DNA of 64,000 nucleotides. Source: an uncultured Bacteroidota bacterium (lineage in GTDB: Bacteria; Bacteroidota; Bacteroidia; Bacteroidales; UBA12077). Each line of letters opens with the position of its first letter. Within the stretch, counting starts at the first letter, position 1. The DNA lies in contig CAJXLK010000001.1 of the NCBI GenBank assembly GCA_913055635.1, positions 1 to 64,000 of the forward strand, given 5' to 3'. A model generated the notes under the pieces. It was not told where the DNA came from. It saw only the letters and a list, made by a program, of their open reading frames with translations, and did not search any database. A program made the translations under genes and the position numbers. This document shows, one piece after another, positions 1 through 64,000 of this stretch.

Positions 1-219
1 AATTTTAAAAACTTTGCCATATGCCTGATCAAGCCAGCTAACATCATTCTTAATGTCTTTTGCTTTCTCAAATTCATAATATCCTTTCGGGTTGTTTTCA
101 TCAGCCTTTCTGACAAAATCTGTAAGTACATCTATTCCCCCCGCTTCAAGCATTTTCATCATCATAGAAGTGCCGCTTCGGGGTAATCCACTAACAATAT
201 ATATAATCTTATTTTTCAT
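1..219 (-). CDS. Sulfotransferase-like P-loop protein, N-terminal part
   Basis: The reading frame starts at the ATG complementary to 217-219 and runs off the left edge after 73 codons, so only the N-terminus is visible. Residues 11-18 are GLPRSGTS, the PAPS-binding P-loop signature of bacterial sulfotransferases, followed by a helix [10 protein letters not shown] and the [10 protein letters not shown] stretch (about 43-52) that is typical of sulfotransferase-family proteins in exopolysaccharide loci. Such enzymes move a sulfo group from PAPS to a sugar hydroxyl or amine, but some members with this loop are only annotated as nucleotide-binding, so the reaction is inferred. Its place next to ugd and WecA-type genes fits surface-polysaccharide decoration. 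Confidence 0.7.
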
Positions 220-437
220 GAAACGAGGAATATTTTCGAGTATTAATTAAAAACTCTAAATTATAAAAAATATTTTTTCCAAATCCTATTCATCTTCAAA
301 ATAATAATATTTTTTTTTATTGAATTTCAGCTGTGTTTATGCTATGAGGTGAGCTTTAGTCTAAATAGTAGAAGATGTTCTGTTAATCTAAAAAGTAAGA
401 AATTACGCTTTGAATTTTAATGGATATAAATTATTAT
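220..437. other. AT-rich intergenic stretch
   Basis: This gap between two minus-strand genes is strongly A/T rich with poly-T runs near 308-318. I see no gene, terminator-grade hairpin or clear operator. It probably contains the promoter of the sulfotransferase-like gene. Confidence 0.4.
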
Positions 438-809
438 TTATTGTTTTTTGTCCGCGAAATGTTCTTTAACGGATTTATAAACGGTATCAGCTAATTCTAA
501 GAATTCTTCTACTTCTTCTCGGTATAAAATTCGATCCTCTGATTCAGTAAAATCTTCTTCTGCTAATTTATTTAGCACGTGATTATTAATGTTGATTTCA
601 ATCAAGGGCTTCGCATCTCTATATAAAGATAGGATACTGTTTTGATCTTTTGTTTTATTAATATTTTTTTTGTTTACTGCTGTTAAGCTTTGTTGCACAC
701 TTTCCTTAGCAAGTTGAGCACTTGCATTAAAAAGAAATTCATCATCAGCTATTAAAGACGATTTTTCTAGATTGTTTTTAGCATTTTTAAGATGATTACT
801 AGGTTTCAT
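438..809 (-). CDS. Small helical protein, HEPN-like
   Basis: This 123-residue protein is predicted all-helical. The N-terminal part has the spacing of a HEPN domain (HLKNAKNNLEKSS followed by an A..AKESV..SLTAV helix), and the C-terminal helix RILYREEVEEFLELADTVY resembles the last HEPN helix. I do not see a clear R-x4-6-H ribonuclease motif, so an active HEPN RNase is not supported. It has no recognisable nucleotidyltransferase partner next to it. Base composition is AT-rich, unlike the neighbouring ugd, which suggests separate acquisition. It could equally be an unrelated helical hypothetical protein. Confidence 0.5.
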   Translation of the reverse strand: MKPSNHLKNAKNNLEKSSLIADDEFLFNASAQLAKESVQQSLTAVNKKNINKTKDQNSILSLYRDAKPLIEININNHVLNKLAEEDFTESEDRILYREEVEEFLELADTVYKSVKEHFADKKQ

Positions 810-887
810 AGATAAAATTAATTTTTAAATTAATGTTGCTAATTTTAATGGCCAACATTTAATGTATTCGAATTTGTTTTCATTCCT

Positions 888-2315
888 TTAAGTTGAACTT
901 ACTACCTTATCACTTTTTCCAATTTGGTAAACAATGAAACCAATTTTACTCAATTTATTGGCATCTAATATGTTTCGACCGTCGAAGAGGAAAGCAGGCT
1001 TTTTCATATTGTTGTAGATCCTTTGCCAGTCGTAGTCTATAAATTGGTCCCATTCAGTTAGAATAGCAATGGCATGAGCTTTCTTTGTGGCTTTATATGG
1101 ATCTTCTTCAACTTTCAAACGTCCTTTATTTTCTTCTTCACTGCGAGTGTTCAAATGATTTAGATCCTCGTACATTTGTTTTTCTGTAACCTTTGGATCG
1201 TAGGGGTGGATGTTGGCATGGTCTTCGATAAGATGATCGGCCACATACATGGCAGCCGTCTCGCGGGTATCGTTGGTGTCCTTCTTGAAGGCCCAGCCCA
1301 GGAAAGCGATCTTTTTATCGGAGACGGTATTGTATAGGGTGGTGATGATGTTTTCGGCAAAACGACGTTTCTGATAGTCGTTCATGATGATCACCTGCTC
1401 CCAGTAATCGGCTACTTCCTCTAGTCCTAAAGAACGGCAAATGTACACCAGGTTCAGGATGTCCTTCTGGAAGCAGGATCCGCCGAATCCAACCGATGAT
1501 TTCAGAAACTTGGGCCCAACACGGCTGTCGGTACCTACGGCGCGGGCTACTTCGTCCACATCGGCACCGGTCTTTTCACAAAGGGCACTGATGGCGTTGA
1601 TGGAGGAGACGCGTTGGGCCAGAAAAGCATTGGCGGTGAGCTTGGATAGCTCGGACGACCATACATTGGTCTGCAGGATCCGTTCACGGGGCATCCAGTG
1701 GGCATAGACTTCTGTTAAGGCATCCATGGCTGCCTGGCCTTCGGGGGTGCTGTGGTCGCCACCGATCAGTACCCGATCGCCATACAACAGGTCGTTGATG
1801 GCCGTACCTTCGGCCAGGAACTCGGGGTTGGAGAGGATCTGGAAGTTGATGCCGTTGCCCACATTGTCCAGGATGGAGCGGATGGCCTCGGCAGTGCGTA
1901 CCGGCAGGGTGGATTTTTCCACGATGATCTTATCGTCGGTGGCTACCTCTGCTATTCTGCGGGCGGAGAGTTCCACAAACTTCAGATCAGCTGCCATGCC
2001 CTTGCCTTTGCCATAGGTCTTGGTGGGGGTGTTCACGGACATGAAGATCATCTCGGCATCGCGGATGCCCTGGTCGATTTCAGTTGAAAAGAACAAGTTC
2101 CTGCCGCGGGCTTCGGCTACCACTTCTTTGAGTCCCGGCTCATAAATGGGAAGTTTGTCCAGGTCTTCATCGTTCCAGTCGGCAATGCGCTGTTCGTTGA
2201 TGTCTACTACGGTTACATTGATCTCGGGGCACTTTTGTGCAATCACAGCCATGGTCGGTCCGCCTACATAACCGGCTCCGATGCAGCAGATGTTCCTGAT
2301 GTTATTGGATTTCAT
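888..2315 (-). CDS. ugd: UDP-glucose 6-dehydrogenase
   Basis: The enzyme oxidises UDP-glucose to UDP-glucuronate with two NAD+ in the cytosol, supplying uronic-acid precursors for capsule or exopolysaccharide. The 475-residue protein has the N-terminal Rossmann motif GAGYVGGP (13-20), EKSTLPV (133-139), SNPEFLAEG (162-170), the catalytic-site Lys in SKLTANAF (Lys225) and the catalytic Cys281 in [10 protein letters not shown] (276-285). The long form with these motif variants is closer to the animal/plant-type UGDH than to the short E. coli type, which is common in Bacteroidota. It lies downstream of two WecA-type genes on the same strand, 129 bp away, as part of a polysaccharide locus. Confidence 0.95.
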
Positions 2316-2444
2316 TCAGTTTAAGTATGTAATATGAGATTTTCTTGAAAATTATCGGAATAGCTTATGATATAAAGGAATAAAGTACCATTCCCGGTGC
2401 GGGTTTCTATAGGAGGGGTAATGATGGAATAAATCAGGGAAGAA

Positions 2445-3614
2445 TTATACTTCCATTTCCGAATACTGTTTCTGCTTTGCTTCTTCTTTCCAACTGTAGC
2501 TTTGGCTCATGGCTGCTTCGATGTCTTCTATGGCTGAATAGGGGATGTTCTCCATCCGGGCTTTTCTGCGAATCAGCATAACAGGTAAATAGGAGAAGAA
2601 TCCCGCAACCGCGAGTTCTACGGCCATTAGCTCAATGATGTGCAAATGCTGAAGTAAAAAGACCATTGCAATAAATACTACATTAAAACCTATGATGATG
2701 CCGGCAGTTCTTAAATGGGACTCGTGCATGTGCAACAAGCGGTGATGGACATGCTGTTTGTCTGGGTTGAAAGGTGATTTGCCCCTTAATACCCTTATCA
2801 GAAAAACCCGGGCGGTGTCGAAGAGGGGCACGATGAATATCCCGAAAGAAACAGCCGGTGCAGAGGCTACATTCATCTTCTGGGGCACCAGGTTCAGCTC
2901 ATTGAAATGGATGATCAGGAAAGCCAGGGTGAAACCGAGGACCAGGGATCCGGTATCTCCCATGAAAATCTTGTTGTTTCCCTTGGAAACATTAAAGTAA
3001 AAAAATCCGATGTAGGCACCTGTAAAGGCCAGTGCAATAACGGCCAGCTGGTACTGCCCGATGTGGTAAAAATATACGCCCAGGAGAAGGGATATGAGGA
3101 TGCCCACTCCGGCGGCCAGTCCATCGATGCCATCAATCAAATTGAAACTGTTGGTGATGACAATGATCACGAAAAGTGTCAGGGCATAACCGGCAACGGG
3201 GGGGATCTGGTGTATTCCAAGAAAACCATGAAGACTGGTGAAGTAAATGTCTCCCAGGAATATGACCAGGGAAGCGGCGGCTATTTGCGCCAAAAGCTTT
3301 TTGTAAGGGTCAATCACCAGGATGTCGTCCTTCAGACCAATGAAAAAGATGATCATGAGCCCCACCAGCAAATACTGAATGCTGGGGTTCATATGAAGGT
3401 TCGCAAAGGTTAGCAAGGAAACAGAAATGGCGATGAAGATGGCAAATCCGCCTAAAGATGGGATCATGCCACTGTGAGAGGTTCTGCCGTTGGGAATGTC
3501 AACAAGCTGCTTGATCTTGGCAACTTTGACAATCGTGGGGATGGATATCGCCGTAATGGCTGCGGAAAGTAAGAAAACAAGCACTGTTTGGGTTAGCGGG
3601 TCAGTAAAATGCAT
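2445..3614 (-). CDS. WecA/MraY-family undecaprenyl-phosphate sugar-1-P transferase (copy A)
   Basis: This polytopic membrane enzyme (389 residues, about 11 hydrophobic segments) is expected to transfer a HexNAc-1-phosphate from a UDP-sugar to undecaprenyl phosphate, starting a surface glycan. Visible family motifs: PNGRTSHSGMIPSLGG on the first cytoplasmic loop (41-56), the Mg-binding KDD (95-97), NLIDGIDG (158-165), FMGDTGS (217-223) and HVHH (288-291). A TTG codon seven residues upstream could also start translation; I prefer the ATG at 3614 because no Shine-Dalgarno favours the TTG. The sugar specificity cannot be read. A closely related paralog lies immediately upstream (4253-5422), and both copies end in the same tail (RYSEMEV). 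Confidence 0.9.
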   Translation of the reverse strand: MHFTDPLTQTVLVFLLSAAITAISIPTIVKVAKIKQLVDIPNGRTSHSGMIPSLGGFAIFIAISVSLLTFANLHMNPSIQYLLVGLMIIFFIGLKDDILVIDPYKKLLAQIAAASLVIFLGDIYFTSLHGFLGIHQIPPVAGYALTLFVIIVITNSFNLIDGIDGLAAGVGILISLLLGVYFYHIGQYQLAVIALAFTGAYIGFFYFNVSKGNNKIFMGDTGSLVLGFTLAFLIIHFNELNLVPQKMNVASAPAVSFGIFIVPLFDTARVFLIRVLRGKSPFNPDKQHVHHRLLHMHESHLRTAGIIIGFNVVFIAMVFLLQHLHIIELMAVELAVAGFFSYLPVMLIRRKARMENIPYSAIEDIEAAMSQSYSWKEEAKQKQYSEMEV

Positions 3615-4252
3615 ACAGTCAGGTTTATTCGTCAACGAAGATATAAAATATTTTTTTAAAAATGCAAGAATTCTCAGGCTTTTATGTGGTTTCTATTGAT
3701 AAGGACCTATTTTTTGTTGACAGATTCGAGTTTTTTACGTTCGGTTTTTCATTTTGTTCACCATTGAGAAAATCATGCCAAAAACTGTTGAAAGGTCTTT
3801 TAGTATTGCCTGGATACAGCTCCGCCTCCTCAGTCACATGGGACCGCCGTTTTTTCGCTTCCTAAAATGGCACCACGAAGATAAAACAATAACTTCTGTG
3901 GCAAAATAATTCGCAACTAAAATTATCAACCGATTCCTGCAAAAAAAAACAAATTGTTCCACAAACAAAACAAAATGCTTTCCAATGGCGGTGATTGATA
4001 TCAACTTTCAGGCTGATTTTTTCATGGCCCATGAATTCAATTATTTATCGGTTGTTTTGTCTCAAAGGGCCCTAACGGCTTTCGATTTTTGAAACTTTTT
4101 CTGTAGACGAATCAAACAGGGAAATGGTTGCGATGGGAAGGAATACTTGACGTTGGGTCGGGCCTGAAGATCCTGGTGTGATTTAAGAACCGGTTGCCTC
4201 AGGAGCTTATCATCCACTGGCGCGGTTATAGCCTCTAATATAACTGAACCCA
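3615..4252. other. Gap between the two WecA-type paralogs
   Basis: About 640 bp with no convincing gene. The bases just upstream of copy A match those upstream of copy B (both contain TTGACG followed by ATAAACCTGACTGTATG), showing that the duplication included the 5' leader. A 63-codon frame opens with a TAATG overlap at the end of copy B but has no recognisable domain. Confidence 0.5.
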
Positions 4253-5422
4253 TTATACTTCCATTTCCGAATACCGTTTCTTCCTGGCTTCTCCTTCCCG
4301 GCTTGGGTTTTGACCCGGGACTGTCTCTATTTCTTTAAAAGTAAAATAAGGAATGTTTCCTGTCCGCGTTTTTCTGCGAATCAGTAAAACAGGCAGGTAA
4401 GTAAACACACCGGCTATAAAAAGTTCAACGGCCATTAGCTCAATGATCCTCAAATGCTGAAGCACCATCACCATCATAATGAATGCCATATTGAAGCCTA
4501 TGATGATGCTGCAGGTTTTTAAATGGGAGCCGTGCATGTACAATAACTTGTGATGAACATGCTGTTTGTCGGGGGTAAAAGGTGATTTTCCCCTTAAGAC
4601 GCGCAAAAGGAAAACCCTGGCGGTGTCGAACAGGGGTACAATAAGCAATCCAAAAGAGACTGCCGGTGCGGAGGCTATGTTCATTTTCTGGGGTGTAAGG
4701 TTCAGCTCGTTAAAATGGATGATCAGAAAAGCCAGGGTGAACCCGAGCATCAGCGATCCGGTGTCGCCCATGAAGATCTTGTTGTTGCCTTTGGAAATGT
4801 TGAAGCAGAAAAAACCAATGTAGGCCCCTGTAAAGGCCAGGGCAATGACCGCCAGCTGATGCTGGCCGATGTGAAAGAAATACACCCCGAGAAGAAGGGA
4901 GATCAGAATGCCCGTGCCGGCTGCCAATCCGTCGATGCCATCGATCAGGTTAAAGCTGTTGGTGATGACAATGATCACAAACACGGTCAGCAGATAACCG
5001 GCAACGGGAGGCATTTCATTGATGCCCAAAAATCCGTGTAAACTTGTAAAGTGCAGATCACCCAGGAAGATCACTGTTGAAGCAGCTGCAATTTGGGCCA
5101 GCAGCTTTTTGTAGGGATCAATCACCAGGATGTCGTCCTTCAGGCCGATGAATAAAACAATCACAAGTCCCACCAGCAAGTATTGAATGCCGGGATTCAC
5201 CCCGAAATCCACAAAAAGAAGGAGGGTGAAGCAAACGGCAATGAAAATGGCAAAACCCCCCAGCGAAGGGATCATACCACTGTGGGAGGTTCGTCCGTTG
5301 GGAATGTCTACCAGCTGCTTGATCCTGGCAACTTTGACAATGGTGGGGATCGATATGGCTGTAATGACCGCGGCCAGGATAAATACCAGAAAAGTGCGGG
5401 TTAGTGGGTCAGTTGGTGGCAT
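4253..5422 (-). CDS. WecA/MraY-family undecaprenyl-phosphate sugar-1-P transferase (copy B)
   Basis: This is the tandem paralog of the gene at 2445-3614, with the same length (389 residues from the equivalent ATG) and all the same motifs: DIPNGRTSHSGMIPSLGG, GLKDDILVIDPYKK, NSFNLIDGIDGLAAG, FMGDTGS and HVHHKLL. Differences are concentrated in the first and last transmembrane segments and the C-terminal cytosolic tail, while the active-site loops are nearly identical. The role should again be glycan initiation on undecaprenyl phosphate at the inner membrane. Whether both copies use the same UDP-sugar is unknown. Confidence 0.9.
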   Translation of the reverse strand: MPPTDPLTRTFLVFILAAVITAISIPTIVKVARIKQLVDIPNGRTSHSGMIPSLGGFAIFIAVCFTLLLFVDFGVNPGIQYLLVGLVIVLFIGLKDDILVIDPYKKLLAQIAAASTVIFLGDLHFTSLHGFLGINEMPPVAGYLLTVFVIIVITNSFNLIDGIDGLAAGTGILISLLLGVYFFHIGQHQLAVIALAFTGAYIGFFCFNISKGNNKIFMGDTGSLMLGFTLAFLIIHFNELNLTPQKMNIASAPAVSFGLLIVPLFDTARVFLLRVLRGKSPFTPDKQHVHHKLLYMHGSHLKTCSIIIGFNMAFIMMVMVLQHLRIIELMAVELFIAGVFTYLPVLLIRRKTRTGNIPYFTFKEIETVPGQNPSREGEARKKRYSEMEV

Positions 5423-5738
5423 ACAGTCAGGTTTATACGTCAATGATGATATAAAAGGATTTGCTCATCTGGCCAAAATCACCGGGCTTTAAACCCTTGG
5501 AGTTTGGCTTGATCTTTCGTTGATCCATATGTTTGGTTCACACGCATGAAAAGATCGTGCCAAAGTGAAAGGTTAAAGGGAGGAATTGAAGGGGTGGTTC
5601 GTGAAAAATTTTATTGAATTTTCGGAGCGTCCAATTTTATTGGACCGAGTTGGGCTAACTTATACCTTCATATTGAGGTAGACTCAGCATGAATTGTTAT
5701 GTGTTAAATTATATGAATGATCTGATTAATATCCAGTT
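5423..5738. other. Divergent promoter region
   Basis: This gap lies between the minus-strand WecA-type gene and the plus-strand CPBP-like gene, so it should carry promoters in both directions. I see no strong operator or terminator; the part near 5660-5735 is AT-rich, as expected for a Bacteroidota leader. Confidence 0.4.
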
Positions 5739-6254
5739 ATGGAAACAATTCCTTTGGAAAAAAGTCAACCCGGGTGGTTTCGTTACCTGGCCAATGTACA
5801 TTTTGGTTGGTTTTGGCTGATCTTTTTCCTGGCCCAGCTAATGGTGGCTTTTCCCCCTTTGCTTTTTGATTTCCTGCCGGAAGGGGCCCTGGAAAATACG
5901 GCGGTTGATATGCTTCGGGCCCGGGGCAAGACAATGGTGCTATACAGCACGGTGATATTTGCCCCCATCATCGAGACTTTTATCTGCCAGTTTTCGGTGA
6001 TCAAGCTATTCCGATTGATGACGAAGCGGTTTGACCTGACCCTTTTTATTGCCGTCCCGCTTTCGGCTTTTCTTTTTGCCATCGGCCATTGGTTTTCGAT
6101 TTATTATGTGGTGGCCATGTTTCTGGCGGGTATTCTTTTAGCCCTGGCTTTTGTGGTTGGCATGTACCGAAGGGATTTGCCGGCCTTTTTAAATGTTGCC
6201 ATTATCCACGCTTCCTGGAATTTGTTTGCGTTTGTGGCGGAGGAAGTTTTTTAG
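5739..6254 (+). CDS. CPBP-family intramembrane protease-like protein
   Basis: The 171-residue protein has about four to five membrane segments and the layout of the CPBP/ABI (CAAX-processing type II) family. The expected motifs are present but worn: APIIETFICQF (75-85) in place of EExxxR, with only one of the paired glutamates (Glu79), FAIGHW (113-118, His117) for the second motif, and IIHASWN (155-161) for the last H..N motif. Active members cleave peptides within the membrane, often in bacteriocin immunity or processing. Loss of the second Glu and the Arg makes activity uncertain. Start chosen at the ATG giving MENTIPL-like amphipathic N-terminus; there is no recognisable partner gene. Confidence 0.75.
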   Translation: METIPLEKSQPGWFRYLANVHFGWFWLIFFLAQLMVAFPPLLFDFLPEGALENTAVDMLRARGKTMVLYSTVIFAPIIETFICQFSVIKLFRLMTKRFDLTLFIAVPLSAFLFAIGHWFSIYYVVAMFLAGILLALAFVVGMYRRDLPAFLNVAIIHASWNLFAFVAEEVF

Positions 6255-6270
6255 CTAGGACAATCAGTAA

Positions 6271-6500
6271 ATTAGTAGGGAGTAAAAATATAGTAGATAG
6301 TAGGTAGTAGGGAGTAAGCAGTAAGGAAATAGTAGGGAGTAAATTAGTAGGGAGTAAAAATATAGTAGATAGTAGGTAGTAGGGAGTAAGCAGTAAGTAA
6401 TTAGTAGGGAGTATTTAGTAGGGAGTAAGGTAGTAGGGAGTAAGTAGTAAGGATATAGTAGGGAGTAAATAAGTAGGTAGTAGGGAGGAAAGAGAAGAAG
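6271..6500. repeat. Tandem repeat of AGTAGGGAGTAA-type units
   Basis: The whole gap is made of variants of TAGTAGGGAGTAA and TAGTAGGTAGTAGG, a purine-rich strand with no C for long stretches. The same unit family fills the gap at 32025-32265, 26 kb away, so it is dispersed as well as tandem. The last units run into the GGAGG that serves as ribosome binding site of the next gene. Confidence 0.9.
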
Positions 6501-6517
6501 ATTGGAGGATTGGGGCA

Positions 6518-7237
6518 ATGGGAAAAATCATGAACAGGGGAAGGGGAGAGGTTGGGATTCGCAAGTTGTGCCTGGAGGTGGACCGGAAGCAGGAGAGTGA
6601 TCCCATACGCAGGGAGCTGGACCGGTACAGCAGCCTTTTTTATTTTGAACCTTCAGTGCTGGGCGCCGGAGACTACCTTTTGGACCACCAGCTGCTGATC
6701 AAACGAAAGCGGCTGCCATCGTTCCTGGAAGGGATCAAATCGGGCCGGTTGTTTCAACAGGCCCACCTGATGAGCCAAACCTCTTACCAGCCGGTGATGA
6801 TCATCGAAGGCAACAAGGCCGATATCCTTCAAAGCCAAATGAAGCGGGAAGCCATCCAGGGAACACTCATCCGCCTGATGCTTACCCTGGGTATACCCGT
6901 TTTGCGCGCCCGCGATTCAACTGAAACGGCACGCCTCATTAACTATATGGGCATGCAGATCAGTCCCCGGCATCAATACAAACGCAACCGTTCCCTGATC
7001 AAATACACCAACGTGAAGCTTTCGCCTTCTCAGCATGATGCGGTGGGCGTTTTGTTGGGCATCCCCGGTATAGGCTGCGAAAAAGCCATTGCTGTTATGG
7101 AAAAATTCCAAAGCCTCAGACGCCTTTTTAATGCCGATGCCGATCAACTTCAGTCCGTCAAGGGCATCGGCCCCAAACTGGCCGAAAATATCCACCTGCT
7201 GATGAATTGCCCCTTCGGCAATGGAAAAGAAGGATAA
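6518..7237 (+). CDS. ERCC4-domain / helix-hairpin-helix protein with degenerate nuclease motif
   Basis: The 239-residue protein has an XPF/ERCC4-like nuclease domain (about 15-135) followed by a tandem helix-hairpin-helix DNA-binding module (IPGIG 182-186, VKGIG 214-218). In active XPF-type enzymes the metal site is GDY...ERKxxxD. Here GDY is kept (51-53) but the ERK is IKRK (61-64) and the following acidic residue is replaced in LPSFL, while the downstream SGRLFQQ is conserved. So the fold and DNA-binding parts look intact while catalysis is doubtful. A structure-specific DNA-binding or regulatory role is possible. A GGAGG at 6504-6508 supports the ATG at 6518; an in-frame ATG at 6530 is an alternative. 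Confidence 0.75.
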   Translation: MGKIMNRGRGEVGIRKLCLEVDRKQESDPIRRELDRYSSLFYFEPSVLGAGDYLLDHQLLIKRKRLPSFLEGIKSGRLFQQAHLMSQTSYQPVMIIEGNKADILQSQMKREAIQGTLIRLMLTLGIPVLRARDSTETARLINYMGMQISPRHQYKRNRSLIKYTNVKLSPSQHDAVGVLLGIPGIGCEKAIAVMEKFQSLRRLFNADADQLQSVKGIGPKLAENIHLLMNCPFGNGKEG

Positions 7238-7260
7238 TCGGCCATTTTCCCCTTATGGCC

Positions 7261-7356
7261 ACCTTTATTTTCTTCACGGACTTATTTATTTTCTTCGCGA
7301 CCTTCTTTATTTTCTTCGCGGCCTTCTTTATTTTCTTCGCAGACTTCTTTTTCGAA
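7261..7356. repeat. 21-bp tandem repeat and barren flank
   Basis: About four copies of a 21-bp unit (CTTCTTTATTTTCTTCGCGG plus one base) follow the ERCC4 gene. From 7357 to 7758 there is no recognisable gene. A minus-strand frame across 7260-7590 is open but has no start codon and ends in this repeat, and overlapping frames on both strands have no family features. Confidence 0.8.
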
Positions 7357-7758
7357 AGAACCCTTCCCTTCTGTCAATGAATTTTTCCGGGATGGAAACG
7401 GATGGCAGATCTTTTTCGGTGGATGATGGTTGATCTTTTCCGGCTCCATTTTGGTCCTATTTTTCACCGTTACCATGAATCCCTTATCATCCAGCTTTAC
7501 GGTATCTTCTGCTCCGTCGGGGGTACCGCTGAAGACCGATTTCTTGAATCTAAGCAGGTGAAAGATCCTGTTCGGCGGCGAATTGTTTTCTCAGGGCAAA
7601 TGGAAGGCTGTATGCGCCGTGTGGGGATTTTCGGAGACGCCTTCTCACCGTGTCCGGCTTTTGACGGATCCCCCGATATAAACTTTGCTAAAGCCGACAA
7701 CCAAAAACGCCCGAAGCCCACCCGCATGGTGTTTGCAGCATATTAGACGCAAGTGGCG

Positions 7759-8085
7759 TCATGCCAAATTCAGCTCGTTATCTTTTGTCTCAATTTTAAA
7801 CTTGATATCTGCTTTTAAAGCTCTGAATACCTTTAATACGGTAGTTATTGTCATATTCCTGGATCCCCTCTCCAGTTTTGAAATCTCGGATCTTTTTACT
7901 CCTATCATTTCACCTAATTGTGACTGGGTCAATTTTTTTTCGTTGCGCAATCGTTTGATCATATCACCCAACACATCCAGCTTTAAATCAAATTCATATT
8001 GATCTCTTTTATTAGTTCCTTCTTTACCAAGATATTTGTCTTTAATATCATCAAATCTCTTAAACTTGATGTCCTTTGTTGCCAT
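7759..8085 (-). CDS. XRE-family antitoxin-like regulator
   Basis: The 108-residue protein has a classic HTH_3 domain in its C-terminal half (about 40-90: LTQSQLGEMIGVKRSEISKL, then ERGSRNMTITTVLKVFRAL) preceded by a short charged segment. This is the layout of HigA-type antitoxins paired with Gp49-like HigB toxins, which bind their own promoter through the HTH and neutralise the toxin. The gene begins two bases after the stop codon of the toxin relic upstream (8088-8511), the usual toxin-first order. With the toxin inactivated, this copy can act only as an orphan regulator. Confidence 0.85.
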   Translation of the reverse strand: MATKDIKFKRFDDIKDKYLGKEGTNKRDQYEFDLKLDVLGDMIKRLRNEKKLTQSQLGEMIGVKRSEISKLERGSRNMTITTVLKVFRALKADIKFKIETKDNELNLA

Positions 8086-8087
8086 GG

Positions 8088-8511
8088 CTACTTATTTTTT
8101 GAAAAATAAAACTCTCTGATCTTTATTGCTCGATCAATCTCAGACTTTGGTGTTTTTTGAGTCTTTTTAATAAATCCATGTGTTGCTATCACAAGTGTGT
8201 CTTTATTATCCCTCCTATCCCAAAATGCCAAAAGTCTATATTGAGTCGATCTATAGTTTTTCTAAACTGCCCAGATCTCTTTTGTCAACTTCACGGATAA
8301 AAATACAAAAATGTTTCCATATATAGAAACAATTTTGCATTTTATTTTTCGAATAGCTATTGCGCCCAATGCCCTTATAAATGGCGTGTAACATACAGAG
8401 ATATCTCCGCTCACTAATACAAGGGCTGGTCTTTTCTTATTCCCAGCAAGGTCTGTAAAGATGCAAACACCATTGACTTTATAACTGGCATTTTTATAGG
8501 GAAGTAGTTTT
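8088..8511 (-). pseudogene. Composite toxin relic: PemK/MazF-like N-part joined to HigB/Gp49-like C-part
   Basis: Read on the minus strand in one frame, 8511-8380 gives VCIFTDLAGNKKRPALVL followed by VSGD, matching the PFPFTDLSGSKKRPALVL signature of PemK/MazF toxins. Without a frame change it passes into LTKEIWAV, an in-frame TAG (8262-8264), then KNYRSTQYRLLAFWD and THGFIKKTQKTPKSEIDRA up to a stop at 8088-8090. The second half is the C-terminal core of Gp49/HigB-like RNases, with the stop sitting where the family has an Arg-type residue after WE(L/V). There is no start codon: an in-frame TAA lies just upstream. So the locus is a non-functional fusion of two toxin remnants. Family assignment is by motif reading only. 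Confidence 0.6.
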
Positions 8512-8627
8512 ACTTAAAGATACAGCAGCATGTATTTGATCAGGGTCGGCACGTCGAAGTGTTGCTCCTGATCGGGTATGGTTGGATGGCGGATGTATTG
8601 AAAAAAAGCAGCGTACATGGTGTGGCC

Positions 8628-9026
8628 TCATGCTCTTTGTTGTTGTTCTTGCGTTTCAGACTTTTTTCGGGGATACACGTAACGGCCCATCAGCAGGCTA
8701 ATGGCGGTGCCTACGGCAACGCCTGTCAGGTTGGCGGCCCCTTCGATGGTGTCGAAAAAGATCAGATTGATGGCGTTGAACAGGGCCAGGCCAAAGGCCC
8801 CGTAAAGGCTCGTCTGGCGCATCCGCTTCCAGGTGCGTTGCCGCTGAAAAGTATGAATAAGAAGCAGGATGGTGCAGGTGAATGCTGCATAACTGGCTGC
8901 GGTCAGTCCAAAAGCCTGGTTCAGCCACAGAGGATCTTGTCCGCGGGTGATACGGCTGGTCAGAAGAGTCAGCCCCACAGTGAGTGCGGCAAAAACTGCG
9001 ATCAGAAAGATGAGCTTGTTTTTCAT
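8628..9026 (-). CDS. Four-helix membrane protein of unknown function
   Basis: The 132-residue protein has four hydrophobic segments (about 5-23, 38-58, 72-90 and 95-112), with a basic loop between the second and third and a Lys/Gln-rich C-terminal tail. I do not recognise a family. The second membrane pair contains FNAINLIFFDTIEGAANLTG, with two acidic residues in the membrane border. It stands alone: repeats lie upstream and the toxin relic lies downstream on the same strand. Confidence 0.6.
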   Translation of the reverse strand: MKNKLIFLIAVFAALTVGLTLLTSRITRGQDPLWLNQAFGLTAASYAAFTCTILLLIHTFQRQRTWKRMRQTSLYGAFGLALFNAINLIFFDTIEGAANLTGVAVGTAISLLMGRYVYPRKKSETQEQQQRA

Positions 9027-9039
9027 GACAGTGTATTAA

Positions 9040-9225
9040 TGGGTTAATGCGTGAATGCCTGCCCCGCTGAAATGATGTCAAAGCGGAGGATAAATGCCTG
9101 CCCCCGCTAAACAAAGTGGAAGCGGGGATTGAATGATTCAATGATTCAATGATAAAATGATAAAATGATTAAATGAGTAAATGATTAAATGAGTGAATGA
9201 GTAAATGATTAAATGACAAAATATT
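9040..9225. repeat. CCTGCCCCGC palindrome copies plus AAATGATT short repeats
   Basis: Two adjacent copies of the dispersed element (GCCTGCCCCGCTGAA ... AGCGGGGATTGAATGA) are followed by a run of 8-bp units of the kind ATGATTAA/ATGAGTGA. The same order, palindrome then short ATGA units, recurs at 16598, 19843, 28978 and 38085. Confidence 0.85.
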
Positions 9226-9269
9226 TGACTTTTAAGGTTTTAGTAAGACAGGTTTTTATGCCTGGCCTT

Positions 9270-9527
9270 TTAGTCTGATTCACCTTCCTCGGGGAAGGTT
9301 AAGCAGAATTCGGCGCGCACTTCCACCGGTTTTATATAGGTATAGGATCGTTTCCATTTGTTGAACCGGATACAGGCCCCACGCACCCGCAACTCTTTCA
9401 GGCAATTGTAAAGCTGGCTCCTGGATATGCCCAGTTTGCGGGCAAAATCACAGGGCGGTCCGGTGCTCTCCAGCCTGATCATGCTGTCCATTTTCCTGTA
9501 TCTCTCAAGGGTGCTTTCTAAATCCAT
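9270..9527 (-). CDS. Small winged-helix/HTH protein
   Basis: The 85-residue protein has a clear helix-turn-helix: CDFARKLGISRSQLYNCLKE (about 26-45), followed by a short strand-rich part RGACIRFNKWKRSYTYIKP that could be the wing. This resembles small Bacteroidota HTH proteins predicted to bind DNA. No ligand or partner domain is present. A 16-bp direct repeat pair lies just upstream (9577-9664) and could be its operator. Confidence 0.65.
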   Translation of the reverse strand: MDLESTLERYRKMDSMIRLESTGPPCDFARKLGISRSQLYNCLKELRVRGACIRFNKWKRSYTYIKPVEVRAEFCLTFPEEGESD

Positions 9528-9576
9528 ACAAGAAACTTTCTGCGTTTTTACTTTATTTGTTGCATTTAAAAACCCG

Positions 9577-9664
9577 CCCTCCGGATAACTTTATAAATCT
9601 CTACCAGCAATTTTTTCCAATTTGAATTCCTGTCGGATAAAGAACCCCCCCTCCGGATAACTTT
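9577..9664. repeat. Direct repeat pair CCCTCCGGATAACTTT upstream of the HTH gene
   Basis: The 16-mer CCCTCCGGATAACTTT occurs at 9577-9592 and 9649-9664, and the similarity extends about 30 bp further (A-rich ATCT, then CCAAT). The start-to-start distance is 72 bp. It lies 50-137 bp upstream of the HTH gene start, so it could be a binding site, or simply a tandem duplication. The sequence 9665-9889 holds no recognisable gene. Confidence 0.7.
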
Positions 9665-9889
9665 TACATCTATGCCGGAAATTTACCCCAATGGCACTTT
9701 CGTAAATTAAAGTTACGCATTTCTCCATTTCTGTTCAAATTTTTTTGTCCCCTGGCTGGTAAATTTTAAGAAATTTTCTGGAAGGTTGCTTGTTGTGTTG
9801 TTGGATGGGGATTTGGGGGAATTATTGGTAACCAGGATGGCTAAGGGTGCTGTGGTAGGGTAAGGAGGAGTTGGAGTTTTGGCTTTGGC

Positions 9890-10184
9890 GCCATCAATAC
9901 CCGCCAGGTGGGGCATCAGGTAGGCACCCGAAAGCATCCGACCAGTTGCCGGCTTGCTTAAAAAGAAGCAGGAATGCACTAATCATGACCGCCACAGATA
10001 AAACCCCGGAATTACGATAACGCGGGGCAACGAATTTCATGGTCAGGATAAAATAAAACAGCCCGGTCAGCATGACTGCATATCCAAGGGTCAGGACATG
10101 AGCAACAATCTGGTATCCCCTCTCGGAGAAACCTTGTTCCATTCCGACATAATTTTTGAAGGTGGCGTTTCCAAGTTCTTTCAT
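9890..10184 (-). pseudogene. Remnant of a sodium-pumping (KR2-type) rhodopsin, middle deleted
   Basis: Minus-strand residues 1-85 read MKELGNATFKNYVG..., HVLTLGYAVMLTGLFYFIL, SVLS-like VAVMISAFLLLF and NWSDAF, which line up with the KR2-type rhodopsin N-terminus, helix A and helix B (KR2: QELGNANFENFIG, HILTLGYAVMLAGLLYFIL, VVMVSAFLLLY, NWTSSF). Immediately after NWSDAF the match jumps: in the next frame the DNA encodes SGAYLMPHLAGIDG (9890-9931), corresponding to PGAYLMPYLTGVDG after helix F. Helices C-E and most of F, including the NDQ pump motif, and helix G with the retinal Lys are missing. The gene is therefore a double-broken relic. The KR2 comparison is from memory, not an alignment run. 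Confidence 0.85.
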
Positions 10185-10311
10185 GGTAAAAGGCTTTTAA
10201 ATTTACCCGTATAACAAAGGTTAAAAACCAGTTTTTTAAAACATTGCTTAAAATTTTAAAAAAAATGGCAAGAGTCCAGTTAAATTAGACGGGGATGGTC
10301 TATATTGATCT

Positions 10312-10407
10312 ATGGAATCAGTAAAGGCCTTTATTGAAGCGATGGTTTTATGTAAGGCGGATGCCGAAAAGCCTGAAACGAGTAGGTTAATGTTAAAACG
10401 GAAATGA
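10312..10407 (+). CDS. 31-residue micro-ORF overlapping the zinc-ribbon gene
   Basis: An ATG at 10312 opens a 31-residue frame (MESVKAFIEAMVL..., ending LMLKRK) whose TGA overlaps the ATG of the next gene in an ATGA junction (10404-10407). It has no family features: a short amphipathic helix then a basic tail. The four-base overlap suggests translational coupling; a chance frame is possible. The gap 10185-10311 upstream is AT-rich, with promoter-like sequence for the rhodopsin relic on one side and this operon on the other. Confidence 0.4.
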   Translation: MESVKAFIEAMVLCKADAEKPETSRLMLKRK

Positions 10408-10742
10408 ACGGGATGCATCTTTGTCCCAATTGTAATGGAAAACTTCCATTGAGGAAATTTTTCCTGGTCAATAATTTCAAATCGGTTCGATGTCCCCATT
10501 GTGGGGCGAGGTTGGTTCCTGATAAAAAGACGAACAGCCTGATTGGTGGAATAGCAGGATTTTCCACCGCCCTCACCGTGGGATTGGCAACGGTGGTCTA
10601 TTATTTACTGGGAGAAATGTATGGTACCCTGATCGTCCTTATTACCTGTTTGTTGGTAATAATGATCTATTTGGCTTCTGTGTTAATTACCCGGAATGTT
10701 GTGGATTTTAAAACCAAAAACTTTAGCAATGAAAAAAACTAA
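10404..10742 (+). CDS. Zinc-ribbon two-TM membrane protein (CXXC-~20-CXXC type)
   Basis: The 112-residue protein starts with CPNC (7-10) and CPHC about 20 residues later, a zinc-ribbon with the spacing of the small CXXC-20-CXXC membrane protein family, followed by two transmembrane helices (about 47-69 and 74-95) and a short polar tail. Function is unknown; such proteins sit in small membrane-associated operons. Its last codons overlap the start of the next gene by 14 bp, so the two are probably co-translated. Base composition is AT-richer than the surrounding chromosome. Confidence 0.7.
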   Translation: MNGMHLCPNCNGKLPLRKFFLVNNFKSVRCPHCGARLVPDKKTNSLIGGIAGFSTALTVGLATVVYYLLGEMYGTLIVLITCLLVIMIYLASVLITRNVVDFKTKNFSNEKN

Positions 10743-10989
10743 AATTTTGGCCATTGGTATTATTCTTTCTATGACATTGTCATTGTCTATAGTAAAGAAT
10801 GTTGATTCAAACAATCAGAATATTGGTGTAGGCGTGTGTTATTTAGCAGCAAAAAATGGAGCAAGTGATGAAGGTACAGCTCTGCTTGGAGGTGCATTTG
10901 CTGTAGAAAGCGCTGCACAAGGATTGCTATGGGGTTCTGTCTTTGGAGGTCCTGTAGGAGCTGCGGTAGGACTTGGAATAAGTCTTTAA
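10729..10989 (+). CDS. Secreted hydrophobic Gly/Ala-rich peptide, bacteriocin-like
   Basis: The 86-residue product has a Lys-initiated hydrophobic signal segment (KKTKILAIGIILSMTLSLS, 2-20), a polar stretch (KNVDSNNQN), one Cys (36), and a small-residue hydrophobic C-terminus (GGAFAVESAAQGLLWGSVF, then GGPVGAAVGLGISL). The composition is that of a precursor of a membrane-active peptide (class II or circular bacteriocin-like), with a Gly-Gly and a C-terminal GLG-type segment. An earlier in-frame ATG at 10696 lies inside the preceding gene; 10729 is preferred because it gives the signal peptide. A strong hairpin follows, as after many precursor genes, and a SpoIIM/DUF95-like gene is next. The bacteriocin reading is inference; no immunity or peptidase gene is identified. 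Confidence 0.65.
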   Translation: MKKTKILAIGIILSMTLSLSIVKNVDSNNQNIGVGVCYLAAKNGASDEGTALLGGAFAVESAAQGLLWGSVFGGPVGAAVGLGISL

Positions 10990-11000
10990 ATTTTAGTCTT

Positions 11001-11030
11001 TATATGGGGAGTCGCTTTTCTCCCCATATA
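11001..11030 (+). terminator. Perfect 11-bp hairpin after the peptide gene
   Basis: TATATGGGGAG (11001-11011) pairs exactly with CTCCCCATATA (11020-11030) around an 8-base loop, followed by ATTTATATTT. It lies between the peptide gene and the SpoIIM-like gene, where a partial terminator or mRNA-stabilising stem would raise peptide expression over the downstream genes. Confidence 0.75.
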
Positions 11031-11040
11031 ATTTATATTT

Positions 11041-11553
11041 ATGAGATCTACCTTTTATATTATCGTTCTAATTATATACTTATCTTCTTTATTTGCAGGC
11101 TTTTATTATGAAGGGGAGATATACTCTTCTCATTTTGAAATTTTTGAAAAACAACAGGAGGGCTCTTTTAAACTTATTTTTTCCGGATTATTGGAAAATA
11201 ATCTTTTAGTAATTTTGACTAATATATTGAGTTTTTGCTCATTTGGCCTTATATCTTTCTATAACTTAATTGCTAACGGGTTTAGTCTGGGTATTGTATT
11301 ATCCCGTACAATTAATACTATTGGAATTAATAAAATGATTATAAATATATTACCTTATGGTTTATTTGAGATTATGGGGCTGTGGTTATCATGTTTTGCA
11401 GGGTTTTTGGGTACTATAATTATTTATAGATTGATTACCAAAAATATCCTATTATTAAAGGATATAAAAATATATCTGTTTTTTTCCTTAGTTTCGGTTA
11501 TTTTAACAATATTATCGTCATTCCTTGAGACCCTTATCATAATAAATATGTAA
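11041..11553 (+). CDS. SpoIIM/DUF95-like membrane protein
   Basis: The 170-residue protein has four to five membrane helices and the SpoIIM/DUF95 pattern: NN before a helix (LLENNLLVILTN, 50-61), an NG.SLG turn (79-84) and a PHG-x-x-E-like motif read as PYGLFE (105-110). In firmicutes SpoIIM works in engulfment; related DUF95 proteins are standard members of circular-bacteriocin clusters, where they take part in maturation, secretion or immunity. Its place directly after a hydrophobic secreted peptide and before a Yip1-like protein fits the second use. AT-rich codon use suggests horizontal acquisition with its neighbours. Confidence 0.7.
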   Translation: MRSTFYIIVLIIYLSSLFAGFYYEGEIYSSHFEIFEKQQEGSFKLIFSGLLENNLLVILTNILSFCSFGLISFYNLIANGFSLGIVLSRTINTIGINKMIINILPYGLFEIMGLWLSCFAGFLGTIIIYRLITKNILLLKDIKIYLFFSLVSVILTILSSFLETLIIINM

Positions 11554-11555
11554 TA

Positions 11556-12116
11556 ATGAATCGTTTTTATACAATTAATTCATTTATAGTTGTTTTTTTG
11601 ACAGCTTTCTTAGTAGCATTTTGCAAATTAGAATTGGCTGGTCATTTTCCCATTGATCTTTATAGTTCTTCCTTTAATGAAATGTTAAACTATGTAACGT
11701 TTTCATTTTCATTTTTTAGTGTTATTGTTTCCTGGTTTTTTATAACAATTTTATTTCATTATACTACTTTCTTTTTTGATGCTCAAGGATCTTTTTATAA
11801 ACTCCTAATTCATTCAGGATATGGTTATTTTCCATTAATGATTTATTCTTTTGTTTTATTTTTCTTAATTGAAGATATTTCCGGTGATTATTTATTTTTA
11901 AAAAGTGGTGAATATTCTGTTCCGGAAATTAAGAAATTTTTATCTGAGGACAATAAAATATTATTTTTAAGATTTTTAAGTCGATTTGCTCAACTTCTTT
12001 TGTTGATATGGGTAGTTTGGGGGATAAAAAAATATTACGGTTTATCTGTTTCGAAGTCATTAATTTGTGTTTTTATTCCTTTAATTTTAATTGGTATATT
12101 TTTAAAATATCTATAG
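11556..12116 (+). CDS. Yip1-like multi-pass membrane protein
   Basis: The 186-residue product has five hydrophobic segments with short loops and one polar extracytoplasmic loop (about 105-135), the architecture of Yip1-domain proteins. No catalytic motif is visible. It starts two bases after the previous stop codon (TAATAATG), so it is certainly in the same operon. Together with the SpoIIM-like protein it may form the membrane part of a peptide export or immunity system; that is inference. The name Yip1-like rests on topology only. Confidence 0.55.
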   Translation: MNRFYTINSFIVVFLTAFLVAFCKLELAGHFPIDLYSSSFNEMLNYVTFSFSFFSVIVSWFFITILFHYTTFFFDAQGSFYKLLIHSGYGYFPLMIYSFVLFFLIEDISGDYLFLKSGEYSVPEIKKFLSEDNKILFLRFLSRFAQLLLLIWVVWGIKKYYGLSVSKSLICVFIPLILIGIFLKYL

Positions 12117-12406
12117 CTACAATTAAACTGTTTTTCTCAGTGCTGCAACCAATAGCCATATTCTATCATGCGATTCCTGCTCTGGATTCATTACCTTTGG
12201 GAAGGGGTTCAACATTCAAATATTCTATCCCCGTCCTTGTTTCAACGGATCGGGCCAGGCATTTTTCCCCGCCTTTGTTTCACTGAGTCGGAGCAGGTTT
12301 TCACCTCTCGTTTTTACTTCATTTTAGCGGCCCAGGTATTGTCTTCCCGCCTTTGTCGGGGCAGGCATTCTATCCCCGCTTTCACTTCGTTTCAGCGGGG
12401 CAGGCA
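12117..12406. repeat. Decayed tandem copies of the CCCCGC...GCAGGCATT element
   Basis: About five degraded inverted copies of the dispersed palindrome (CCCCGCTTTCACTTCGTTTC ... GCGGGGCAGGCATT) lie head to tail, the last one nearly intact (12345-12406). They fill the whole gap between two convergent operons. No gene is visible. Confidence 0.8.
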
Positions 12407-13742
12407 TTAGAACGTAAGGGTAAAGGTGGTGCCTTGTTCGGGTTCGCTTTTGGCGGTGATTGAGCCGCCGTGCAGGCGCATGATCTGCTTCGAGAGGCTC
12501 AGCCCGATGCCCGAGCCCTTGGGCTTGGTGGTGAAGAACGGGATGAAGATCTTATCGAGCACATCCTGCAGGATACCGCGGCCGTTGTCGGAGACGGTGA
12601 TGGTGGGCCGGCTGCGGCGGCTGCGGAATGCTTTCAAATCGATCCGCCCGTCGCGGCGCTCCTCGAGGGCATGAATGGCATTGGTGATCAGGTTGATCAG
12701 CACCTGCTCGATGAGCTTGTGGTCGGCATAAAACTCCAAATGTTCGGGATCGACCGTGGTGACAAACCGGATGTTGTTGTCCACCAAATCCCTCTCCATC
12801 AGGGGCTTGATGTTGTCGAACAGCTCCTGGGCCCTGACGATCTCAAAATTGGGCTTGGGGATCTTCGTGAGGCTGCGGTAGGTGTTGACAAAATGCAGCA
12901 GTCCCTCGCTGCGCTTGTGGATGGTGTTCAGGGCTTTCTGGATCTCTTCGGTCGACTCCTCGTCGAGCCGGCCCCCGTGCTCTTCCTTGGTGTCCTTCAC
13001 CATCAGGCTCAGGGTGGAGGTGAGTGAAGCCACCGGGGTGATCGAGTTCATAATCTCATGGGTCAGCACCCGGATCAGCTTCTGCCAGGTCTCTGTTTCC
13101 TGCTCTTCCAGCACATACTGGATGTCTTTGATGGTTACCAGCATGATGCGCTTGGTGTGAAGCCTGAATTCCGACCCGTATACGGCCAGCTGCAGTATAT
13201 CATCTTCCTGTTTGATCTTCAGTACATAGTTCTTGCCCGGCTCCAGCTTCATCAGGATGTCGGCCAGCTCCTGGTTCACCTGCTGAAGCTGCTCGATGTG
13301 TTTGAGGTTGTAAATCTGAAACAGGTCCTGGAAGGCCTTGTTCACCATATCAACCGTCCCGTCCTTGTGGTAGGTGATGATCGAGATGTCGATGTTGCTC
13401 ACAATGCTGTTCAGGTACTGGTACTGTTCCTCAAGCTGCTGGCGGATCTTCTGAAAATCGCCGATCACCTCGTTGAAGGCTTTGTTCAGCTCGTCGAACG
13501 ACTGGCCCATCCCTTCAATGTGGAAGGACCGGGTGAACTCGGAGAAGCGGATGGACTCGAGGAAGGTGGCCAGGTTGCGGTTGGTGATGTCTACATACCG
13601 CACCAAAAGAACGATCTGGAGGATGATCAAAACCCCGATCAGGAAAGGGGTGATGAAATAGTCCAGGGTAAGGGTGTAGAAAAAAAGAAATATTGTTGCC
13701 GCCAGCAACAATATTCTGAAAGAGATAACGAGTCTGAAATTC

Positions 13743-13753
<11 letters not shown>
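12407..13753 (-). CDS. Two-component sensor histidine kinase, NtrY-like
   Basis: The 448-residue kinase has two membrane helices at the N-terminus (about 7-27 and 31-52), a HAMP-like linker, a PAS-like domain (about 110-210), a dimerisation/phosphoacceptor helix with His232 in [13 protein letters not shown] and a C-terminal HATPase with DNGRGI and a [10 protein letters not shown] box. With almost no periplasmic segment it probably senses a membrane or cytosolic signal. Its start overlaps the end of the sigma-54 response regulator gene by 11 bp, so the two form one operon, regulator first. Confidence 0.92.
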
Positions 13754-15119
<1,366 letters not shown>

Positions 15120-15186
15120 GGCGGGCGGTTTTAAAAATTGACTGTCTTGTTTCTCCCGGTAAATATAAGAAGAATTCCGATACGAT

Positions 15187-15222
15187 GTTCGATTTCGTAC
15201 TATAAATGTTTCATTATCGAAC
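15187..15222. promoter_or_regulatory. Inverted repeat GTTCGAT ... ATCGAAC, candidate activator site
   Basis: A 7-bp inverted repeat with a 22-base spacer lies about 85-120 bp upstream of the putative sigma-54 promoter of the adaptor gene, the position expected for an NtrC-type enhancer. The arms are perfect, but a chance repeat cannot be excluded. Confidence 0.35.
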
Positions 15223-15289
15223 AACAAAATGGGGGAGATTCCCGGTGAAGTGAACCTGCAAGTCGTTGTATAATAGATGTTTGTGTATT

Positions 15290-15306
15290 TTGGCATGGAT
15301 CATGAT
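15290..15306 (+). promoter_or_regulatory. Putative sigma-54 promoter of the efflux genes
   Basis: TTGGCATGGATCATGAT matches the -24/-12 consensus (YTGGCACG-N4-TTGCW) at the -24 box except for one base and at the -12 box in the TG, but the usual C of the GC is A. It ends 34 bp before the ATG at 15341. The divergent gene encodes a sigma-54 activator. Confidence 0.45.
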
Positions 15307-15340
15307 ACAATAGGGCAAACGCATCATAAAATTCAGAAGT

Positions 15341-16597
15341 ATGGACCGAGTCATTGAAAAAAAGAACAAACTGCTCAGTAAACGAAACATTTGGTTCATG
15401 GTAGGAGGCATACTTGCAGCCCTGGTCATTTATAACATTTTCTTCGGTGATAAAAGCTCGAAGCTCAATGTGGAACGGGAGAAGATTACCGTGGAACCTG
15501 TTGAAAAGGACGTTTTCAAGGATTATATTGCCGTGATCGGCACAGTTGAGCCGATCAAGACCATTTACCTGGATGCCGTGGAAGGCGGCCGTGTTGAGGA
15601 GATCCTGATTGAGGAAGGCAATATGGTTCAAAAGGGCGATGAGATATTGCGCCTGAGCAATACCGACCTGATACTACAGATCTCCAACAACGAAGCGCAG
15701 GTGGCCCGGGCGATCAATGAGCTGCGCCAGGCCCGTTTGCAGATGCAGCAGCAACAGCTGAACAACGAAAGCGAGCTGATCGACCTGCGGCGGGAGTTGG
15801 ACAAGCAGCGGCGCAATTACCAGAACAACAAGAAGCTTTATGAGAGTGAACACATCTCATACGAGGAATATAAGCAAAGCAAGGAACAATATGAGGCCAC
15901 CGTCCGGAAGTTTGAGCTGTTCAAGAAGGCCCAGAAGCAGGATTCCATTTTCCGCGCGATCCAGATCCGGGGCCTGGAGAAATCGGTGAACCGGCTGGAA
16001 AAATCGGTAGACGTGGTACGCGACAAGCTGGAGAACCTGCACGTGAAGGCCCCGGTCAACGGTGAGCTGGCCAACCTGAACCCCGAAGTGGGCGAGGTGA
16101 TCAACTACGGCAACCGCATCGGCAAGATCAATATACTGGACGACTATAAGATGAATGTGGAGATCGATGAGCACTACATCGCCCGCGTCAGAAGGGGCCT
16201 GCCCGGTTCATTCGACTATACCGGCGATACCTATAATCTGAATGTGACCAAGAAATATCCGGAAGTCAACCAGGGCAAATTCACCGTCGACATGGAATTC
16301 TCCAACCATGCGCCCAATGACATCAGCATCGGCCAGACCTTCCGCATCAAGCTGGAGCTGGGTCAGTCGAAACGGGCGGTTCTGATTCCACGGGGCGGTT
16401 TCTATCAAAGTACCGGCGGGCAATGGGTCTACGTTGTGGATGAGTCGGGCGATTTCGCCACCAAGCGTGACATCCGCATCGGCCGCCAGAACCCACAGTA
16501 CTACGAGGTGATCGAAGGCCTCGAGCCGGGCGAGAAGGTGATCGTCTCCAGCTACGACAACTTTAATGAAGTGGATAAGCTGATGCTGAAGAAATGA
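15341..16597 (+). CDS. HlyD/MacA-type periplasmic adaptor (membrane fusion protein)
   Basis: The 418-residue protein has one N-terminal membrane anchor (about 17-35), a biotinyl-lipoyl hairpin split around a long coiled coil (about 105-205, rich in Q, E, K and R), then beta-barrel and membrane-proximal domains (VLIPRGGFYQ, GLEPGEKVIVSSYDNF). It should bridge an inner-membrane ABC transporter to a TolC-like channel. It is followed 197 bp later by an ABC ATPase, but no FtsX/MacB permease or outer-membrane channel is adjacent, so the rest of the pump must be elsewhere. The divergent NtrC-like activator probably regulates it. Confidence 0.92.
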   Translation: MDRVIEKKNKLLSKRNIWFMVGGILAALVIYNIFFGDKSSKLNVEREKITVEPVEKDVFKDYIAVIGTVEPIKTIYLDAVEGGRVEEILIEEGNMVQKGDEILRLSNTDLILQISNNEAQVARAINELRQARLQMQQQQLNNESELIDLRRELDKQRRNYQNNKKLYESEHISYEEYKQSKEQYEATVRKFELFKKAQKQDSIFRAIQIRGLEKSVNRLEKSVDVVRDKLENLHVKAPVNGELANLNPEVGEVINYGNRIGKINILDDYKMNVEIDEHYIARVRRGLPGSFDYTGDTYNLNVTKKYPEVNQGKFTVDMEFSNHAPNDISIGQTFRIKLELGQSKRAVLIPRGGFYQSTGGQWVYVVDESGDFATKRDIRIGRQNPQYYEVIEGLEPGEKVIVSSYDNFNEVDKLMLKK

Positions 16598-16750
16598 GGG
16601 AATGTTTAAATGAGGAAATAATAAAATGCTTAAATGACAAAATGAGGCAATGCTTAAATGAGGAAATGATAAAATGACAAAATGCTTAAATGAGGAAATG
16701 TTTAAATGAGGAAATGATAAAATGCTTGAATGATTGAATGCTTAAAGAAA
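16598..16750. repeat. Short tandem repeat of AAATGAGG/AAATGCTT units
   Basis: A run of 7-9 bp units (AAATGAGG, AAATGATA, AAATGCTT, AAATGACA) fills the gap between adaptor and ATPase genes. It begins within the last codons of the adaptor gene (GAAATGAGG), so the unit resembles the gene's own stop region. Confidence 0.8.
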
Positions 16751-16794
16751 GAAATGAACAATTAACAATATAATAATCACTAAACCTAGAGATC

Positions 16795-17478
16795 ATGATA
16801 CGTACGAAAGAATTAGTCAAAGTTTTCAGGACAGATGAGGTAGAAACCACCGCCTTGAACCAGGTGAACCTCGAGGTCGAATTCGGCGAGTTTGTCGCCA
16901 TAATGGGTCCTTCGGGATGCGGCAAATCGACCCTGCTCAACCTGCTGGGCCTGCTCGACAATCCATCCGGGGGTGAGCTTCACTTCATGGACCATGAGGT
17001 ATCGGGCTACAGTGAGCGCAAGCGCACCAACCTGCGTAAGGCCAACATCGGCTTTGTTTTTCAGAGTTTTAACCTGATCGATGAACTGAATGTATATGAA
17101 AATGTAGAATTACCCCTGTTGTATCTGAACAAGCCCAGTTCCGAGCGCAAGCAGCGGGTGGAAGAGGTGCTCGAGCGCATGAAGATGTCGCACCGCAAGA
17201 AGCACTTCCCCCAGCAGCTTTCCGGCGGTCAGCAGCAACGCGTAGCCATCGCAAGGGCCGTGGTGGCCAACCCCAAGCTCATCCTCGCCGACGAGCCGAC
17301 CGGTAACCTGGACTCCGCCCACGGCGAAGAGGTGATGAACCTGCTGCAACAACTCAACAATGAAGGCACCACCATCATTATGGTGACCCACTCACCGTCC
17401 GACGCCGAGAAAGCTCACCGCATCGTGCAGCTCTTCGACGGGCAGATCGTCACCGAGAACATCAAACAGGTGCTCTAA
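16795..17478 (+). CDS. ABC transporter ATP-binding protein, LolD/MacB type
   Basis: The 227-residue ATPase has Walker A GPSGCGKST (38-46), signature LSGGQQQR (142-149), Walker B LILADEP (162-168), and the His-loop VTHSP. The short single-domain form with this signature belongs to the MacB/LolD/FtsE group, which pairs with FtsX-fold permeases. It should energise the pump that uses the adjacent HlyD adaptor. A matching FtsX-type permease gene is found 16 kb away (33364-35784) but is not obviously co-regulated. Confidence 0.94.
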   Translation: MIRTKELVKVFRTDEVETTALNQVNLEVEFGEFVAIMGPSGCGKSTLLNLLGLLDNPSGGELHFMDHEVSGYSERKRTNLRKANIGFVFQSFNLIDELNVYENVELPLLYLNKPSSERKQRVEEVLERMKMSHRKKHFPQQLSGGQQQRVAIARAVVANPKLILADEPTGNLDSAHGEEVMNLLQQLNNEGTTIIMVTHSPSDAEKAHRIVQLFDGQIVTENIKQVL

Positions 17479-17546
17479 ATGATCGAATCAACCAACATTT
17501 AGAATTTAACCTCTTTAGTTTGAACCGGTCCTAAAAACCAATCATT

Positions 17547-18269
17547 ATGAAAACCAAAGGATTTCTCTTGAGCCTGATGATGATCCTGGCAGCCGGCCTT
17601 ATCCAGGCGGGCACACCAACAACGGGCTCTTTCAGCAGCGTCCAGGATTACGAAAAAGATATCTCCGTAAAGGATTTCAACTCGATCGACATCACCATTG
17701 CCTGCGAGCTCTACCTGCGGCAGGGCGATCAGGAGTCGTTGCGGGTGGAGGCCGAAAAGGATATCTTCGACAAACTGGAGATAGACGTGCGCGACAGCAC
17801 CCTTTATTTGGAGACCGACCGGGACCGGAACTTCAAGGACTGGGATGTGGAAGTGTATCTGACTGTCAAACAACTCCAATCGATCGACATTGGGGGTGCC
17901 GTCAAGTTGCGCACCAATGGTACCCTTACAGCTGACAGGCTGGAGCTGGATGTCTCAGGCGCGGCCGATCTGGAGATGCGCATCGAGGTGGATAAGCTCC
18001 TGGCCGATTTCGGCGGGGCGGTCAATGCCGAGCTCGAAGGCAAGGCCCGTTACGTGGTGATGGACATGTCGGGGGCTTCCAACGTGGAAGCCGATGAGCT
18101 GATGACCGATGCCTTCTACCTGGAGTTCAGCGGTTTCGGCAAAGCGGGCATCTATGCCGAAAAAGTCCTCAAGGTCGATATGTCGGGCATGGGCGTGGTC
18201 AAATACGGCGGCGAGCCCAGGAAAGTCAAGACCAACTCCTCAGGCCTGGGGATCATCAAGCCAAGGTAA
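17547..18269 (+). CDS. DUF2807 (GIN-domain) secreted protein
   Basis: The 240-residue protein has a signal peptide ending near residue 21 and the right-handed beta-solenoid-like repeats of DUF2807 (FNSIDITIACELYLRQGDQE, then repeated VDMSG, LDVSGAADLEM and FSGFGKAGI turns). Such proteins are thought to be periplasmic or surface-exposed adhesin-like heads; the ligand is unknown. It is close behind the ABC ATPase and may share its transcript. The gap before it carries a copy of the dispersed motif ACCAACATTTAGAATTTAAC. Confidence 0.88.
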   Translation: MKTKGFLLSLMMILAAGLIQAGTPTTGSFSSVQDYEKDISVKDFNSIDITIACELYLRQGDQESLRVEAEKDIFDKLEIDVRDSTLYLETDRDRNFKDWDVEVYLTVKQLQSIDIGGAVKLRTNGTLTADRLELDVSGAADLEMRIEVDKLLADFGGAVNAELEGKARYVVMDMSGASNVEADELMTDAFYLEFSGFGKAGIYAEKVLKVDMSGMGVVKYGGEPRKVKTNSSGLGIIKPR

Positions 18270-18277
18270 GGATGAAC

Positions 18278-18490
18278 AACACACCCCGCTTAGCGGGGTT
18301 CAGCCCCCCGCTTAGCGGGGTTCGACCTCCCGCTTAGCGGACCCTGTCCGCTTAGCGGGGTCATTTGGTACGCCCCCCCCGCTTAGCGGGGTTCAGCCCC
18401 CCGCTTAGCGGGGTTCAGCCCCCCGCTTAGCGGACCCTGTCCGCTTAGCGGGGGCATTTGGTACGACCCCCCGCTTAGCGGGGGCATTTT
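18278..18490. repeat. Array of CCCCGCTTAGCGGGG palindromes
   Basis: About nine palindromes CCCCGCTTAGCGGGG or shortened variants are joined by GTTCAGCC, GACCCTGTCCG and GGTCATTTGGTACG spacers, and a block of about 90 bp is itself repeated. It ends just before the serpin gene's leader. The same palindrome occurs at 24452, 25018, 26650 and 39038. Spacing and lack of unique spacers exclude a CRISPR array. The T-run after the last copy could terminate transcription. Confidence 0.9.
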
Positions 18491-18588
18491 TCATCAATGC
18501 CTGTTTTTTTCCAGGTTAAGAAAAAATTTTCCCTCCCTTTGCAGCACATGATGGCTTTTTATCGTAAGGGTTAGAAAAAGCTGTTATT

Positions 18589-19842
18589 ATGAAAAAGATA
18601 CTCACCCTTACCCTCGCCCTGATTGTTGCAGGAATGCAATGGTCCTGCGAGAAAGAAGAGACGCCCCAGCCGGTATTGGATCCCAAGCCGATTGAAGTGA
18701 CGCCCCAGATCCGTCATTTGATCGGTTCGGACAATCAGTTCGGTCTGGAGCTTTTCCAGCGCATCCACAACCAGCAGGATGAAACCTCCAACACGATGAT
18801 ATCACCGGTCAGCGTGTCGCTGGCCCTGGCGATGACCTACAACGGCGCCGGCGGCGATACCCGCACCGGTATGCAAGAGGCCCTTTACCTGGGCGGTCTT
18901 TCCACCGGTGAAATCAATGAATCGTACCAGTCCCTGATGGAATCGCTCATCACAGTGGATCCTAAAGTGACCATGGATGTGGCCAATTCCATCTGGTACC
19001 GCCAGGGATTCCAGGTCGAGCAGGATTTCCTTGATGTGAACCGCCAGTACTATGATGCCCGGGTCGAGGCCCTGGACTTTGATTCCCCCGAAGCCCCTAA
19101 AATCATCAACAACTGGGTGGGCGATAACACCAATGGCAAGATCCCCAGGATCATCGAGCAAATTGATCCCCTGACCATGATGTACCTGATCAATGCCGTC
19201 TATTTTAACGGCAAATGGACCTACCAGTTCAACCAGGAAAAGACCGCCAGGGAGCCCTTTTATTTGTCCGATGGAAGTGAAATACAGGTGGATATGATGC
19301 AAACTGAGGCCAGCCTGGGATATATCAGCAATGACCTGTTCACGGCAGTACAGATGCCTTATGGCCGGGGCAATTACAACATGGTGTGTATGCTTCCCGG
19401 GGAAGAGCTGCAGGTCGATGGCCTGATTCAGCAGATGAACCGGGATAACTGGATTCAGTGGATGGAATCGATGGACACTGCCCACGTGCAAGTCCACCTG
19501 CCCCGCTTCACCTTTGAATATGAGCAAACATTGGGTGAAATGCTGAAGGCCATGGGCATGGAGGAGGCTTTCGATCCCGATGAGTCGGATTTCAGCGGCA
19601 TCAACCCGGAAAGGAAGGATCTGCATATCTCCCAGGTGAAGCACAAGACCTTTGTGGAGGTGGACGAGAAAGGCACCGAAGCTGCTGCGGTTACTTCGGT
19701 CGAAGTGGGGGTTACCAGCGCGGATCCCGCCCAGCCCGCTGTGGTCAGATTTGACCGGCCCTTTGTCTTTGCCATCCGGGAAGCGACCACCGGGACGATC
19801 GTGTTCGTGGGAAAGGTCGAGAAGCCCGGGGACAATGCGTGA
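18589..19842 (+). CDS. Serpin-family lipoprotein (protease inhibitor)
   Basis: The 417-residue protein has a lipoprotein signal with Cys20 (MQWSCEKEE), so it is probably anchored to the outer membrane or surface. The body has the serpin hallmarks: NTMISPVSVSLALAMTYNGA (shutter), NYWVG-like NNWVGDNTNGKIP, LINAVYFNGKW, and the hinge of the reactive-centre loop EKGTEAAAVTSVEV (360-373), followed by a loop about four residues longer than in antitrypsin and FDRPFVFAIRE. The hinge of small residues predicts an inhibitory serpin. The bait residue is not certain; Thr at about position 376 is a candidate. The target is unknown, perhaps host or community proteases. Confidence 0.92.
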   Translation: MKKILTLTLALIVAGMQWSCEKEETPQPVLDPKPIEVTPQIRHLIGSDNQFGLELFQRIHNQQDETSNTMISPVSVSLALAMTYNGAGGDTRTGMQEALYLGGLSTGEINESYQSLMESLITVDPKVTMDVANSIWYRQGFQVEQDFLDVNRQYYDARVEALDFDSPEAPKIINNWVGDNTNGKIPRIIEQIDPLTMMYLINAVYFNGKWTYQFNQEKTAREPFYLSDGSEIQVDMMQTEASLGYISNDLFTAVQMPYGRGNYNMVCMLPGEELQVDGLIQQMNRDNWIQWMESMDTAHVQVHLPRFTFEYEQTLGEMLKAMGMEEAFDPDESDFSGINPERKDLHISQVKHKTFVEVDEKGTEAAAVTSVEVGVTSADPAQPAVVRFDRPFVFAIREATTGTIVFVGKVEKPGDNA

Positions 19843-19930
19843 ATGCCTGCCCCGACGCAGGCGGGGAGTGAATGCCTGCCCCGCAGGAACAAAGTGAAGG
19901 CGGGGATTGAATGATTGAATGATTGAATGA
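19843..19930. repeat. CCTGCCCC palindrome copies followed by ATGATTGA units
   Basis: Two forms of the dispersed element (GCCTGCCCCGACGCAGGCGG and GCCTGCCCCGCAGG ... AGGCGGGGATTGAATGATTGA) overlap the serpin stop codon region and pass into ATGATTGA units that provide the start of the next leader. Confidence 0.85.
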
Positions 19931-19947
19931 TTGAACAACAAAGGGGC

Positions 19948-20394
19948 ATGAGAATAAAAGTTGTGATAATAGGAATCGTCCTGGGCCTGATGAGTTGCAG
20001 CACAGAGGATGATGCACAGATCAGGCATGCAGACCTGATTGGAGAGTGGAACTGGGTCCGGACCGACGGAGGTATCGGTTTTCATATTCATGAAACACCC
20101 GAAACCACCGGGAAGAGGGTTCAGATCACCCTTAATGGCGACGATACCTATTCCCTGTTTGAAAATGAGCAGGAAGTATCTTCCGGCATATGGCAGTTGT
20201 CCATGAAGGAATCTATCTATTCGGGGGAAGAGGAGAGGTACATCGAACTGTCAGGAGATTATCAAAATCAATACCTGGTTCTGAAAGGGATCATTTATGG
20301 CCTTGAGACGGATACCCTGAGGCTCGGTGACAATTACCATGATGGGGTGACAAGCAGATATGCCCGGGAAGGATCTGATTCAATAGAACTGTAA
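19948..20394 (+). CDS. Small lipoprotein of unknown function
   Basis: The 148-residue protein has a lipoprotein signal ending at Cys17 (GLMSC). The rest is a small beta-rich domain (GEWNWVRTDGGIG, DDTYSLFENEQEVSSGIWQL, YLVLKGIIYGLETDTLRL) that looks like the lipocalin-like beta-barrel/META-type domains common in Bacteroidota lipoproteins, but I cannot assign a family. An in-frame ATG seven codons earlier sits in the repeat; 19948 is chosen because it gives the signal peptide. It is followed 18 bp later by another lipoprotein. Confidence 0.7.
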   Translation: MRIKVVIIGIVLGLMSCSTEDDAQIRHADLIGEWNWVRTDGGIGFHIHETPETTGKRVQITLNGDDTYSLFENEQEVSSGIWQLSMKESIYSGEEERYIELSGDYQNQYLVLKGIIYGLETDTLRLGDNYHDGVTSRYAREGSDSIEL

Positions 20395-20412
20395 AATTTT
20401 AAAAACCAAGAC

Positions 20413-20949
20413 ATGACAAGGAATATTCTAATCACTCTGGTCCTTCTTGCAGGCCTGGCTTTTGCGTGTGAAAAAGAGGATGATACCCCGGCTGGAAAAA
20501 GAGTCGATATATACCGGCTGGCGGATTATAAGACGGCCGTGGGCAGTGCCCGAATCATCGATAGTACAGTGATGCTGGATGAGGATGTGCTTATCCCTTT
20601 TAACGAGATGATCGCTTATAATAAAAAAAATCATACCTTTACAGTAACCGAACAGATCGCAGAAAAACTGAACGATACCGGGGAAAATCCCTTTCACCGA
20701 ACAGGCTTTGCGGTGACAGTAGATCAACAGGTGATCTACACGGGTTATTTCTGGGCGGGCTATTCATCGGCCACCTGCGACTGGGTGATCATCGATCCGC
20801 TCAATTACGCGAGCAAGGATGACGGGGCAGGCAATAAGCTGGAAGTCCGACTGGGTTATCCCACCGCCTTTGAAGGCGTTCCCGACCAAAGAAATGACAG
20901 GAGAATCCTGGAGGTCTTCCGCCTGCACGAAAAACTGAAACCATTCTGA
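20413..20949 (+). CDS. Lipoprotein of unknown function
   Basis: The 178-residue protein has a lipoprotein signal with Cys19 (AFACEKEDD) and a soluble domain without recognisable family features. It contains FHRTGFAVTVDQQVIYTGYF and a CDWVIIDPL segment. The gene follows the previous lipoprotein by 18 bp and probably shares its transcript. Function unknown. Confidence 0.7.
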   Translation: MTRNILITLVLLAGLAFACEKEDDTPAGKRVDIYRLADYKTAVGSARIIDSTVMLDEDVLIPFNEMIAYNKKNHTFTVTEQIAEKLNDTGENPFHRTGFAVTVDQQVIYTGYFWAGYSSATCDWVIIDPLNYASKDDGAGNKLEVRLGYPTAFEGVPDQRNDRRILEVFRLHEKLKPF

Positions 20950-21295
20950 GGGATTTTTCAGCATCGTTAAATGAGGAAGTACACTATCACTTGTCAAAAC
21001 GATCAGGTTCCGGGAGCCAGAGATAAGGATAAATACGGGAAAAGATTGAAACTGGCCAATAACAATTGTCAAAACGCGCTGGTTCCATTAGGCATCGATG
21101 AGGGTTGATCCGGGTTCAATGAGTTGTATTTGAACCCTGCCAATAAAACACGTTACGGATAAAACATCCCGCCCTGGCGGAGAAATTCACCAGAAACCAA
21201 ATAAACCTGAAAAAAACCATAGACCCTTAAACCAAATAACTTAACGACCAACCATAGACCCTGAAACCAAATAACTTAACGACCAACCATAGACC
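20950..21295. repeat. 35-bp leader repeat upstream of the next lipoprotein gene
   Basis: Three copies of a 35-bp unit beginning ACCATAGACC start at 21216, 21251 and 21286. The third copy runs into the ATG (ACCATAGACCATGAATTG), so the gene's own 5' leader has been tandemly duplicated. The upstream half (20950-21200) holds degraded TTGTCAAAACG repeats and no gene. Confidence 0.85.
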
Positions 21296-21910
21296 ATGAA
21301 TTGCATAAAGCCCTTGAGTGTCCTTATTTTTGCCGCCGGAATGCTTTCAGCAGGCTGTGAAAACAATTCCGTAGCCCCCGACTTCCCCCTGGAAACACCC
21401 GATCCCATTGACAGCACGGATTATGAAATTTATTCCCTTATTCTCAATGAGACCTTTTCCTCGGAGAAAATTGTGATTGCCCAGAAATCGATCGATCATA
21501 TCCGGGTGACGTTTGATGACGATTACATCGATCACTTCACGGAAAACTTCCCCGATTTTGATACCACCCTGGTTGAAAACCTGTGCGAGGTTAATGATAC
21601 CACTTATTTATTCGCCGATAAGTTTCATAGTGATGACAATCAGCTGATTGTAGTTTCACCGGATGAATTGGCTCATATTTTTGACAGCCGGGATGTCAAC
21701 AACAACTGGCAGGAGTTTTACCAAAAATATAAAAATGCCGTCGGGTACATCCGGTTCTCCCGGATCGGTTATAATGATGATAAAGACCAGGCCATACTTG
21801 ATACAGGTTACTATTTTGGCAGTTTGGGAGCGGAGGGGAACATCATCTATCTTGTCAAAGAAAAAGGACAATGGGTGATTAAAGATCGCATGATGACCTG
21901 GATCTCTTAA
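21296..21910 (+). CDS. Lipoprotein of unknown function
   Basis: The 204-residue protein has a lipoprotein signal with Cys21 (MLSAGCENN) and an acidic soluble domain (many D/N) ending in GQWVIKDRMMTWIS. No family is recognised. It is flanked on both sides by tandem repeats that look derived from its own ends: the 35-bp leader unit before it and the ATGACCTGGATCTCTTAATG unit after it. Confidence 0.7.
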   Translation: MNCIKPLSVLIFAAGMLSAGCENNSVAPDFPLETPDPIDSTDYEIYSLILNETFSSEKIVIAQKSIDHIRVTFDDDYIDHFTENFPDFDTTLVENLCEVNDTTYLFADKFHSDDNQLIVVSPDELAHIFDSRDVNNNWQEFYQKYKNAVGYIRFSRIGYNDDKDQAILDTGYYFGSLGAEGNIIYLVKEKGQWVIKDRMMTWIS

Positions 21911-22140
21911 TGCTGTGACCTGGATTTCTTAATGCTGTGACCTGGGTCGCTTAAATGCTGTGATCTGGATCTCTTAATGCTGTGACCTGGGTCGCTTAAA
22001 TGCTGTGACCTGGATCTCTTAATGCTGTGACCTGGGTCGCCTAAATGCTGCCGATCAAGGTCAGTACCCTTTAAATGGAAAGGCGAATCTGCCCCGGATG
22101 GCGAATCTACCCCGGATGGTGAATCTGCCCCGGAAAATTG
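21905..22140. repeat. Tandem repeat derived from the 3' end of the preceding gene
   Basis: Six copies of units like GTGACCTGGATCTCTTAATG and GTGACCTGGGTCGCTTAAATG follow the lipoprotein gene, whose own last codons are ATGACCTGGATCTCTTAA. Further on are three units of GGCGAATCTGCCCCGGAT type (22080-22135). The remaining part to 22323 is AT-rich leader of the sigma factor gene, with GAATCGTTTATTTG repeats. Confidence 0.85.
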
Positions 22141-22434
22141 ATCAACTGTTGCAGCACAGCAGATGAATTCATCGTACAGGTTAATGCGCTTTATTTATTG
22201 GAAGGTGAATCATCACCCGCGGAAAAGGTTCACCGGAAAGAAGGATCATGAAAAATCATTTATCTGGAAAATTGAATCGTTTATTTGAATAATAGAATCG
22301 CTTATTTGGCTATTGTATGAAAAAATCACCAATTTAACGTTTTACAATATGAGGGCATCAAACAGATAAAGCAAAAGGCTATCGAAAAGCGGATTTTAGA
22401 AGGCTGCAGGAAAGGTAGGCGCAAGCATCAAAAG

Positions 22435-22926
22435 ATGCTCTACGAGCTTTATTATGCCTATGGAATAGGGATATGCTACTGTTATGCCTATTCGCGGGAG
22501 GATGCCCTGGAGATTCTGAACGACAGTTTTATGAAGGTCTTTGACCACATCGGGCAATATGATCCGAGCCGGCCCTTCAAGCCCTGGTTTCGCCGGATCA
22601 TCGTCAATAAGGCGATCGATTATTACCGGAGGAACCTGAAGAAATTTCCCGGTGAACCCTTGGAGGAGGGGACGGTTGAGGTTTATCAGGCGGAGGGTGT
22701 TGATCAGCTGGAGATGGAAGATTTGAAGCAACTGCTGGATCAGCTGCCGGAGTTGCACCGCATGGTTTTCAATCTGTACGAGATAGAGGGCTACGCCCAT
22801 GATGAGATCGCCGGGATGCTGGGGGTCAGCGTCGGCACCTCGCGGTCCTATCTGGCCCGCGCCAAGGAGAAGTTGCGGGCCAAATACAAAGCATTATACA
22901 AGGACGATTATGAGCAGATCATTTGA
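22435..22926 (+). CDS. ECF-family RNA polymerase sigma factor
   Basis: The 163-residue product has sigma region 2 (ALEILNDSFMKVFDHIGQYD, PFKPWFRRIIVNKAIDYYRR) and region 4 (LPELHRMVFNLYEIEGYAHD, EIAGMLGVSVGTSRSYLAR). The usual N-terminus of this family (ILEGCRKGRRKHQKMLYELYY) continues in frame upstream of the ATG at 22435 as far as a stop at 22321-22323, without an ATG, GTG or TTG, so the true start is unclear: a rare start codon, or a frameshift from the ATG at 22349. The stop overlaps the next gene by 17 bp, as in many ECF/anti-sigma pairs. Confidence 0.88.
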   Translation: MLYELYYAYGIGICYCYAYSREDALEILNDSFMKVFDHIGQYDPSRPFKPWFRRIIVNKAIDYYRRNLKKFPGEPLEEGTVEVYQAEGVDQLEMEDLKQLLDQLPELHRMVFNLYEIEGYAHDEIAGMLGVSVGTSRSYLARAKEKLRAKYKALYKDDYEQII

Positions 22927-24445
22927 CAGGATACTGGTGCGGCGCATCCGGGAGGTTTTCGACAACCACCGCGAGCCGGTGGATCCGGGTGCGTGGAAGG
23001 ATATGGAGCGGCGGCTCAATCAGAGGCGCCGCCTGCGGGTGGTTCATATCGGCAGGGTTGCCGGGGCTGCCGCCCTGGTGCTTGCTTTGCTGTTGGTTTT
23101 CAATCCTTTTGGGTTGCAACGACAAGGGGCTTCCTCCACGGACCAGGTGGCCCGCTCACAGGGTGAGGCTTCTGCTACAGGGGAAGCTGCTTCATCGGGG
23201 ACTTCCGCTTCATCGGGGACATCCCCTGCAGAAGGGACATCCATGGGAGATAAGGCTTTTATAGGGGACTCCGCCTCCGGTGGCCCGTCTTCTCCAGGGA
23301 AGCTGGCATCTGGCGGTGAATCTTCCTCAGGGCAGTCTTCTCCAGGTGATTCCACCTCTGTTAGTCCGTCTTCTCCTGAGAAGCTGGCATCTGGCGGTGA
23401 ATCGGAAATGATCGCAGCCGCCCGTGAAGCTGATACGGCAGAAGGGGAGGCCGAAAGGGCTCGTTCCACCACAGCTTCCACCACCGCCGAGGGGCGCCAT
23501 CCCATGGAAGGGGATCAGCAGGCTATGTCCGCGGAAGCCGGTAAGACTGGTCGTCGGAATTCTGAGGCAACAACGGTTTCTTCACCGGTTTTGGCCCGGT
23601 TGGAGAAAAAGTCCCGGTTACATCCGGGCATCCCGATGTCTTCGCCAGGCACCCCGGCGCTGGTTCGGGCGTCCGGGGCAGGTTCACCGGGTAATAACCG
23701 GGTTCAGACGGAAAACCTCGGCAATGCTTCGCTCTGGGAAAAACTGCCGGACCGGTCCACTGCCAGCAAAGACAGAAAGTCGGTGGAACTGAACGTGGCG
23801 TTTTCCACCTTGTATAATTACTCTTCCTCGATGGTCTCCAGTGAGGCCAATTTTGCGGGAGGGATTGTTTCAGAATTTCGGGTGCTTCCCGATCTCACCG
23901 TGAGTACGGGGGTGATGGTCTCCCGCCAGTATTTCACGACCCGCAAGCAAAGCAGGGAGCTGGCCAGCTATCTGAGTGCGAACACCCGGGTTGACAAGGT
24001 GGGCGAGCTTGCTTCTTTTGGCGGGTTTTACCCTTATTTCCGCGACATCAGCAACAAAGTGAAACTGATCGGGGTAGACGTGCCGCTGAACATCGAATAC
24101 CGGTTCGACAGGCTGTCTGTCTCGGCCGGGGTATCGTCGTTTACTTATCTACAGGAAAAATACCGCCATGATTATACCAGCCACTATGTGGTCTATGAGT
24201 ATGACGGGGAGGATAATATCGTAGGCAGCGATAAGATGGCCCGGAGCGAAACGCTTCGCGAGTCATACGATCCCCTGGGCAAGGTGGATCTGGCCAGTGT
24301 GCTGAATGTGGCGGTGGGCTATCGCTTTGATGTGGGCACAGCCCGGCTGGTGATAGAGCCGTACATGAAGCATCCCCTGGGCGATCTGGCCAGCCGCGAC
24401 CTGCGTTTCGGGTCCCGCGGCCTTCGCGTGAGGCTGGGGTTTTGA
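22910..24445 (+). CDS. Putative anti-sigma/outer-membrane barrel protein with long Ser/Gly linker
   Basis: The 511-residue product begins MSRSFDRILVRRIREVF, has one membrane helix (about 44-64), then a low-complexity Ser/Gly/Ala/Pro linker (about 71-230) built from repeated SSPG, SSGT and SGGESS-like units, a more ordinary linker, and a C-terminal beta-rich domain (about 290-511) with alternating strands ending KHPLGDLASRDLRFGSRG..LRVRLGF like an outer-membrane barrel. Such proteins encoded right after an ECF sigma in Bacteroidota often carry an anti-sigma N-terminus. The role as sigma partner is inferred from the 17-bp overlap. The ATG at 22910 is preferred over one at 22799 that lies inside the sigma gene. 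Confidence 0.75.
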   Translation: MSRSFDRILVRRIREVFDNHREPVDPGAWKDMERRLNQRRRLRVVHIGRVAGAAALVLALLLVFNPFGLQRQGASSTDQVARSQGEASATGEAASSGTSASSGTSPAEGTSMGDKAFIGDSASGGPSSPGKLASGGESSSGQSSPGDSTSVSPSSPEKLASGGESEMIAAAREADTAEGEAERARSTTASTTAEGRHPMEGDQQAMSAEAGKTGRRNSEATTVSSPVLARLEKKSRLHPGIPMSSPGTPALVRASGAGSPGNNRVQTENLGNASLWEKLPDRSTASKDRKSVELNVAFSTLYNYSSSMVSSEANFAGGIVSEFRVLPDLTVSTGVMVSRQYFTTRKQSRELASYLSANTRVDKVGELASFGGFYPYFRDISNKVKLIGVDVPLNIEYRFDRLSVSAGVSSFTYLQEKYRHDYTSHYVVYEYDGEDNIVGSDKMARSETLRESYDPLGKVDLASVLNVAVGYRFDVGTARLVIEPYMKHPLGDLASRDLRFGSRGLRVRLGF

Positions 24446-24451
24446 TGATAC

Positions 24452-24552
24452 AGACCCCGCTTAGCGGCCCCCGCTTAGCGGAGGGGGATCTTCGAACCCC
24501 GCTTAGCGGGGTTGGACGCGGAGGTGGAATTTCGAACCCCGCTTAGCGGGGT
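24452..24552. repeat. CCCCGCTTAGCGGGG palindromes
   Basis: Four full or partial palindromes (CCCCGCTTAGCGG..., GGATCTTCGAA CCCCGCTTAGCGGGG) lie in the gap after the barrel protein, separated by short GGTGGAATTTCGAA-like spacers. Confidence 0.9.
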
Positions 24553-24591
24553 GGTAAAAACAACTTTTTGAACAAGTAAAACAGATGCCAT

Positions 24592-25008
24592 ATGAAGAAC
24601 AGATTTTTCAGTTATGTAATTTTAATTGCGTTAATCGCTCTGGCCTGCTTCACCGGATGTGAGGAAGAGAAAGGCCAGCAGTATGATTACTATCGCATCT
24701 CGGTGGACAGTATAGAAGTTCCTGACACGGCCACCGCGCAAAAGACTTTTAGCGTTCGGTTTTACGGGACTGTAGGAGAAGACGGCTGCCATAGCTTTTC
24801 GCATTTCAACACCCAGCGATCGCCCGGCAATCTGGACATTGAAGTGGTGGGTCAGGTGGCCACGGGCGATGACCTTGCGTGTCCGGATGAGATGGTTTAC
24901 CTCGATGGAGAACCCCTGGAAATGAGTGTCTCGGAGCCGGGTGAATTTACGATCAAGGTTTTTCAGCCCAACAACACCATCTTCCGAAGGGTGATTCAGA
25001 TTGAATAA
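24592..25008 (+). CDS. Small lipoprotein of unknown function
   Basis: The 138-residue protein has a lipoprotein signal ending at Cys23 (CFTGCEEEK). The remainder is a beta-sandwich-like domain (YYRISVDSIEVPDTATAQKT, VRFYGTVGEDGCHSF, EFTIKVFQP) with two more Cys. No family is recognised. It sits between two palindrome arrays. Confidence 0.7.
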   Translation: MKNRFFSYVILIALIALACFTGCEEEKGQQYDYYRISVDSIEVPDTATAQKTFSVRFYGTVGEDGCHSFSHFNTQRSPGNLDIEVVGQVATGDDLACPDEMVYLDGEPLEMSVSEPGEFTIKVFQPNNTIFRRVIQIE

Positions 25009-25017
25009 TGCCTTGAA

Positions 25018-25125
25018 AAACCCCGCTTAGCTAACCCCGCTCTACCCCCGCTAAGCGGGGTCCCATTTACCCCGCTAAGCGGGGTAGTTTGCTCCCGATT
25101 TAGACCCCGCTAAGCGGGGTAGTTC
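25018..25125. repeat. CCCCGCTAAGCGGGG palindromes
   Basis: Four palindromes in the reverse orientation (CTAAG core) with spacers such as TCCCATTTA and TAGTTTGCTCCCGATTTAGA. They precede a terminator hairpin at 25142. Confidence 0.9.
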
Positions 25126-25141
25126 ACCCAAGGTAAAATAA

Positions 25142-25177
25142 CCCCCGCTTCAAGGCACAGCCTTGGGCGGGGGTTTT
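25142..25177. terminator. Bidirectional intrinsic terminator
   Basis: CCCCCGC (25142-25148) and GCGGGGG (25167-25173) form a GC-rich stem extended by CAAGGC/GCCTTG, followed by TTTT on the plus strand and TTATTTTA on the minus strand. It separates the converging lipoprotein and aldo/keto reductase genes. Confidence 0.85.
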
Positions 25178-25203
25178 GCGGGAGTTATGATTTGGCAGAA
25201 GGT

Positions 25204-26193
25204 TTATTTGCGGGAAGGAGGGGCCATGAATTCGGGGCCTACCGGTTTTTTAACAGATTCTTCCAGTATCCGGTCGATTTGTTTCATGGCATCTTCCTCA
25301 ATCTTCCATCCGTAGACATCTTCGATGCCCTGGACCTGGTCGGGTCGGCGCAGTCCCCACAGGGCCACACTGGCTCCTTTATCCAAAACCCACCGTACGG
25401 CCAGGTCGCGCACGGTCTTGTTGTAATTCTTCTGGGCGAACTCATCCAGCTTATAGGCGGCTTCCAGGTATTGGTCGAAGCGGTCGGGCTGAAACTTGGG
25501 ATCCATCTTCCTGAGGTCATCGCCTTTGAATTCGCGGTCTTTGGTCATCTTGCCCGAGAGCAGGCCACGGCAAAGCGCACCATAGGTAAGGGTTTTGATG
25601 TCGTTGTTCTGGCAATAGGGCAGCACATCTTCTTCTATTTCCCGTTCGAAAAGGTTGTAGGGCGGTTCATTCATGTGAATGGGTGCTGTCTGGCGGAACC
25701 TATCCATCTGGTGGGGTGAGTGGTTGCTCACAGCAATGGAGCGGATCTTGCCTTCGTCCAGCAGCTGCTGCATGGCTTCGGCTGTCTCTTCGGAAGCGAC
25801 CATCGGATCGGGCCAGTGGACCATGTACACGTCAAAGTAGTCGGTATCCAGTCGCTTGCGCGATTCCTCGACCTCCTGAAGGATGTATTCCTTTGATGCA
25901 TCGCGTTTGACGTTGCCCTGCTCGTCCCAGCGTACGCCTACCTTGGTGACCAGGACAATGTCGTCGCGGTTTTTGTGTTCGCGGATGGCCCGGCCCACAA
26001 TCTTTTCGGATGTGCCAAAGCCATAAATGTCGGCCGTGTCTACCAGGTTGAGCCCCTGATCAAAAGCGGTACGCAGGGTTTTTACCGATGTTTCCTCATC
26101 GGTGCCACCCCACATCCATCCGCCGATGGCCCAGGTGCCTATGCCAATGCGATTAACCGGTTGCTGCAGGTTGTGTAACTTTATTGTTTCCAT
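25204..26193 (-). CDS. Aldo/keto reductase
   Basis: The 329-residue protein is a single (beta/alpha)8 NADPH-dependent oxidoreductase. Catalytic tetrad residues are visible: Asp52 and Tyr57 in VDTADIYGFG, Lys84 in LVTKVG, His126 in YMVHWPDP. The C-terminal loop (LRRPDQVQGIEDVYGWKI) is the usual cofactor-binding end. It probably reduces aldehydes or sugars; substrate unknown. It is a single gene with a terminator at its end. Confidence 0.95.
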   Translation of the reverse strand: METIKLHNLQQPVNRIGIGTWAIGGWMWGGTDEETSVKTLRTAFDQGLNLVDTADIYGFGTSEKIVGRAIREHKNRDDIVLVTKVGVRWDEQGNVKRDASKEYILQEVEESRKRLDTDYFDVYMVHWPDPMVASEETAEAMQQLLDEGKIRSIAVSNHSPHQMDRFRQTAPIHMNEPPYNLFEREIEEDVLPYCQNNDIKTLTYGALCRGLLSGKMTKDREFKGDDLRKMDPKFQPDRFDQYLEAAYKLDEFAQKNYNKTVRDLAVRWVLDKGASVALWGLRRPDQVQGIEDVYGWKIEEDAMKQIDRILEESVKKPVGPEFMAPPSRK

Positions 26194-26750
26194 AGAGATT
26201 TGATTTTTTGGGTTTTGTATTTTAACGTTTGATGCTCCTTATGTTGTCTTAATGATCTCTGCTTTTTATTGTGTTCCAATGATCGCTGTTCCTTATGATG
26301 TCTGAGTAATAGCTGCTATGTATGATGTTTCAATGATCGCTGCTCCTTGGTGTAACTAATTATTAAAAAGCTATGTGCCGGTAAAGCAAGCAAACCAGCC
26401 CCCTGCTGATTTGACGAGCAGGGTTGCTTCAAATGGTTTATTTCGTTGCCATTGATCCTGGAGATGAAGTACCACACTGTTGATTTTACGATCAGTCTTA
26501 CTTCAAATGATTTGGCTTTTTAACAGGACAAATAAATTGCCCTACTAAGATACAATAAGTTTGGTTTGTTGTTTGCCTGCCGGCTGTTAAATCCTGTTAA
26601 ACGGATTGAATCCCGATCAATGGGAAGGGAGAATCGGGGGTGTCGAAACCTGACCCCGCTAAGCGGGGTCATTTACCCCCGCTAAGCGGGGTACCCGGGG
26701 TTGGATTTTAATCCGGATAAAAATGCTACCTTTGTTCTACACTCAACGTT
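26194..26750. other. Gap with repeats and palindromes
   Basis: Degenerate repeats of GATCGCTGTTCCTTATGATG type lie at 26230-26350, two diverged copies of an 80-bp block (with CTTCAAATGGTTT) at 26400-26520, and two CCCCGCTAAGCGGGG palindromes at 26652-26692. No gene is visible; both flanking promoters must lie here. Confidence 0.6.
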
Positions 26751-27020
26751 ATGCCTATGAAGTGCAGGAAACATTGCGGGGCTTGCTGTATTGCCCCATC
26801 CATCAGCTCACCCATTCCCGGGATGCCCAATGGCAAACCCGCCGGCGTTCCCTGTATCCACCTGACTGAAGATTACCTGTGTGATCTGTTCAATTCCCCC
26901 GAGCGCCCTGAGGTATGCCGGGGTTTTGCCGCAGAACCTACGATATGCGGAAACAACCGCGAAGAAGCCCTCCAGAACCTCCGCTGGCTGGAATCCTTCT
27001 CGAGCGGATCCATCAAATAA
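26751..27020 (+). CDS. YkgJ-type cysteine-cluster protein
   Basis: The 89-residue protein has the Cys pattern of the YkgJ/UPF0153 family: CRKHCGACCIAP (5-16), CIHL (35-38), C and F in YLCDLF, RPEVCRGF and a final Cys. These Cys are thought to bind a metal, possibly zinc or an Fe-S cluster. Function is unproven. An ATG two codons downstream (MKC) is an equally good start. Confidence 0.88.
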   Translation: MPMKCRKHCGACCIAPSISSPIPGMPNGKPAGVPCIHLTEDYLCDLFNSPERPEVCRGFAAEPTICGNNREEALQNLRWLESFSSGSIK

Positions 27021-27450
27021 AATGCATCCCCCCAATTGTTGTAGTCGACATGGCAAGGGTTACATAAGAACCTTGAATCAAGCCATTTCACCCTGCAGCT
27101 TCCCGGGTATGAACCGTGATCAACAGGTTAACAGCCGGAAAAGTGCATTAAAACACGTTCTAACCCCAGCGCGCTGCCCATGACTTTGCTTGCAGGCATC
27201 TTAGGCGGCGCTTTGGGGTCGCTTATGGGCACTTTATAAACACTTCATGGCTACTTTATGGCTGCCTTTTTTGGGGAAGGCACTTATTATAGGCCACTTT
27301 TATGAGCCTTTTGGAGACACTTTGGGGGCGCTTTTATCCTTTGCATATCTCCCGTAATATCCGCCTTATCGTATAAAATAAGAATATTGGACCTTTTATT
27401 CAGTAAAAAGTTTTTAGTTTTATCGCTTCAAACTTAAATGTGTAATCTAT
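27021..27450. other. Intergenic region with short CACTTTATGG repeats
   Basis: No gene is supported. From 27190 to 27320 there is a degenerate series of GGGCACTTTAT, TGGCTACTTTAT and CACTTTTATGAG units. The last 80 bases are AT-rich and probably carry the promoter of the AbgT-type gene. Confidence 0.5.
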
Positions 27451-28971
27451 ATGAAGAAGGTTTTTCAGAAGCTTTTTACCAAGTTCCTGAATGGCGTTGA
27501 ACGGGTGGGCAATGCGTTACCGCATCCGGCGACCCTTTTTGCCATTTTTGCTTTGCTGGCGTTGTTGTTTTCCGGACTGGGTTCCTGGCTTGGCTGGTCA
27601 GCGGTTCACCCGGGTACGGAAGAAGTGGTTAAACCGGTGAACCTGCTCTCCGAGGAGGGATTGCACAAGATCATCCTCAATTTGGTGACCAATTTCACGA
27701 ATTTTGCGCCTTTGGGGATTGTGCTGGTAGCCATGCTGGGTATCGGCATTGCTGAAGGCAGCGGTTTGATCGGTGCAGTGATCCGGGCCCTCGTGTTGTC
27801 TTCCCCGAAGCGGTTGTTGACATTTGTTATTGTTCTGGCCGGTATCCTTTCTAATTTGGCGAGTAATGTAGGTTATGTGTTGCTGGTGCCGTTGGCCGGG
27901 GTGATTTTTATGGCGGTCAAGCGCCACCCGGTGGCGGGTATGGCGGCCGCATTTGCAGGTGTTTCGGGCGGCTACAGTGCCAACCTGGTGCTGGGCTCGA
28001 TCGATCCCTTGCTGGCCGGTCTCTCGCAGGAGGCTGCCCGCATCGTTGATCCCAACTATGTGGTCAATGCCACGGCCAACTATTATTTTATGGTGGTCTC
28101 TACTTTCTTTATTGCCATTGCCGGTACCTGGATCACCGAGCGGATCGTGGTACCGCGCCTGGGAACCTATAAACATGAAGGGGAACAGGAAGAGCTGGAG
28201 CGGCTCTCGAGGAAGGAGAAGAAAGGCCTGCTGGGGGCATTCATCACGTTTTTGGTGATGACCGGGCTCATCCTCTGGGGCATGATCCCGGAAGATGGAA
28301 TACTGCGCGGTCCGGATGGAGGCATCCTTCAATCGCCCATCATTAAAGGCGTAATCACGGTGATCTTCGTACTTTTTGGGGCCACCGGCCTGGCCTATGG
28401 CCTGATCACCGGCAAGTACACCAACGATGAACAGGTAATGAAAGGCATGGGTGAGACGATGAAAACCCTTGCCATGTACATCGTCCTGGTTTTCTTTGCC
28501 GCCCAGTTCGTGGCCTATTTCAAATGGAGCAATTTGGGTATGATCCTGGCCATTAGCGGGGCCAAGTCCCTGATGGCAACCGACCTGGGTATCATTCCCC
28601 TGATGATCCTTTTTGTGATCCTTTCGGGCGGCATCAACATGCTGATGGGCAGTGCCTCGGCCAAATGGGCCATTTTGGCACCTATCTTCGTGCCCATGTT
28701 CATGTTCCTGGGCTACTCGCCCGAACTCTCGCAGGTGGTTTACCGCATCGGCGACAGCGTAACCAACATCATATCACCGATGATGAGCTTCTTCGCCCTG
28801 ATCATTGCCTTCATTCAAAAATATGATCCCAAAGCCGGTATCGGCACCATCATATCCACCATGTTGCCTTATACCGTGGTGTTCTTCCTTTTCTGGGTCA
28901 TATTGCTCATCGTGTGGATCCTCCTTGGATTGCCACTCGGTCCGGATGCCGGATTGTATTACTCGATGTAG
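27451..28971 (+). CDS. AbgT-family transporter
   Basis: The 506-residue protein has the AbgT/p-aminobenzoyl-glutamate transporter fold: about 11-13 membrane helices, a signature start [16 protein letters not shown] (15-30), [18 protein letters not shown] (about 138-155), and [20 protein letters not shown] (about 390-410). Family members export sulfonamides or take up p-aminobenzoyl-glutamate; many marine Bacteroidota carry them. It is a single gene flanked by repeats. Confidence 0.92.
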
Positions 28972-28977
28972 CCGGGA

Positions 28978-29600
28978 GAATGAAGAAATGAGTGAATGCC
29001 TGCCCCGCTGAACGGAATGAAAGCGGGGATTGAATGAGTGAATGGCTGGATGGCTCAATGTTTAGATACACGAAGAAGTAGAAGGGTTTGGATGTAAAGC
29101 GATCAATGTCTGTTTGATTGGATGTAAGAAAGAAAGCGCCAGTGCCGCATAGTCGTGCATTTGCGCTTTCTTTTCTTCGGGAGAAAATTCGACCAGGTTT
29201 AAATCCAACATCAGTCTAAATCCAACATCGGTCTAAATTCGATATCGGACTAAATCCAACATCAGTCTAAATCCAACATCGGTCTAAATTCAATATCGGA
29301 CTAAATCCAACATCGGGCTAAATTCAATATCGGTCTAAATTCAAGATCGGTCTAAATCCAATATCGGTCTAAATTCGATATCGGTCTAAAACCAAAAGAT
29401 TAAATATTTCAGGCTGCAACTATCGGGTTGGTTCTTTCAAGCTGAATTCATTCGTATAAATTCGCCGGGATAGATTCCCCGGTTGAGTCCATTAAGCTAA
29501 ATGTATCATAATGAGGCCATTGTATTAAGTTATCAGACTCAATTCATCAGGCTGCATCTATCGGGTTGGGTCCTTCTGGCTGAATTCAACGGGTAAAAAA
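28978..29600. repeat. Palindrome copy and 18-bp tandem repeat of CTAAATCCAACATCGGT
   Basis: One CCTGCCCC...AGCGGGGATTGAATGA element lies at 28994-29035. From 29205 to 29395 run about ten copies of an 18-bp unit (CTAAATCCAACATCGGTC with C/T and A/G variants). From 29405 to 29600 is a two-fold repeat of a GGCTGCAACTATCGGGTTGG block. No gene. Confidence 0.85.
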
Positions 29601-29682
29601 TGACTTATTCGAAGGCTCGTTTAAAAAAAAAGTGTAATTTAAACAATTGAACGGGAAGCGCGTATTAAAAGAAAAACACGGT

Positions 29683-30843
29683 ATGATATACCTAGACAAT
29701 GCAGCCACAACACGGCCTTTTGAGGAGGTGATCCGGGAGACCGAACAGGTGATGCGCCGGACTTTTGGCAATCCTTCCGCCGTGCATCAGTTGGGGGTGG
29801 AAGCGGAGGAGAAGCTGGAGGCCTCACGCAAAGCCGTGGCCGACAGCCTCCAGGTAAGCCCCGATGAGGTGTTTTTTACTTCCGGGGGAACAGAGACCAA
29901 CAACCTGGTGCTAAAAGGAATAGGAGAGCGGTACGCCCGTAAGGGCAAACATCTGGTAGCGACGGCAGTAGAGCATAAATCGGTGCTGAACGTGCTTCGG
30001 GCCATGGAAAACCAGGGCTATGAGGTGACTTATATACCGGTTGACCGGCGGGGCATCATTGACCTGGAAGCCCTGAAGCAGGCTTTGCGTGAGGATACCC
30101 TGTTGGTCAGCGTGATGCATGTGAATAATGAAACGGGCGCCGTGCAGCCCATCGACGGGGTGGCTGACATACTGCGGAACCAGGACCATCCGCCGTTGCT
30201 TCACGTAGATGCGGTGCAGTCCTTCGGAAAAATCCCGGTGCATCCCAAACAATCCAGGGTCGACCTGCTGACGGTCAGTTCCCATAAAATACACGGGCCC
30301 AAAGGCATAGGTGCCCTCTACAAACAATCCCAGGTTGATTTGAAACCCCTGATTGACGGGGGTGGCCAGGAAAAAGGGCTTCGGTCGGGCACGGAGAACC
30401 TGCCGGCTATAGCTGGTTTTGCCCGGGCCGTGGAGCTGAATTTTGAGGATGTGATCGCCCAGCAGAACCATATGCATCACCTGAAAGAATTGCTGAGGGA
30501 GCAGTTGCACCATTCAATCCCGGATGCCGTGGTCAATACACCCGATGATCCCCACGCAGCCCCCCACGTCCTGAATGTATCTTTTCCCGGGGTGAAGGGG
30601 GAAGTGCTTGTCCGCCAGCTGGAATCGGCCGGGATCTATGCATCAACCGGTTCGGCCTGCACTTCTTCCCGGGAATCGGTCAGCCACGTGTTAAAAGCCA
30701 TGGGACTGGCGAAAGACCAGCTGGAAGGGGCCATGCGGTTCAGTTTTTCTTCCCTTAACCGGGAAGAGGAACCGGACCAGCTGATGGAGAAGCTTGTGCC
30801 GGCCGTTAAAAGACTTCGCAGACTTGGCAATATCCAATCTTAA
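29683..30843 (+). CDS. Cysteine desulfurase (NifS/IscS family)
   Basis: The 386-residue PLP enzyme removes sulfur from cysteine as an enzyme-bound persulfide, for Fe-S clusters and tRNA thiolation. Visible are MIYLDNAATTRP at the start, His98 (VATAVEHKSV), the PLP Lys202 in SSHKIHGPKG, and the catalytic Cys326 in TGSACTSS. I start at the ATG of 29683; an upstream TTG would add 12 residues that do not match the family. The gene is followed by thiI 9 bp later, which suggests it is the sulfur donor for tRNA 4-thiouridine. Confidence 0.95.
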   Translation: MIYLDNAATTRPFEEVIRETEQVMRRTFGNPSAVHQLGVEAEEKLEASRKAVADSLQVSPDEVFFTSGGTETNNLVLKGIGERYARKGKHLVATAVEHKSVLNVLRAMENQGYEVTYIPVDRRGIIDLEALKQALREDTLLVSVMHVNNETGAVQPIDGVADILRNQDHPPLLHVDAVQSFGKIPVHPKQSRVDLLTVSSHKIHGPKGIGALYKQSQVDLKPLIDGGGQEKGLRSGTENLPAIAGFARAVELNFEDVIAQQNHMHHLKELLREQLHHSIPDAVVNTPDDPHAAPHVLNVSFPGVKGEVLVRQLESAGIYASTGSACTSSRESVSHVLKAMGLAKDQLEGAMRFSFSSLNREEEPDQLMEKLVPAVKRLRRLGNIQS

Positions 30844-30852
30844 AACAGAGCT

Positions 30853-32019
30853 ATGGAAGAACTGCTGATCGTAAAATACGGTGAAGTTGTGCTGAAAGGC
30901 AACAACCGTAGGGAATTTGTCAATACCCTGATCCGCAATATCCGCCAGGTGTTGGCTGGCCTGGGCCGATACCGTGTTCACAAGGCGCAGGCCATGCTTT
31001 ATCTTGAGCCGGAAGAAGGCTTTGACCTGGATGAAGCGGCCCGGCGGTTGGGCCGGGTCTTTGGCGTGCATCTTTTTCACCGGGCGAAAAAAGTGGAAAA
31101 AAGCCTGGAGGCGATCCGCCAAGACACGGTCGACTATTTTTCGGACGATCTGAACCGGAGCAAGACCTTTAAGATCGAGGCCCGGCGTTCGGACAAACAG
31201 TTTGCCCATCGTTCGCAGGAGCTCAACAATATTTTGGGCAGGGATGTGGGGCAGGCCTTTCCGCATCTGAGGGTGGATGTCCACCATCCGGATATCACAT
31301 TGTATGTGAACATTCGCAAGGAAGGTGTTTACATTTACCGCAACCAGGAGCGCGGTCCGGGCGGCTTGCCGGTGGGAACCGGCGGCCGGGCTACAGCTTT
31401 GCTATCGGGGGGCATCGACAGCCCACTGGCAGCCTGGCTCATTGCCCGCCGTGGAGTGGCCATTAATGCCCTGCATTTCCACAGTTATCCCTACACCAGC
31501 GAACGCAGCCGCAAAAAAGTCGAGCAGCTGGCCCGCATCCTGGCCCGTTATACAGGCGCTTTCCGCTTGTATGTGTTCCCCTTTACAGAAATCCAGGAAG
31601 CCATCGCCGATTATTGCCCCAAAGAACAGCTGACCATCCTGATGCGCCGGATGATGATGAAAAGTGCCGAGAAGCTGGCTGCCCAGAACCAAAGCCAGGC
31701 GCTGGTCACCGGCGAAAGCATCGGGCAGGTGGCCAGTCAGACCATGGAGAGTCTCTCAGTGACCGATGCCGCCGTTAACCTGCCCGTCTTCCGGCCCCTG
31801 ATCGGAATGGATAAGGAGGAGATCATCCGTTATGCCCGGCATATCGGTACCTATGAAACATCTATCCAGCCCCACAGCGATTGCTGTACCCTTTTTGTGC
31901 CCAAACATCCCCAAACCAAACCCAAACTTCACCATATAGAGGCTTCAGAAAAACGGGTCGATTTTGATGGCCTCATTGATAAGGCCCTGGAGAAACTGGA
32001 GGTGGAGGAGGTGAATTAG
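30853..32019 (+). CDS. thiI: tRNA 4-thiouridine sulfurtransferase
   Basis: The 388-residue protein has an N-terminal NFLD/THUMP region (about 1-165), a PP-loop SGGIDS (185-190) that adenylates U8 of tRNA, and a conserved Cys pair near the end (SDCCTLFVPKHPQTKP). It lacks the C-terminal rhodanese domain of E. coli ThiI, so it depends on another sulfur carrier, probably the cysteine desulfurase encoded just upstream. It acts in the cytosol on tRNA, and in some bacteria also in thiamin synthesis; no other thi gene lies here. Confidence 0.94.
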   Translation: MEELLIVKYGEVVLKGNNRREFVNTLIRNIRQVLAGLGRYRVHKAQAMLYLEPEEGFDLDEAARRLGRVFGVHLFHRAKKVEKSLEAIRQDTVDYFSDDLNRSKTFKIEARRSDKQFAHRSQELNNILGRDVGQAFPHLRVDVHHPDITLYVNIRKEGVYIYRNQERGPGGLPVGTGGRATALLSGGIDSPLAAWLIARRGVAINALHFHSYPYTSERSRKKVEQLARILARYTGAFRLYVFPFTEIQEAIADYCPKEQLTILMRRMMMKSAEKLAAQNQSQALVTGESIGQVASQTMESLSVTDAAVNLPVFRPLIGMDKEEIIRYARHIGTYETSIQPHSDCCTLFVPKHPQTKPKLHHIEASEKRVDFDGLIDKALEKLEVEEVN

Positions 32020-32024
32020 TAAGA

Positions 32025-32265
32025 AGAAGTAGGGAGAAGTAGGGAGTAAATTAGTAGGGAGTAAATTAGTAGGTAGTAGGGAGTAAGGGAGTAAGGAGTA
32101 GATTAGTAGGGAGTAGGAAGAATAAGTAGGGAGTAAGGGAGTAGGTAGTAAGTAGAAGATTAGTAAGGAGAAGATTAGTAGGGAGGAGATTAGTAGGGAG
32201 TAAGGAGTAAATTAGTAGGGAGTAAATTAGTAGGTAGTAGGGAGTAGATTAGTAGGGAGTAAATG
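32025..32265. repeat. Tandem AGTAGGGAGTAA-type repeat
   Basis: The same purine-rich unit family as at 6271-6500: AGTAGGGAGTAAATT, AGTAGGTAGTAGGGAGTAA and GGAGAAGATTAGTAAGG variants fill the gap from just after the thiI stop codon to the next gene leader. Confidence 0.9.
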
Positions 32266-32276
32266 ATTTATGGATC

Positions 32277-32951
32277 ATGATTGGTAAAGAGGTTTTGAAT
32301 TTTTTGAGTGATTTGAAGAAGAACAACCACAAGGAGTGGTTTCACCGGAATAAACCGGTTTACCAGCGGGTACGCCGGGAGTTTGAACAATATGTTGGCT
32401 TTTTGATCGCCGGTCTTGCTCAGTTTGACGATGCGGTGCAAAACCTGGAGGCCCGTGACTGCATCTTCCGCATCAACCGGGATATACGTTTTTCCAAAGA
32501 CAAATCACCCTACAAGACCAATTTTGGCGCTTATATTGCACCCGGAGGAAGGAAAGGCGGTTATGCCGGCTATTACATTCATCTCGAACCCGGTGCCTCG
32601 TTTGTCGCCGGGGGCATTTATATGCCATCATCCCCGGCCCTGAAAGCCATCCGCAATGAGATCTACCACCACACCGATGAGTTTCTGGAGCTGCTGGACG
32701 ATCCTGATTTTAAGAAGCATTTCGGGGGGCTGGACAACATCGAGAAGCTGAAAACGGCTCCACAGGGATTCCCCAAGGATTTTGAGCACATCGGCCTTTT
32801 GAACCACAAGCATTACACGGCCTCCAAGCCGCTGAGCGATGAAGACCTGGCCGGCGAGACCCTCATCGATGATGTGCTGGAAGCCTACGAAGCTTTGTAT
32901 CCCCTGAACTACTTTCTCAACGAAGCCATTGACGCCACCCAACCCGGGTAA
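32277..32951 (+). CDS. DUF2461 family protein
   Basis: The 224-residue protein belongs to the DUF2461/TIGR02453 family: LKKNNHKEWFHRNKP (about 13-27), FRINRDIRFSKDKSPYKTN (about 62-80), GGYAGYYIHLEP and PSSPALKAIRNEI. Its function is unknown; it is widespread in Bacteroidota and fungi. It stands alone between two repeat tracts. Confidence 0.92.
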   Translation: MIGKEVLNFLSDLKKNNHKEWFHRNKPVYQRVRREFEQYVGFLIAGLAQFDDAVQNLEARDCIFRINRDIRFSKDKSPYKTNFGAYIAPGGRKGGYAGYYIHLEPGASFVAGGIYMPSSPALKAIRNEIYHHTDEFLELLDDPDFKKHFGGLDNIEKLKTAPQGFPKDFEHIGLLNHKHYTASKPLSDEDLAGETLIDDVLEAYEALYPLNYFLNEAIDATQPG

Positions 32952-33059
32952 CCCAATCCGATGCCTCTTAATAACACCCAAGACCTCCAGGGGCCATTAT
33001 CAGAAGCACTCTCAATATCTATACTTCAAAAAATAGATATCCAACCTTATCCTTTTTCT

Positions 33060-33350
33060 TCCCATTATCATTAGCCTTCTCCATATCATTAGCCTTCTCC
33101 ATATCATTAGCCTTCTCCATATCATTAGCCTTCTCCATATCATTAGCCTTCCCCTTATCATTAGCCTTCTCCTTATCTTTCTCCTTTATATCTTTCTCAT
33201 TAGCCTTAGTCTTAGTCTTAGCCTTAATCTTAACTTTAGCCTTCGCCTTCGCCTTCGCCTTAAATTTGGCCTTCGCCTTAATCTTAACCTTTAGCCTTCG
33301 CCTTCGCCTTAGCCTTAAATTTGGCCTTCGCCTTAATCTTAACCTTCCCC
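33060..33350. repeat. 18-bp CATTAGCCTTCTCCATAT tandem repeat grading into CTTCGC units
   Basis: About seven copies of CATTAGCCTTCTCCATAT are followed by units of CTTAGTCTTAGC and CTTCGCCTTCGCCTTAGCC type. The plus strand is nearly all pyrimidine with almost no G, so it could form a triplex. The flank 32952-33059 holds no gene. Confidence 0.9.
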
Positions 33351-33363
33351 TTCAACCAACCAC

Positions 33364-35784
33364 CTATTCATCCCTCAGCGAATGTGCCGGGTTCACGTTG
33401 GCAGCCCGGAAAGTCTGGTAACTGACGGTGAGCATGGCCAGCAGCAACGAGCCCACCCCGGCCAGCACGAACATGCCCCCTGTCAGGTCGATCCGGTAGG
33501 CAAAATTCTGCAGCCAGTCGTTCATAAAATAGTATGCCGCCGGCCAGGCGATCAGGTTGGCGATCAGTATCCACCGGGTGAACTGCCTGTTCAAAAGCAG
33601 CAGGATGTTGGAGACCGTTGAGCCCATCACCTTGCGCACGCCAATCTCTTTGGTTCGTTGCTCGGTGATGAACGAGGACAGACCAAACAGGCCCATCGAT
33701 GCAATAAAGATGGCCACCACCGAGAAGATGCCCAGCAGCTTACCGGTGCGCATCTCGCTGCGGTGCAGCTCATCGAAATGGTTGTCCATGAAGAAATAGT
33801 CGAAAGGCTGGGCGGGGAGAAACTCCTTCCACAGGTTTTCCACCTTGCCCAGTGAGCTGTTGATGTTTTGGCTGTTTACCCGCACCGCCATGTAGGATGG
33901 CCGGTAGTTGCCGGGGTAGCGCATCACCACGTTGGGTATCTTCTCATGCATCGACTCGGTGTGGAAATCTTCCATCACACCCACGATCTTGAGTTTGACT
34001 TCGACTTCGCCGCCAGGACCGTAGCCCATCAGGTGTCTTCCCACCGGCTCGTCGTATCCCAGGGCCCTGACAGCCGATTCGTTGACCACCACGCTGGAGC
34101 TGTCTCCCGGATAGTCGCGCGAGAAGTACCTTCCCTTCTTGACGTCCATGCCCATGGCCTGGGGAAAATCGTAATCGGCCGTCATGGTGCGGAAATGAAT
34201 CATCTCATCGGATCGGGCGCCTTCGCGCTGAAAGACGGCACCTCCAAAGCCTGTTCCGGGTACCTTGCTGGATGCTCCCACCGCCACTATTTCCGGGTTT
34301 CGCAGCAGCTCCTCTTTGAAGGCCTTCATCTGGCCGCCCAGGGCGTGGGGTCTTTTGATCACCAGGACATTTTCCTTGTTGAAGCCCAGCTTCTTGTTTT
34401 GCATGTAATCAAGCTGTTGGTAGACCACAAAGGTGGCGATGATGATGGCCACCGAGATGGCAAACTGGAAGACCACCAGTCCGCTGCGGAACCAGGCCCC
34501 CTTGCTGCCTCCGGTTATCCGGCCTTTCAGCACCGTGATGATGTGGAACGACGACAGCGATATGGATGAATAGCTGCCGGCTATCAGTCCGGTGATCAAA
34601 GCCAGCACCGCCAACACCGGGATGAACAGGGGTTCGGAGCCATAGGGCAGGCTCAGGGTTTTCTGGGTGATCTGGTTGAAGACGGGCATCAGCATATGCA
34701 CCAGCACCAGGGCGAAGGCCAGGGCGATGAAGCTCAGGATCACTGATTCCGAGAGAAACTGGCCTACCAGCTGCCGACGGCGCGCCCCGGCAACCTTGCG
34801 CATGCCCACCTCACGGGCCCTGTTGGATGCCTTGGCCGTGGTAAGGTTCATGAAGTTGACGCAGGCAATGATCAAAATGAAAAGGGCCACCAGGGAGAAG
34901 ATGATCACATAGCGCTTGTCGCCCACAGGCTCCATCTGCATGGTGGCCTCCGAGTCGAGGTAGATGCCGGTGAGGGGCTCCAAAAAGTAACCATACCGGT
35001 TCCCTGACGAGAGCCACTCTTCCATGCTGACGCCCAGGGCTTCTTTGATCTGCGGACCCATGTGTTGTTTGAGAAAACCGCCCAGCTTGGGTTCAATGCT
35101 CCCCTCGGTGAGCCCTTCCTGGAGCAGGAGGTAGGTGGCATAGCGGTCGCTCATCCACGATTCGCTCCTGCTGTGCGGATACGACGAGAGGGAAGCCAGG
35201 AAGTCGAAATGGAAATGGGAGTTGTGGGGCACGTCCTCCATGATGCCCGTGATCTTGTATTCCGTTTCATTGTCAAAAGTAACGGTCTTGTTCATGGGAT
35301 CTTCGTCCCCAAAATACTTCTCCGCCATGCTTTGGGTGAAAACGATGGAGTGGGGCCGGGCCAGGGCTGTTTGCGGATTGCCGCGGAGGAGCTTCCAGGA
35401 GAAGATGTCAAAAACCGTGGAATCGGCATAGTAGATCCCGTCTTCGATGAAACTGCGGTCGCCGTGGCGTATCATCGTGTTGCCGACGGATTTGAAGCGC
35501 ACACCATTTTGTACTTCCGGAAATTCTTCGATCATGGTCCGTGCCAAGGGAGCGGCACTGGTGTGGGTCTTCATCTGCCGTTCACCGATCTTGCCATCGA
35601 TGCCGGCCCGGTAGATGCGTTTGGCTTTTTCGTGGTAGCGGTCATAGCTAAGCTCGTCTGCCACATACAGCATGATCATTATGCATCCTGCCATGCCTAT
35701 GGCCAAACCGGCCACATTGATCAGGGTAAAAACGCGGTGGCGGGCAATGGTGCGAAGGGTAGTCAAAAGATAATTTCTGAGCAT
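33364..35784 (-). CDS. FtsX/MacB-type ABC transporter permease (large form)
   Basis: The 806-residue membrane protein has two MacB_PCD/FtsX halves: an N-terminal helix (about 20-42, VFTLINVAGLAIGMAGCIMI), a periplasmic domain, three helices near 285-400, then a second set of one helix (about 425-450) and a second periplasmic domain, ending with three helices (about 680-790). This is the type found in Bacteroidota putative export systems, paired with a MacB-like ATPase encoded elsewhere (for example 16795-17478). No ATPase is adjacent. The gene is single and ends in a pyrimidine-rich repeat. Confidence 0.9.
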   Translation of the reverse strand: MLRNYLLTTLRTIARHRVFTLINVAGLAIGMAGCIMIMLYVADELSYDRYHEKAKRIYRAGIDGKIGERQMKTHTSAAPLARTMIEEFPEVQNGVRFKSVGNTMIRHGDRSFIEDGIYYADSTVFDIFSWKLLRGNPQTALARPHSIVFTQSMAEKYFGDEDPMNKTVTFDNETEYKITGIMEDVPHNSHFHFDFLASLSSYPHSRSESWMSDRYATYLLLQEGLTEGSIEPKLGGFLKQHMGPQIKEALGVSMEEWLSSGNRYGYFLEPLTGIYLDSEATMQMEPVGDKRYVIIFSLVALFILIIACVNFMNLTTAKASNRAREVGMRKVAGARRRQLVGQFLSESVILSFIALAFALVLVHMLMPVFNQITQKTLSLPYGSEPLFIPVLAVLALITGLIAGSYSSISLSSFHIITVLKGRITGGSKGAWFRSGLVVFQFAISVAIIIATFVVYQQLDYMQNKKLGFNKENVLVIKRPHALGGQMKAFKEELLRNPEIVAVGASSKVPGTGFGGAVFQREGARSDEMIHFRTMTADYDFPQAMGMDVKKGRYFSRDYPGDSSSVVVNESAVRALGYDEPVGRHLMGYGPGGEVEVKLKIVGVMEDFHTESMHEKIPNVVMRYPGNYRPSYMAVRVNSQNINSSLGKVENLWKEFLPAQPFDYFFMDNHFDELHRSEMRTGKLLGIFSVVAIFIASMGLFGLSSFITEQRTKEIGVRKVMGSTVSNILLLLNRQFTRWILIANLIAWPAAYYFMNDWLQNFAYRIDLTGGMFVLAGVGSLLLAMLTVSYQTFRAANVNPAHSLRDE

Positions 35785-36197
35785 GGCGTAAGAGATTTTA
35801 GTATGTGAATAAGCAGAAACAGCTCATTCCGGTCTTTATAGAATGACCAGATCAAATATCAGAAGATGTTTGATAAGTAGGACGCCTGATTAACTGGTTT
35901 TGTTACAGGCAGGTTAGAAAATTGATGCTTTTTTCAGCCCGGGGGAACTGATCAGCGATGTTCTGGTGAGCACTCCTGCAGCCACCGCTATGATATGGTG
36001 GGTGAGGACCAGGTGGACCAGCAGGCAGTTGTTGATCAGCAGGAAGTTGTTGACCGGCAGGCAGTTGATGACCAGCAGGCAGTTGTTGATCAGCAGGAAG
36101 TTGTTGACCGGCAGGCAGTTGATGTCCAGCAGGCAGTTGTTGATCAGCAGGAAGTTGTTGACCGGCAGGCAGTTGATGACCAGCAGGCAGTTGTTGA
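35785..36197. repeat. Tandem repeat seeded at the BipA stop codon
   Basis: From 35995 to 36196 there are nested units of TTGTTGATCAGCAGGAAG, TTGTTGACCGGCAGGCAG and TTGATGACCAGCAGGCAG; three 54-bp blocks are nearly identical. On the minus strand the repeat begins at the BipA stop codon (TGATCAACAACTGCC), so it looks like an expansion of the gene's 3' end. An apparent long frame across it (QLPAGQQLPADQQL) is a repeat artefact. From 35785 to 35990 there is no gene. Confidence 0.9.
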
Positions 36198-38012
36198 TCA
36201 GGCACTGGCACCCGCTTTGCTGAGGCGCTTGCGCTCGTGTTCATCCAGGATGATCTTCCGCAGGCGGATTGACTTCGGGGTGACCTCGATGTATTCATCC
36301 TTGTTGATGTATTCCATGGCTTCTTCCAGCGAGAATTTGGTAGCCGGGGTTAAAACCACTTTTTCATCCGATCCGGCAGCCCGGAAGTTCGTCAGTTTTT
36401 TGGTTTTGGTTACGTTGACCACCAGGTCATTCTCCCTTGAATTCTCGCCAATGACCTGACCGGCGTACACCCGCTCATTGGGTTCAACGAATAGACGGCC
36501 GCGGTCCTGCAGTTTGTCGATGGAGTAAGGCACAGCCGTTCCTGTTTCCATGGCGATGAGCGAGCCGTGCTGGTTTGGGTCCATATCGCCTTTCCAGGGC
36601 TCGTAGGCATGAAAGCGGTGGCTGATCACCGCTTCCCCGCCGGTGTAGGTCATGATCTGATTGGTCATCCCGATCATTCCCCGGGCCGGTATTTTGAATT
36701 CCATCGCCGTGCGGTCGCCCCGGTTTTCAATGTTGATGGTTTCGCCCTTGCGTTGAGAGACCAGCTCTATGACGGTACCGGCATAAGATTCGGGCACATG
36801 GATGGTAAGCAGCTCCATGGGTTCATGCTTGCGGCCTTTTTCCTCCTTCAATATGACCTGGGGCTGCCCGAGCTGGAACTCGTAGCCTTCGCGGCGCATG
36901 GTTTCCACCAGGATGGAAAGATGAAGCACACCCCGGCCGTATACGTTCAACTTTTCCGGCGATTCGGTCTCCTCAACCCGCAGGGCCAGGTTCTTTTCCG
37001 TTTCCAGGAAAAGTCTGTCCCTCAAATGCCGGGAGGTGACAAATTTGCCTTCCTGCCCGTAGAAAGGTGAATCATTGATGGTGAACAGCATGCTCATGGT
37101 GGGTTCATCAATGGTAATGGGGGGAAGGGCTTGCGGATTTTCTGGATCGGCAATGGTATCGCCGATCTCAAAGCGCTCGGGCAGCAGCACCGCCACGATC
37201 TCGCCGGCATCCAGGGGTTGGGTTACTTTTTCCTTACCCAGCCCTTCAAAAGTATAGATGTCCTTGATCTGGGAAGTGAACATCTGGCCGTTGCGGCGCA
37301 CCACAGACACCTGCATACCCGGTCGCACCCTGCCGCGATGGACCCGGCCGATGGCAATGCGCCCCAGGTAAGGGGAATAGTCGAGCGAGCTGACCTGCAG
37401 CTGCAGACCGCCCGGGTTATCCTGGGGTGCAGGAATCTGCTCCAGGATGGTGTCCAGCAAATAGGAGACATCCGGGGCGGGCTGGCGATAATCGCCTGCC
37501 ATCCATCCTTCCTTGGAAGAACCAAAGACGGTGGGGAAATCAAGCTGCTCTTCACTGGCATCCAGGGTATACATCAAATCGAACACCGCTTCCTGAACCG
37601 CTTCCGGGGTGCAGTTGGGTTTGTCAACCTTGTTGATCACCACGATAGGTTTGAGGCCTATCTCAAGGGCTTTTGCCAGAACAAAACGCGTCTGGGGCAT
37701 GGGCCCTTCAAAAGCATCGACCAACAACAGAACCCCGTCGGCCATGTTCAGCACCCGCTCTACTTCACCCCCAAAATCCGAGTGGCCCGGGGTGTCAATG
37801 ATGTTGATCTTGGTCTCCTTGTAGCGAACCGAGATGTTTTTCGATAAAATGGTGATGCCCCTTTCCCTTTCCAGGTCATTGGTGTCAAGCACCAGGTCCT
37901 GTACTTCCTGATTCTCGCGAAAAAGCTTGACCTGTTGAAGGATCCGGTCAACCATCGTGGTTTTGCCGTGATCCACATGGGCAATCAGGGCTATATTTCT
38001 GATGTTCTGCAT
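36198..38012 (-). CDS. typA: Ribosome-associated GTPase BipA/TypA
   Basis: The 604-residue GTPase belongs to the elongation-factor-like family acting on the ribosome, in late 50S assembly and stress or cold responses. Motifs: G1 AHVDHGKTT (11-19), RGITILSKN (G2), DTPGHSDF (G3), NKVDKP (G4), then EF-G-like domains III and V and the BipA-specific C-terminal domain. The ATG at 38012 is preferred over one 21 codons upstream because it gives the usual family start ([19 protein letters not shown]). A repeat tract begins exactly at its stop codon. Confidence 0.96.
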
Positions 38013-38084
38013 GATACGATTGAATTCGGTGTTCGATAAAGATCTGCAAAGATAAGAACTATTTTGGATTGACAAGAGGGGGGA

Positions 38085-38180
38085 TGAATAAATGATTGAA
38101 TGCCTGCCCCGACGTAGGCGGGGATTGAATGGGGAAATGCTAAAATGCCTGCCCCGACGTAGGCGGGGATTGAATGATAG
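38085..38180. repeat. Two CCTGCCCCGACGTAGGCGGGG elements
   Basis: Two nearly identical copies of GCCTGCCCCGACGTAGGCGG followed by GGATTGAATG lie 50 bp apart in the leader region of typA, with short ATGATTGA units around them. From 38181 to 38275 nothing is recognised. Confidence 0.88.
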
Positions 38181-38275
38181 AATTGAAGCATATAAATAAA
38201 TAAAGGAGGTGGGGGTGGCGCGAAATTTAGGGGATTTTGGGATTTTGGGAATTAGGGTGGATTAGAGGAGATGAT

Positions 38276-38935
38276 TTACTGCAGGGATTTGTGGAGGGTA
38301 TGGCCGCCGGTGCTTCCATCGGTATGGCTGAAGTTCTGGTCGCCGGAGCTTTCATCAGTATAACCCAGTGACTGGAGGTACCTCTTATAACGGCGATTGA
38401 ACACGGGGACCATGATTTCCCGGTATCCCTGGTCTTTCCATTTCTGCCGGTAGTTGGCATATAGTGAGGCGATGCCTTTCAGGTCTTTGTATTTCAATGC
38501 CATATAATCCAGCTTGATCTCGACAATGTCCGGGGCCTTCACCTCATAAAGGCAAATGCCTACCGGTTGCAGATTGTGCATGGTGAAGATGGCCTGGCAA
38601 TTTTCCAGGTTGATGGATCGCCAGTGGGGATAATATTTCTCGATGTCTTTGTGGTAATGGTTGAAAAAAGCCTTTACAAATTCAGAATGGTTGGCAGGGA
38701 TTTCCAAAAGGCTGAAAAATCCCCGGTGAGACATCAGGCGCACCAGGTGATAAACATCCACCAGGGCAATGAGGGCGTTTACGATGCATACCGGGTAGGC
38801 CTGGGTAAGATAGCCATATACCGAGAACGTAGTGGCCCCCATCAGGTTGAGCACCCTCAACCGGAAAGTGTTGCTGACCGTCAGCGAGATCAGCCAAAGC
38901 AGGGAGCCTGTATATCCGATGTATTCTGCTATCAT
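38276..38935 (-). CDS. YgjV-like membrane protein with soluble C-terminal domain
   Basis: The 219-residue protein has an N-terminal three-helix membrane part (about 3-70) with the YgjV-like EYIGYTGSLLWLISLTVSN and TFSVYGYLTQAYPV segments, then a soluble domain (about 80-200: MHNLQPVGICLYEVKAPDIV, EIKLDYMALKYKDLKGI) that may be a GNAT-like fold. The start at 38935 follows a purine-rich GGACGGGACGCT; an ATG 30 codons earlier would add an unlikely tail. The membrane part is probably a small-molecule carrier; function unproven. Confidence 0.7.
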   Translation of the reverse strand: MIAEYIGYTGSLLWLISLTVSNTFRLRVLNLMGATTFSVYGYLTQAYPVCIVNALIALVDVYHLVRLMSHRGFFSLLEIPANHSEFVKAFFNHYHKDIEKYYPHWRSINLENCQAIFTMHNLQPVGICLYEVKAPDIVEIKLDYMALKYKDLKGIASLYANYRQKWKDQGYREIMVPVFNRRYKRYLQSLGYTDESSGDQNFSHTDGSTGGHTLHKSLQ

Positions 38936-39490
38936 AGCGTCCCGTCCATGAAAAACCCGCGCGAAATTAATAAATCTTACCCCTGTGGCAAATACCCCTG
39001 ACATGAAATGGCCCCACCTCTTCATAATTTTTGATGACCCCGCTTAGCGGGGTAAGATTGAACACTTGCCATGGAACCTTCCGGGAAAAAGGGAAGGCGG
39101 ATGTTTGATGGATGGAGATTGTATTGGATTTTTCATGTGATTTTTTTTATTTTATTTATTCTTGTGGAAGTTTTCCCGGATGAAGTTTTTTCCGGTTGAA
39201 GTTTTCCGGAGGAAGTTTTATCCGGTGAAAGTTTTTCCCGGTTGAAGTTTTCCGGTTGAAGTTTTTCCCGGTTGAAGTTTTCCGGAGGAAGTTTTATCCG
39301 GTGAAAGTTTTTCCCGGTTGAAGTTTTCCGGAGGAAGTTTTATCCGTTGAAAGTTTACCGGATGAAGTTTACCGGATGAAGTTTTATCCGTTGAAAGTTT
39401 TCCCGGTTGAAGTTTTCCGGATGAAGTTTTTCCCGGAGGAAGTTTTGCCCGACGAGTCGGGTCAGGATCCGCGAGGGTTTAAAGAATTTG
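38936..39490. repeat. CCCCGCTTAGCGGGG copy and GAAGTTTTTCCCGGTT tandem repeat
   Basis: One palindrome lies at 39038-39052. From 39165 to 39450 run about eighteen 14-18 bp units (GTTTTTCCCGGTTGAA, GTTTTCCGGAGGAA, GTTTTATCCGGTGAA). No gene is visible. Confidence 0.88.
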
Positions 39491-39545
39491 AATTATAATG
39501 GGCCGGCCCCGGGTTTTCAGGGGCGGCAAAAAAATACCATCAGCC

Positions 39546-39911
39546 ATGAGCAAGAAGAACAAGAAGAAGAACAAAAAGAAGCAGGGGAGTGGAGGAATGG
39601 TTTACTCGACCGATCCCAATTTTGACCCTTCATCTGAAGAAGCCGGGCAGGAGGAGACCCTCCCGCCGCAGCAGCAGGATTTGAGGGTCAGCCTGGACCG
39701 CCGTCAGCGGAAGGGCAAGGAAGTGACCCTGGTCACCGGATTTGTTGGCAACAGCGAAGATTTGAAGGATCTGGGCAAGGAGCTCAAGACCAAACTGGGC
39801 GTTGGAGGTTCGGTGAAACATGGTGAACTGTTGATTCAGGGCGATTTTCGCGATGATGTGCTGCAATTGCTTTCCGAGAGGGGCTATAAGGTGAAGAAGG
39901 CCGGAGGCTGA
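39546..39911 (+). CDS. SUI1/eIF1-family translation factor (YciH-like)
   Basis: The 121-residue protein has a Lys-rich N-terminal tail (MSKKNKKKNKKK) and the SUI1 fold: RVSLDRRQRKGKEVTLVTGF, LKDLGKELKTKLGVGGSVKH, ELLIQGDFRDDVLQLLSERG. Bacterial members help select the start codon. The ATG at 39546 is chosen because upstream codons encode no domain. Confidence 0.9.
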   Translation: MSKKNKKKNKKKQGSGGMVYSTDPNFDPSSEEAGQEETLPPQQQDLRVSLDRRQRKGKEVTLVTGFVGNSEDLKDLGKELKTKLGVGGSVKHGELLIQGDFRDDVLQLLSERGYKVKKAGG

Positions 39912-40145
39912 GTTTTCAATCACCAAACAAAATAGGTCGCTCCCGGAATGAATGGGCTTTAAAGGATTAGAGGGACCTGGTGAAAATCCTTGCCGTTCAG
40001 GTGTTCAACAAACTGAATACATGGCGTTTGACCCGGTCCTCAAGCACACCGGGAAGAATTTTTTGGCAGAGAATGTTCATCAAGGCAGGGAATCTCAGAA
40101 AATTGTTCTACTTTTGCGGCTCATTAATTTAGAGTCCTACCAACA

Positions 40146-41867
40146 GTGAAGAATTTATTCAGACAAGCCGGACTGGATGAACCAATTGTTCATGCCCTCG
40201 GCGAGATGGGATTTGAAACGCCCACCCCTATACAGGAAAAAGTCATCCCCCATATACTGCAATCGAGTGAAGATCTGATCGGCCTGGCCCAGACGGGAAC
40301 CGGCAAGACAGCGGCTTTTGGTCTGCCGGTAATCCAGCAATGCGATTTGGACAGCCCGCAGACCCAAATCCTCATTTTGAGTCCCACCCGTGAGCTTTGC
40401 CTGCAGATCACCCGTGAGTTGAAGCATTATTCACGGTATCTGGGGACCCTGGGGGTAGTGCCCGTATATGGCGGGGCCAGTGCCCAGGAGCAGATCCGGG
40501 CTTTGAAGTCGAATGCGCAGGTGGTGGTTGGCACGCCGGGGCGGGTGCTTGATCTTTTGAACCGGGGGAAGCTCAGGATTGGCAACATCTCCCGCCTTAT
40601 ACTGGATGAAGCCGATGAGATGCTTTCCATGGGTTTTAAGGATGAGTTGGATGCCATCCTTGAAAAGGCCGGTTCCGACCGGCAGGTGTTGCTTTTCTCT
40701 GCCACCATGCCAAAAGCCATTGGGCAGATTGCGCGCCGTTACATGAATGCCCCGGTGGAAATTTCGGTTGGGCGGAAAAACAGTGGCGCTGAAAACATTC
40801 AACACATCTGTCATTTGGTTCGTCCCCGTTACCGCTACCAGGCCCTTCGCCGGGTGATCGATGCCCACCCGGGCCTCTCGGGCATCATCTTTTGCCGCAC
40901 CCGCCGCGAGACCAGGGAGGTGTCAGAACAACTGATGCAGGATGGCTATAGCGCCGATGCCCTGCATGGGGATCTTTCCCAAAGCCAACGCGACATCATC
41001 ATGCATAAGTTTCGCCTGGGCCACCTCAAAATGCTTGTAGCCACAGATGTAGCCGCCAGGGGCATCGATGTGAACGATTTGAGCCACATCATCAATTACA
41101 ACCTTCCGGATGATCCCGAGGTGTATATCCATCGCACGGGACGAACCGGGCGGATCGGAAAAAAAGGCATCGCCGTTTCACTGGCTCATCCCGCAGACAC
41201 CGGCAAAATAAAAGCCATTGAGAAACTGGCCGGCAAAACCATGGAGATGCAAAAATTGCCAGATGCCCGCCAAATCGTGGAAAACCAAATATTAAACTAT
41301 ACCGAACAGTTTGCCCGGGCCGGGGAAAATCAGCAGGGCCAGCCCAACCTGCAGCGTTTTCTTCCCCAGGTGATGGAAAAGCTCCAGGATATGGATCGGG
41401 AAGCCATCATCCAGCGGTTGATTTCCCTGGAGTTTAATCGCCTGTTGAGCGACTATGAGGATGCCCCCGACCTGAATGCTGACGCTCACCAAAATGCCGG
41501 TAAGCGCAAGAACGGGAAGGACCCCTCGGGCAATAAAAATGCTTCCCCGGGGAAATCTCAAAGCAAGACCCAGCGCAAGAACCGCTCCCGCCGCAAGGAA
41601 GCCAGAGAAGGAATGCAGTTTGCCCGCCTGTTCATCAACAAAGGCAAAAAACAACAGCTGGATAAACGGGGCCTTATGACCATGATCGGCCATAAGGTGA
41701 ACAACCATTCCATCGAGATCGGTCACATCGACCTCCAGAACAATTTCACCTTCTTTGATATTGATGCCCGCTATGAAAACCAGATATTGAAGGCATTCAA
41801 AAATGCCCGCTTTAACGGGACCCCCCTGAAAATTGACCGGGCGAAACACCAACCCCATGCTACATAG
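40146..41867 (+). CDS. DEAD-box RNA helicase with DbpA-type RNA-binding domain
   Basis: The 573-residue helicase starts at GTG (40146). Motifs: Q motif FETPTPIQ (23-30), motif I AQTGTGKT (48-55), Ia PTRELCLQ, II DEAD (154-157), III SAT, VI HRTGRTGR. After a basic linker (about 430-495) comes a C-terminal RRM-like domain similar to DbpA/CsdA (RLFINKGKKQQLDKRGL, FTFFDIDARYEN). It probably remodels rRNA or mRNA in ribosome assembly or cold adaptation. A dbpA- or deaD-like name is possible but not certain. Confidence 0.93.
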   Translation: MKNLFRQAGLDEPIVHALGEMGFETPTPIQEKVIPHILQSSEDLIGLAQTGTGKTAAFGLPVIQQCDLDSPQTQILILSPTRELCLQITRELKHYSRYLGTLGVVPVYGGASAQEQIRALKSNAQVVVGTPGRVLDLLNRGKLRIGNISRLILDEADEMLSMGFKDELDAILEKAGSDRQVLLFSATMPKAIGQIARRYMNAPVEISVGRKNSGAENIQHICHLVRPRYRYQALRRVIDAHPGLSGIIFCRTRRETREVSEQLMQDGYSADALHGDLSQSQRDIIMHKFRLGHLKMLVATDVAARGIDVNDLSHIINYNLPDDPEVYIHRTGRTGRIGKKGIAVSLAHPADTGKIKAIEKLAGKTMEMQKLPDARQIVENQILNYTEQFARAGENQQGQPNLQRFLPQVMEKLQDMDREAIIQRLISLEFNRLLSDYEDAPDLNADAHQNAGKRKNGKDPSGNKNASPGKSQSKTQRKNRSRRKEAREGMQFARLFINKGKKQQLDKRGLMTMIGHKVNNHSIEIGHIDLQNNFTFFDIDARYENQILKAFKNARFNGTPLKIDRAKHQPHAT

Positions 41868-41974
41868 CACGATTTTTTGATTTCCTTGTGGTTTTTCATT
41901 GATTTTTAGTCAAATGGAAAGAAAATTGGGTCAATTGTAGTTATTTTGCTGTGGGGTTGCTATTTTTGCCGGAT

Positions 41975-42613
41975 ATGGACTCAATTGAACGCATCACACA
42001 AGAAGCCAGCACCTATTTCAGCCAGGCCCATGCCAGCCACCGCTGGGACCATACCCTTCGGGTTTACCGTTTAAGTCACCAGATTGGGGAAAAAGAAGGG
42101 GCAAATCTGGAGATTCTTCTTCCTGCTGCCTTGTTGCATGATATAGCGAGGGCACGGGAGGATGCCTCGAAAGGCGGGCTTTGTCATGCCCGGGAAGGGG
42201 CCCGCATGGCTGGTGAAATGCTTCGCGGGCTGCAATGGCAGGAACGAAGCGTAGAGGCTGTGGTCCATTGCATTGCCGCCCACCGGTTTCGCAATGAGGT
42301 GACCCCCCAGACCCTGGAGGCCAGGGTTTTGTTTGATGCCGATAAGCTGGATTCGATCGGGGCAGTGGGCATCGGGCGCGCCTTCCTTTTTGCCGGTGAA
42401 ACGGGCGCCCGCCTTCACAACAAAGACATCAACCCCGAAGATGCCGCGGCTTACGGCCTGGAAGATACAGCCTACCGCGAATACCTGGTCAAACTAAGCC
42501 GCGTGAAAGACCGAATGATGACCCCTACGGGCAAAGACATGGCCCTGGAGCGCCATCAGTTCATGGAGAAGTTTTTCGAGCGCCTCAACCACGAATACGA
42601 TGGTTGGGTTTGA
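41975..42613 (+). CDS. HD-domain phosphohydrolase
   Basis: The 212-residue protein has an HD fold: His22 and His26 in SHRWDHTLRV, HD at 55-56 (LLHDIARA), VVHCIAAHRF and DADKLDSIGA. It should be a metal-dependent phosphohydrolase of nucleotides or ppGpp-like molecules; substrate unknown. The ATG at 41975 is chosen; a GTG eight codons earlier is an alternative. It is followed by a tandem repeat tract. Confidence 0.88.
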   Translation: MDSIERITQEASTYFSQAHASHRWDHTLRVYRLSHQIGEKEGANLEILLPAALLHDIARAREDASKGGLCHAREGARMAGEMLRGLQWQERSVEAVVHCIAAHRFRNEVTPQTLEARVLFDADKLDSIGAVGIGRAFLFAGETGARLHNKDINPEDAAAYGLEDTAYREYLVKLSRVKDRMMTPTGKDMALERHQFMEKFFERLNHEYDGWV

Positions 42614-42910
42614 TTCTTGCGCCTTTAAATCGGTTATGCTGAATGAAACCCTCATGCACCGACTAGCACAAAAGGTAATGAATAAAACATGAGGGTTCCA
42701 TGGCGGCGATCTACATAGCAGCGGCCCACCTGGCAACGACCCACCTGGCAGCGATCTACCTGACATCGAACTACATAGCAGCAACCCACATAGCAGCAAC
42801 CCACCTGGCAGAGACCCACATAACAGCGATCTACATAGCAGCGGCCCACCTGGCAACGACCCACCTGGCAGCGACCGGCAGTGCTGAGGCATATATAGCA
42901 GCGACATACA
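42614..42910. repeat. 27-bp tandem repeat after the HD-domain gene
   Basis: About eight units such as GCGATCTACATAGCAGCG, GCCCACCTGGCAACGACC and CACCTGGCAGCGA are arranged with a 27-bp period and a larger duplication. The tract is open on both strands, giving artefact frames of repeated peptides. No gene. Confidence 0.9.
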
Positions 42911-43043
42911 TTACCTGATGCTGGTTGAAAATTTTTGATTTTATTCTAATGGGTGGTTGATCATAATAATTATATATTGACGATCAATCAACAATTAAAC
43001 AATGTTGCTCTTTTACTGGGATTGATTTGACAGAACAGCTTGG

Positions 43044-43141
43044 TCAAAATCAACCAACATTTAGAGTTTAACGCTCGACCCCTACACAGGCAAAGAAGCT
43101 ACACAGTCTTCGTCAAAATCAACCAACATTTAGAGTTTAAC
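43044..43141. repeat. Two copies of the ACCAACATTTAGAGTTTAAC motif
   Basis: TCAAAATCA followed by ACCAACATTTAGAGTTTAAC occurs twice, about 70 bp apart (43043-43072 and 43113-43141). Diverged copies are at 17491-17510, 47990-48017 and about 52846-52862. From 42911 to 43040 no gene is visible. Confidence 0.75.
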
Positions 43142-43163
43142 CCAATTTTTTACAAATTAAAAT

Positions 43164-43236
43164 ATTGAATATTAGGCATTAGTGTATTTTTGCATCATTT
43201 AACTAAAATTATAGTTGCATAACTAAAAATTTAGTT
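43164..43236 (+). promoter_or_regulatory. Promoter and twin operator of the BlaI/BlaR operon
   Basis: A Bacteroidota-type promoter (ATTG 43164-43167, TATTTTTG 43185-43192, 17-bp spacer) is followed by two dyads: AACTAAAATTATAGTT (43201-43216) and AACTAAAAATTTAGTT (43221-43236), 20 bp apart. They lie about 100 bp upstream of the blaI-like gene, where BlaI/MecI repressors bind. The second dyad has 7-bp perfect arms. Inferred from position and symmetry. Confidence 0.6.
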
Positions 43237-43332
43237 GTATAATTGTATGTAGAGTGAATGAAAAAATGCCTGCCATTCATTGAGCTGGTAGGTGGGATGG
43301 TGGAATTGAACCACAATTAAAACCAACGATAT

Positions 43333-43752
43333 ATGAAGAACAAAGATATAAAGTCGCTTACCCGGTCGGAGGAACAGGTTATGCAGATATTGTGGGACCT
43401 GGGCAAGGGGTTTGTCCGGGATATCCGCGAGCAGATGAGCGCCCCCCGTCCGGCATACAACACAGTGTCCACCATTGTGCGGATCCTGGAAAAGAAAGGC
43501 TTTGTGTCGCACCAGGCCTATGGCAATGCCCATCAGTACTTTCCGCTGGTTACCAAAGCTGAATATTCAAAAAACCGCATCAAATCGCTTTTAAAAAATT
43601 ATTTCAAAAACTCCTACAGCGAGCTGGTTTCCTTCTTTGCCCGGGAGCAGAACATGTCGGTTCAGGAGATGGAGGAGATCATGGAGATCATGGACCAGCA
43701 GATCAAAAGCCAACAGAACCAGGGCAGCAGCGGAGAACAGAAATCTGAATAG
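43333..43752 (+). CDS. BlaI/MecI/CopY-family repressor
   Basis: The 139-residue protein has the BlaI winged-helix (LTRSEEQVMQILWDLGKGFV, APRPAYNTVSTIVRILEKKG, FVSHQAYGNAHQYFPLV) and an acidic C-terminal dimerisation helix. BlaI dimers repress a sensor/beta-lactamase-type operon until the BlaR sensor cleaves them. The next gene, 44 bp away, encodes an M56 (BlaR-type) protease, consistent with this. The target beyond this pair is unknown; no beta-lactamase gene is seen. Confidence 0.92.
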   Translation: MKNKDIKSLTRSEEQVMQILWDLGKGFVRDIREQMSAPRPAYNTVSTIVRILEKKGFVSHQAYGNAHQYFPLVTKAEYSKNRIKSLLKNYFKNSYSELVSFFAREQNMSVQEMEEIMEIMDQQIKSQQNQGSSGEQKSE

Positions 43753-43796
43753 GCAGCACCCCATTTTGGCAACGACATACAGAAAATCAAATCATT

Positions 43797-45128
43797 ATGA
43801 CAAATATTGTAAATTATCTTTTGGAATCGGCAGCAGCCCTGGCGTTATTTTATCTTGTGCACCGTTTGTTCATCGCAAACCGGACGCCCTTCGCCTGGCA
43901 AAGGCTGTTTTTATTGGGCGGCATATTTTTCTCAGCCCTGCTGCCCCTGTTTCACATCTCCCTGAGCCCGGAATCGCCCCTGGCAGCTTTTCCTCATTTG
44001 TTGCTGGATCCTGTGGTGGTTTCCGCCGGATCAAACGTCGAATCGGCTACCGGGGCTTTCTCCGGATACAGCCCTGCAGATGCCGGGATAATCCCTTCTA
44101 TGTTGTATTACACCTATTGGGCGGGTGTTTTAGCCGTAACAGCATTGCTTTTTCACCGCATCTTCAAAATCATTCAAATGCGAAGGGTTGGCCGCACACA
44201 CCATCATGGCCAATACCAGCTGATAGCCCTGGACAGGGATACGCCTACCTTTTCCTTTTTCAATCAGATCTTCATAAGAAAAGAGGAAATGAAGGACCCT
44301 CAGACCCGTTATTACATCCTTTCGCATGAGCTGGTGCATGTCAGGCGGCTCCATTCTCTGGACAACCTTTTCGCCGAGATGGTGTCTGCCGTCCAGTGGT
44401 TCAACCCTTTTATCTGGCTTCTGCGCAGGGAGCTGAAGCAGGTACACGAGTATGAAGCCGACCGGGCTGCCCTGGACCGGGCCGGCAATGTCCATCAATA
44501 CACTTCCCTGCTTTTCCGCCAGACATTCGGCATACCCCATATATCACCCGTCAACCATTTCCATTCTTCCATTAAAAAACGATTGCTTATGTTACGAAAA
44601 TCGAAATCCATTACCGATCCAACCAGGGCCCTGATTTTTATCCCTCTGGTGGTTGCTCTGATCCTTGTCTTCGCCTGTTCGGAAAAAACGAACAAGAACG
44701 AACAGCCACAGAAGCAGGAAACCGTCACCAGCAAAGAAGCCGGGGCAGTATCCCAGCAGAAAGACCAAAAAAGCAAAGGCCAGATCGATACCGATGATGT
44801 GTTCATTGCTGTTGAAGAGATGCCTGAATTCCAGGGAGAGGGAGTGGCTGGCTTCAGGAGATACATACAACAGCAGGTTACCTACCCTGAGGAAGCTGCG
44901 GAAAAGGGCCTGGAGGGAAATTCTTTCATCAAATTCATTGTGAACACCGAAGGTGTGGTGGAAAATATTGAAGTCGCCCGAAGTTCGCACGAGATGCTGG
45001 ATCAGGCTGCGATTGAGGCAATAGAAGGCGCTCCAAAGTGGAAGCCAGGCAAGCAGGATGGCCATAAAGTGAAGGTCCGGTTTACCATGCCCGTTGCCTT
45101 CAGGCTGTCTGATAAGCAGAATAGATAA
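43797..45128 (+). CDS. BlaR1-type M56 protease with C-terminal TonB domain
   Basis: The 443-residue protein has three N-terminal membrane helices, the zinc-protease motif HELVH (177-181, ILSHELVHVRRLHSLDN) of M56 peptidases, another helix near 280-300, a polar Gln/Lys linker and a TonB_C domain (FRRYIQQQVTYPEEAAEKGL, FIKFIVNTEGVVENIEVARS, APKWKPGKQDG). So instead of the penicillin-binding sensor of classical BlaR1 it carries a TonB-like C-terminus, common in Bacteroidota. It would cleave the BlaI repressor on an unknown signal. The gene ends with an intrinsic terminator. Confidence 0.92.
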   Translation: MTNIVNYLLESAAALALFYLVHRLFIANRTPFAWQRLFLLGGIFFSALLPLFHISLSPESPLAAFPHLLLDPVVVSAGSNVESATGAFSGYSPADAGIIPSMLYYTYWAGVLAVTALLFHRIFKIIQMRRVGRTHHHGQYQLIALDRDTPTFSFFNQIFIRKEEMKDPQTRYYILSHELVHVRRLHSLDNLFAEMVSAVQWFNPFIWLLRRELKQVHEYEADRAALDRAGNVHQYTSLLFRQTFGIPHISPVNHFHSSIKKRLLMLRKSKSITDPTRALIFIPLVVALILVFACSEKTNKNEQPQKQETVTSKEAGAVSQQKDQKSKGQIDTDDVFIAVEEMPEFQGEGVAGFRRYIQQQVTYPEEAAEKGLEGNSFIKFIVNTEGVVENIEVARSSHEMLDQAAIEAIEGAPKWKPGKQDGHKVKVRFTMPVAFRLSDKQNR

Positions 45129-45175
45129 TTCTGTGACCAGCCGGAAGCCTGAATCCTTTCAGGATCTTATTGATT

Positions 45176-45211
45176 CCCCTGTTGGCGCTGCCATCAGGGG
45201 CTTGTTTTTTG
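45176..45211 (+). terminator. Intrinsic terminator after the BlaR-type gene
   Basis: CCCCTGTTGGC pairs with GCCATCAGGGG around a GCT loop, with one mismatch, followed by CTTGTTTTTTG. The stem begins about 50 bp after the stop codon. The rest of the gap to 45505 has no gene, only a two-fold GAGACAGCCC repeat. Confidence 0.82.
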
Positions 45212-45505
45212 CTTTTAACGGGGGGTGGCGGATGTTTTTTTATTTGGCGTTTGGGAGTATGTTTGAATATTGGCACGATGCTTTATATTTGTCATTGGAA
45301 TCTGTAGTGGGTTTGTTTCCCGATGAATTCATGCCAGCTTACGGGGTATGTTGGTTTCCGCCCGTATTCCGGGCCTCCGAGACAGCCCCGGAGATGCCCT
45401 GTTTTTTTCAGTGTCCCACTGAGACAGCCCGGGAGGTGTGGCGGTTTTCCTCAGCGACCGGTAAACGTCAGTAATGTAGATATCTATCAAAGAAGGAACA
45501 GGTCT

Positions 45506-46750
45506 ATGCAATACACCACGCGCCAGCAAGATGATGACAACCGAGAGTTGATATCCACCCGGACAGGAGCTTCATACCCTTTTGCCCGACTGGAGGAATA
45601 TTCAGAGGATGGAGGTTCTCTGGAGGTATGGCATCCTGATCAGGATAAAGTCCGCATCCGCAGTGGCTCCAGGATTTTCGAGCGTTTTTCCGGTTTTTTG
45701 CCTTTTGAGGCCCCTGATCCGGCGTTATCACTGGGTGAAGGCCATACACCGCTTTTATCGGGTGGTTCCTTATTGAATGATTACACCGGCAGCCGCGGGC
45801 TGCTGCTCAAGAATGAGACCCAGAATCCCACGTGGAGTTTCAAGGACCGGGGCACCCTGGCCAGCATTTGGATGAGCCGGGAGATGAACGAACAGATGGT
45901 AGCCACCATTTCCACCGGGAATATGGGCCATTCGGTGGCCGCTTATGCCGGGCGGGCCAACATGCGGGCCCTGATCTTCGTGCCGGGATTTACCCCGCGC
46001 GAGAAGATCATGCCCATCGCCCTGCATGGAGGGGATATCATCCGGGTTGAAGCCCCGGACTATGCCGCCATGAAAAAACAAATCCTGGAGATGGCCGGCC
46101 GCCTCGGTTTACGGATCGTCTCGGGCAACGGCCCCCTGCGCATCGAAGGATATAAGCTCACTGCCTTTGAACTCTATGAACAGATGCAGGGCAACATCCC
46201 CGATTACATCGCTGTGCCTGTCTCTGCCTGCGGCCATATACGCGGCATTTTTAAAGGTTTCCGCGAATTGCACCAGGCCGGCTACATTGATCGCCTCCCC
46301 ACGATGGTGGTGGTCCAGGCTGCCAACAATGCCCCCCTGGCAAAACCCCTTGAAAACGGCAAATACCAGGTGGAGCCTTTTACCCATGTCGATACCCTGG
46401 CCGAAGCCATTACCACCGGCAATCCAATGGGGGGGGCGGAAATCATGGAGAAAGCCGCCCGATACGGGTGGCTGGGCGCAACCGTTTCCGAAGAACAAAT
46501 ACTGGAGGCCCAGAACATGCTCGCCCGTGCCGGTTTTTTCGTTGAACCGGCCTCGGCCACCAGCCTCTATGCCGTTAAAAAACTCATCGGAGCCGGACAA
46601 ATCAACCCCGATGCCCGCGTTGTGGCAATGCTGACCGGCAGCGGCCTGAAGGATTTTGATGTTTTCCGCCATCATTCCATCCAGGTCAGCGATTACCCGC
46701 TGGAACAGCTCGAAAAAAGCTTGTGGCAAAATCATTTGCAAAAGCAATAA
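45506..46750 (+). CDS. thrC: Threonine synthase
   Basis: The 414-residue PLP enzyme converts O-phosphohomoserine to threonine. The PLP Lys113 lies in NPTWSFKDRGT, preceded by LLLKNETQ; further fold-type II motifs are TISTGNMGHSVAAYAGRA and MLTGSGLKDFDV. The ATG at 45506 gives the expected length; a longer upstream frame lies in non-coding sequence. No other thr gene is adjacent, so threonine synthesis genes are scattered here. Confidence 0.93.
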   Translation: MQYTTRQQDDDNRELISTRTGASYPFARLEEYSEDGGSLEVWHPDQDKVRIRSGSRIFERFSGFLPFEAPDPALSLGEGHTPLLSGGSLLNDYTGSRGLLLKNETQNPTWSFKDRGTLASIWMSREMNEQMVATISTGNMGHSVAAYAGRANMRALIFVPGFTPREKIMPIALHGGDIIRVEAPDYAAMKKQILEMAGRLGLRIVSGNGPLRIEGYKLTAFELYEQMQGNIPDYIAVPVSACGHIRGIFKGFRELHQAGYIDRLPTMVVVQAANNAPLAKPLENGKYQVEPFTHVDTLAEAITTGNPMGGAEIMEKAARYGWLGATVSEEQILEAQNMLARAGFFVEPASATSLYAVKKLIGAGQINPDARVVAMLTGSGLKDFDVFRHHSIQVSDYPLEQLEKSLWQNHLQKQ

Positions 46751-46862
46751 GACCGGACTATTTTCGCAGCATTGATCCGTTTGGATGCCCGGATCAGGTG
46801 ATTGAAATAAACCATAGGAAAAAATACATCACTGAAGTTTTACCAGGTTAAATCCCCATTTC

Positions 46863-47945
46863 ATGCATAGATCTAAACTTTTCAGGATATTGCTTTTTCT
46901 GGTGGCAGGGATCCTGATTTTTATTTATATCTATAAAGATTTAAAGTTCAGCAAAATACAGAATGCTGTCAGCACCCTGCATTATGAATGGATTGTGCTG
47001 TCGGGGGTTTTTGGATTGCTGAGTCATTTTATAAGGGCTTTGAGGTGGAATTTGCTCATCGAGCCGCTTTCCCACCGGCCCCGGGTTTACAACACCTACC
47101 TGTCGGTTTTGGTGTTGTACCTGTTTAATATTTTGATTCCCAGAGGCGGAGAAGTGGCCCGTTGTTCTGTGATCACCCGCTACGAAAAAATACCTTTCAC
47201 CAAGCTGCTGGGCACGGTCGTTTCGGAACGCCTGGCTGATCTGGTTACATTTTTGCTGATCGTAGGCGTGCTCCTGGCCTGGGACATGTCCTATTTTCGC
47301 CGTCTGATCAACAACAACCAGCATCTTTCCTGGGATATTGGAGCCGTTGGAACTGGCGGGCTGATTGCCGTCGGCATCATGGCCATTGTGATTGTGGCCC
47401 TGGTGGTGATATTTAAACGCTCATCCTCCGGCAGCAAGTTTCGCAGCGTGGTGTTCAAACTGCTCGGGCAATTCCGCGAAGGCGTGCAGACCATCCGTGG
47501 AAGCCGCAACAAATGGCTGTTCATCTTATATACCTTTCTGATCATCTTCCTCTGGCTGATGATGCTTTATGTGGTCTTTTTTGCCTATGAGCCCACCAGC
47601 CACCTTACTTTCAGCACCGCAGTGATTACTTTTGCCATCAGTTCATTTGCTTTCCTTTTGCCCATACAGGCAGGTCTGGGCGCCTGGCACTTTATCGTGA
47701 TCCAGTGCCTGTTCCTGTTTGGTGTCGACATGGACCATGGAGCCGTTTTTGCCCTGGTGGCCCATACCTTTACCAACCTGGTTTTCCTGGCTGCCGGTAC
47801 ACTGGCGTTTATGCTTTTGCCGGTGGTCAACCAGCGCCGCGTTAAGAAATTGAGCTTTAAGGAGATGGCCGCCCGGGAAGAGGAGACCCCCCAAACCCCC
47901 TGGCCCGCCGAAGAAAGTGATCATTCGAACAAAACGATTGACTGA
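46863..47945 (+). CDS. LPTM/YbhN-type membrane protein (UPF0104)
   Basis: The 360-residue protein has eight to nine membrane helices and the hallmarks of the lysylphosphatidylglycerol-synthase transmembrane family: EWIVLSGVFGLLSHFIRALRW, LFNILIPRGGEVARCSVI, GTVVSERLADL, SSFAFLLPIQAGLGAWHFI. It lacks the soluble aminoacyl-transferase domain of MprF, so it may act as a flippase-like or glycosyl-lipid partner. It stands alone, 112 bp after thrC. Confidence 0.88.
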   Translation: MHRSKLFRILLFLVAGILIFIYIYKDLKFSKIQNAVSTLHYEWIVLSGVFGLLSHFIRALRWNLLIEPLSHRPRVYNTYLSVLVLYLFNILIPRGGEVARCSVITRYEKIPFTKLLGTVVSERLADLVTFLLIVGVLLAWDMSYFRRLINNNQHLSWDIGAVGTGGLIAVGIMAIVIVALVVIFKRSSSGSKFRSVVFKLLGQFREGVQTIRGSRNKWLFILYTFLIIFLWLMMLYVVFFAYEPTSHLTFSTAVITFAISSFAFLLPIQAGLGAWHFIVIQCLFLFGVDMDHGAVFALVAHTFTNLVFLAAGTLAFMLLPVVNQRRVKKLSFKEMAAREEETPQTPWPAEESDHSNKTID

Positions 47946-48024
47946 GATGATTTACCCATGCATTGGGGTAAACGATTGGCCCTGCAGTTCAAAATCAACC
48001 ATCTATTGGAGTTTGTACAATATT

Positions 48025-48255
48025 ATTTCCGGTGAAGCAGTTGCAAAGGGGAGCGGTTTATGATTTATATGACTTGAATGCATATTTTAAACGGTTATCC
48101 CGGTGAAGATTTTGTAAATGAGGAGAATAATATGCTATGTGTCTGTTAATGAAAATTTTGAATTGAAATTATTCGGTGAAGCAGTTGCAAAGGGGAGCGG
48201 AATCTGTTAAAATGGTTTTCCTGGTGAAGAAGTTGCAAAGGGGAACAGGTTTTCT
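48025..48255. repeat. Three spaced copies of GAAGCAGTTGCAAAGGGGAG
   Basis: Copies lie at about 48034, 48178 and 48226 (the last diverged to GAAGAAGTTGCAAAGGGGAA). The flanks (47946-48020 and 48260-48458) contain no gene; the part from 48380 is the AT-rich leader of the large VWA protein gene. Confidence 0.8.
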
Positions 48256-48458
48256 TCAAATGACTTGTGTTTTTTTCGGGATTGCCATACATTTAAATAT
48301 GGCCCAAACCCTATAGCAGATCTCAGACTTACTGACATTCAATCATTATAATCAGAAGGCCATCTTGATGAAAAGTGAAAATTTTGCCTAAGGGCTTTTC
48401 TGTCAGGACATTTAGAAGTTGGACTAAATTATGGCCGATATTTTTTTAGCTTAAAGCG

Positions 48459-51400
48459 ATGTATACAGAGGAATCTAATCGCAGCACCGGGGCAAAAATA
48501 TTTTTAAGGTTTCCCAGCTTGAAGCCATTGGTGGTGATGGTGTTTATGATTTGTTCCCTCGGCGCTGGGGCGCAGGTTTTTTCGGTATATGACATCAATA
48601 CCGGCGATTATCCTATTGTTGAGGCCCGTTTTTTGTATTTGGATTCTTCCGGCCGCCAGGTGTTGGATATGGAGCCCGGTGATTTGCAGATCACTGAGAA
48701 GGGGAGGTCGGCCCGTGTTTTGGATATTGCCCCGCCCGGGCGCCAATCCGGCCGGAAACTCTCCGTGGTATTGGCTTTTGATGTCTCCAGTTCGATGGAA
48801 CAACAGCGCCTGGGTATGGCCCGTTCGGCAGCCCTCAAATTTCTCCGCCTTTTGCCGCTTGAAACTTCCGAGTGTGCTGTCTCCAGCTTTGACCAGTTGA
48901 ATTACCTGAATTGTGATTTCACCCATAACCCTGAGCGCCTGCGGCAATCGATCCGCTCTCTGCGGGCACGCGGGGGCACCAATTACAATTCCGGTTTTAT
49001 TACCCCCTATTCGGGTGCTTTGAAAATAGCCCAACAAGGCCGGTTCAAAAGGGTCGTGATTTTTCTCACCGATGGCCTGGGCCGGGGTGACCGCAAGAAG
49101 ATCATCCGCCAGGCCAACCGCCACAACATTACGGTTTACCCGGTCACCGTCAATATGGCCACCCCGCAGATATTGAAAGACATTGCCCGGCAAACGGGCG
49201 GGCGTTATTTTGGGAAGGTCAACAGGGTGAGCCGGGCAAAGGCCATCTATGATGAGATTTTTGTTCATGCCAGCTCCCTGGAGGCCGGCACCCTCACCTG
49301 GAAGAGTCCCAACGCCTGTTCGCGGAAGATTCCCACGGTCTTTCAGTTGCTGGGCCAACGGTACAGAACCCGTTATCGCCTTACCCCTGACCAGCAGGTT
49401 AGGTTGGAGGTGGATCCGCGTTATGTAAGATTAAGATCAACGGCTTCGCTTGATGCCGCTCCGACCCGCGATGCAGGCCCCTCTCAGGAGGCTGCTTCAT
49501 CCGGGAAAACCTTTGCCAATGAGGATACTTCAGCTGGTCATGCCATTTCTAATAGGGATACTTCCTCCGGGAAAACCTTTTCTCCCGGAAATGCTTCGCC
49601 TGGTCCAACCTTAACACCCGTAGATAGTTCTCCTGGTCAAACCATTTCCAAGGGGGCTGCTTCATCCGGGAAAATCCTTTCTAAAGGTTTCCTGCGGTTC
49701 AACCGGAAAAACAGCCGAAGCGTGATGCTGCGGGCTGTTCATGGGGGGTTCACCATTGAAGGTTTACACACCGGTCAAAAAACCGGTTTTACCATCCGGC
49801 CCGGCCGGAACCTGCCTTTTTACCTTGAGCAGGGTGCACAGATGCGGGTAAATATTGCCCCTGATTCGGGCCGTGGTGGGAGTAGCTACGGCCGGGTAGC
49901 CATAAAGAACGACCGGTGTCCGGATGCCTATTTTTATGTGAAGGGGCCAGGCCGGGATGATGGGCGGCCCCTGAAGCTGGTCACCCCCAATGGCGGGGAG
50001 GTCTTCACCCCGGGGATGCAGGCACCCATAGCCTGGGAAGGGCTGGCCGGGGAGGACAGCGTAAGGTTTTATCATTCGGGCGATGGTGGTGATCACTGGC
50101 AATTGATCGGCAGCAGTGATGGGTTAAAGACAAGTTGGGAAGTGCCGGCCGATACCGGCGACGAGAATTTGATCCGCCTTGAGCAGGGTGAGGCCGCAAG
50201 AGGTCAACTTACGGTGGATTCGCTGATGAGTCCGGCAGGCAGGGATTATAAAGCGCATAATGCCCGATTTGTAGGTTCGGGACAGTATATGGTGACCATG
50301 GAAGATGATCACCGGCTGAAGTTTTGGGAGGGGGGAAGTGGTGCTTTTATCCGTTCACTGCCGTTGCACCGGGACTGGATTTATAACATAAGCCAGAGTC
50401 CGGGCGGGGGTCGCATCGTTACCGCCAGCGATGACGGTCAGGCCAAAATTGTGCGGCTGAAAACGGGCAAGGTGGAGGAGACTTTATACATCAACAGCTG
50501 GGGTTTGAACCAGGCCGTTTTTCATCCCTCGGGCCGAAAGATCCTGACAGCAGGCGATGATGGAGCTGTCCGGGTATGGGATGCCGCCACGGGCAAACAC
50601 CTCTATGGGATGTTGGCCCATCAGGGATGGGTGATGGATGTGGCGGTCAGTCCCGATGGCCGGCGCATTGTCACCTGCGGGGATGACCGCCAGATCAGGA
50701 TATGGCAGATGGGCAGCGGGCGTCATCTGAAGACCTTGTCTGCCCACCGCAACTGGGTTTACGATGTGGAATACAGTCCCGATGGCCAGCGCATCCTGAG
50801 CGCTTCCAAGGATTCAACTTTTCGCCTGTGGGATGGTTCCAGCGGGAAGTTGTTGGTGACCAACCGCCGGCACAGCGGGAAGGTATATCAGGCCACCTTC
50901 AGTAAGTCGGGCAAGCGGATTTTGACGGCCAGCCGCGATGGTACGGCCCGGGTCTGGGACAGCAGCGGGAACAAACAGCTGGCTGTCATCGAGGCCCCGG
51001 GCGAGAGTTGGTTCCACCGGGCCCATTTTGCCCCCGACGGCCAGCGCATCATTACGGCCAACAGCCGGCGGAGAGTTAACGTTTGGCTGAGCGATGCCTC
51101 AAAGCCCTTTCGCAGTGATGTTTCCGACGGGCCTTTCCGCATCATTGCACCCCGGCCCAAGCTCAAAAAGGCCTCAATGGGCCGCAGCCCGGTCGGCCAC
51201 CCTGTGGATGCCCTTATTGACGGGTTCTTTACCAATCCTTCTGAACATCCCATTCAGGTTCAGTCGGTGGAGGTCACCGGCCATGACCGGCAGGATTTTC
51301 AACTTGTCTCGGGTTTTCAGCCTTTTCAGTTGCCACCCGGGGAATCGCGGGATCTGGAGGTCAGCTTCAAACCCTCATCCATTGGCCAGCGGAAGGCCCG

Positions 51401-52409
51401 GATCCGGGTCATTACGACCACCGATACCCTTTATGCCCGGGCAACCGGCCGGGGCATAATACGGGATTATGAGCTGCCCCATCAGCGGATGCACCTGGGC
51501 AAACTGAAGTTGGGCAAAAGCAATGATTCGGCCTTTGCCGTGATTAAAAATACCGGCCAAACATCCCTTTCCCTGAAGGATATACACATTGACGGGCCCG
51601 GTAGGCAGGCTTTTGCATTGAAAGAAGGTGGCGATGATCAGAAGGTTTATCCCCATGGAAACCACCAGGTGCGGGTTGTTTATCAGGCAAAACAGCGGGG
51701 CCGCTCCAGTGCCCGCCTGTATTTTAAGACCGGTCAAACCATCCATTCCATTGACCTGATGGGCGAGGCAGTGGCACCGGTGCGTATGGTCCTGCGCGGT
51801 CAAATCTTTGACCGGCAAACCCGCCAACCCCTGAAAGCCCAGGTAACCTGCGCGGACCTGAAATCCAACCGGACCCTGCGGAAGGCCCGTTCATCCCCCA
51901 CCGGTCGTTTTGTGATCAAACTCAATACCGGCCGACGTTACCGGGTGGCCGCCCATAAAGAAGGTTACCTGCCCGCCGGCATCAGCCTCGATCTTACTGA
52001 ACCTACCCTGAGCGATACCCTTACCCGCCGGATTTATCTCTCGGACGTTGAGGTGGGTTCCTCGGTAACACTCAACAACATCTTCTTTGAGTACAACAAA
52101 GCCACCCTTACCCCCGCTTCCAGGGGCGAAATAAAACAGCTCGCCGGGTTCCTCCGCCGCCATGATTCACTCTATGTTGAAATCGCAGGCCATACCGACA
52201 GCATCGGCACCCGGAAAGGCAACCTGCAACTGTCCCGGGCCCGCGCCAGGGCCGTCTGCGATTACCTGACCAACCTGGGCATTGCCGATCAACGCCTTAT
52301 CCCCAAAGGATACGGTGAAGAAAAGCCGGTGGCCGATAATTCTACCCCCAAAGGCCGCCGGAAAAACCGCCGGGTCGTCTTTACCATCATCCGCCAACCG
52401 GAGCATTGA
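48459..52409 (+). CDS. Giant VWA - WD40 - ASH - OmpA surface protein
   Basis: The 1316-residue protein is exported (signal region about 22-39). Domains in order: a von Willebrand A domain with a MIDAS start DVSSSM (108-113) and TDGLG near 205; a low-complexity linker (about 327-410) of SSGKTF, SPGQTI and TSAGHAI repeats; a beta-sandwich segment with TPNGGEVF; a WD40 propeller (about 597-884, repeats such as SPDGRRIVTCGDDRQIRIW); two ASH/HYDIN-type Ig-like domains (about 897-1107); a carboxypeptidase-regulatory-like domain (from 1109, LRGQIFDRQTRQPLKAQVTC); and an OmpA/Pal peptidoglycan-binding domain (about 1200-1312, GHTDSIGTRKG). This suggests a surface protein anchored to peptidoglycan by its C-terminus. 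Its job is unknown. Confidence 0.9.
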   Translation: MYTEESNRSTGAKIFLRFPSLKPLVVMVFMICSLGAGAQVFSVYDINTGDYPIVEARFLYLDSSGRQVLDMEPGDLQITEKGRSARVLDIAPPGRQSGRKLSVVLAFDVSSSMEQQRLGMARSAALKFLRLLPLETSECAVSSFDQLNYLNCDFTHNPERLRQSIRSLRARGGTNYNSGFITPYSGALKIAQQGRFKRVVIFLTDGLGRGDRKKIIRQANRHNITVYPVTVNMATPQILKDIARQTGGRYFGKVNRVSRAKAIYDEIFVHASSLEAGTLTWKSPNACSRKIPTVFQLLGQRYRTRYRLTPDQQVRLEVDPRYVRLRSTASLDAAPTRDAGPSQEAASSGKTFANEDTSAGHAISNRDTSSGKTFSPGNASPGPTLTPVDSSPGQTISKGAASSGKILSKGFLRFNRKNSRSVMLRAVHGGFTIEGLHTGQKTGFTIRPGRNLPFYLEQGAQMRVNIAPDSGRGGSSYGRVAIKNDRCPDAYFYVKGPGRDDGRPLKLVTPNGGEVFTPGMQAPIAWEGLAGEDSVRFYHSGDGGDHWQLIGSSDGLKTSWEVPADTGDENLIRLEQGEAARGQLTVDSLMSPAGRDYKAHNARFVGSGQYMVTMEDDHRLKFWEGGSGAFIRSLPLHRDWIYNISQSPGGGRIVTASDDGQAKIVRLKTGKVEETLYINSWGLNQAVFHPSGRKILTAGDDGAVRVWDAATGKHLYGMLAHQGWVMDVAVSPDGRRIVTCGDDRQIRIWQMGSGRHLKTLSAHRNWVYDVEYSPDGQRILSASKDSTFRLWDGSSGKLLVTNRRHSGKVYQATFSKSGKRILTASRDGTARVWDSSGNKQLAVIEAPGESWFHRAHFAPDGQRIITANSRRRVNVWLSDASKPFRSDVSDGPFRIIAPRPKLKKASMGRSPVGHPVDALIDGFFTNPSEHPIQVQSVEVTGHDRQDFQLVSGFQPFQLPPGESRDLEVSFKPSSIGQRKARIRVITTTDTLYARATGRGIIRDYELPHQRMHLGKLKLGKSNDSAFAVIKNTGQTSLSLKDIHIDGPGRQAFALKEGGDDQKVYPHGNHQVRVVYQAKQRGRSSARLYFKTGQTIHSIDLMGEAVAPVRMVLRGQIFDRQTRQPLKAQVTCADLKSNRTLRKARSSPTGRFVIKLNTGRRYRVAAHKEGYLPAGISLDLTEPTLSDTLTRRIYLSDVEVGSSVTLNNIFFEYNKATLTPASRGEIKQLAGFLRRHDSLYVEIAGHTDSIGTRKGNLQLSRARARAVCDYLTNLGIADQRLIPKGYGEEKPVADNSTPKGRRKNRRVVFTIIRQPEH

Positions 52410-52414
52410 CGTTT

Positions 52415-52640
52415 GCTTTTACTCCGTTCAGCGGGGCAGGCATTCAATCATTGTTCCCTGCCCATTCCCACATTTCCTTATTCACTTATTCACTCATTCA
52501 CTCATTCACTTATTTAATCATTTACTCATTCACTTATTCACTCATTCACTTATTCACTCATTTAAACATTCACGCATTCTCTCATTTAATCATTGCTCAT
52601 CCAATCACCGCCTACGTCGGGGCAGGCATTTACTATTGTT
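52415..52640. repeat. CATTCACTCATT tandem repeat between two GGGGCAGGCATT elements
   Basis: An inverted GTTCAGCGGGGCAGGCATTC element (52427-52446) and an inverted GCCTACGTCGGGGCAGGCAT element (52608-52632) bracket about fourteen 8-bp units (CATTCACT, TATTCACT). This is the reverse complement of the ATGAGTGA unit found beside the same element elsewhere. Confidence 0.88.
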
Positions 52641-53029
52641 CCCTGCTCATTGGCGTAAAAAATGTTTAATTTTAATCTTTGAGTGATTAAACAAAAGCGG
52701 ACTTTTGCTGTAATACCTAAGGTTTTCATATGAACCGGTGGCTGAAGCGGCACCATTCTTTTTACAGGTAAGGCGGTGGCCGGCCAGGTGTAAACAGCAC
52801 CACTCAGAAGAAAGCAGAATAACCGGACCTTTTTCAGGATCCGGCGAAATGTAGAGTTTAACCCCAATCACCGGAATGCATATGGTTTGGCCACAATGCA
52901 TATGGTTTAACCCCAATCACTGGAATGCATATGGTTTAGCCACAATGCATATGGTTTAACGCCAATCACCGGAATGCATAGGGCTTAATGACAATCACAG
53001 GAAAATATATCGTTTGACCACAATTTTAA
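52641..53029. repeat. Leader repeats with GGAATGCATATGGTTTA units
   Basis: From 52860 to 53020 there are five to six units of GGAATGCATATGGTTTAGCC / ACAATGCATATGGTTTAACC type, and the last unit (GACCACAATTTTAAATGTC) supplies the start codon of the next gene. The segment 52641-52860 has no gene. Confidence 0.8.
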
Positions 53030-53719
53030 ATGTCAAAACAGCGACCAACGATGGAACATACCGTAAAGATTTTACAGATCAACCAAATCACCCATGATGT
53101 CAAGGAGTTTATAACCGACAAGCCACAGGGCTATACCTTTGAGCCGGGCCAGGCCACGGTGGTGGCGATCAACAAAGAGGGTTACGAGGGCCAGAAGCGG
53201 CCGTTCACGTTCACCTCGTTGAATGATGATGAGAACCTGGGTTTTACCATCAAGATCTATTCGGATGCACATGGGGTTACCGATGCGATGGATGATTTGA
53301 GGGAAGGCGATGAGTTGATCATCAACAATCCATGGGGGGCCATCCGCTATAAGGGGCCCGGTTACTTCATTGCGGGAGGCGCCGGTATCACCCCGTTCAT
53401 TGCCATTTTGCGGCAGCTTAAAAAGGACAACCAGGTGGACGGTAACATGCTGTTCTTCTCGAATAAGACCACCCGTGATGTCATCCTGGAAGATGAGCTT
53501 CGCGACATCCTCGGGGATAATGCCCTTTTCACCCTGACCCGCGAAGACAAGCCCGGCTATCTGAACGGGCGCATCGATGAGGCGTTTCTCCGCAAACACG
53601 TCAGGGATTTCAGCAAACCTTTTTATGTATGCGGCACCCCCGAGATGACCCGGGAGATCAACCAGGTGCTTGAGAAAATGGGCGCCCCATCGGATTCAAT
53701 CATCTTTGAAGGAAAATAG
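53030..53719 (+). CDS. FAD/NAD(P)-binding flavodoxin/ferredoxin reductase-like protein
   Basis: The 229-residue protein is a compact FNR-family enzyme: FAD-binding barrel with KRPFTFTS (RPxS/T-type), then GAGITPFIAILR (NAD(P) pyrophosphate loop), LFFSNKTTRD and FYVCGTPEM near the C-terminus. It should move electrons between NAD(P)H and a flavodoxin or ferredoxin; the partner is unknown. An ATG seven codons later (MEHTVKIL) is a plausible alternative start. Confidence 0.88.
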   Translation: MSKQRPTMEHTVKILQINQITHDVKEFITDKPQGYTFEPGQATVVAINKEGYEGQKRPFTFTSLNDDENLGFTIKIYSDAHGVTDAMDDLREGDELIINNPWGAIRYKGPGYFIAGGAGITPFIAILRQLKKDNQVDGNMLFFSNKTTRDVILEDELRDILGDNALFTLTREDKPGYLNGRIDEAFLRKHVRDFSKPFYVCGTPEMTREINQVLEKMGAPSDSIIFEGK

Positions 53720-53831
53720 GCCAACGGCCTTCGCCCTTAAAATGATGCCCCTTCATTGACCCTTAATCGTGTGGACCGATGCCCGCCTTCGGGCTACATT
53801 GGTTGACATTGGGATGGGGCTGAGGGCGTTT
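53720..53831. other. Gap between converging genes
   Basis: No clear terminator is visible. The sequence contains GGCCAACGGCCTTCGCCC, a small GC-rich inverted repeat without a T-run. Confidence 0.4.
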
Positions 53832-55103
53832 TCAATAATCGATGGTATTGGAGTTAATCAGGGTATGGCCGATCAGCCGGTCATACCCTTTTTGATGGTC
53901 GCGGTAGTAGATGTAAATCAGGTAATCGTTCTCGGTTTGAGGATGGTTCCCCGAGATGCGGTAAGGTTCAAGGGCATTGCCCTTGCGAAACACGTATTTG
54001 TAATCATAATAGCCCTGTTTCAGCAGCAGGCGCTTTTGGTAGGCCTTGTCATCCTGGTTGTAACGCATTTTATTGTTTGGCGTATATTGCCAGTTGTTGA
54101 AATTCCCTGCGACATAGTAATTTCCTTCCGGAGAAAAAGAGACGCCTTTCAGGGTGAAGTAGACGTAAACATAATCGGCCTGGGTGTGGGGATTGTCAAC
54201 ATTCTCCTTGTCGATTTTAAACCGCCCGTTGACGTCCTTATCCCTTTGATAGGATTTGAAGGTTCGGTCCTGGTCTTTGTTGAGTTGAAAGTGGAAGTTG
54301 TTGCGGGCAAACCGGATGTTTTTGATGTGTTCACCTGGATATTCGGTGTTTTTGGAGTTGAAATGGTGAAATTCATTGCCGCCCTTGAAGGCCATTTTCC
54401 GGTTCATCTGGTAAGAAATGATGTTGCCGTTAATCGATGAAGGGCTAAGGCTGGTCAGCAACCTTTGGCGGTGGTAATTTTTAACCAGTGCGATTTTGAT
54501 GTTGCTGTAAGGGTTGCGGATATTGTTGCCGCTGGTGTTGACCTTGAGGTTGATTTCCTGGTTGGGCTTTTTCCGGGTCAATTGGTTGATGCGGTTGATC
54601 TCGGCCTGTATCCGGGCCGTGTTTTCCGAAATCCTGAACCGGCGGGTGAGCACCGTGTCCGAAGGATTGTAATTGCGGTAAACGTGCAGGATGTAATTGC
54701 CCGATTTGGTTGGCCGCATGGTTTCATTGGGAATGTTTAGCCAGTAATGGGTATAGGAGCGCAGGGTATTGAACGAACTTTCGTGGTTGTAAATCTCTCC
54801 GCTGGTTTGGCCCGAGAGGTAGTTGGAAGAAAAAAGGGAAGAAGGTTCCCAGTTGGCATTGCAGTGAATCAGCTGATAGGAATAAGATTGGGTGCCCCCT
54901 TCCATATCGTCAAAACGCAGGGTGATCGTTGCCCCTGAATTTAAAGCCATCACCGGTGCCGACAAGGGTTCTCCTTTTTCATGGATGTGGGCGGTTTTGA
55001 TGTGGGAGGCATGAATTTTTTCCCGGATGGGCTGTCCCTGACCGGAAAAAGCCAAACTGGTGAGGAAGGCAGCCGTCAATACAATCAGAAGGTATGGTTT
55101 CAT
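53832..55103 (-). CDS. DUF5103 (type IX secretion-associated) protein
   Basis: The 423-residue exported protein has a signal peptide (about 1-23) and the DUF5103 layout: GATITLRFDDMEGGTQSYSY, QLIHCNANWEPSSLFSSNYL, LNIPNETMRPTKSGNYILHV, and a C-terminal part with ISGNHPQTENDYLIYIYYRD. DUF5103 proteins are found in Bacteroidota that use the type IX secretion system; the role is unproven. It is a single gene with repeats upstream. Confidence 0.92.
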   Translation of the reverse strand: MKPYLLIVLTAAFLTSLAFSGQGQPIREKIHASHIKTAHIHEKGEPLSAPVMALNSGATITLRFDDMEGGTQSYSYQLIHCNANWEPSSLFSSNYLSGQTSGEIYNHESSFNTLRSYTHYWLNIPNETMRPTKSGNYILHVYRNYNPSDTVLTRRFRISENTARIQAEINRINQLTRKKPNQEINLKVNTSGNNIRNPYSNIKIALVKNYHRQRLLTSLSPSSINGNIISYQMNRKMAFKGGNEFHHFNSKNTEYPGEHIKNIRFARNNFHFQLNKDQDRTFKSYQRDKDVNGRFKIDKENVDNPHTQADYVYVYFTLKGVSFSPEGNYYVAGNFNNWQYTPNNKMRYNQDDKAYQKRLLLKQGYYDYKYVFRKGNALEPYRISGNHPQTENDYLIYIYYRDHQKGYDRLIGHTLINSNTIDY

Positions 55104-55978
55104 TTTTTTATCTTTTTTTAATGACCAAACGGAATTTATTCCCCAGGGAGGGAACGTTTAATTTTAATATAGACTTATTAAAGATTATCAATCAGCATCA
55201 TACGATACCATTCTCCATTTTTATCGGAACCTCTACCATGAAACCCACCTGTTTTATGCCTTGCTTCGTTGTATAGATTCTTCTCGGGCTTTATTCTATG
55301 CATCGCTTCGATGAATAAATCATCGTGCAGGGCTTCCTTTATACATCGTTTCGTTGTATAGATTCTTCTCGGGCTTTATTCTATGCATCGCTTCGATGAA
55401 TAAATTATCGTGCAGGGCTTCCTTCTGTTTTGTGCCTTGCTTCGTTGTATAGATTCTTCTCGGGCTTTATTCTATGTATCGTTTCGTTGTATAAATTCGT
55501 GTTGGGTTATTTGGTTAAAGATTCATACACCAATAAAGGCTCAAAGATACAAATTCGCATTGTTCCGCCAATTCCATCGGTTATGAATTGACCATGAAGA
55601 TTTTATTGTGAAGGTTTGTGGCTTCGAATTGGCGGGTTTTTTGTACAAAAATGGAATTTTAAAGTACGAAAAAAGAAATATTAATGGTGAAACCCGCACG
55701 AACCATAAATTTTCCCTTTGAGGTGAGAGTTTTTCGTGAGGCTGTATCATATTTTTTATTTCCCATCAACCGTCGCAAATTTACTTGCACAACCAATAAA
55801 AAGCTTGGGAAAAGCTGATGAGTTCTTTTATAACGAAGCAATTCATTTTCACGCCAAAAGATCGAATAAACCCAATCGTGAAGCATGATGTGGTTGTAGA
55901 AGAACTTTATGAGGCGTTTTCCAGGCGTTAATACAAATGATTTATGCCTACTAATTTTTAACCCTTAAATGATTCTTT
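55104..55978. repeat. About 118-bp tandem repeat and the SusC leader
   Basis: From 55255 to 55500 lie three copies of a unit containing CTTCGTTGTATAGATTCTTC and TCGGGCTTTATTCTATGCAT; they differ at a few positions and are truncated at the ends. The rest (55505-55978) is an AT-rich leader with no recognisable gene, and it must contain the SusC promoter. Confidence 0.8.
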
Positions 55979-58900
55979 ATGAAGAAGTTATCTTTTTTAA
56001 TTGTACTGATGCTATTTGTCGGATTTCAGGCAATGGCACAGATGCAGATTACGGGGAAGGTCACCAATGCGGAGACGGGTGAGCCGATTCCCGGCGTATC
56101 GATTTTTCTAAAGAGCCAGCAGACAATCGGTACCACCACCGACATGGATGGCAAGTACAGCCTGGAGGTGCCATCTGAAGGTGAGACGCTTGTTTACACC
56201 TTTGTCGGCATGCAACAGCAGGAGGTCGACATCCAGGGTCGTTCGACCATTAATGTACAGATGAAACCGAGTGTACAGGAGATGGAAGAGATTGTGGTTA
56301 CGGCCTTCGGAACCACCAAGAAAGAGTCGTTTACCGGCTCGGCCGACGTGGTTGATGCTGAAAAGATTGAAGAACAGAACGTCTCGAACATTACCAAGGG
56401 CCTTGAAGGTATTGCCCCCGGCATTCAGGTGCAGAATTCTTCCGGACAGCCTGGTGCCAGCAGTGAGATTCGTATTCGTGGTTTTGGTTCAGTCAACGCC
56501 TCGAGCGATCCGCTGTATGTAGTGGACGGTGTGCCCTATTCCGGTTCCATGAATGCCATCAACCCCAATGATATCAAGAATATCACGGTATTGAAGGACG
56601 CTACGGCTACTGCCCTTTATGGTGCACGTGGTGCCAACGGTGTGATCAACATCACCACTAAGAGCGGTTCCGGTGTGGAAGAGTCTACCATTTCCTACAA
56701 TTATGAGCAGGGTGTTAGCGCACGTGCCTTCCCGGAATATAAACTGACCGGCAGCGAAGAGTACATGGAGCTGATGTGGGAAGCTTACCGCAACTCGCTC
56801 TATTATGGCGGTACCATCGGTGATCTGGAGCAGGCCGGGCAGGTTGCTGCCAAAGGCGGCCCCAATAACCCCAGCGTGATAGAAAACTTGGGCGGCTATA
56901 ATCCCTTTGATGTGGAAGCCTCCAACCTGATCACTCCCGACGGTAACGTCAATCCCAATGCCAATCTGCTTTATGGCAACAACTGGCAGGATGAGATGTT
57001 CCGCCTGGGCGACCGCAGCGAGCACAACCTGAGCTTTGCCGGAAGCAAAAAGAAAACCGACTATTACATGTCGCTGGGTTATGTCACTGAAGATGGTATT
57101 GTTAAGAACTCCAACTTTGAGCGTTTCAATGCCAAGCTGAACGTGACCAGCCAGATCAAAGACTGGTTGGAAGCCGGCGTCAACATTGGCGCATCCACGG
57201 CCGATCAGAACTACCTGATGGCTTATGGTACTTATACTTCCAACCCGTTCTATTATACCCGCTTTATGGGTCCGATCTATCCGGTGTATCAACGCGATGC
57301 CGACGGAAACATCAGAACCGACAATGAAGGCAAAAAACTCTTGGATTATGGTAACCGCCCTGATGAGGGCAAGGTAAGACCTTATGCCGCCAACTCCAAC
57401 ATTGTCGGTACCACCGGGCTGGATACCCAGAATGAAAAAACCGAAAACGTCAACACCCGCGCCCATGTCAAAATTGACATTATTGATGGGTTGACTTTCA
57501 AATCGACCCTGGGTGCCGACTATATGAACCGCCATAACCATGACTATCAGAACTCCATGCATGGGGATGCCGCTTCATTTGACGGCCGTACTGAAAAGAT
57601 CAATGAGCGCCAGGTTTCGGTCAACCTCAACGAGATTTTGACCTACGACCAGCAGTTTGGCGATCATGCCATCAATGCCCTGGTGGGTCATGAGTCGTAC
57701 AAGATGAACAACAACTACATGACAGCCACCCGCACCGGATTCCCGTTCTATGGCGTAGAAGAGCTGGCCATGGCATCGGTTGGGGAAGGTTCCAATTCTT
57801 TCCGGGATGAATACCGCATTGAAGGCTATTTCTCCCGCGTCAAATACAACTTTGACAACCGTTACTATATTACCGGTAGCTACAGAAGGGATGGCTCCTC
57901 AAGGTTCCACGAAGATACGCGTTGGGGTGATTTCTTCTCCATTGGCGGTTCCTGGAGGGTCAGCGAAGAATCCTTCATGACCGGCATGAACTGGGTACAG
58001 GATCTGAAGGTGAAGGCCAGTTATGGTGAGCAGGGCAACGACCGCCTGCTGGATAACAATAACAACCCCATGTATTATGGCTACAACTCCTTCTATTCCA
58101 CTCTGAACAACTATTCCTACAGCGGATTTTACATCACCCAGCTGGCCAACCGGTCACTGCAGTGGGAGGTCAGTGAAAACCTGAACGCTGGTGTCGAATT
58201 CAAACTCTTTGACAATACACTGAGCGGTGAGATCAACTACTTTGAAAAGGGATCCTCTCAACTGCTCTTTGACAATCCACGGCCTATGTCAACCGGTATT
58301 TCCTTTGTTAAGGACAACGTAGGTGCCATGGAAAACAAAGGCATTGAGGCTTCACTGAATGTTTTCATCCTCAAGGGCGATGAAATGCGCTGGAATGTAG
58401 GTGGATCTGTGACTTCTTTCAACAATGAGATCACCGAACTGCCGAAAGAAGAGATCATCTCTGGTTCGAAGAAGCTGATGGTTGGGCATTCCCTGTATGA
58501 CTATTACATCCGTCAGTATGCCGGTGTGGATTCTGAAACGGGTGAAGCCCTTTATTACAAGGATGTGCTTAACGATCAGGGTGAACCTACCGGTGAGCGC
58601 ACCACCACCACCAGCTCCGGTGAAGCCACCAAATATTACAGTGGCAGCGCCATTCCTGATATGACTGGTGATTTCAATTCCAGCTTCTACTACAAAGGTT
58701 TCCGTTTCTCCTTTATGCTGACTTACGGCATTGGCGGAAAAATGCTGGATTATACCTATAGTAGACTGATGCATGCCGGCGATTATGGCACCAACTTCCA
58801 TACCAACATCAAGGACCGGTGGCAAAAGCCCGGTGATGAGACCGATGTACCCCGACTGGAGAATGGCTATGACGATGCCAACTACACCTCAGACCGGTTC

Positions 58901-59143
58901 CTGATCGACCGTTCTTACCTGAACATTAAGAACGTCCGGCTCAGCTATACCGTACCGCAAAAACTCCTGAAACGGGCAGGCCTGGGTCTGGTCCGCAAAT
59001 TCCAGGTGTATGTATCCGGAAACGATCTGTACCTTTTCTCCAAGATGCAGGGCATGAACCCGCAGGAAAGCTTTGCCGGCGTCACCAACTATCAGTATAC
59101 CCCGACTAAAACCATCATGGTGGGTACCAATATTAAATTCTAA
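55979..59143 (+). CDS. SusC/RagA-type TonB-linked outer-membrane transporter
   Basis: The 1054-residue protein has a signal peptide (1-21), a CarboxypepD_reg-like domain (about 22-100, GKVTNAETGEPIPGVSIFLK), a TonB-dependent plug (about 105-230, VVTAFGTTKKESFTGSADVV, RIRGFGSVNASSDPLYVVDG) and a 22-strand barrel to the C-terminal GTNIKF. With the following SusD it forms an outer-membrane import complex for glycans or peptides. Neighbouring degradative enzymes are absent, so the substrate cannot be told. A 12-bp gap to the SusD gene shows one operon. Confidence 0.97.
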   Translation: MKKLSFLIVLMLFVGFQAMAQMQITGKVTNAETGEPIPGVSIFLKSQQTIGTTTDMDGKYSLEVPSEGETLVYTFVGMQQQEVDIQGRSTINVQMKPSVQEMEEIVVTAFGTTKKESFTGSADVVDAEKIEEQNVSNITKGLEGIAPGIQVQNSSGQPGASSEIRIRGFGSVNASSDPLYVVDGVPYSGSMNAINPNDIKNITVLKDATATALYGARGANGVINITTKSGSGVEESTISYNYEQGVSARAFPEYKLTGSEEYMELMWEAYRNSLYYGGTIGDLEQAGQVAAKGGPNNPSVIENLGGYNPFDVEASNLITPDGNVNPNANLLYGNNWQDEMFRLGDRSEHNLSFAGSKKKTDYYMSLGYVTEDGIVKNSNFERFNAKLNVTSQIKDWLEAGVNIGASTADQNYLMAYGTYTSNPFYYTRFMGPIYPVYQRDADGNIRTDNEGKKLLDYGNRPDEGKVRPYAANSNIVGTTGLDTQNEKTENVNTRAHVKIDIIDGLTFKSTLGADYMNRHNHDYQNSMHGDAASFDGRTEKINERQVSVNLNEILTYDQQFGDHAINALVGHESYKMNNNYMTATRTGFPFYGVEELAMASVGEGSNSFRDEYRIEGYFSRVKYNFDNRYYITGSYRRDGSSRFHEDTRWGDFFSIGGSWRVSEESFMTGMNWVQDLKVKASYGEQGNDRLLDNNNNPMYYGYNSFYSTLNNYSYSGFYITQLANRSLQWEVSENLNAGVEFKLFDNTLSGEINYFEKGSSQLLFDNPRPMSTGISFVKDNVGAMENKGIEASLNVFILKGDEMRWNVGGSVTSFNNEITELPKEEIISGSKKLMVGHSLYDYYIRQYAGVDSETGEALYYKDVLNDQGEPTGERTTTTSSGEATKYYSGSAIPDMTGDFNSSFYYKGFRFSFMLTYGIGGKMLDYTYSRLMHAGDYGTNFHTNIKDRWQKPGDETDVPRLENGYDDANYTSDRFLIDRSYLNIKNVRLSYTVPQKLLKRAGLGLVRKFQVYVSGNDLYLFSKMQGMNPQESFAGVTNYQYTPTKTIMVGTNIKF

Positions 59144-59155
59144 AAAACTAAGCTC

Positions 59156-60643
59156 ATGAAATTAACCAAGAAGATATATGTATTTTTCTTATCGGCATTC
59201 CTGTTGATGTTTGCCGGATGTGAACAGGACTTTCTAGAGACGAGTCCTTCGGACCAGCTGGTCACCTCGAACGTGTTCACAAGTTATGATGGCGCACTAT
59301 CTGCCTTAAATGGTACATATCGCCTGTTCTATGCCTTTGCTATTGAAGGTTATGATGACCACAGTGAATTCGGTCAAAAATCGGTTGATCTTGTTATGGA
59401 CCTGATGGGCGAAGACATGGCCATCCATTCACAGGGTTATGGCTGGTTTACGGCCGAATATGGTTACAATGCTCACAGTGCCACCAAAGGCCTGACCGAG
59501 TACATGTGGGATTATTATTACAACCTGATCAACAACTCCAACAACATCCTGGCCAATATCGATAATATTGAGTCCACAGATAAGGAGTACAATTATATTA
59601 AAGGTCAGGCACTGGCCATTCGCGCCTATGCCTATTTTTACCTGGTACGCCTGTATCAGCACACCTATGTAGGCCATCAGGATGCCCCGGCGGTACCCCT
59701 TTATACTGAGCCAACCTCAGAAGGCAAGCCAAGGGCTACGGTGGAGCAGGTTTATACCCAGATTGAGAGCGACCTGAATGAGAGCATCAACCTTTTGGGC
59801 AACACCATGGAGCGAGTTCACAAGAGCCACATCAACCAGAGCGTTGCCCAGGGCATTATGGCCCGTGTCAAGCTCACCAAGGAAGAGTGGGGCGAAGCTG
59901 TAACTTATGCCCAAAATGCACGTGAAGGTTATGCCCTGATGGACAGCGCCACTTATGCATCTACCCCCAACGCCAAGAATGGCTTTAACAACATTGGCAA
60001 TGGCGAGTGGATGTGGGGCTTCCAGATTAACTCAGAGCAGTCTACCATTTACGCTTCCTGGTTCTCCCACATGGATCCCTTGTTCATGACCTATGCATAC
60101 CTGGGACTGGCCAAGGAGATCTATACGCCCTTGTACAACCAGATCCCCAACCCCGGAAGCGATGCCCGTGCCTATAACTTCGATATGACTGGTGCCCGCA
60201 GCGGCTGGCAGTATTCCCAGCTGAAGTTCCTTGCTTCCGACCAGGGTTCTTTCCTCGGCGATTATCTGATGATGCGCGCCGGTGAGATGTACCTGATTGA
60301 AGCCGAAGCACAGGCTGAACTAGGCAATGATGCTGAAGCACAACAGGTGCTCTATGACCTGGTCTCCACCCGTGATGACCAGTATACCAAGCCATCGGCT
60401 ACCGGCCAGGCCCTGCTCGACGAGATTTATCTGCAGCGCAGAATATCCCTCTGGGGTGAAGGTTTCCGTCTGCTCGACCTTAAACGGCGCAAGCAAGCCC
60501 TTGACCGTACCGGCGGCAACCACATTCCTTCACTGGCCAGAGAAATGCAACTGCCGGCCGAAAGCGACCTGTTCATCTTCCAGATTCCCGAAGAGGAAAT
60601 CGACGTGAACTCGAAGATTAACTCTGGTGATCAAAATCCATAG
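59156..60643 (+). CDS. SusD/RagB-type lipoprotein
   Basis: The 495-residue surface lipoprotein (Cys22 in FAGCEQDF) has the SusD fold: DQLVTSNVFTSYDGALSALN, tetratricopeptide-like helices (YYNLINNSNNILANI, GQALAIRAYAYFYLVRLYQH), and the C-terminal EIYLQRRISLWGEGFRLLDLKR (RxxELxxEG.RxxDLxR-type) motif. It caps the SusC barrel and captures the substrate. A terminator follows about 30 bp after the stop. Confidence 0.97.
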   Translation: MKLTKKIYVFFLSAFLLMFAGCEQDFLETSPSDQLVTSNVFTSYDGALSALNGTYRLFYAFAIEGYDDHSEFGQKSVDLVMDLMGEDMAIHSQGYGWFTAEYGYNAHSATKGLTEYMWDYYYNLINNSNNILANIDNIESTDKEYNYIKGQALAIRAYAYFYLVRLYQHTYVGHQDAPAVPLYTEPTSEGKPRATVEQVYTQIESDLNESINLLGNTMERVHKSHINQSVAQGIMARVKLTKEEWGEAVTYAQNAREGYALMDSATYASTPNAKNGFNNIGNGEWMWGFQINSEQSTIYASWFSHMDPLFMTYAYLGLAKEIYTPLYNQIPNPGSDARAYNFDMTGARSGWQYSQLKFLASDQGSFLGDYLMMRAGEMYLIEAEAQAELGNDAEAQQVLYDLVSTRDDQYTKPSATGQALLDEIYLQRRISLWGEGFRLLDLKRRKQALDRTGGNHIPSLAREMQLPAESDLFIFQIPEEEIDVNSKINSGDQNP

Positions 60644-60674
60644 TCGATCGCTCGAGTCTGAATCATATAACAAA

Positions 60675-60705
60675 GGGGCACCCTTCCGGGGGATGCCCCT
60701 TTTTT
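60675..60705. terminator. Terminator after SusC/SusD, probably bidirectional
   Basis: GGGGCACCC and GGGGGATGCCCC form a GC-rich stem with a TTCC loop, followed by TTTTTTC on the plus strand and TTTGTT on the minus strand. It separates the SusCD operon from the converging LytTR gene. From 60706 to 60974 nothing else is recognised. Confidence 0.85.
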
Positions 60706-60974
60706 CGTTCCTGCCTGGTGATGACCTGTACAATACCCACTCGTAATAAAATCAAAACAAATAAAGCATAGCCTATTTTTTGTTGCCCCTTCATTTTGCG
60801 CGTTTTTTTCCCGCAAGGATGAAGCACTTTATATTTTTCCCAACGGAGGACAACCAGTTGCGAAAAATGGAGGCTTATTAATAGCCCGGTTATGAACCTA
60901 TTTTTAGACATGGGGAATAACGACAGGGGGTATGTTTGAACCCTCAGAAGCCTTGATCGCTTATGGAAGCCTTT

Positions 60975-61730
60975 TTATTTTTGATTCAGTAATAAATCCC
61001 TTTGGGTCAGATAATTGAAAAAGTATTCCTTGTAGCTTTCCCCGATCGGAATGTGGTCATCTTTGATGGTCAACTGATTTTTCCCAATCACATCGATTTT
61101 ATCGATGGCCACCATGTAGGATTTGTGAACCCGGATAAAATTTTCTTCCGGCAATACCTTGCTGATTTGGTTAAAGCTCTGGATGGTGTAAAGGGTGGTA
61201 TTTTTAGTTTTGAAAATCAGGTAGTTGTTTAATCCTTTAATGTAATAGATGTCATTGAAGTTGAGTTTTTGCATCTTATATTTGGTCCGCACAAAGATGA
61301 ATTCTTCCCGGTTCTGGCGCGCAGGAGGCGCAGGATGATACTCTGCCTGAGGTTTATCCTGAATCTGGCCGTTGATCTTAACGAATTTATCCACGGCCTT
61401 CATAAACCGTTTAAATGATATGGGCTTCTGAATGTAATCCAGTGCCTGGAGTTCAAATGCCCTGAGGGCATAGCCATCATAGGCGGTTGTAAAGATGAAG
61501 AAAGGCTTATAATGAAGGGATTCAATCAAATCCACACCGGACAATTCTTCCATCATAATATCCAGAAAAATCAGGTCAACGTGGTGGGTGGTTTTGAGGT
61601 AATTCAGGGCATCAAACCCATTGCTGAAAGTGGCTTCAAGCTGTAAAAAATCCACCCGGTTGATGTAACCGGAAATTTTTTGCAGGCTCAAGGGTTCGTC
61701 ATCAACGGCTATGCACTTGATGGTTTTCAT
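60975..61730 (-). CDS. LytTR-family response regulator
   Basis: The 251-residue protein has a receiver domain with Asp57 (LIFLDIMM) and a LytTR DNA-binding domain at the C-terminus (EFIFVRTKYKMQKLNFNDIY, FIRVHKSYMVAIDKIDVIGK). It should be phosphorylated by the histidine kinase encoded upstream, with which it overlaps by 29 bp. Typical targets in Bacteroidota are transport or lipoprotein operons; the converging SusCD pair is a possible one. Confidence 0.95.
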   Translation of the reverse strand: MKTIKCIAVDDEPLSLQKISGYINRVDFLQLEATFSNGFDALNYLKTTHHVDLIFLDIMMEELSGVDLIESLHYKPFFIFTTAYDGYALRAFELQALDYIQKPISFKRFMKAVDKFVKINGQIQDKPQAEYHPAPPARQNREEFIFVRTKYKMQKLNFNDIYYIKGLNNYLIFKTKNTTLYTIQSFNQISKVLPEENFIRVHKSYMVAIDKIDVIGKNQLTIKDDHIPIGESYKEYFFNYLTQRDLLLNQK

Positions 61731-62439
61731 TTCTTAGTTCATTAATGGACAAATCTACAAAAAAATATCCTTTTTGGGTATAGATGTCCAACCTGTGCTT
61801 ATTGGGATAGATTAAATTTAATCTTTTCCTGGTATTCTCAATGCCAATACCTTTCCTTTTGTGGGAGGTTTTCTTTTGATTATCGGGCATTTTGTTTTTA
61901 ACCAACAAATGAAGGCTGTTGTCTGCTATGTGGATGTTGATTTGAACGGCCGGATGGTTCGAGGTTTTCGTCTTATTGGTGCCATATTTAAAAGCGTTTT
62001 CGATGAAGGGAAGCAGCATCATCGGGGCAATGTATTTGGTTTTTGGGGAACCCTGGATATTCAGCTCAACCGCTTTGTCATTGGAAAAGCGCAGGCGTTG
62101 GAGGTCTATATAATTTTCCAGGTAAGCCAGGGCTTTTTCCAGCTCCAGCTTGTTGTTTTCCACATCGTAGGTGCTGTAACGCATCAAATCGCCAAATTCG
62201 ATCAGCAAATCATGGGCCCGCTCCGGTTCATCCTCGATCAGGGTACTGATGTTGTTGATCGTATTGAGGATGAAGTGGGGGGACATCTGGTTTTTAAGGT
62301 TGGAAATCTTGTTGTTTAGCCGCTGTTGCTCAAGCTTCTCCACATTCTGCCGGTATTTTTTCCGGTATTGAAGCATCAGGATGATCGATGCCCCTGCAAT
62401 GCCTGCCAGAATCAAATGTATGACAACTGCGGAATTCAT
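61702..62439 (-). CDS. LytS-type sensor histidine kinase
   Basis: The 245-residue kinase has a single membrane helix (about 5-23) and a His_kinase (PF06580) domain with His55 in MSPHFILNTINNIS, followed by a HATPase_c domain with MLLPFIENAFKYGTN and GIGIENTRKRLNLIY. It has no multi-helix sensor like LytS itself, so it probably senses through an unidentified partner. It overlaps the downstream regulator gene by 29 bp. Confidence 0.95.
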   Translation of the reverse strand: MNSAVVIHLILAGIAGASIILMLQYRKKYRQNVEKLEQQRLNNKISNLKNQMSPHFILNTINNISTLIEDEPERAHDLLIEFGDLMRYSTYDVENNKLELEKALAYLENYIDLQRLRFSNDKAVELNIQGSPKTKYIAPMMLLPFIENAFKYGTNKTKTSNHPAVQINIHIADNSLHLLVKNKMPDNQKKTSHKRKGIGIENTRKRLNLIYPNKHRLDIYTQKGYFFVDLSINELRNENHQVHSR

Positions 62440-63127
62440 GAATATGAAGGCTGTTTTAAGTTAACGATCCGTTGAGTATCGAACGCTTTCAAATGGTTTT
62501 GTATTCCTCACCAGGTCCTGCATCTTTTTTGCATTGCCTTGTTGTGTGAACCAGTGCATTTGGGTTTCATTGGTATTAAGGCTTATTAAGGGTGATCAAC
62601 CAGTATAATAATACAACATCATCAATCTTAATCGGGATGCGCACCATATAACCCACCTGCTTTAAGCATTGCCTTGTTGCGTGATTCGGTGCATGAGGGT
62701 TTTATCCGTATATAGTTGTATTTTAATGTTGTAGAATGATATTATACAGCAGCCCCCATTGCTTGTTACCGGAAGCTTCGCTATGGAATCGGCATAAGAA
62801 TCTTCTGATGCCCTTAAAGATTCTTTGTATGACCTTTAAAATCGGATGAAGTTTAACCGTGTTTATTGACTCCTTTTAAATGGAACAATACCGACGTGTT
62901 TTTAGTTTATCACAATCAATGAATCATCTTTTTGGCAGGCTCCGGATTGGTAGAGGTGGAATCAATTTCGTTTTATGTTTGCTATTTCAATGGACCTGTT
63001 ACCCCTGTTTTTTATTTTGGTTAAATACTACATGTTGGTTGATTTTGATGAAGCTGCTCTGTCAAATCAACCCAAGTGAAAGGGGCACGTTTTTTAGGAG
63101 GATCGACCATCTTTTGGAATAATGTCT
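62440..63127. other. Intergenic region with two degenerate repeats
   Basis: Two copies of a block including GCATTGCCTTGTTG lie at about 62532-62580 and 62664-62705. An 80-codon plus-strand frame at 62880 has no recognisable features. The promoter of the LytS/LytTR operon must be near 62440-62550. Confidence 0.45.
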
Positions 63128-63466
63128 TTATTGTCTTAATTGTTCGATGAATGCGGTTGAGATATAGTATATGTCCTTATTCCCGTTTTTGGGCCGGGTA
63201 TGGTGGCGCAGCAACCGCGGGTAATTCACCGGTGTGGTTTTCAGGGCAGGTGCTTTCCGGCTGCTGGTAAAAAACAGATACTGACCATCGGGGCCCAGGG
63301 CCGCATCCCGCTCATTCATACCCGTTGAAATCACCCCAGGGCCAAATAGCCTGGCCTGGTTTGCGGTTTCCAGCGAATCACACCCGAGGGGCATGCCTTT
63401 GACAACCAGGCTGGCTGCCAACAGAAGAAAGGCTAAAGGGACTGATCTTAATAGAGTTTTTACCAT
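63128..63466 (-). pseudogene. Internally deleted PD40/TolB-like protein gene
   Basis: The 112-residue product has a signal peptide (about 1-25), then FGPGVISTGMNERDAALGPD, GQYLFFTSSRKAP, and a C-terminal NGNKDIYYISTAFIEQLRQ. In full PD40 proteins of Bacteroidota, FAPGIVSTGxxERDAAxTPDG starts the first propeller blade, and SPDGKYLFFTSSR...NGNGDIYWVDAxxIEELR ends the last; several blades of sequence are missing between them. The join lies at the shared PDGKY motif, so the middle was probably lost by recombination between repeated blades. The reading frame is intact, so a short secreted peptide may still be made. I start at the ATG of 63466; a TTG two codons upstream is an alternative. Confidence 0.6.
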
Positions 63467-63769
63467 AAACAAGGATTAAACATATGGCATGATATTGGCT
63501 GATGAAATATTACCGATCGGTACTGAATTCTGAAGAATCCGGTGCCGGCCTGTTGATCTCATTATCCGGGCCGGCCCGTTGTGGCAATCCTTTTGATTGT
63601 GAGCAACGCGCCTTTTCCATGTTTTACGGGTGAATGAATGCATCAACCTTTTAAGGGTGTATAAATTTTTCAAAGTTAACCTTTTTTATTCAATTCTAAA
63701 TATTGGTCCAGATCAATGCAGCCCTTTTTTTTATTACTTTTGAAGAGTTTTTGTAAATTTGGTAGATAT
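63467..63769. promoter_or_regulatory. Divergent promoter region, with TACTTTTG box
   Basis: A TACTTTTG box (63735-63742) fits the Bacteroidota -7 element TAnnTTTG and lies 28 bp upstream of the YggS start codon. The region 63467-63720 holds no recognisable gene. Confidence 0.5.
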
Positions 63770-64000
63770 ATGAGTATCCAGAAAAACATTCAATGGTTCA
63801 GCCAGGAGGTTTTACCGGCGGGGGTTCAATTGGTGGCCGTGACCAAGACCAAACCGCCTGAAGACATCCTGGAGGCATACCATGCGGGCCACCGGGATTT
63901 TGGGGAGAACAAGGTACAGGAGCTGGTGGACAAGTACCATCAGTTGCCCCAGGATATTCGATGGCATATGATCGGTCATCTGCAGTCCAACAAGGTCAAA
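63770..64000 (+). CDS. YggS-family PLP-binding protein (N-terminal part)
   Basis: Only the first 77 residues are in the window: MSIQKNIQWFSQEVLPAG, then LVAVTKTKPPEDILEAYHAG with the PLP Lys in AVTKTK, HRDFGENKVQEL and RWHMIGHLQSNKVK, the signature of the PLPBP/YggS family. Members control cellular PLP homeostasis and amino-acid metabolism. The C-terminal part continues beyond the right edge. Confidence 0.96.
   Translation, partial: MSIQKNIQWFSQEVLPAGVQLVAVTKTKPPEDILEAYHAGHRDFGENKVQELVDKYHQLPQDIRWHMIGHLQSNKVK

Follow-up and report, generated by a model that had tools for sequence, protein, structure and literature searches.

Results

A compact four-gene block in the window

The window (the whole stretch of 64,000 nucleotides analysed) contains four intact plus-strand genes in succession at 10404-12116, coding for a zinc-ribbon-like protein (ZnR), a precursor peptide, a SpoIIM protein and a Yip1 protein. 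ZnR (10404..10742, +) has 112 aa, a CXXC-19-CXXC motif and a hydrophobic C-terminal half, with overlapping hydrophobic peaks at residues 47-65, 62-80 and 77-95; the initial annotation, which described a CXXC-about-20-CXXC protein with two transmembrane segments, had placed this frame correctly. Its closest model, TIGR04104 'cxxc_20_cxxc', scored 36.2 bits, under the cut-off of 45. The peptide gene (10729..10989, +) overlaps the ZnR stop by 14 bases and encodes an 86-aa precursor. The 51-base gap 3' of it is occupied by a perfect hairpin with a 12-bp stem (11000..11031, +; z -3.9), as had been noticed before. It is followed by the gene of a short SpoIIM/DUF95 membrane protein of 170 aa (11041..11553, +; PF01944, E=2e-11, 44.5 bits, cut-off 26.9). 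The ATG of the 186-aa Yip1-domain membrane protein (11556..12116, +; PF04893, E=1.7e-7, 31.7 bits, cut-off 28.6) lies two bases past the SpoIIM stop. Both family assignments of the initial annotation were thus borne out by Pfam matches over cut-off.

The GC content of the block genes was 0.24-0.40 versus 0.489 for the whole window, in agreement with the claim that the block is AT-richer than its surroundings. Also as claimed, no peptidase or ABC transporter was recognised within the block. A 31-residue micro-ORF with an ATGA overlap, which had been counted as a member of the operon, was not supported: it matched no Pfam or NCBIfam family, and in the related locus L147 described below the ZnR gene sits after the Yip-like gene instead. 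PADLOC gave no match for five proteins, and PHROGs gave weak matches only, of which the best had E=0.004 (ZnR) and 0.006 (peptide).

The precursor peptide and the hairpin behind its gene

The small hydrophobic peptide with a signal was found where it had been proposed. Its leader is hydrophobic (about residues 1-22), and its Gly/Ala-rich C-terminal region ends GGPVGAAVGLGISL. The region past the leader has a net charge of -2, which is unlike most bacteriocins. No Pfam family was matched by the peptide (query without the first Met), and NCBIfam returned only three unrelated matches (E 0.12-0.22), with no precursor model among them. From the same library, TIGR03651 matched two other precursors, that of L066 over cut-off and that of L085 under it. 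The predicted structure of the peptide alone had a pLDDT of 67, and a PDB search with this model gave no match below E=3.

Weak peptide matches were also obtained elsewhere. They occurred in nine other genomes of the order sample (E 0.003-0.1); one, L041, was rejected as antisense to a 505-aa frame that is SusD-like by eye, and the other eight lie in frames of at least 187 aa. Apart from the relative in genome G987, six weak matches were found in a further search, the best of them (G920, E=3e-5) inside a 344-aa frame. A peptide profile searched against 4360 frames from 62 loci gave nothing below E=0.5.

A hairpin directly follows the peptide gene in all three Bacteroidota peptide loci folded, namely the window, L147 (z -4.4) and L143 (z -5.8), and its sequence differs between them. 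Folding of the sequence behind the peptide gene in five archaeal loci gave no significant hairpin in four of them and a weak one in the fifth (z -2.3). A hairpin at this place suits a device that holds the peptide mRNA in excess.

A relative from another family has the same four gene positions

Genome G987, of the same class as the window's genome but another family, has the same four gene positions on one strand (locus L147). The order is peptide (87 aa), SpoIIM (169 aa), Yip-like protein (182 aa from the likely start) and CXXC-CXXC protein (100 aa), so that the ZnR gene is first in the window and last in L147. The Yip-like gene begins one base after the SpoIIM stop, and the ZnR gene overlaps the Yip-like stop by four bases. 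This block is also AT-richer than its surroundings (GC 0.247 versus 0.319), and no ABC gene was recognised in the 10 kb around it, judged by eye from the listed frames only.

The two peptides align over their full length (34% identity, BLASTP E=2e-9) and share the C-terminal end GGPVGxAVGxGxxL. The window peptide has GG at residues 53-54, and the L147 peptide has GA at the equivalent place. When only the part past residue 22 was compared, the real alignment still scored above 2000 of 2000 shuffles. ZnR matched its L147 counterpart at BLASTP E=1e-10. Global alignments beat 1000 of 1000 shuffles for the peptide (z 9.5), SpoIIM (z 7.2) and ZnR (z 8.9). Judged by these alignments, the three L147 proteins are clear homologues of those in the window.

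The Yip-like protein of L147 matched no Pfam model, and hhalign against a five-row Yip set gave a probability of 1.8. Its alignment with the window Yip1 had z 3.3, compared with 1.4 and 1.2 for unrelated control pairs. Since 6 of 2000 shuffles did as well, its homology to the window Yip1 is likely but short of shown. The possibility that SpoIIM homologues never neighbour a small peptide, which would speak against the proposed system, was examined and did not hold: the L147 SpoIIM adjoins a homologous peptide.

Few short SpoIIM loci in the sampled Bacteroidota genomes

In 24 other genomes of the same family, neither a SpoIIM match at E 0.001 nor a ZnR match at E 0.01 was found. PF01944 was present in 47 of the 295 genomes of the order sample (the window's included), and the window's frame was the only short intact one over cut-off. 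Profiles of short SpoIIM proteins matched in 95 of 395 genomes of the phylum, 20 of 294 of G588's class and 89 of 179 of G517's family (these three samples overlap), and the matching frames were almost all long, at roughly 300 aa and upward. Apart from the window's, short intact frames of no more than about 210 aa occurred in G588, G373, G517, G883 and G987, and G652 gave a marginal, partial one (E=0.005). A class sample of 129 genomes added no further short frame. Within the sampled genomes, the complete four-gene set occurred in two only.

The G588 locus (L143) comprises a LytTR gene, a hydrophobic leader-bearing peptide of 73 aa with a strong hairpin behind its gene, a Yip1-like gene and SpoIIM. 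Its peptide could not be aligned with that of the window (1562 of 2000 shuffles as good), and its Yip1-like protein scored under the cut-off of Pfam. No Yip1 match was obtained for L144 or L145. G883, of the same genus as G588, has a closely similar SpoIIM on a contig that stops where the peptide would be. The Yip1-like gene of G883 is split by two minus-strand frames (L146 786-2583; 404 and 202 aa), which are transposase- and resolvase-like by eye. G373 and G517, two of the five other short-SpoIIM Bacteroidota loci opened, have an M48 peptidase beside SpoIIM and no recognisable peptide.

Searches of genome contigs with the window SpoIIM alone, of viral contigs, and of phages with the SpoIIM gave no usable relative. 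The same was true for plasmids when the window Yip1, the L147 peptide or the L147 SpoIIM was the query; the window peptide gave one plasmid match at E=5, which was not usable.

The window SpoIIM groups with those of bacteriocin and archaeal peptide loci

The AlphaFold2 model of the window SpoIIM has six helices (pLDDT 90.7). Foldseek gave matches only at E about 1 and above, and VIA gave Z up to 7.3 against helical bundles that seem unrelated. A profile search of PDB sequences returned two unconvincing matches, the better with E=0.009 over 30 P-ATPase residues.

A maximum-likelihood tree was built from 71 SpoIIM rows, and a branch with support 98/81 splits them into 49 and 22. The 22-row side contains the window, L147, L144, L145 and the circular-bacteriocin rows from Priestia, Paenibacillus and Heyndrickxia. 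It also holds rows from Methanomethylovorans and Geobacillus plasmids, nine Methanococcales-Archaeoglobales-Thermococci rows (seven of which pass the peptide criterion given below), three Methanobacteriaceae rows with no peptide seen by eye, and L118. The 49 rows on the other side include rows from Bacillota, Methanomicrobiales and further archaea and the seven full-length Bacteroidota rows that could be used. L143 is among the 49 and thus falls opposite the window, yet has a peptide. Ten full-length rows were tried and eight entered the tree (L016 and L119 did not); one of the eight, L118, suffered from bad trimming (end branch 5.3) and was not counted, hence seven usable rows. L087, a peptide locus, was kept out because its SpoIIM frames are shorter than 120 aa. 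Several end branches are long, and the tree therefore does not fix the exact partner of the window. On this tree, the window SpoIIM shares its side with SpoIIM proteins from circular-bacteriocin clusters and from archaeal peptide loci, in line with the link from DUF95 to circular-bacteriocin clusters drawn in the initial annotation.

A housekeeping SpoIIM was considered and rejected as the identity of the window protein. The other intact over-cut-off PF01944 frames of the order sample have at least 318 aa, and the usable full-length Bacteroidota rows stand apart from the window in the tree.

Peptide genes beside SpoIIM in archaea and on plasmids

A genome scan yielded 57 loci, none titled Bacteroidota; 16 were opened, and a peptide criterion was run on 56. 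Peptides passing it lay near SpoIIM in 8 of the 56 loci, and these 8 are all among the 11 that scored highest for SpoIIM. None was seen in the controls, which were 46 far upstream, 40 far downstream and 56 antisense. These figures serve as a specificity check only, because the criterion was set after those loci were inspected and does not recover the peptides of L147 and L143. In Methanococcales, Archaeoglobales and one Thermococci genome, a leader-bearing Gly/Ala-rich peptide lies upstream of SpoIIM, and in Methanococcales a Yip1 gene follows SpoIIM (Pfam-tested for L058 only). The Methanothermococcus locus L056 (455-5157) has three successive units, each of a leader-bearing peptide, another small protein and a short SpoIIM; a gene that is Yip1-like by eye comes after the three units. 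A study of antimicrobial peptides of archaea by Makarova et al. (2019, mBio) may already describe the archaeal loci.

Among plasmids, the top match of the window SpoIIM was from Priestia (E=1e-3, 35% of the query), in a cluster (NZ_CP059459) with YIP1, four annotated circular-bacteriocin genes and SpoIIM. The second was from a Methanomethylovorans plasmid (E=0.1). On that plasmid (L052, 2745-4393), two near-identical 66-aa hydrophobic peptides lie beside SpoIIM, with YIP1 on the opposite strand, which makes L052 a candidate archaeal circular bacteriocin locus.

The block is absent from two sister species

Seven relatives were searched for the histidine-kinase gene on the right flank of the block, and two same-genus matches with room beyond, G004 and G001, were opened (the G002 contig ends within the kinase gene and G003 has no kinase match). 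Both keep the right-hand operon of histidine kinase, regulator, adaptor and ABC ATPase, with main matches at 85% (G004) and 82% (G001) nucleotide identity, and the small gene left of the block matches at about 71% in both. The block itself is absent from both, with both flanks present, and the equivalent interval holds other frames. Since the flanks are kept without the block, the block is an insert at a variable spot. The proposal of horizontal acquisition was supported: the block is absent from two sister species, found in another family and AT-rich.

The adaptor (15341-16597) and ABC ATPase (16795-17478) downstream of the block had their best matches to darobactin-export models, under cut-off. 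This operon was considered as a dedicated partner and rejected, because it is native and present in G004 and G001 without the block; it is thus not part of the block.

The interval in G001 is filled by a 408-aa frame (L164, 5314-6540), ATPase-like by eye. On the far side of the interval, an extra short copy of the kinase 3' end was seen in both relatives (L163 2301-2381, 90%; L164 6617-6666, 84%). On the left side of the block in the window, a short minus-strand frame (9894-10184) resembles the beginning of bacteriorhodopsin-like proteins (PF01036, 23 bits, cut-off 24.6) and is probably a rhodopsin gene remnant. The initial annotation had placed the block among decayed genes; this one frame confirms the statement in part.

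Discussion

Comparison with known systems

In the available portions of two surveys, the common gene set of circular bacteriocins consists of a precursor, SpoIIM and a transporter or ATP-binding gene (PMC8659200, PMC8534725). Yip1 is commonly present in the clusters (PMC8659200), including that of cerecyclin (PMC8534725), and SpoIIM is described as class-defining (PMC13289728). In the parts consulted of two genome-mining studies, circular-bacteriocin clusters come almost wholly from Firmicutes, with two Actinobacteria and one Thermotogae precursor in addition in one (PMC8534725), and five propionibacterial clusters and one from Novosphingobium in the other (PMC5695211). As far as the accessible text of PMC7132975 goes, removal of the DUF95 protein led mature leucocyclicin Q to accumulate inside cells, and SpoIIM was suggested to anchor the ABC ATPase.

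The block shares SpoIIM/DUF95 (PF01944 over cut-off, tree placement), the frequent but optional Yip1 (PF04893 over cut-off) and a small hydrophobic precursor with the Priestia megaterium plasmid cluster NZ_CP059459 and cerecyclin, and the SpoIIM rows of Priestia, Heyndrickxia and Paenibacillus are on its side of the tree. Unlike circular-bacteriocin clusters, it has no ATP-binding protein among its five frames, and it has a Sec-like leader and an added ZnR gene. The nearest identified ATPase downstream (16795-17478) is part of the operon present in G004 and G001, where the block is missing. The peptide also differs in its charge of -2 past the leader, and no circular-bacteriocin precursor model in Pfam or NCBIfam recognised it. 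Because of the missing ATPase and the unrecognised precursor, we do not class the block among the circular bacteriocins, although its way of working may be similar. We read it as differing within the circular-bacteriocin kind by its Sec-like leader and the lack of a dedicated ABC ATPase. The initial annotation called the combination unrecognised. This was half wrong, since Yip1 is reported as common in circular-bacteriocin clusters and SpoIIM and Yip1 have been reported together; the ZnR, the Sec-like leader and the missing ATPase are indeed unusual. No description of a Bacteroidota version of the block was found in the literature searched. Similar loci would have been missed by both surveys, because one required an ATP-binding gene as cluster criterion (PMC8534725) and the other searched by transporter proteins (PMC8659200), according to the parts of these papers available.

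In the archaeal loci, as in the block, a short SpoIIM is preceded by a small hydrophobic peptide, in most cases with a leader; several also have a Yip1-like gene close by (by Pfam in L058, by annotation in L052), and no ATPase was recognised by eye between the genes. They differ in having another small membrane protein where the block has ZnR. Homology of the archaeal L064 peptide to that of the window was not provable (109 of 2000 shuffles as good). The SDP system of Bacillus is another point of comparison: SdpC is exported via Sec, and YknW is a Yip1-family protein. The archaeal L058 Yip1 weakly matches the YknW model (NF052650, 28.7 bits, cut-off 110), and no SdpA or SdpB partners were recognised in the block. 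YknWXYZ protects against the SDP peptide toxin, as stated in an excerpt of PMC4887032.

Bacteroidetocins have a double-glycine leader and its exporter. They are peptide toxins of Bacteroidetes and, unlike the window peptide, are related to class IIa bacteriocins, according to the consulted part of PMC6671954. As to double-glycine class II systems, which have a GG/GA leader and a C39 peptidase exporter, the alignment contains a GG/GA pair, and no exporter was identified among the frames of the block.

A possible mechanism and its alternatives

The block is probably an uncharacterised antibacterial-peptide system, as it is absent in sisters, present in a distant relative, and combines a secreted-looking peptide with membrane proteins of the circular-bacteriocin type. 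Judging from the sequences, we give slight preference to a horizontally acquired, bacteriocin-like peptide operon as a candidate reading. The peptide system of bacteriocin type that had been proposed earlier agrees with the peptide kept with its neighbours in L147, the SpoIIM tree placement and Yip1. In such a system, the hydrophobic leader would insert the precursor into, or pass it across, the inner membrane via Sec, and would replace the ABC exporter of the classic clusters. Once the leader is removed, about 60-65 residues would remain, and the Gly-rich C-terminus of this peptide may pack helices inside the target membrane; head-to-tail cyclisation is possible. SpoIIM and Yip1 could serve maturation or release as well as self-protection, and ZnR might take part in maturation or release, self-protection or regulation. 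The hairpin would keep peptide mRNA above membrane-protein mRNA. Since no ATPase is encoded in the block, one would have to be borrowed, or SpoIIM would act otherwise.

If the ATPase is borrowed, for example from the adaptor/ABC operon 3-5 kb downstream, the product could be a true head-to-tail cyclized bacteriocin. The class-defining SpoIIM (excerpt of PMC13289728), the frequent Yip1 (excerpt of PMC8659200) and the sub-cut-off darobactin-export matches of the downstream adaptor and ATPase suit this explanation. We consider it unlikely, given that the operon is native and occurs in G004 and G001 without the block, no ABC gene was recognised by eye in the 10 kb around the L147 block, no precursor model matched and the post-leader charge is -2. 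A linear class II-like peptide, cut after Gly-Gly 53-54 (Gly-Ala in L147) into about 32 residues with GxxxG, would account for the GG/GA pair at equivalent places and the conserved GGPVGxAVGxGxxL end. It is improbable, as no C39 peptidase-transporter was recognised in the window or the L147 block, and the N-terminus is a hydrophobic leader, unlike the usual double-glycine leader.

The peptide may also have no antimicrobial role and belong to the membrane or envelope, where SpoIIM and Yip1 would handle it as a signal, a stress factor or a factor of membrane remodelling. It is acidic and rare, ZnR suggests sensing, and SpoIIM is also paired with M48 peptidases where no peptide is recognised. The patchy distribution, the absence in two sisters and the AT-rich insert fit a competition system better, and we regard a non-antimicrobial role as rather unlikely. 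That the frames are decayed or arose by chance and have no function is very improbable: a neighbouring gene fragment, the rhodopsin-like piece, speaks for it, but the four frames of the block are intact, and three are conserved at the protein level with a genome of another family.

The bacteriocin-like reading, extended beyond the window, leads to a tentative and rather doubtful generalisation: Bacteroidota and archaea may share a class of secreted peptide antibiotics that are matured and tolerated by a short SpoIIM and Yip1 without a dedicated ABC ATPase, and the circular bacteriocins of Bacillota, which depend on an ATPase, would form one branch of this class. If the block works in this way, the role of SpoIIM and Yip1 would be separable from that of the ATPase, and the block would offer a small test system for these unsettled roles in circular-bacteriocin biosynthesis.

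Other features of the window

A dispersed repeat around TTTCAGCGGGGCAGGCATT occurs on both strands with at most 3 mismatches at 9054, 12390, 19871, 28995 and 52426; two of its copies form 51-nt inverted arms that flank the block, 3253 nt apart. Arrays of an 8-bp AATGA-type unit lie at 9132-9228 and 16593-16761. A SusC/RagA protein, whose presence suggests a Bacteroidota genome, is encoded at 55979-59143 (785.8 bits, cut-off 368).
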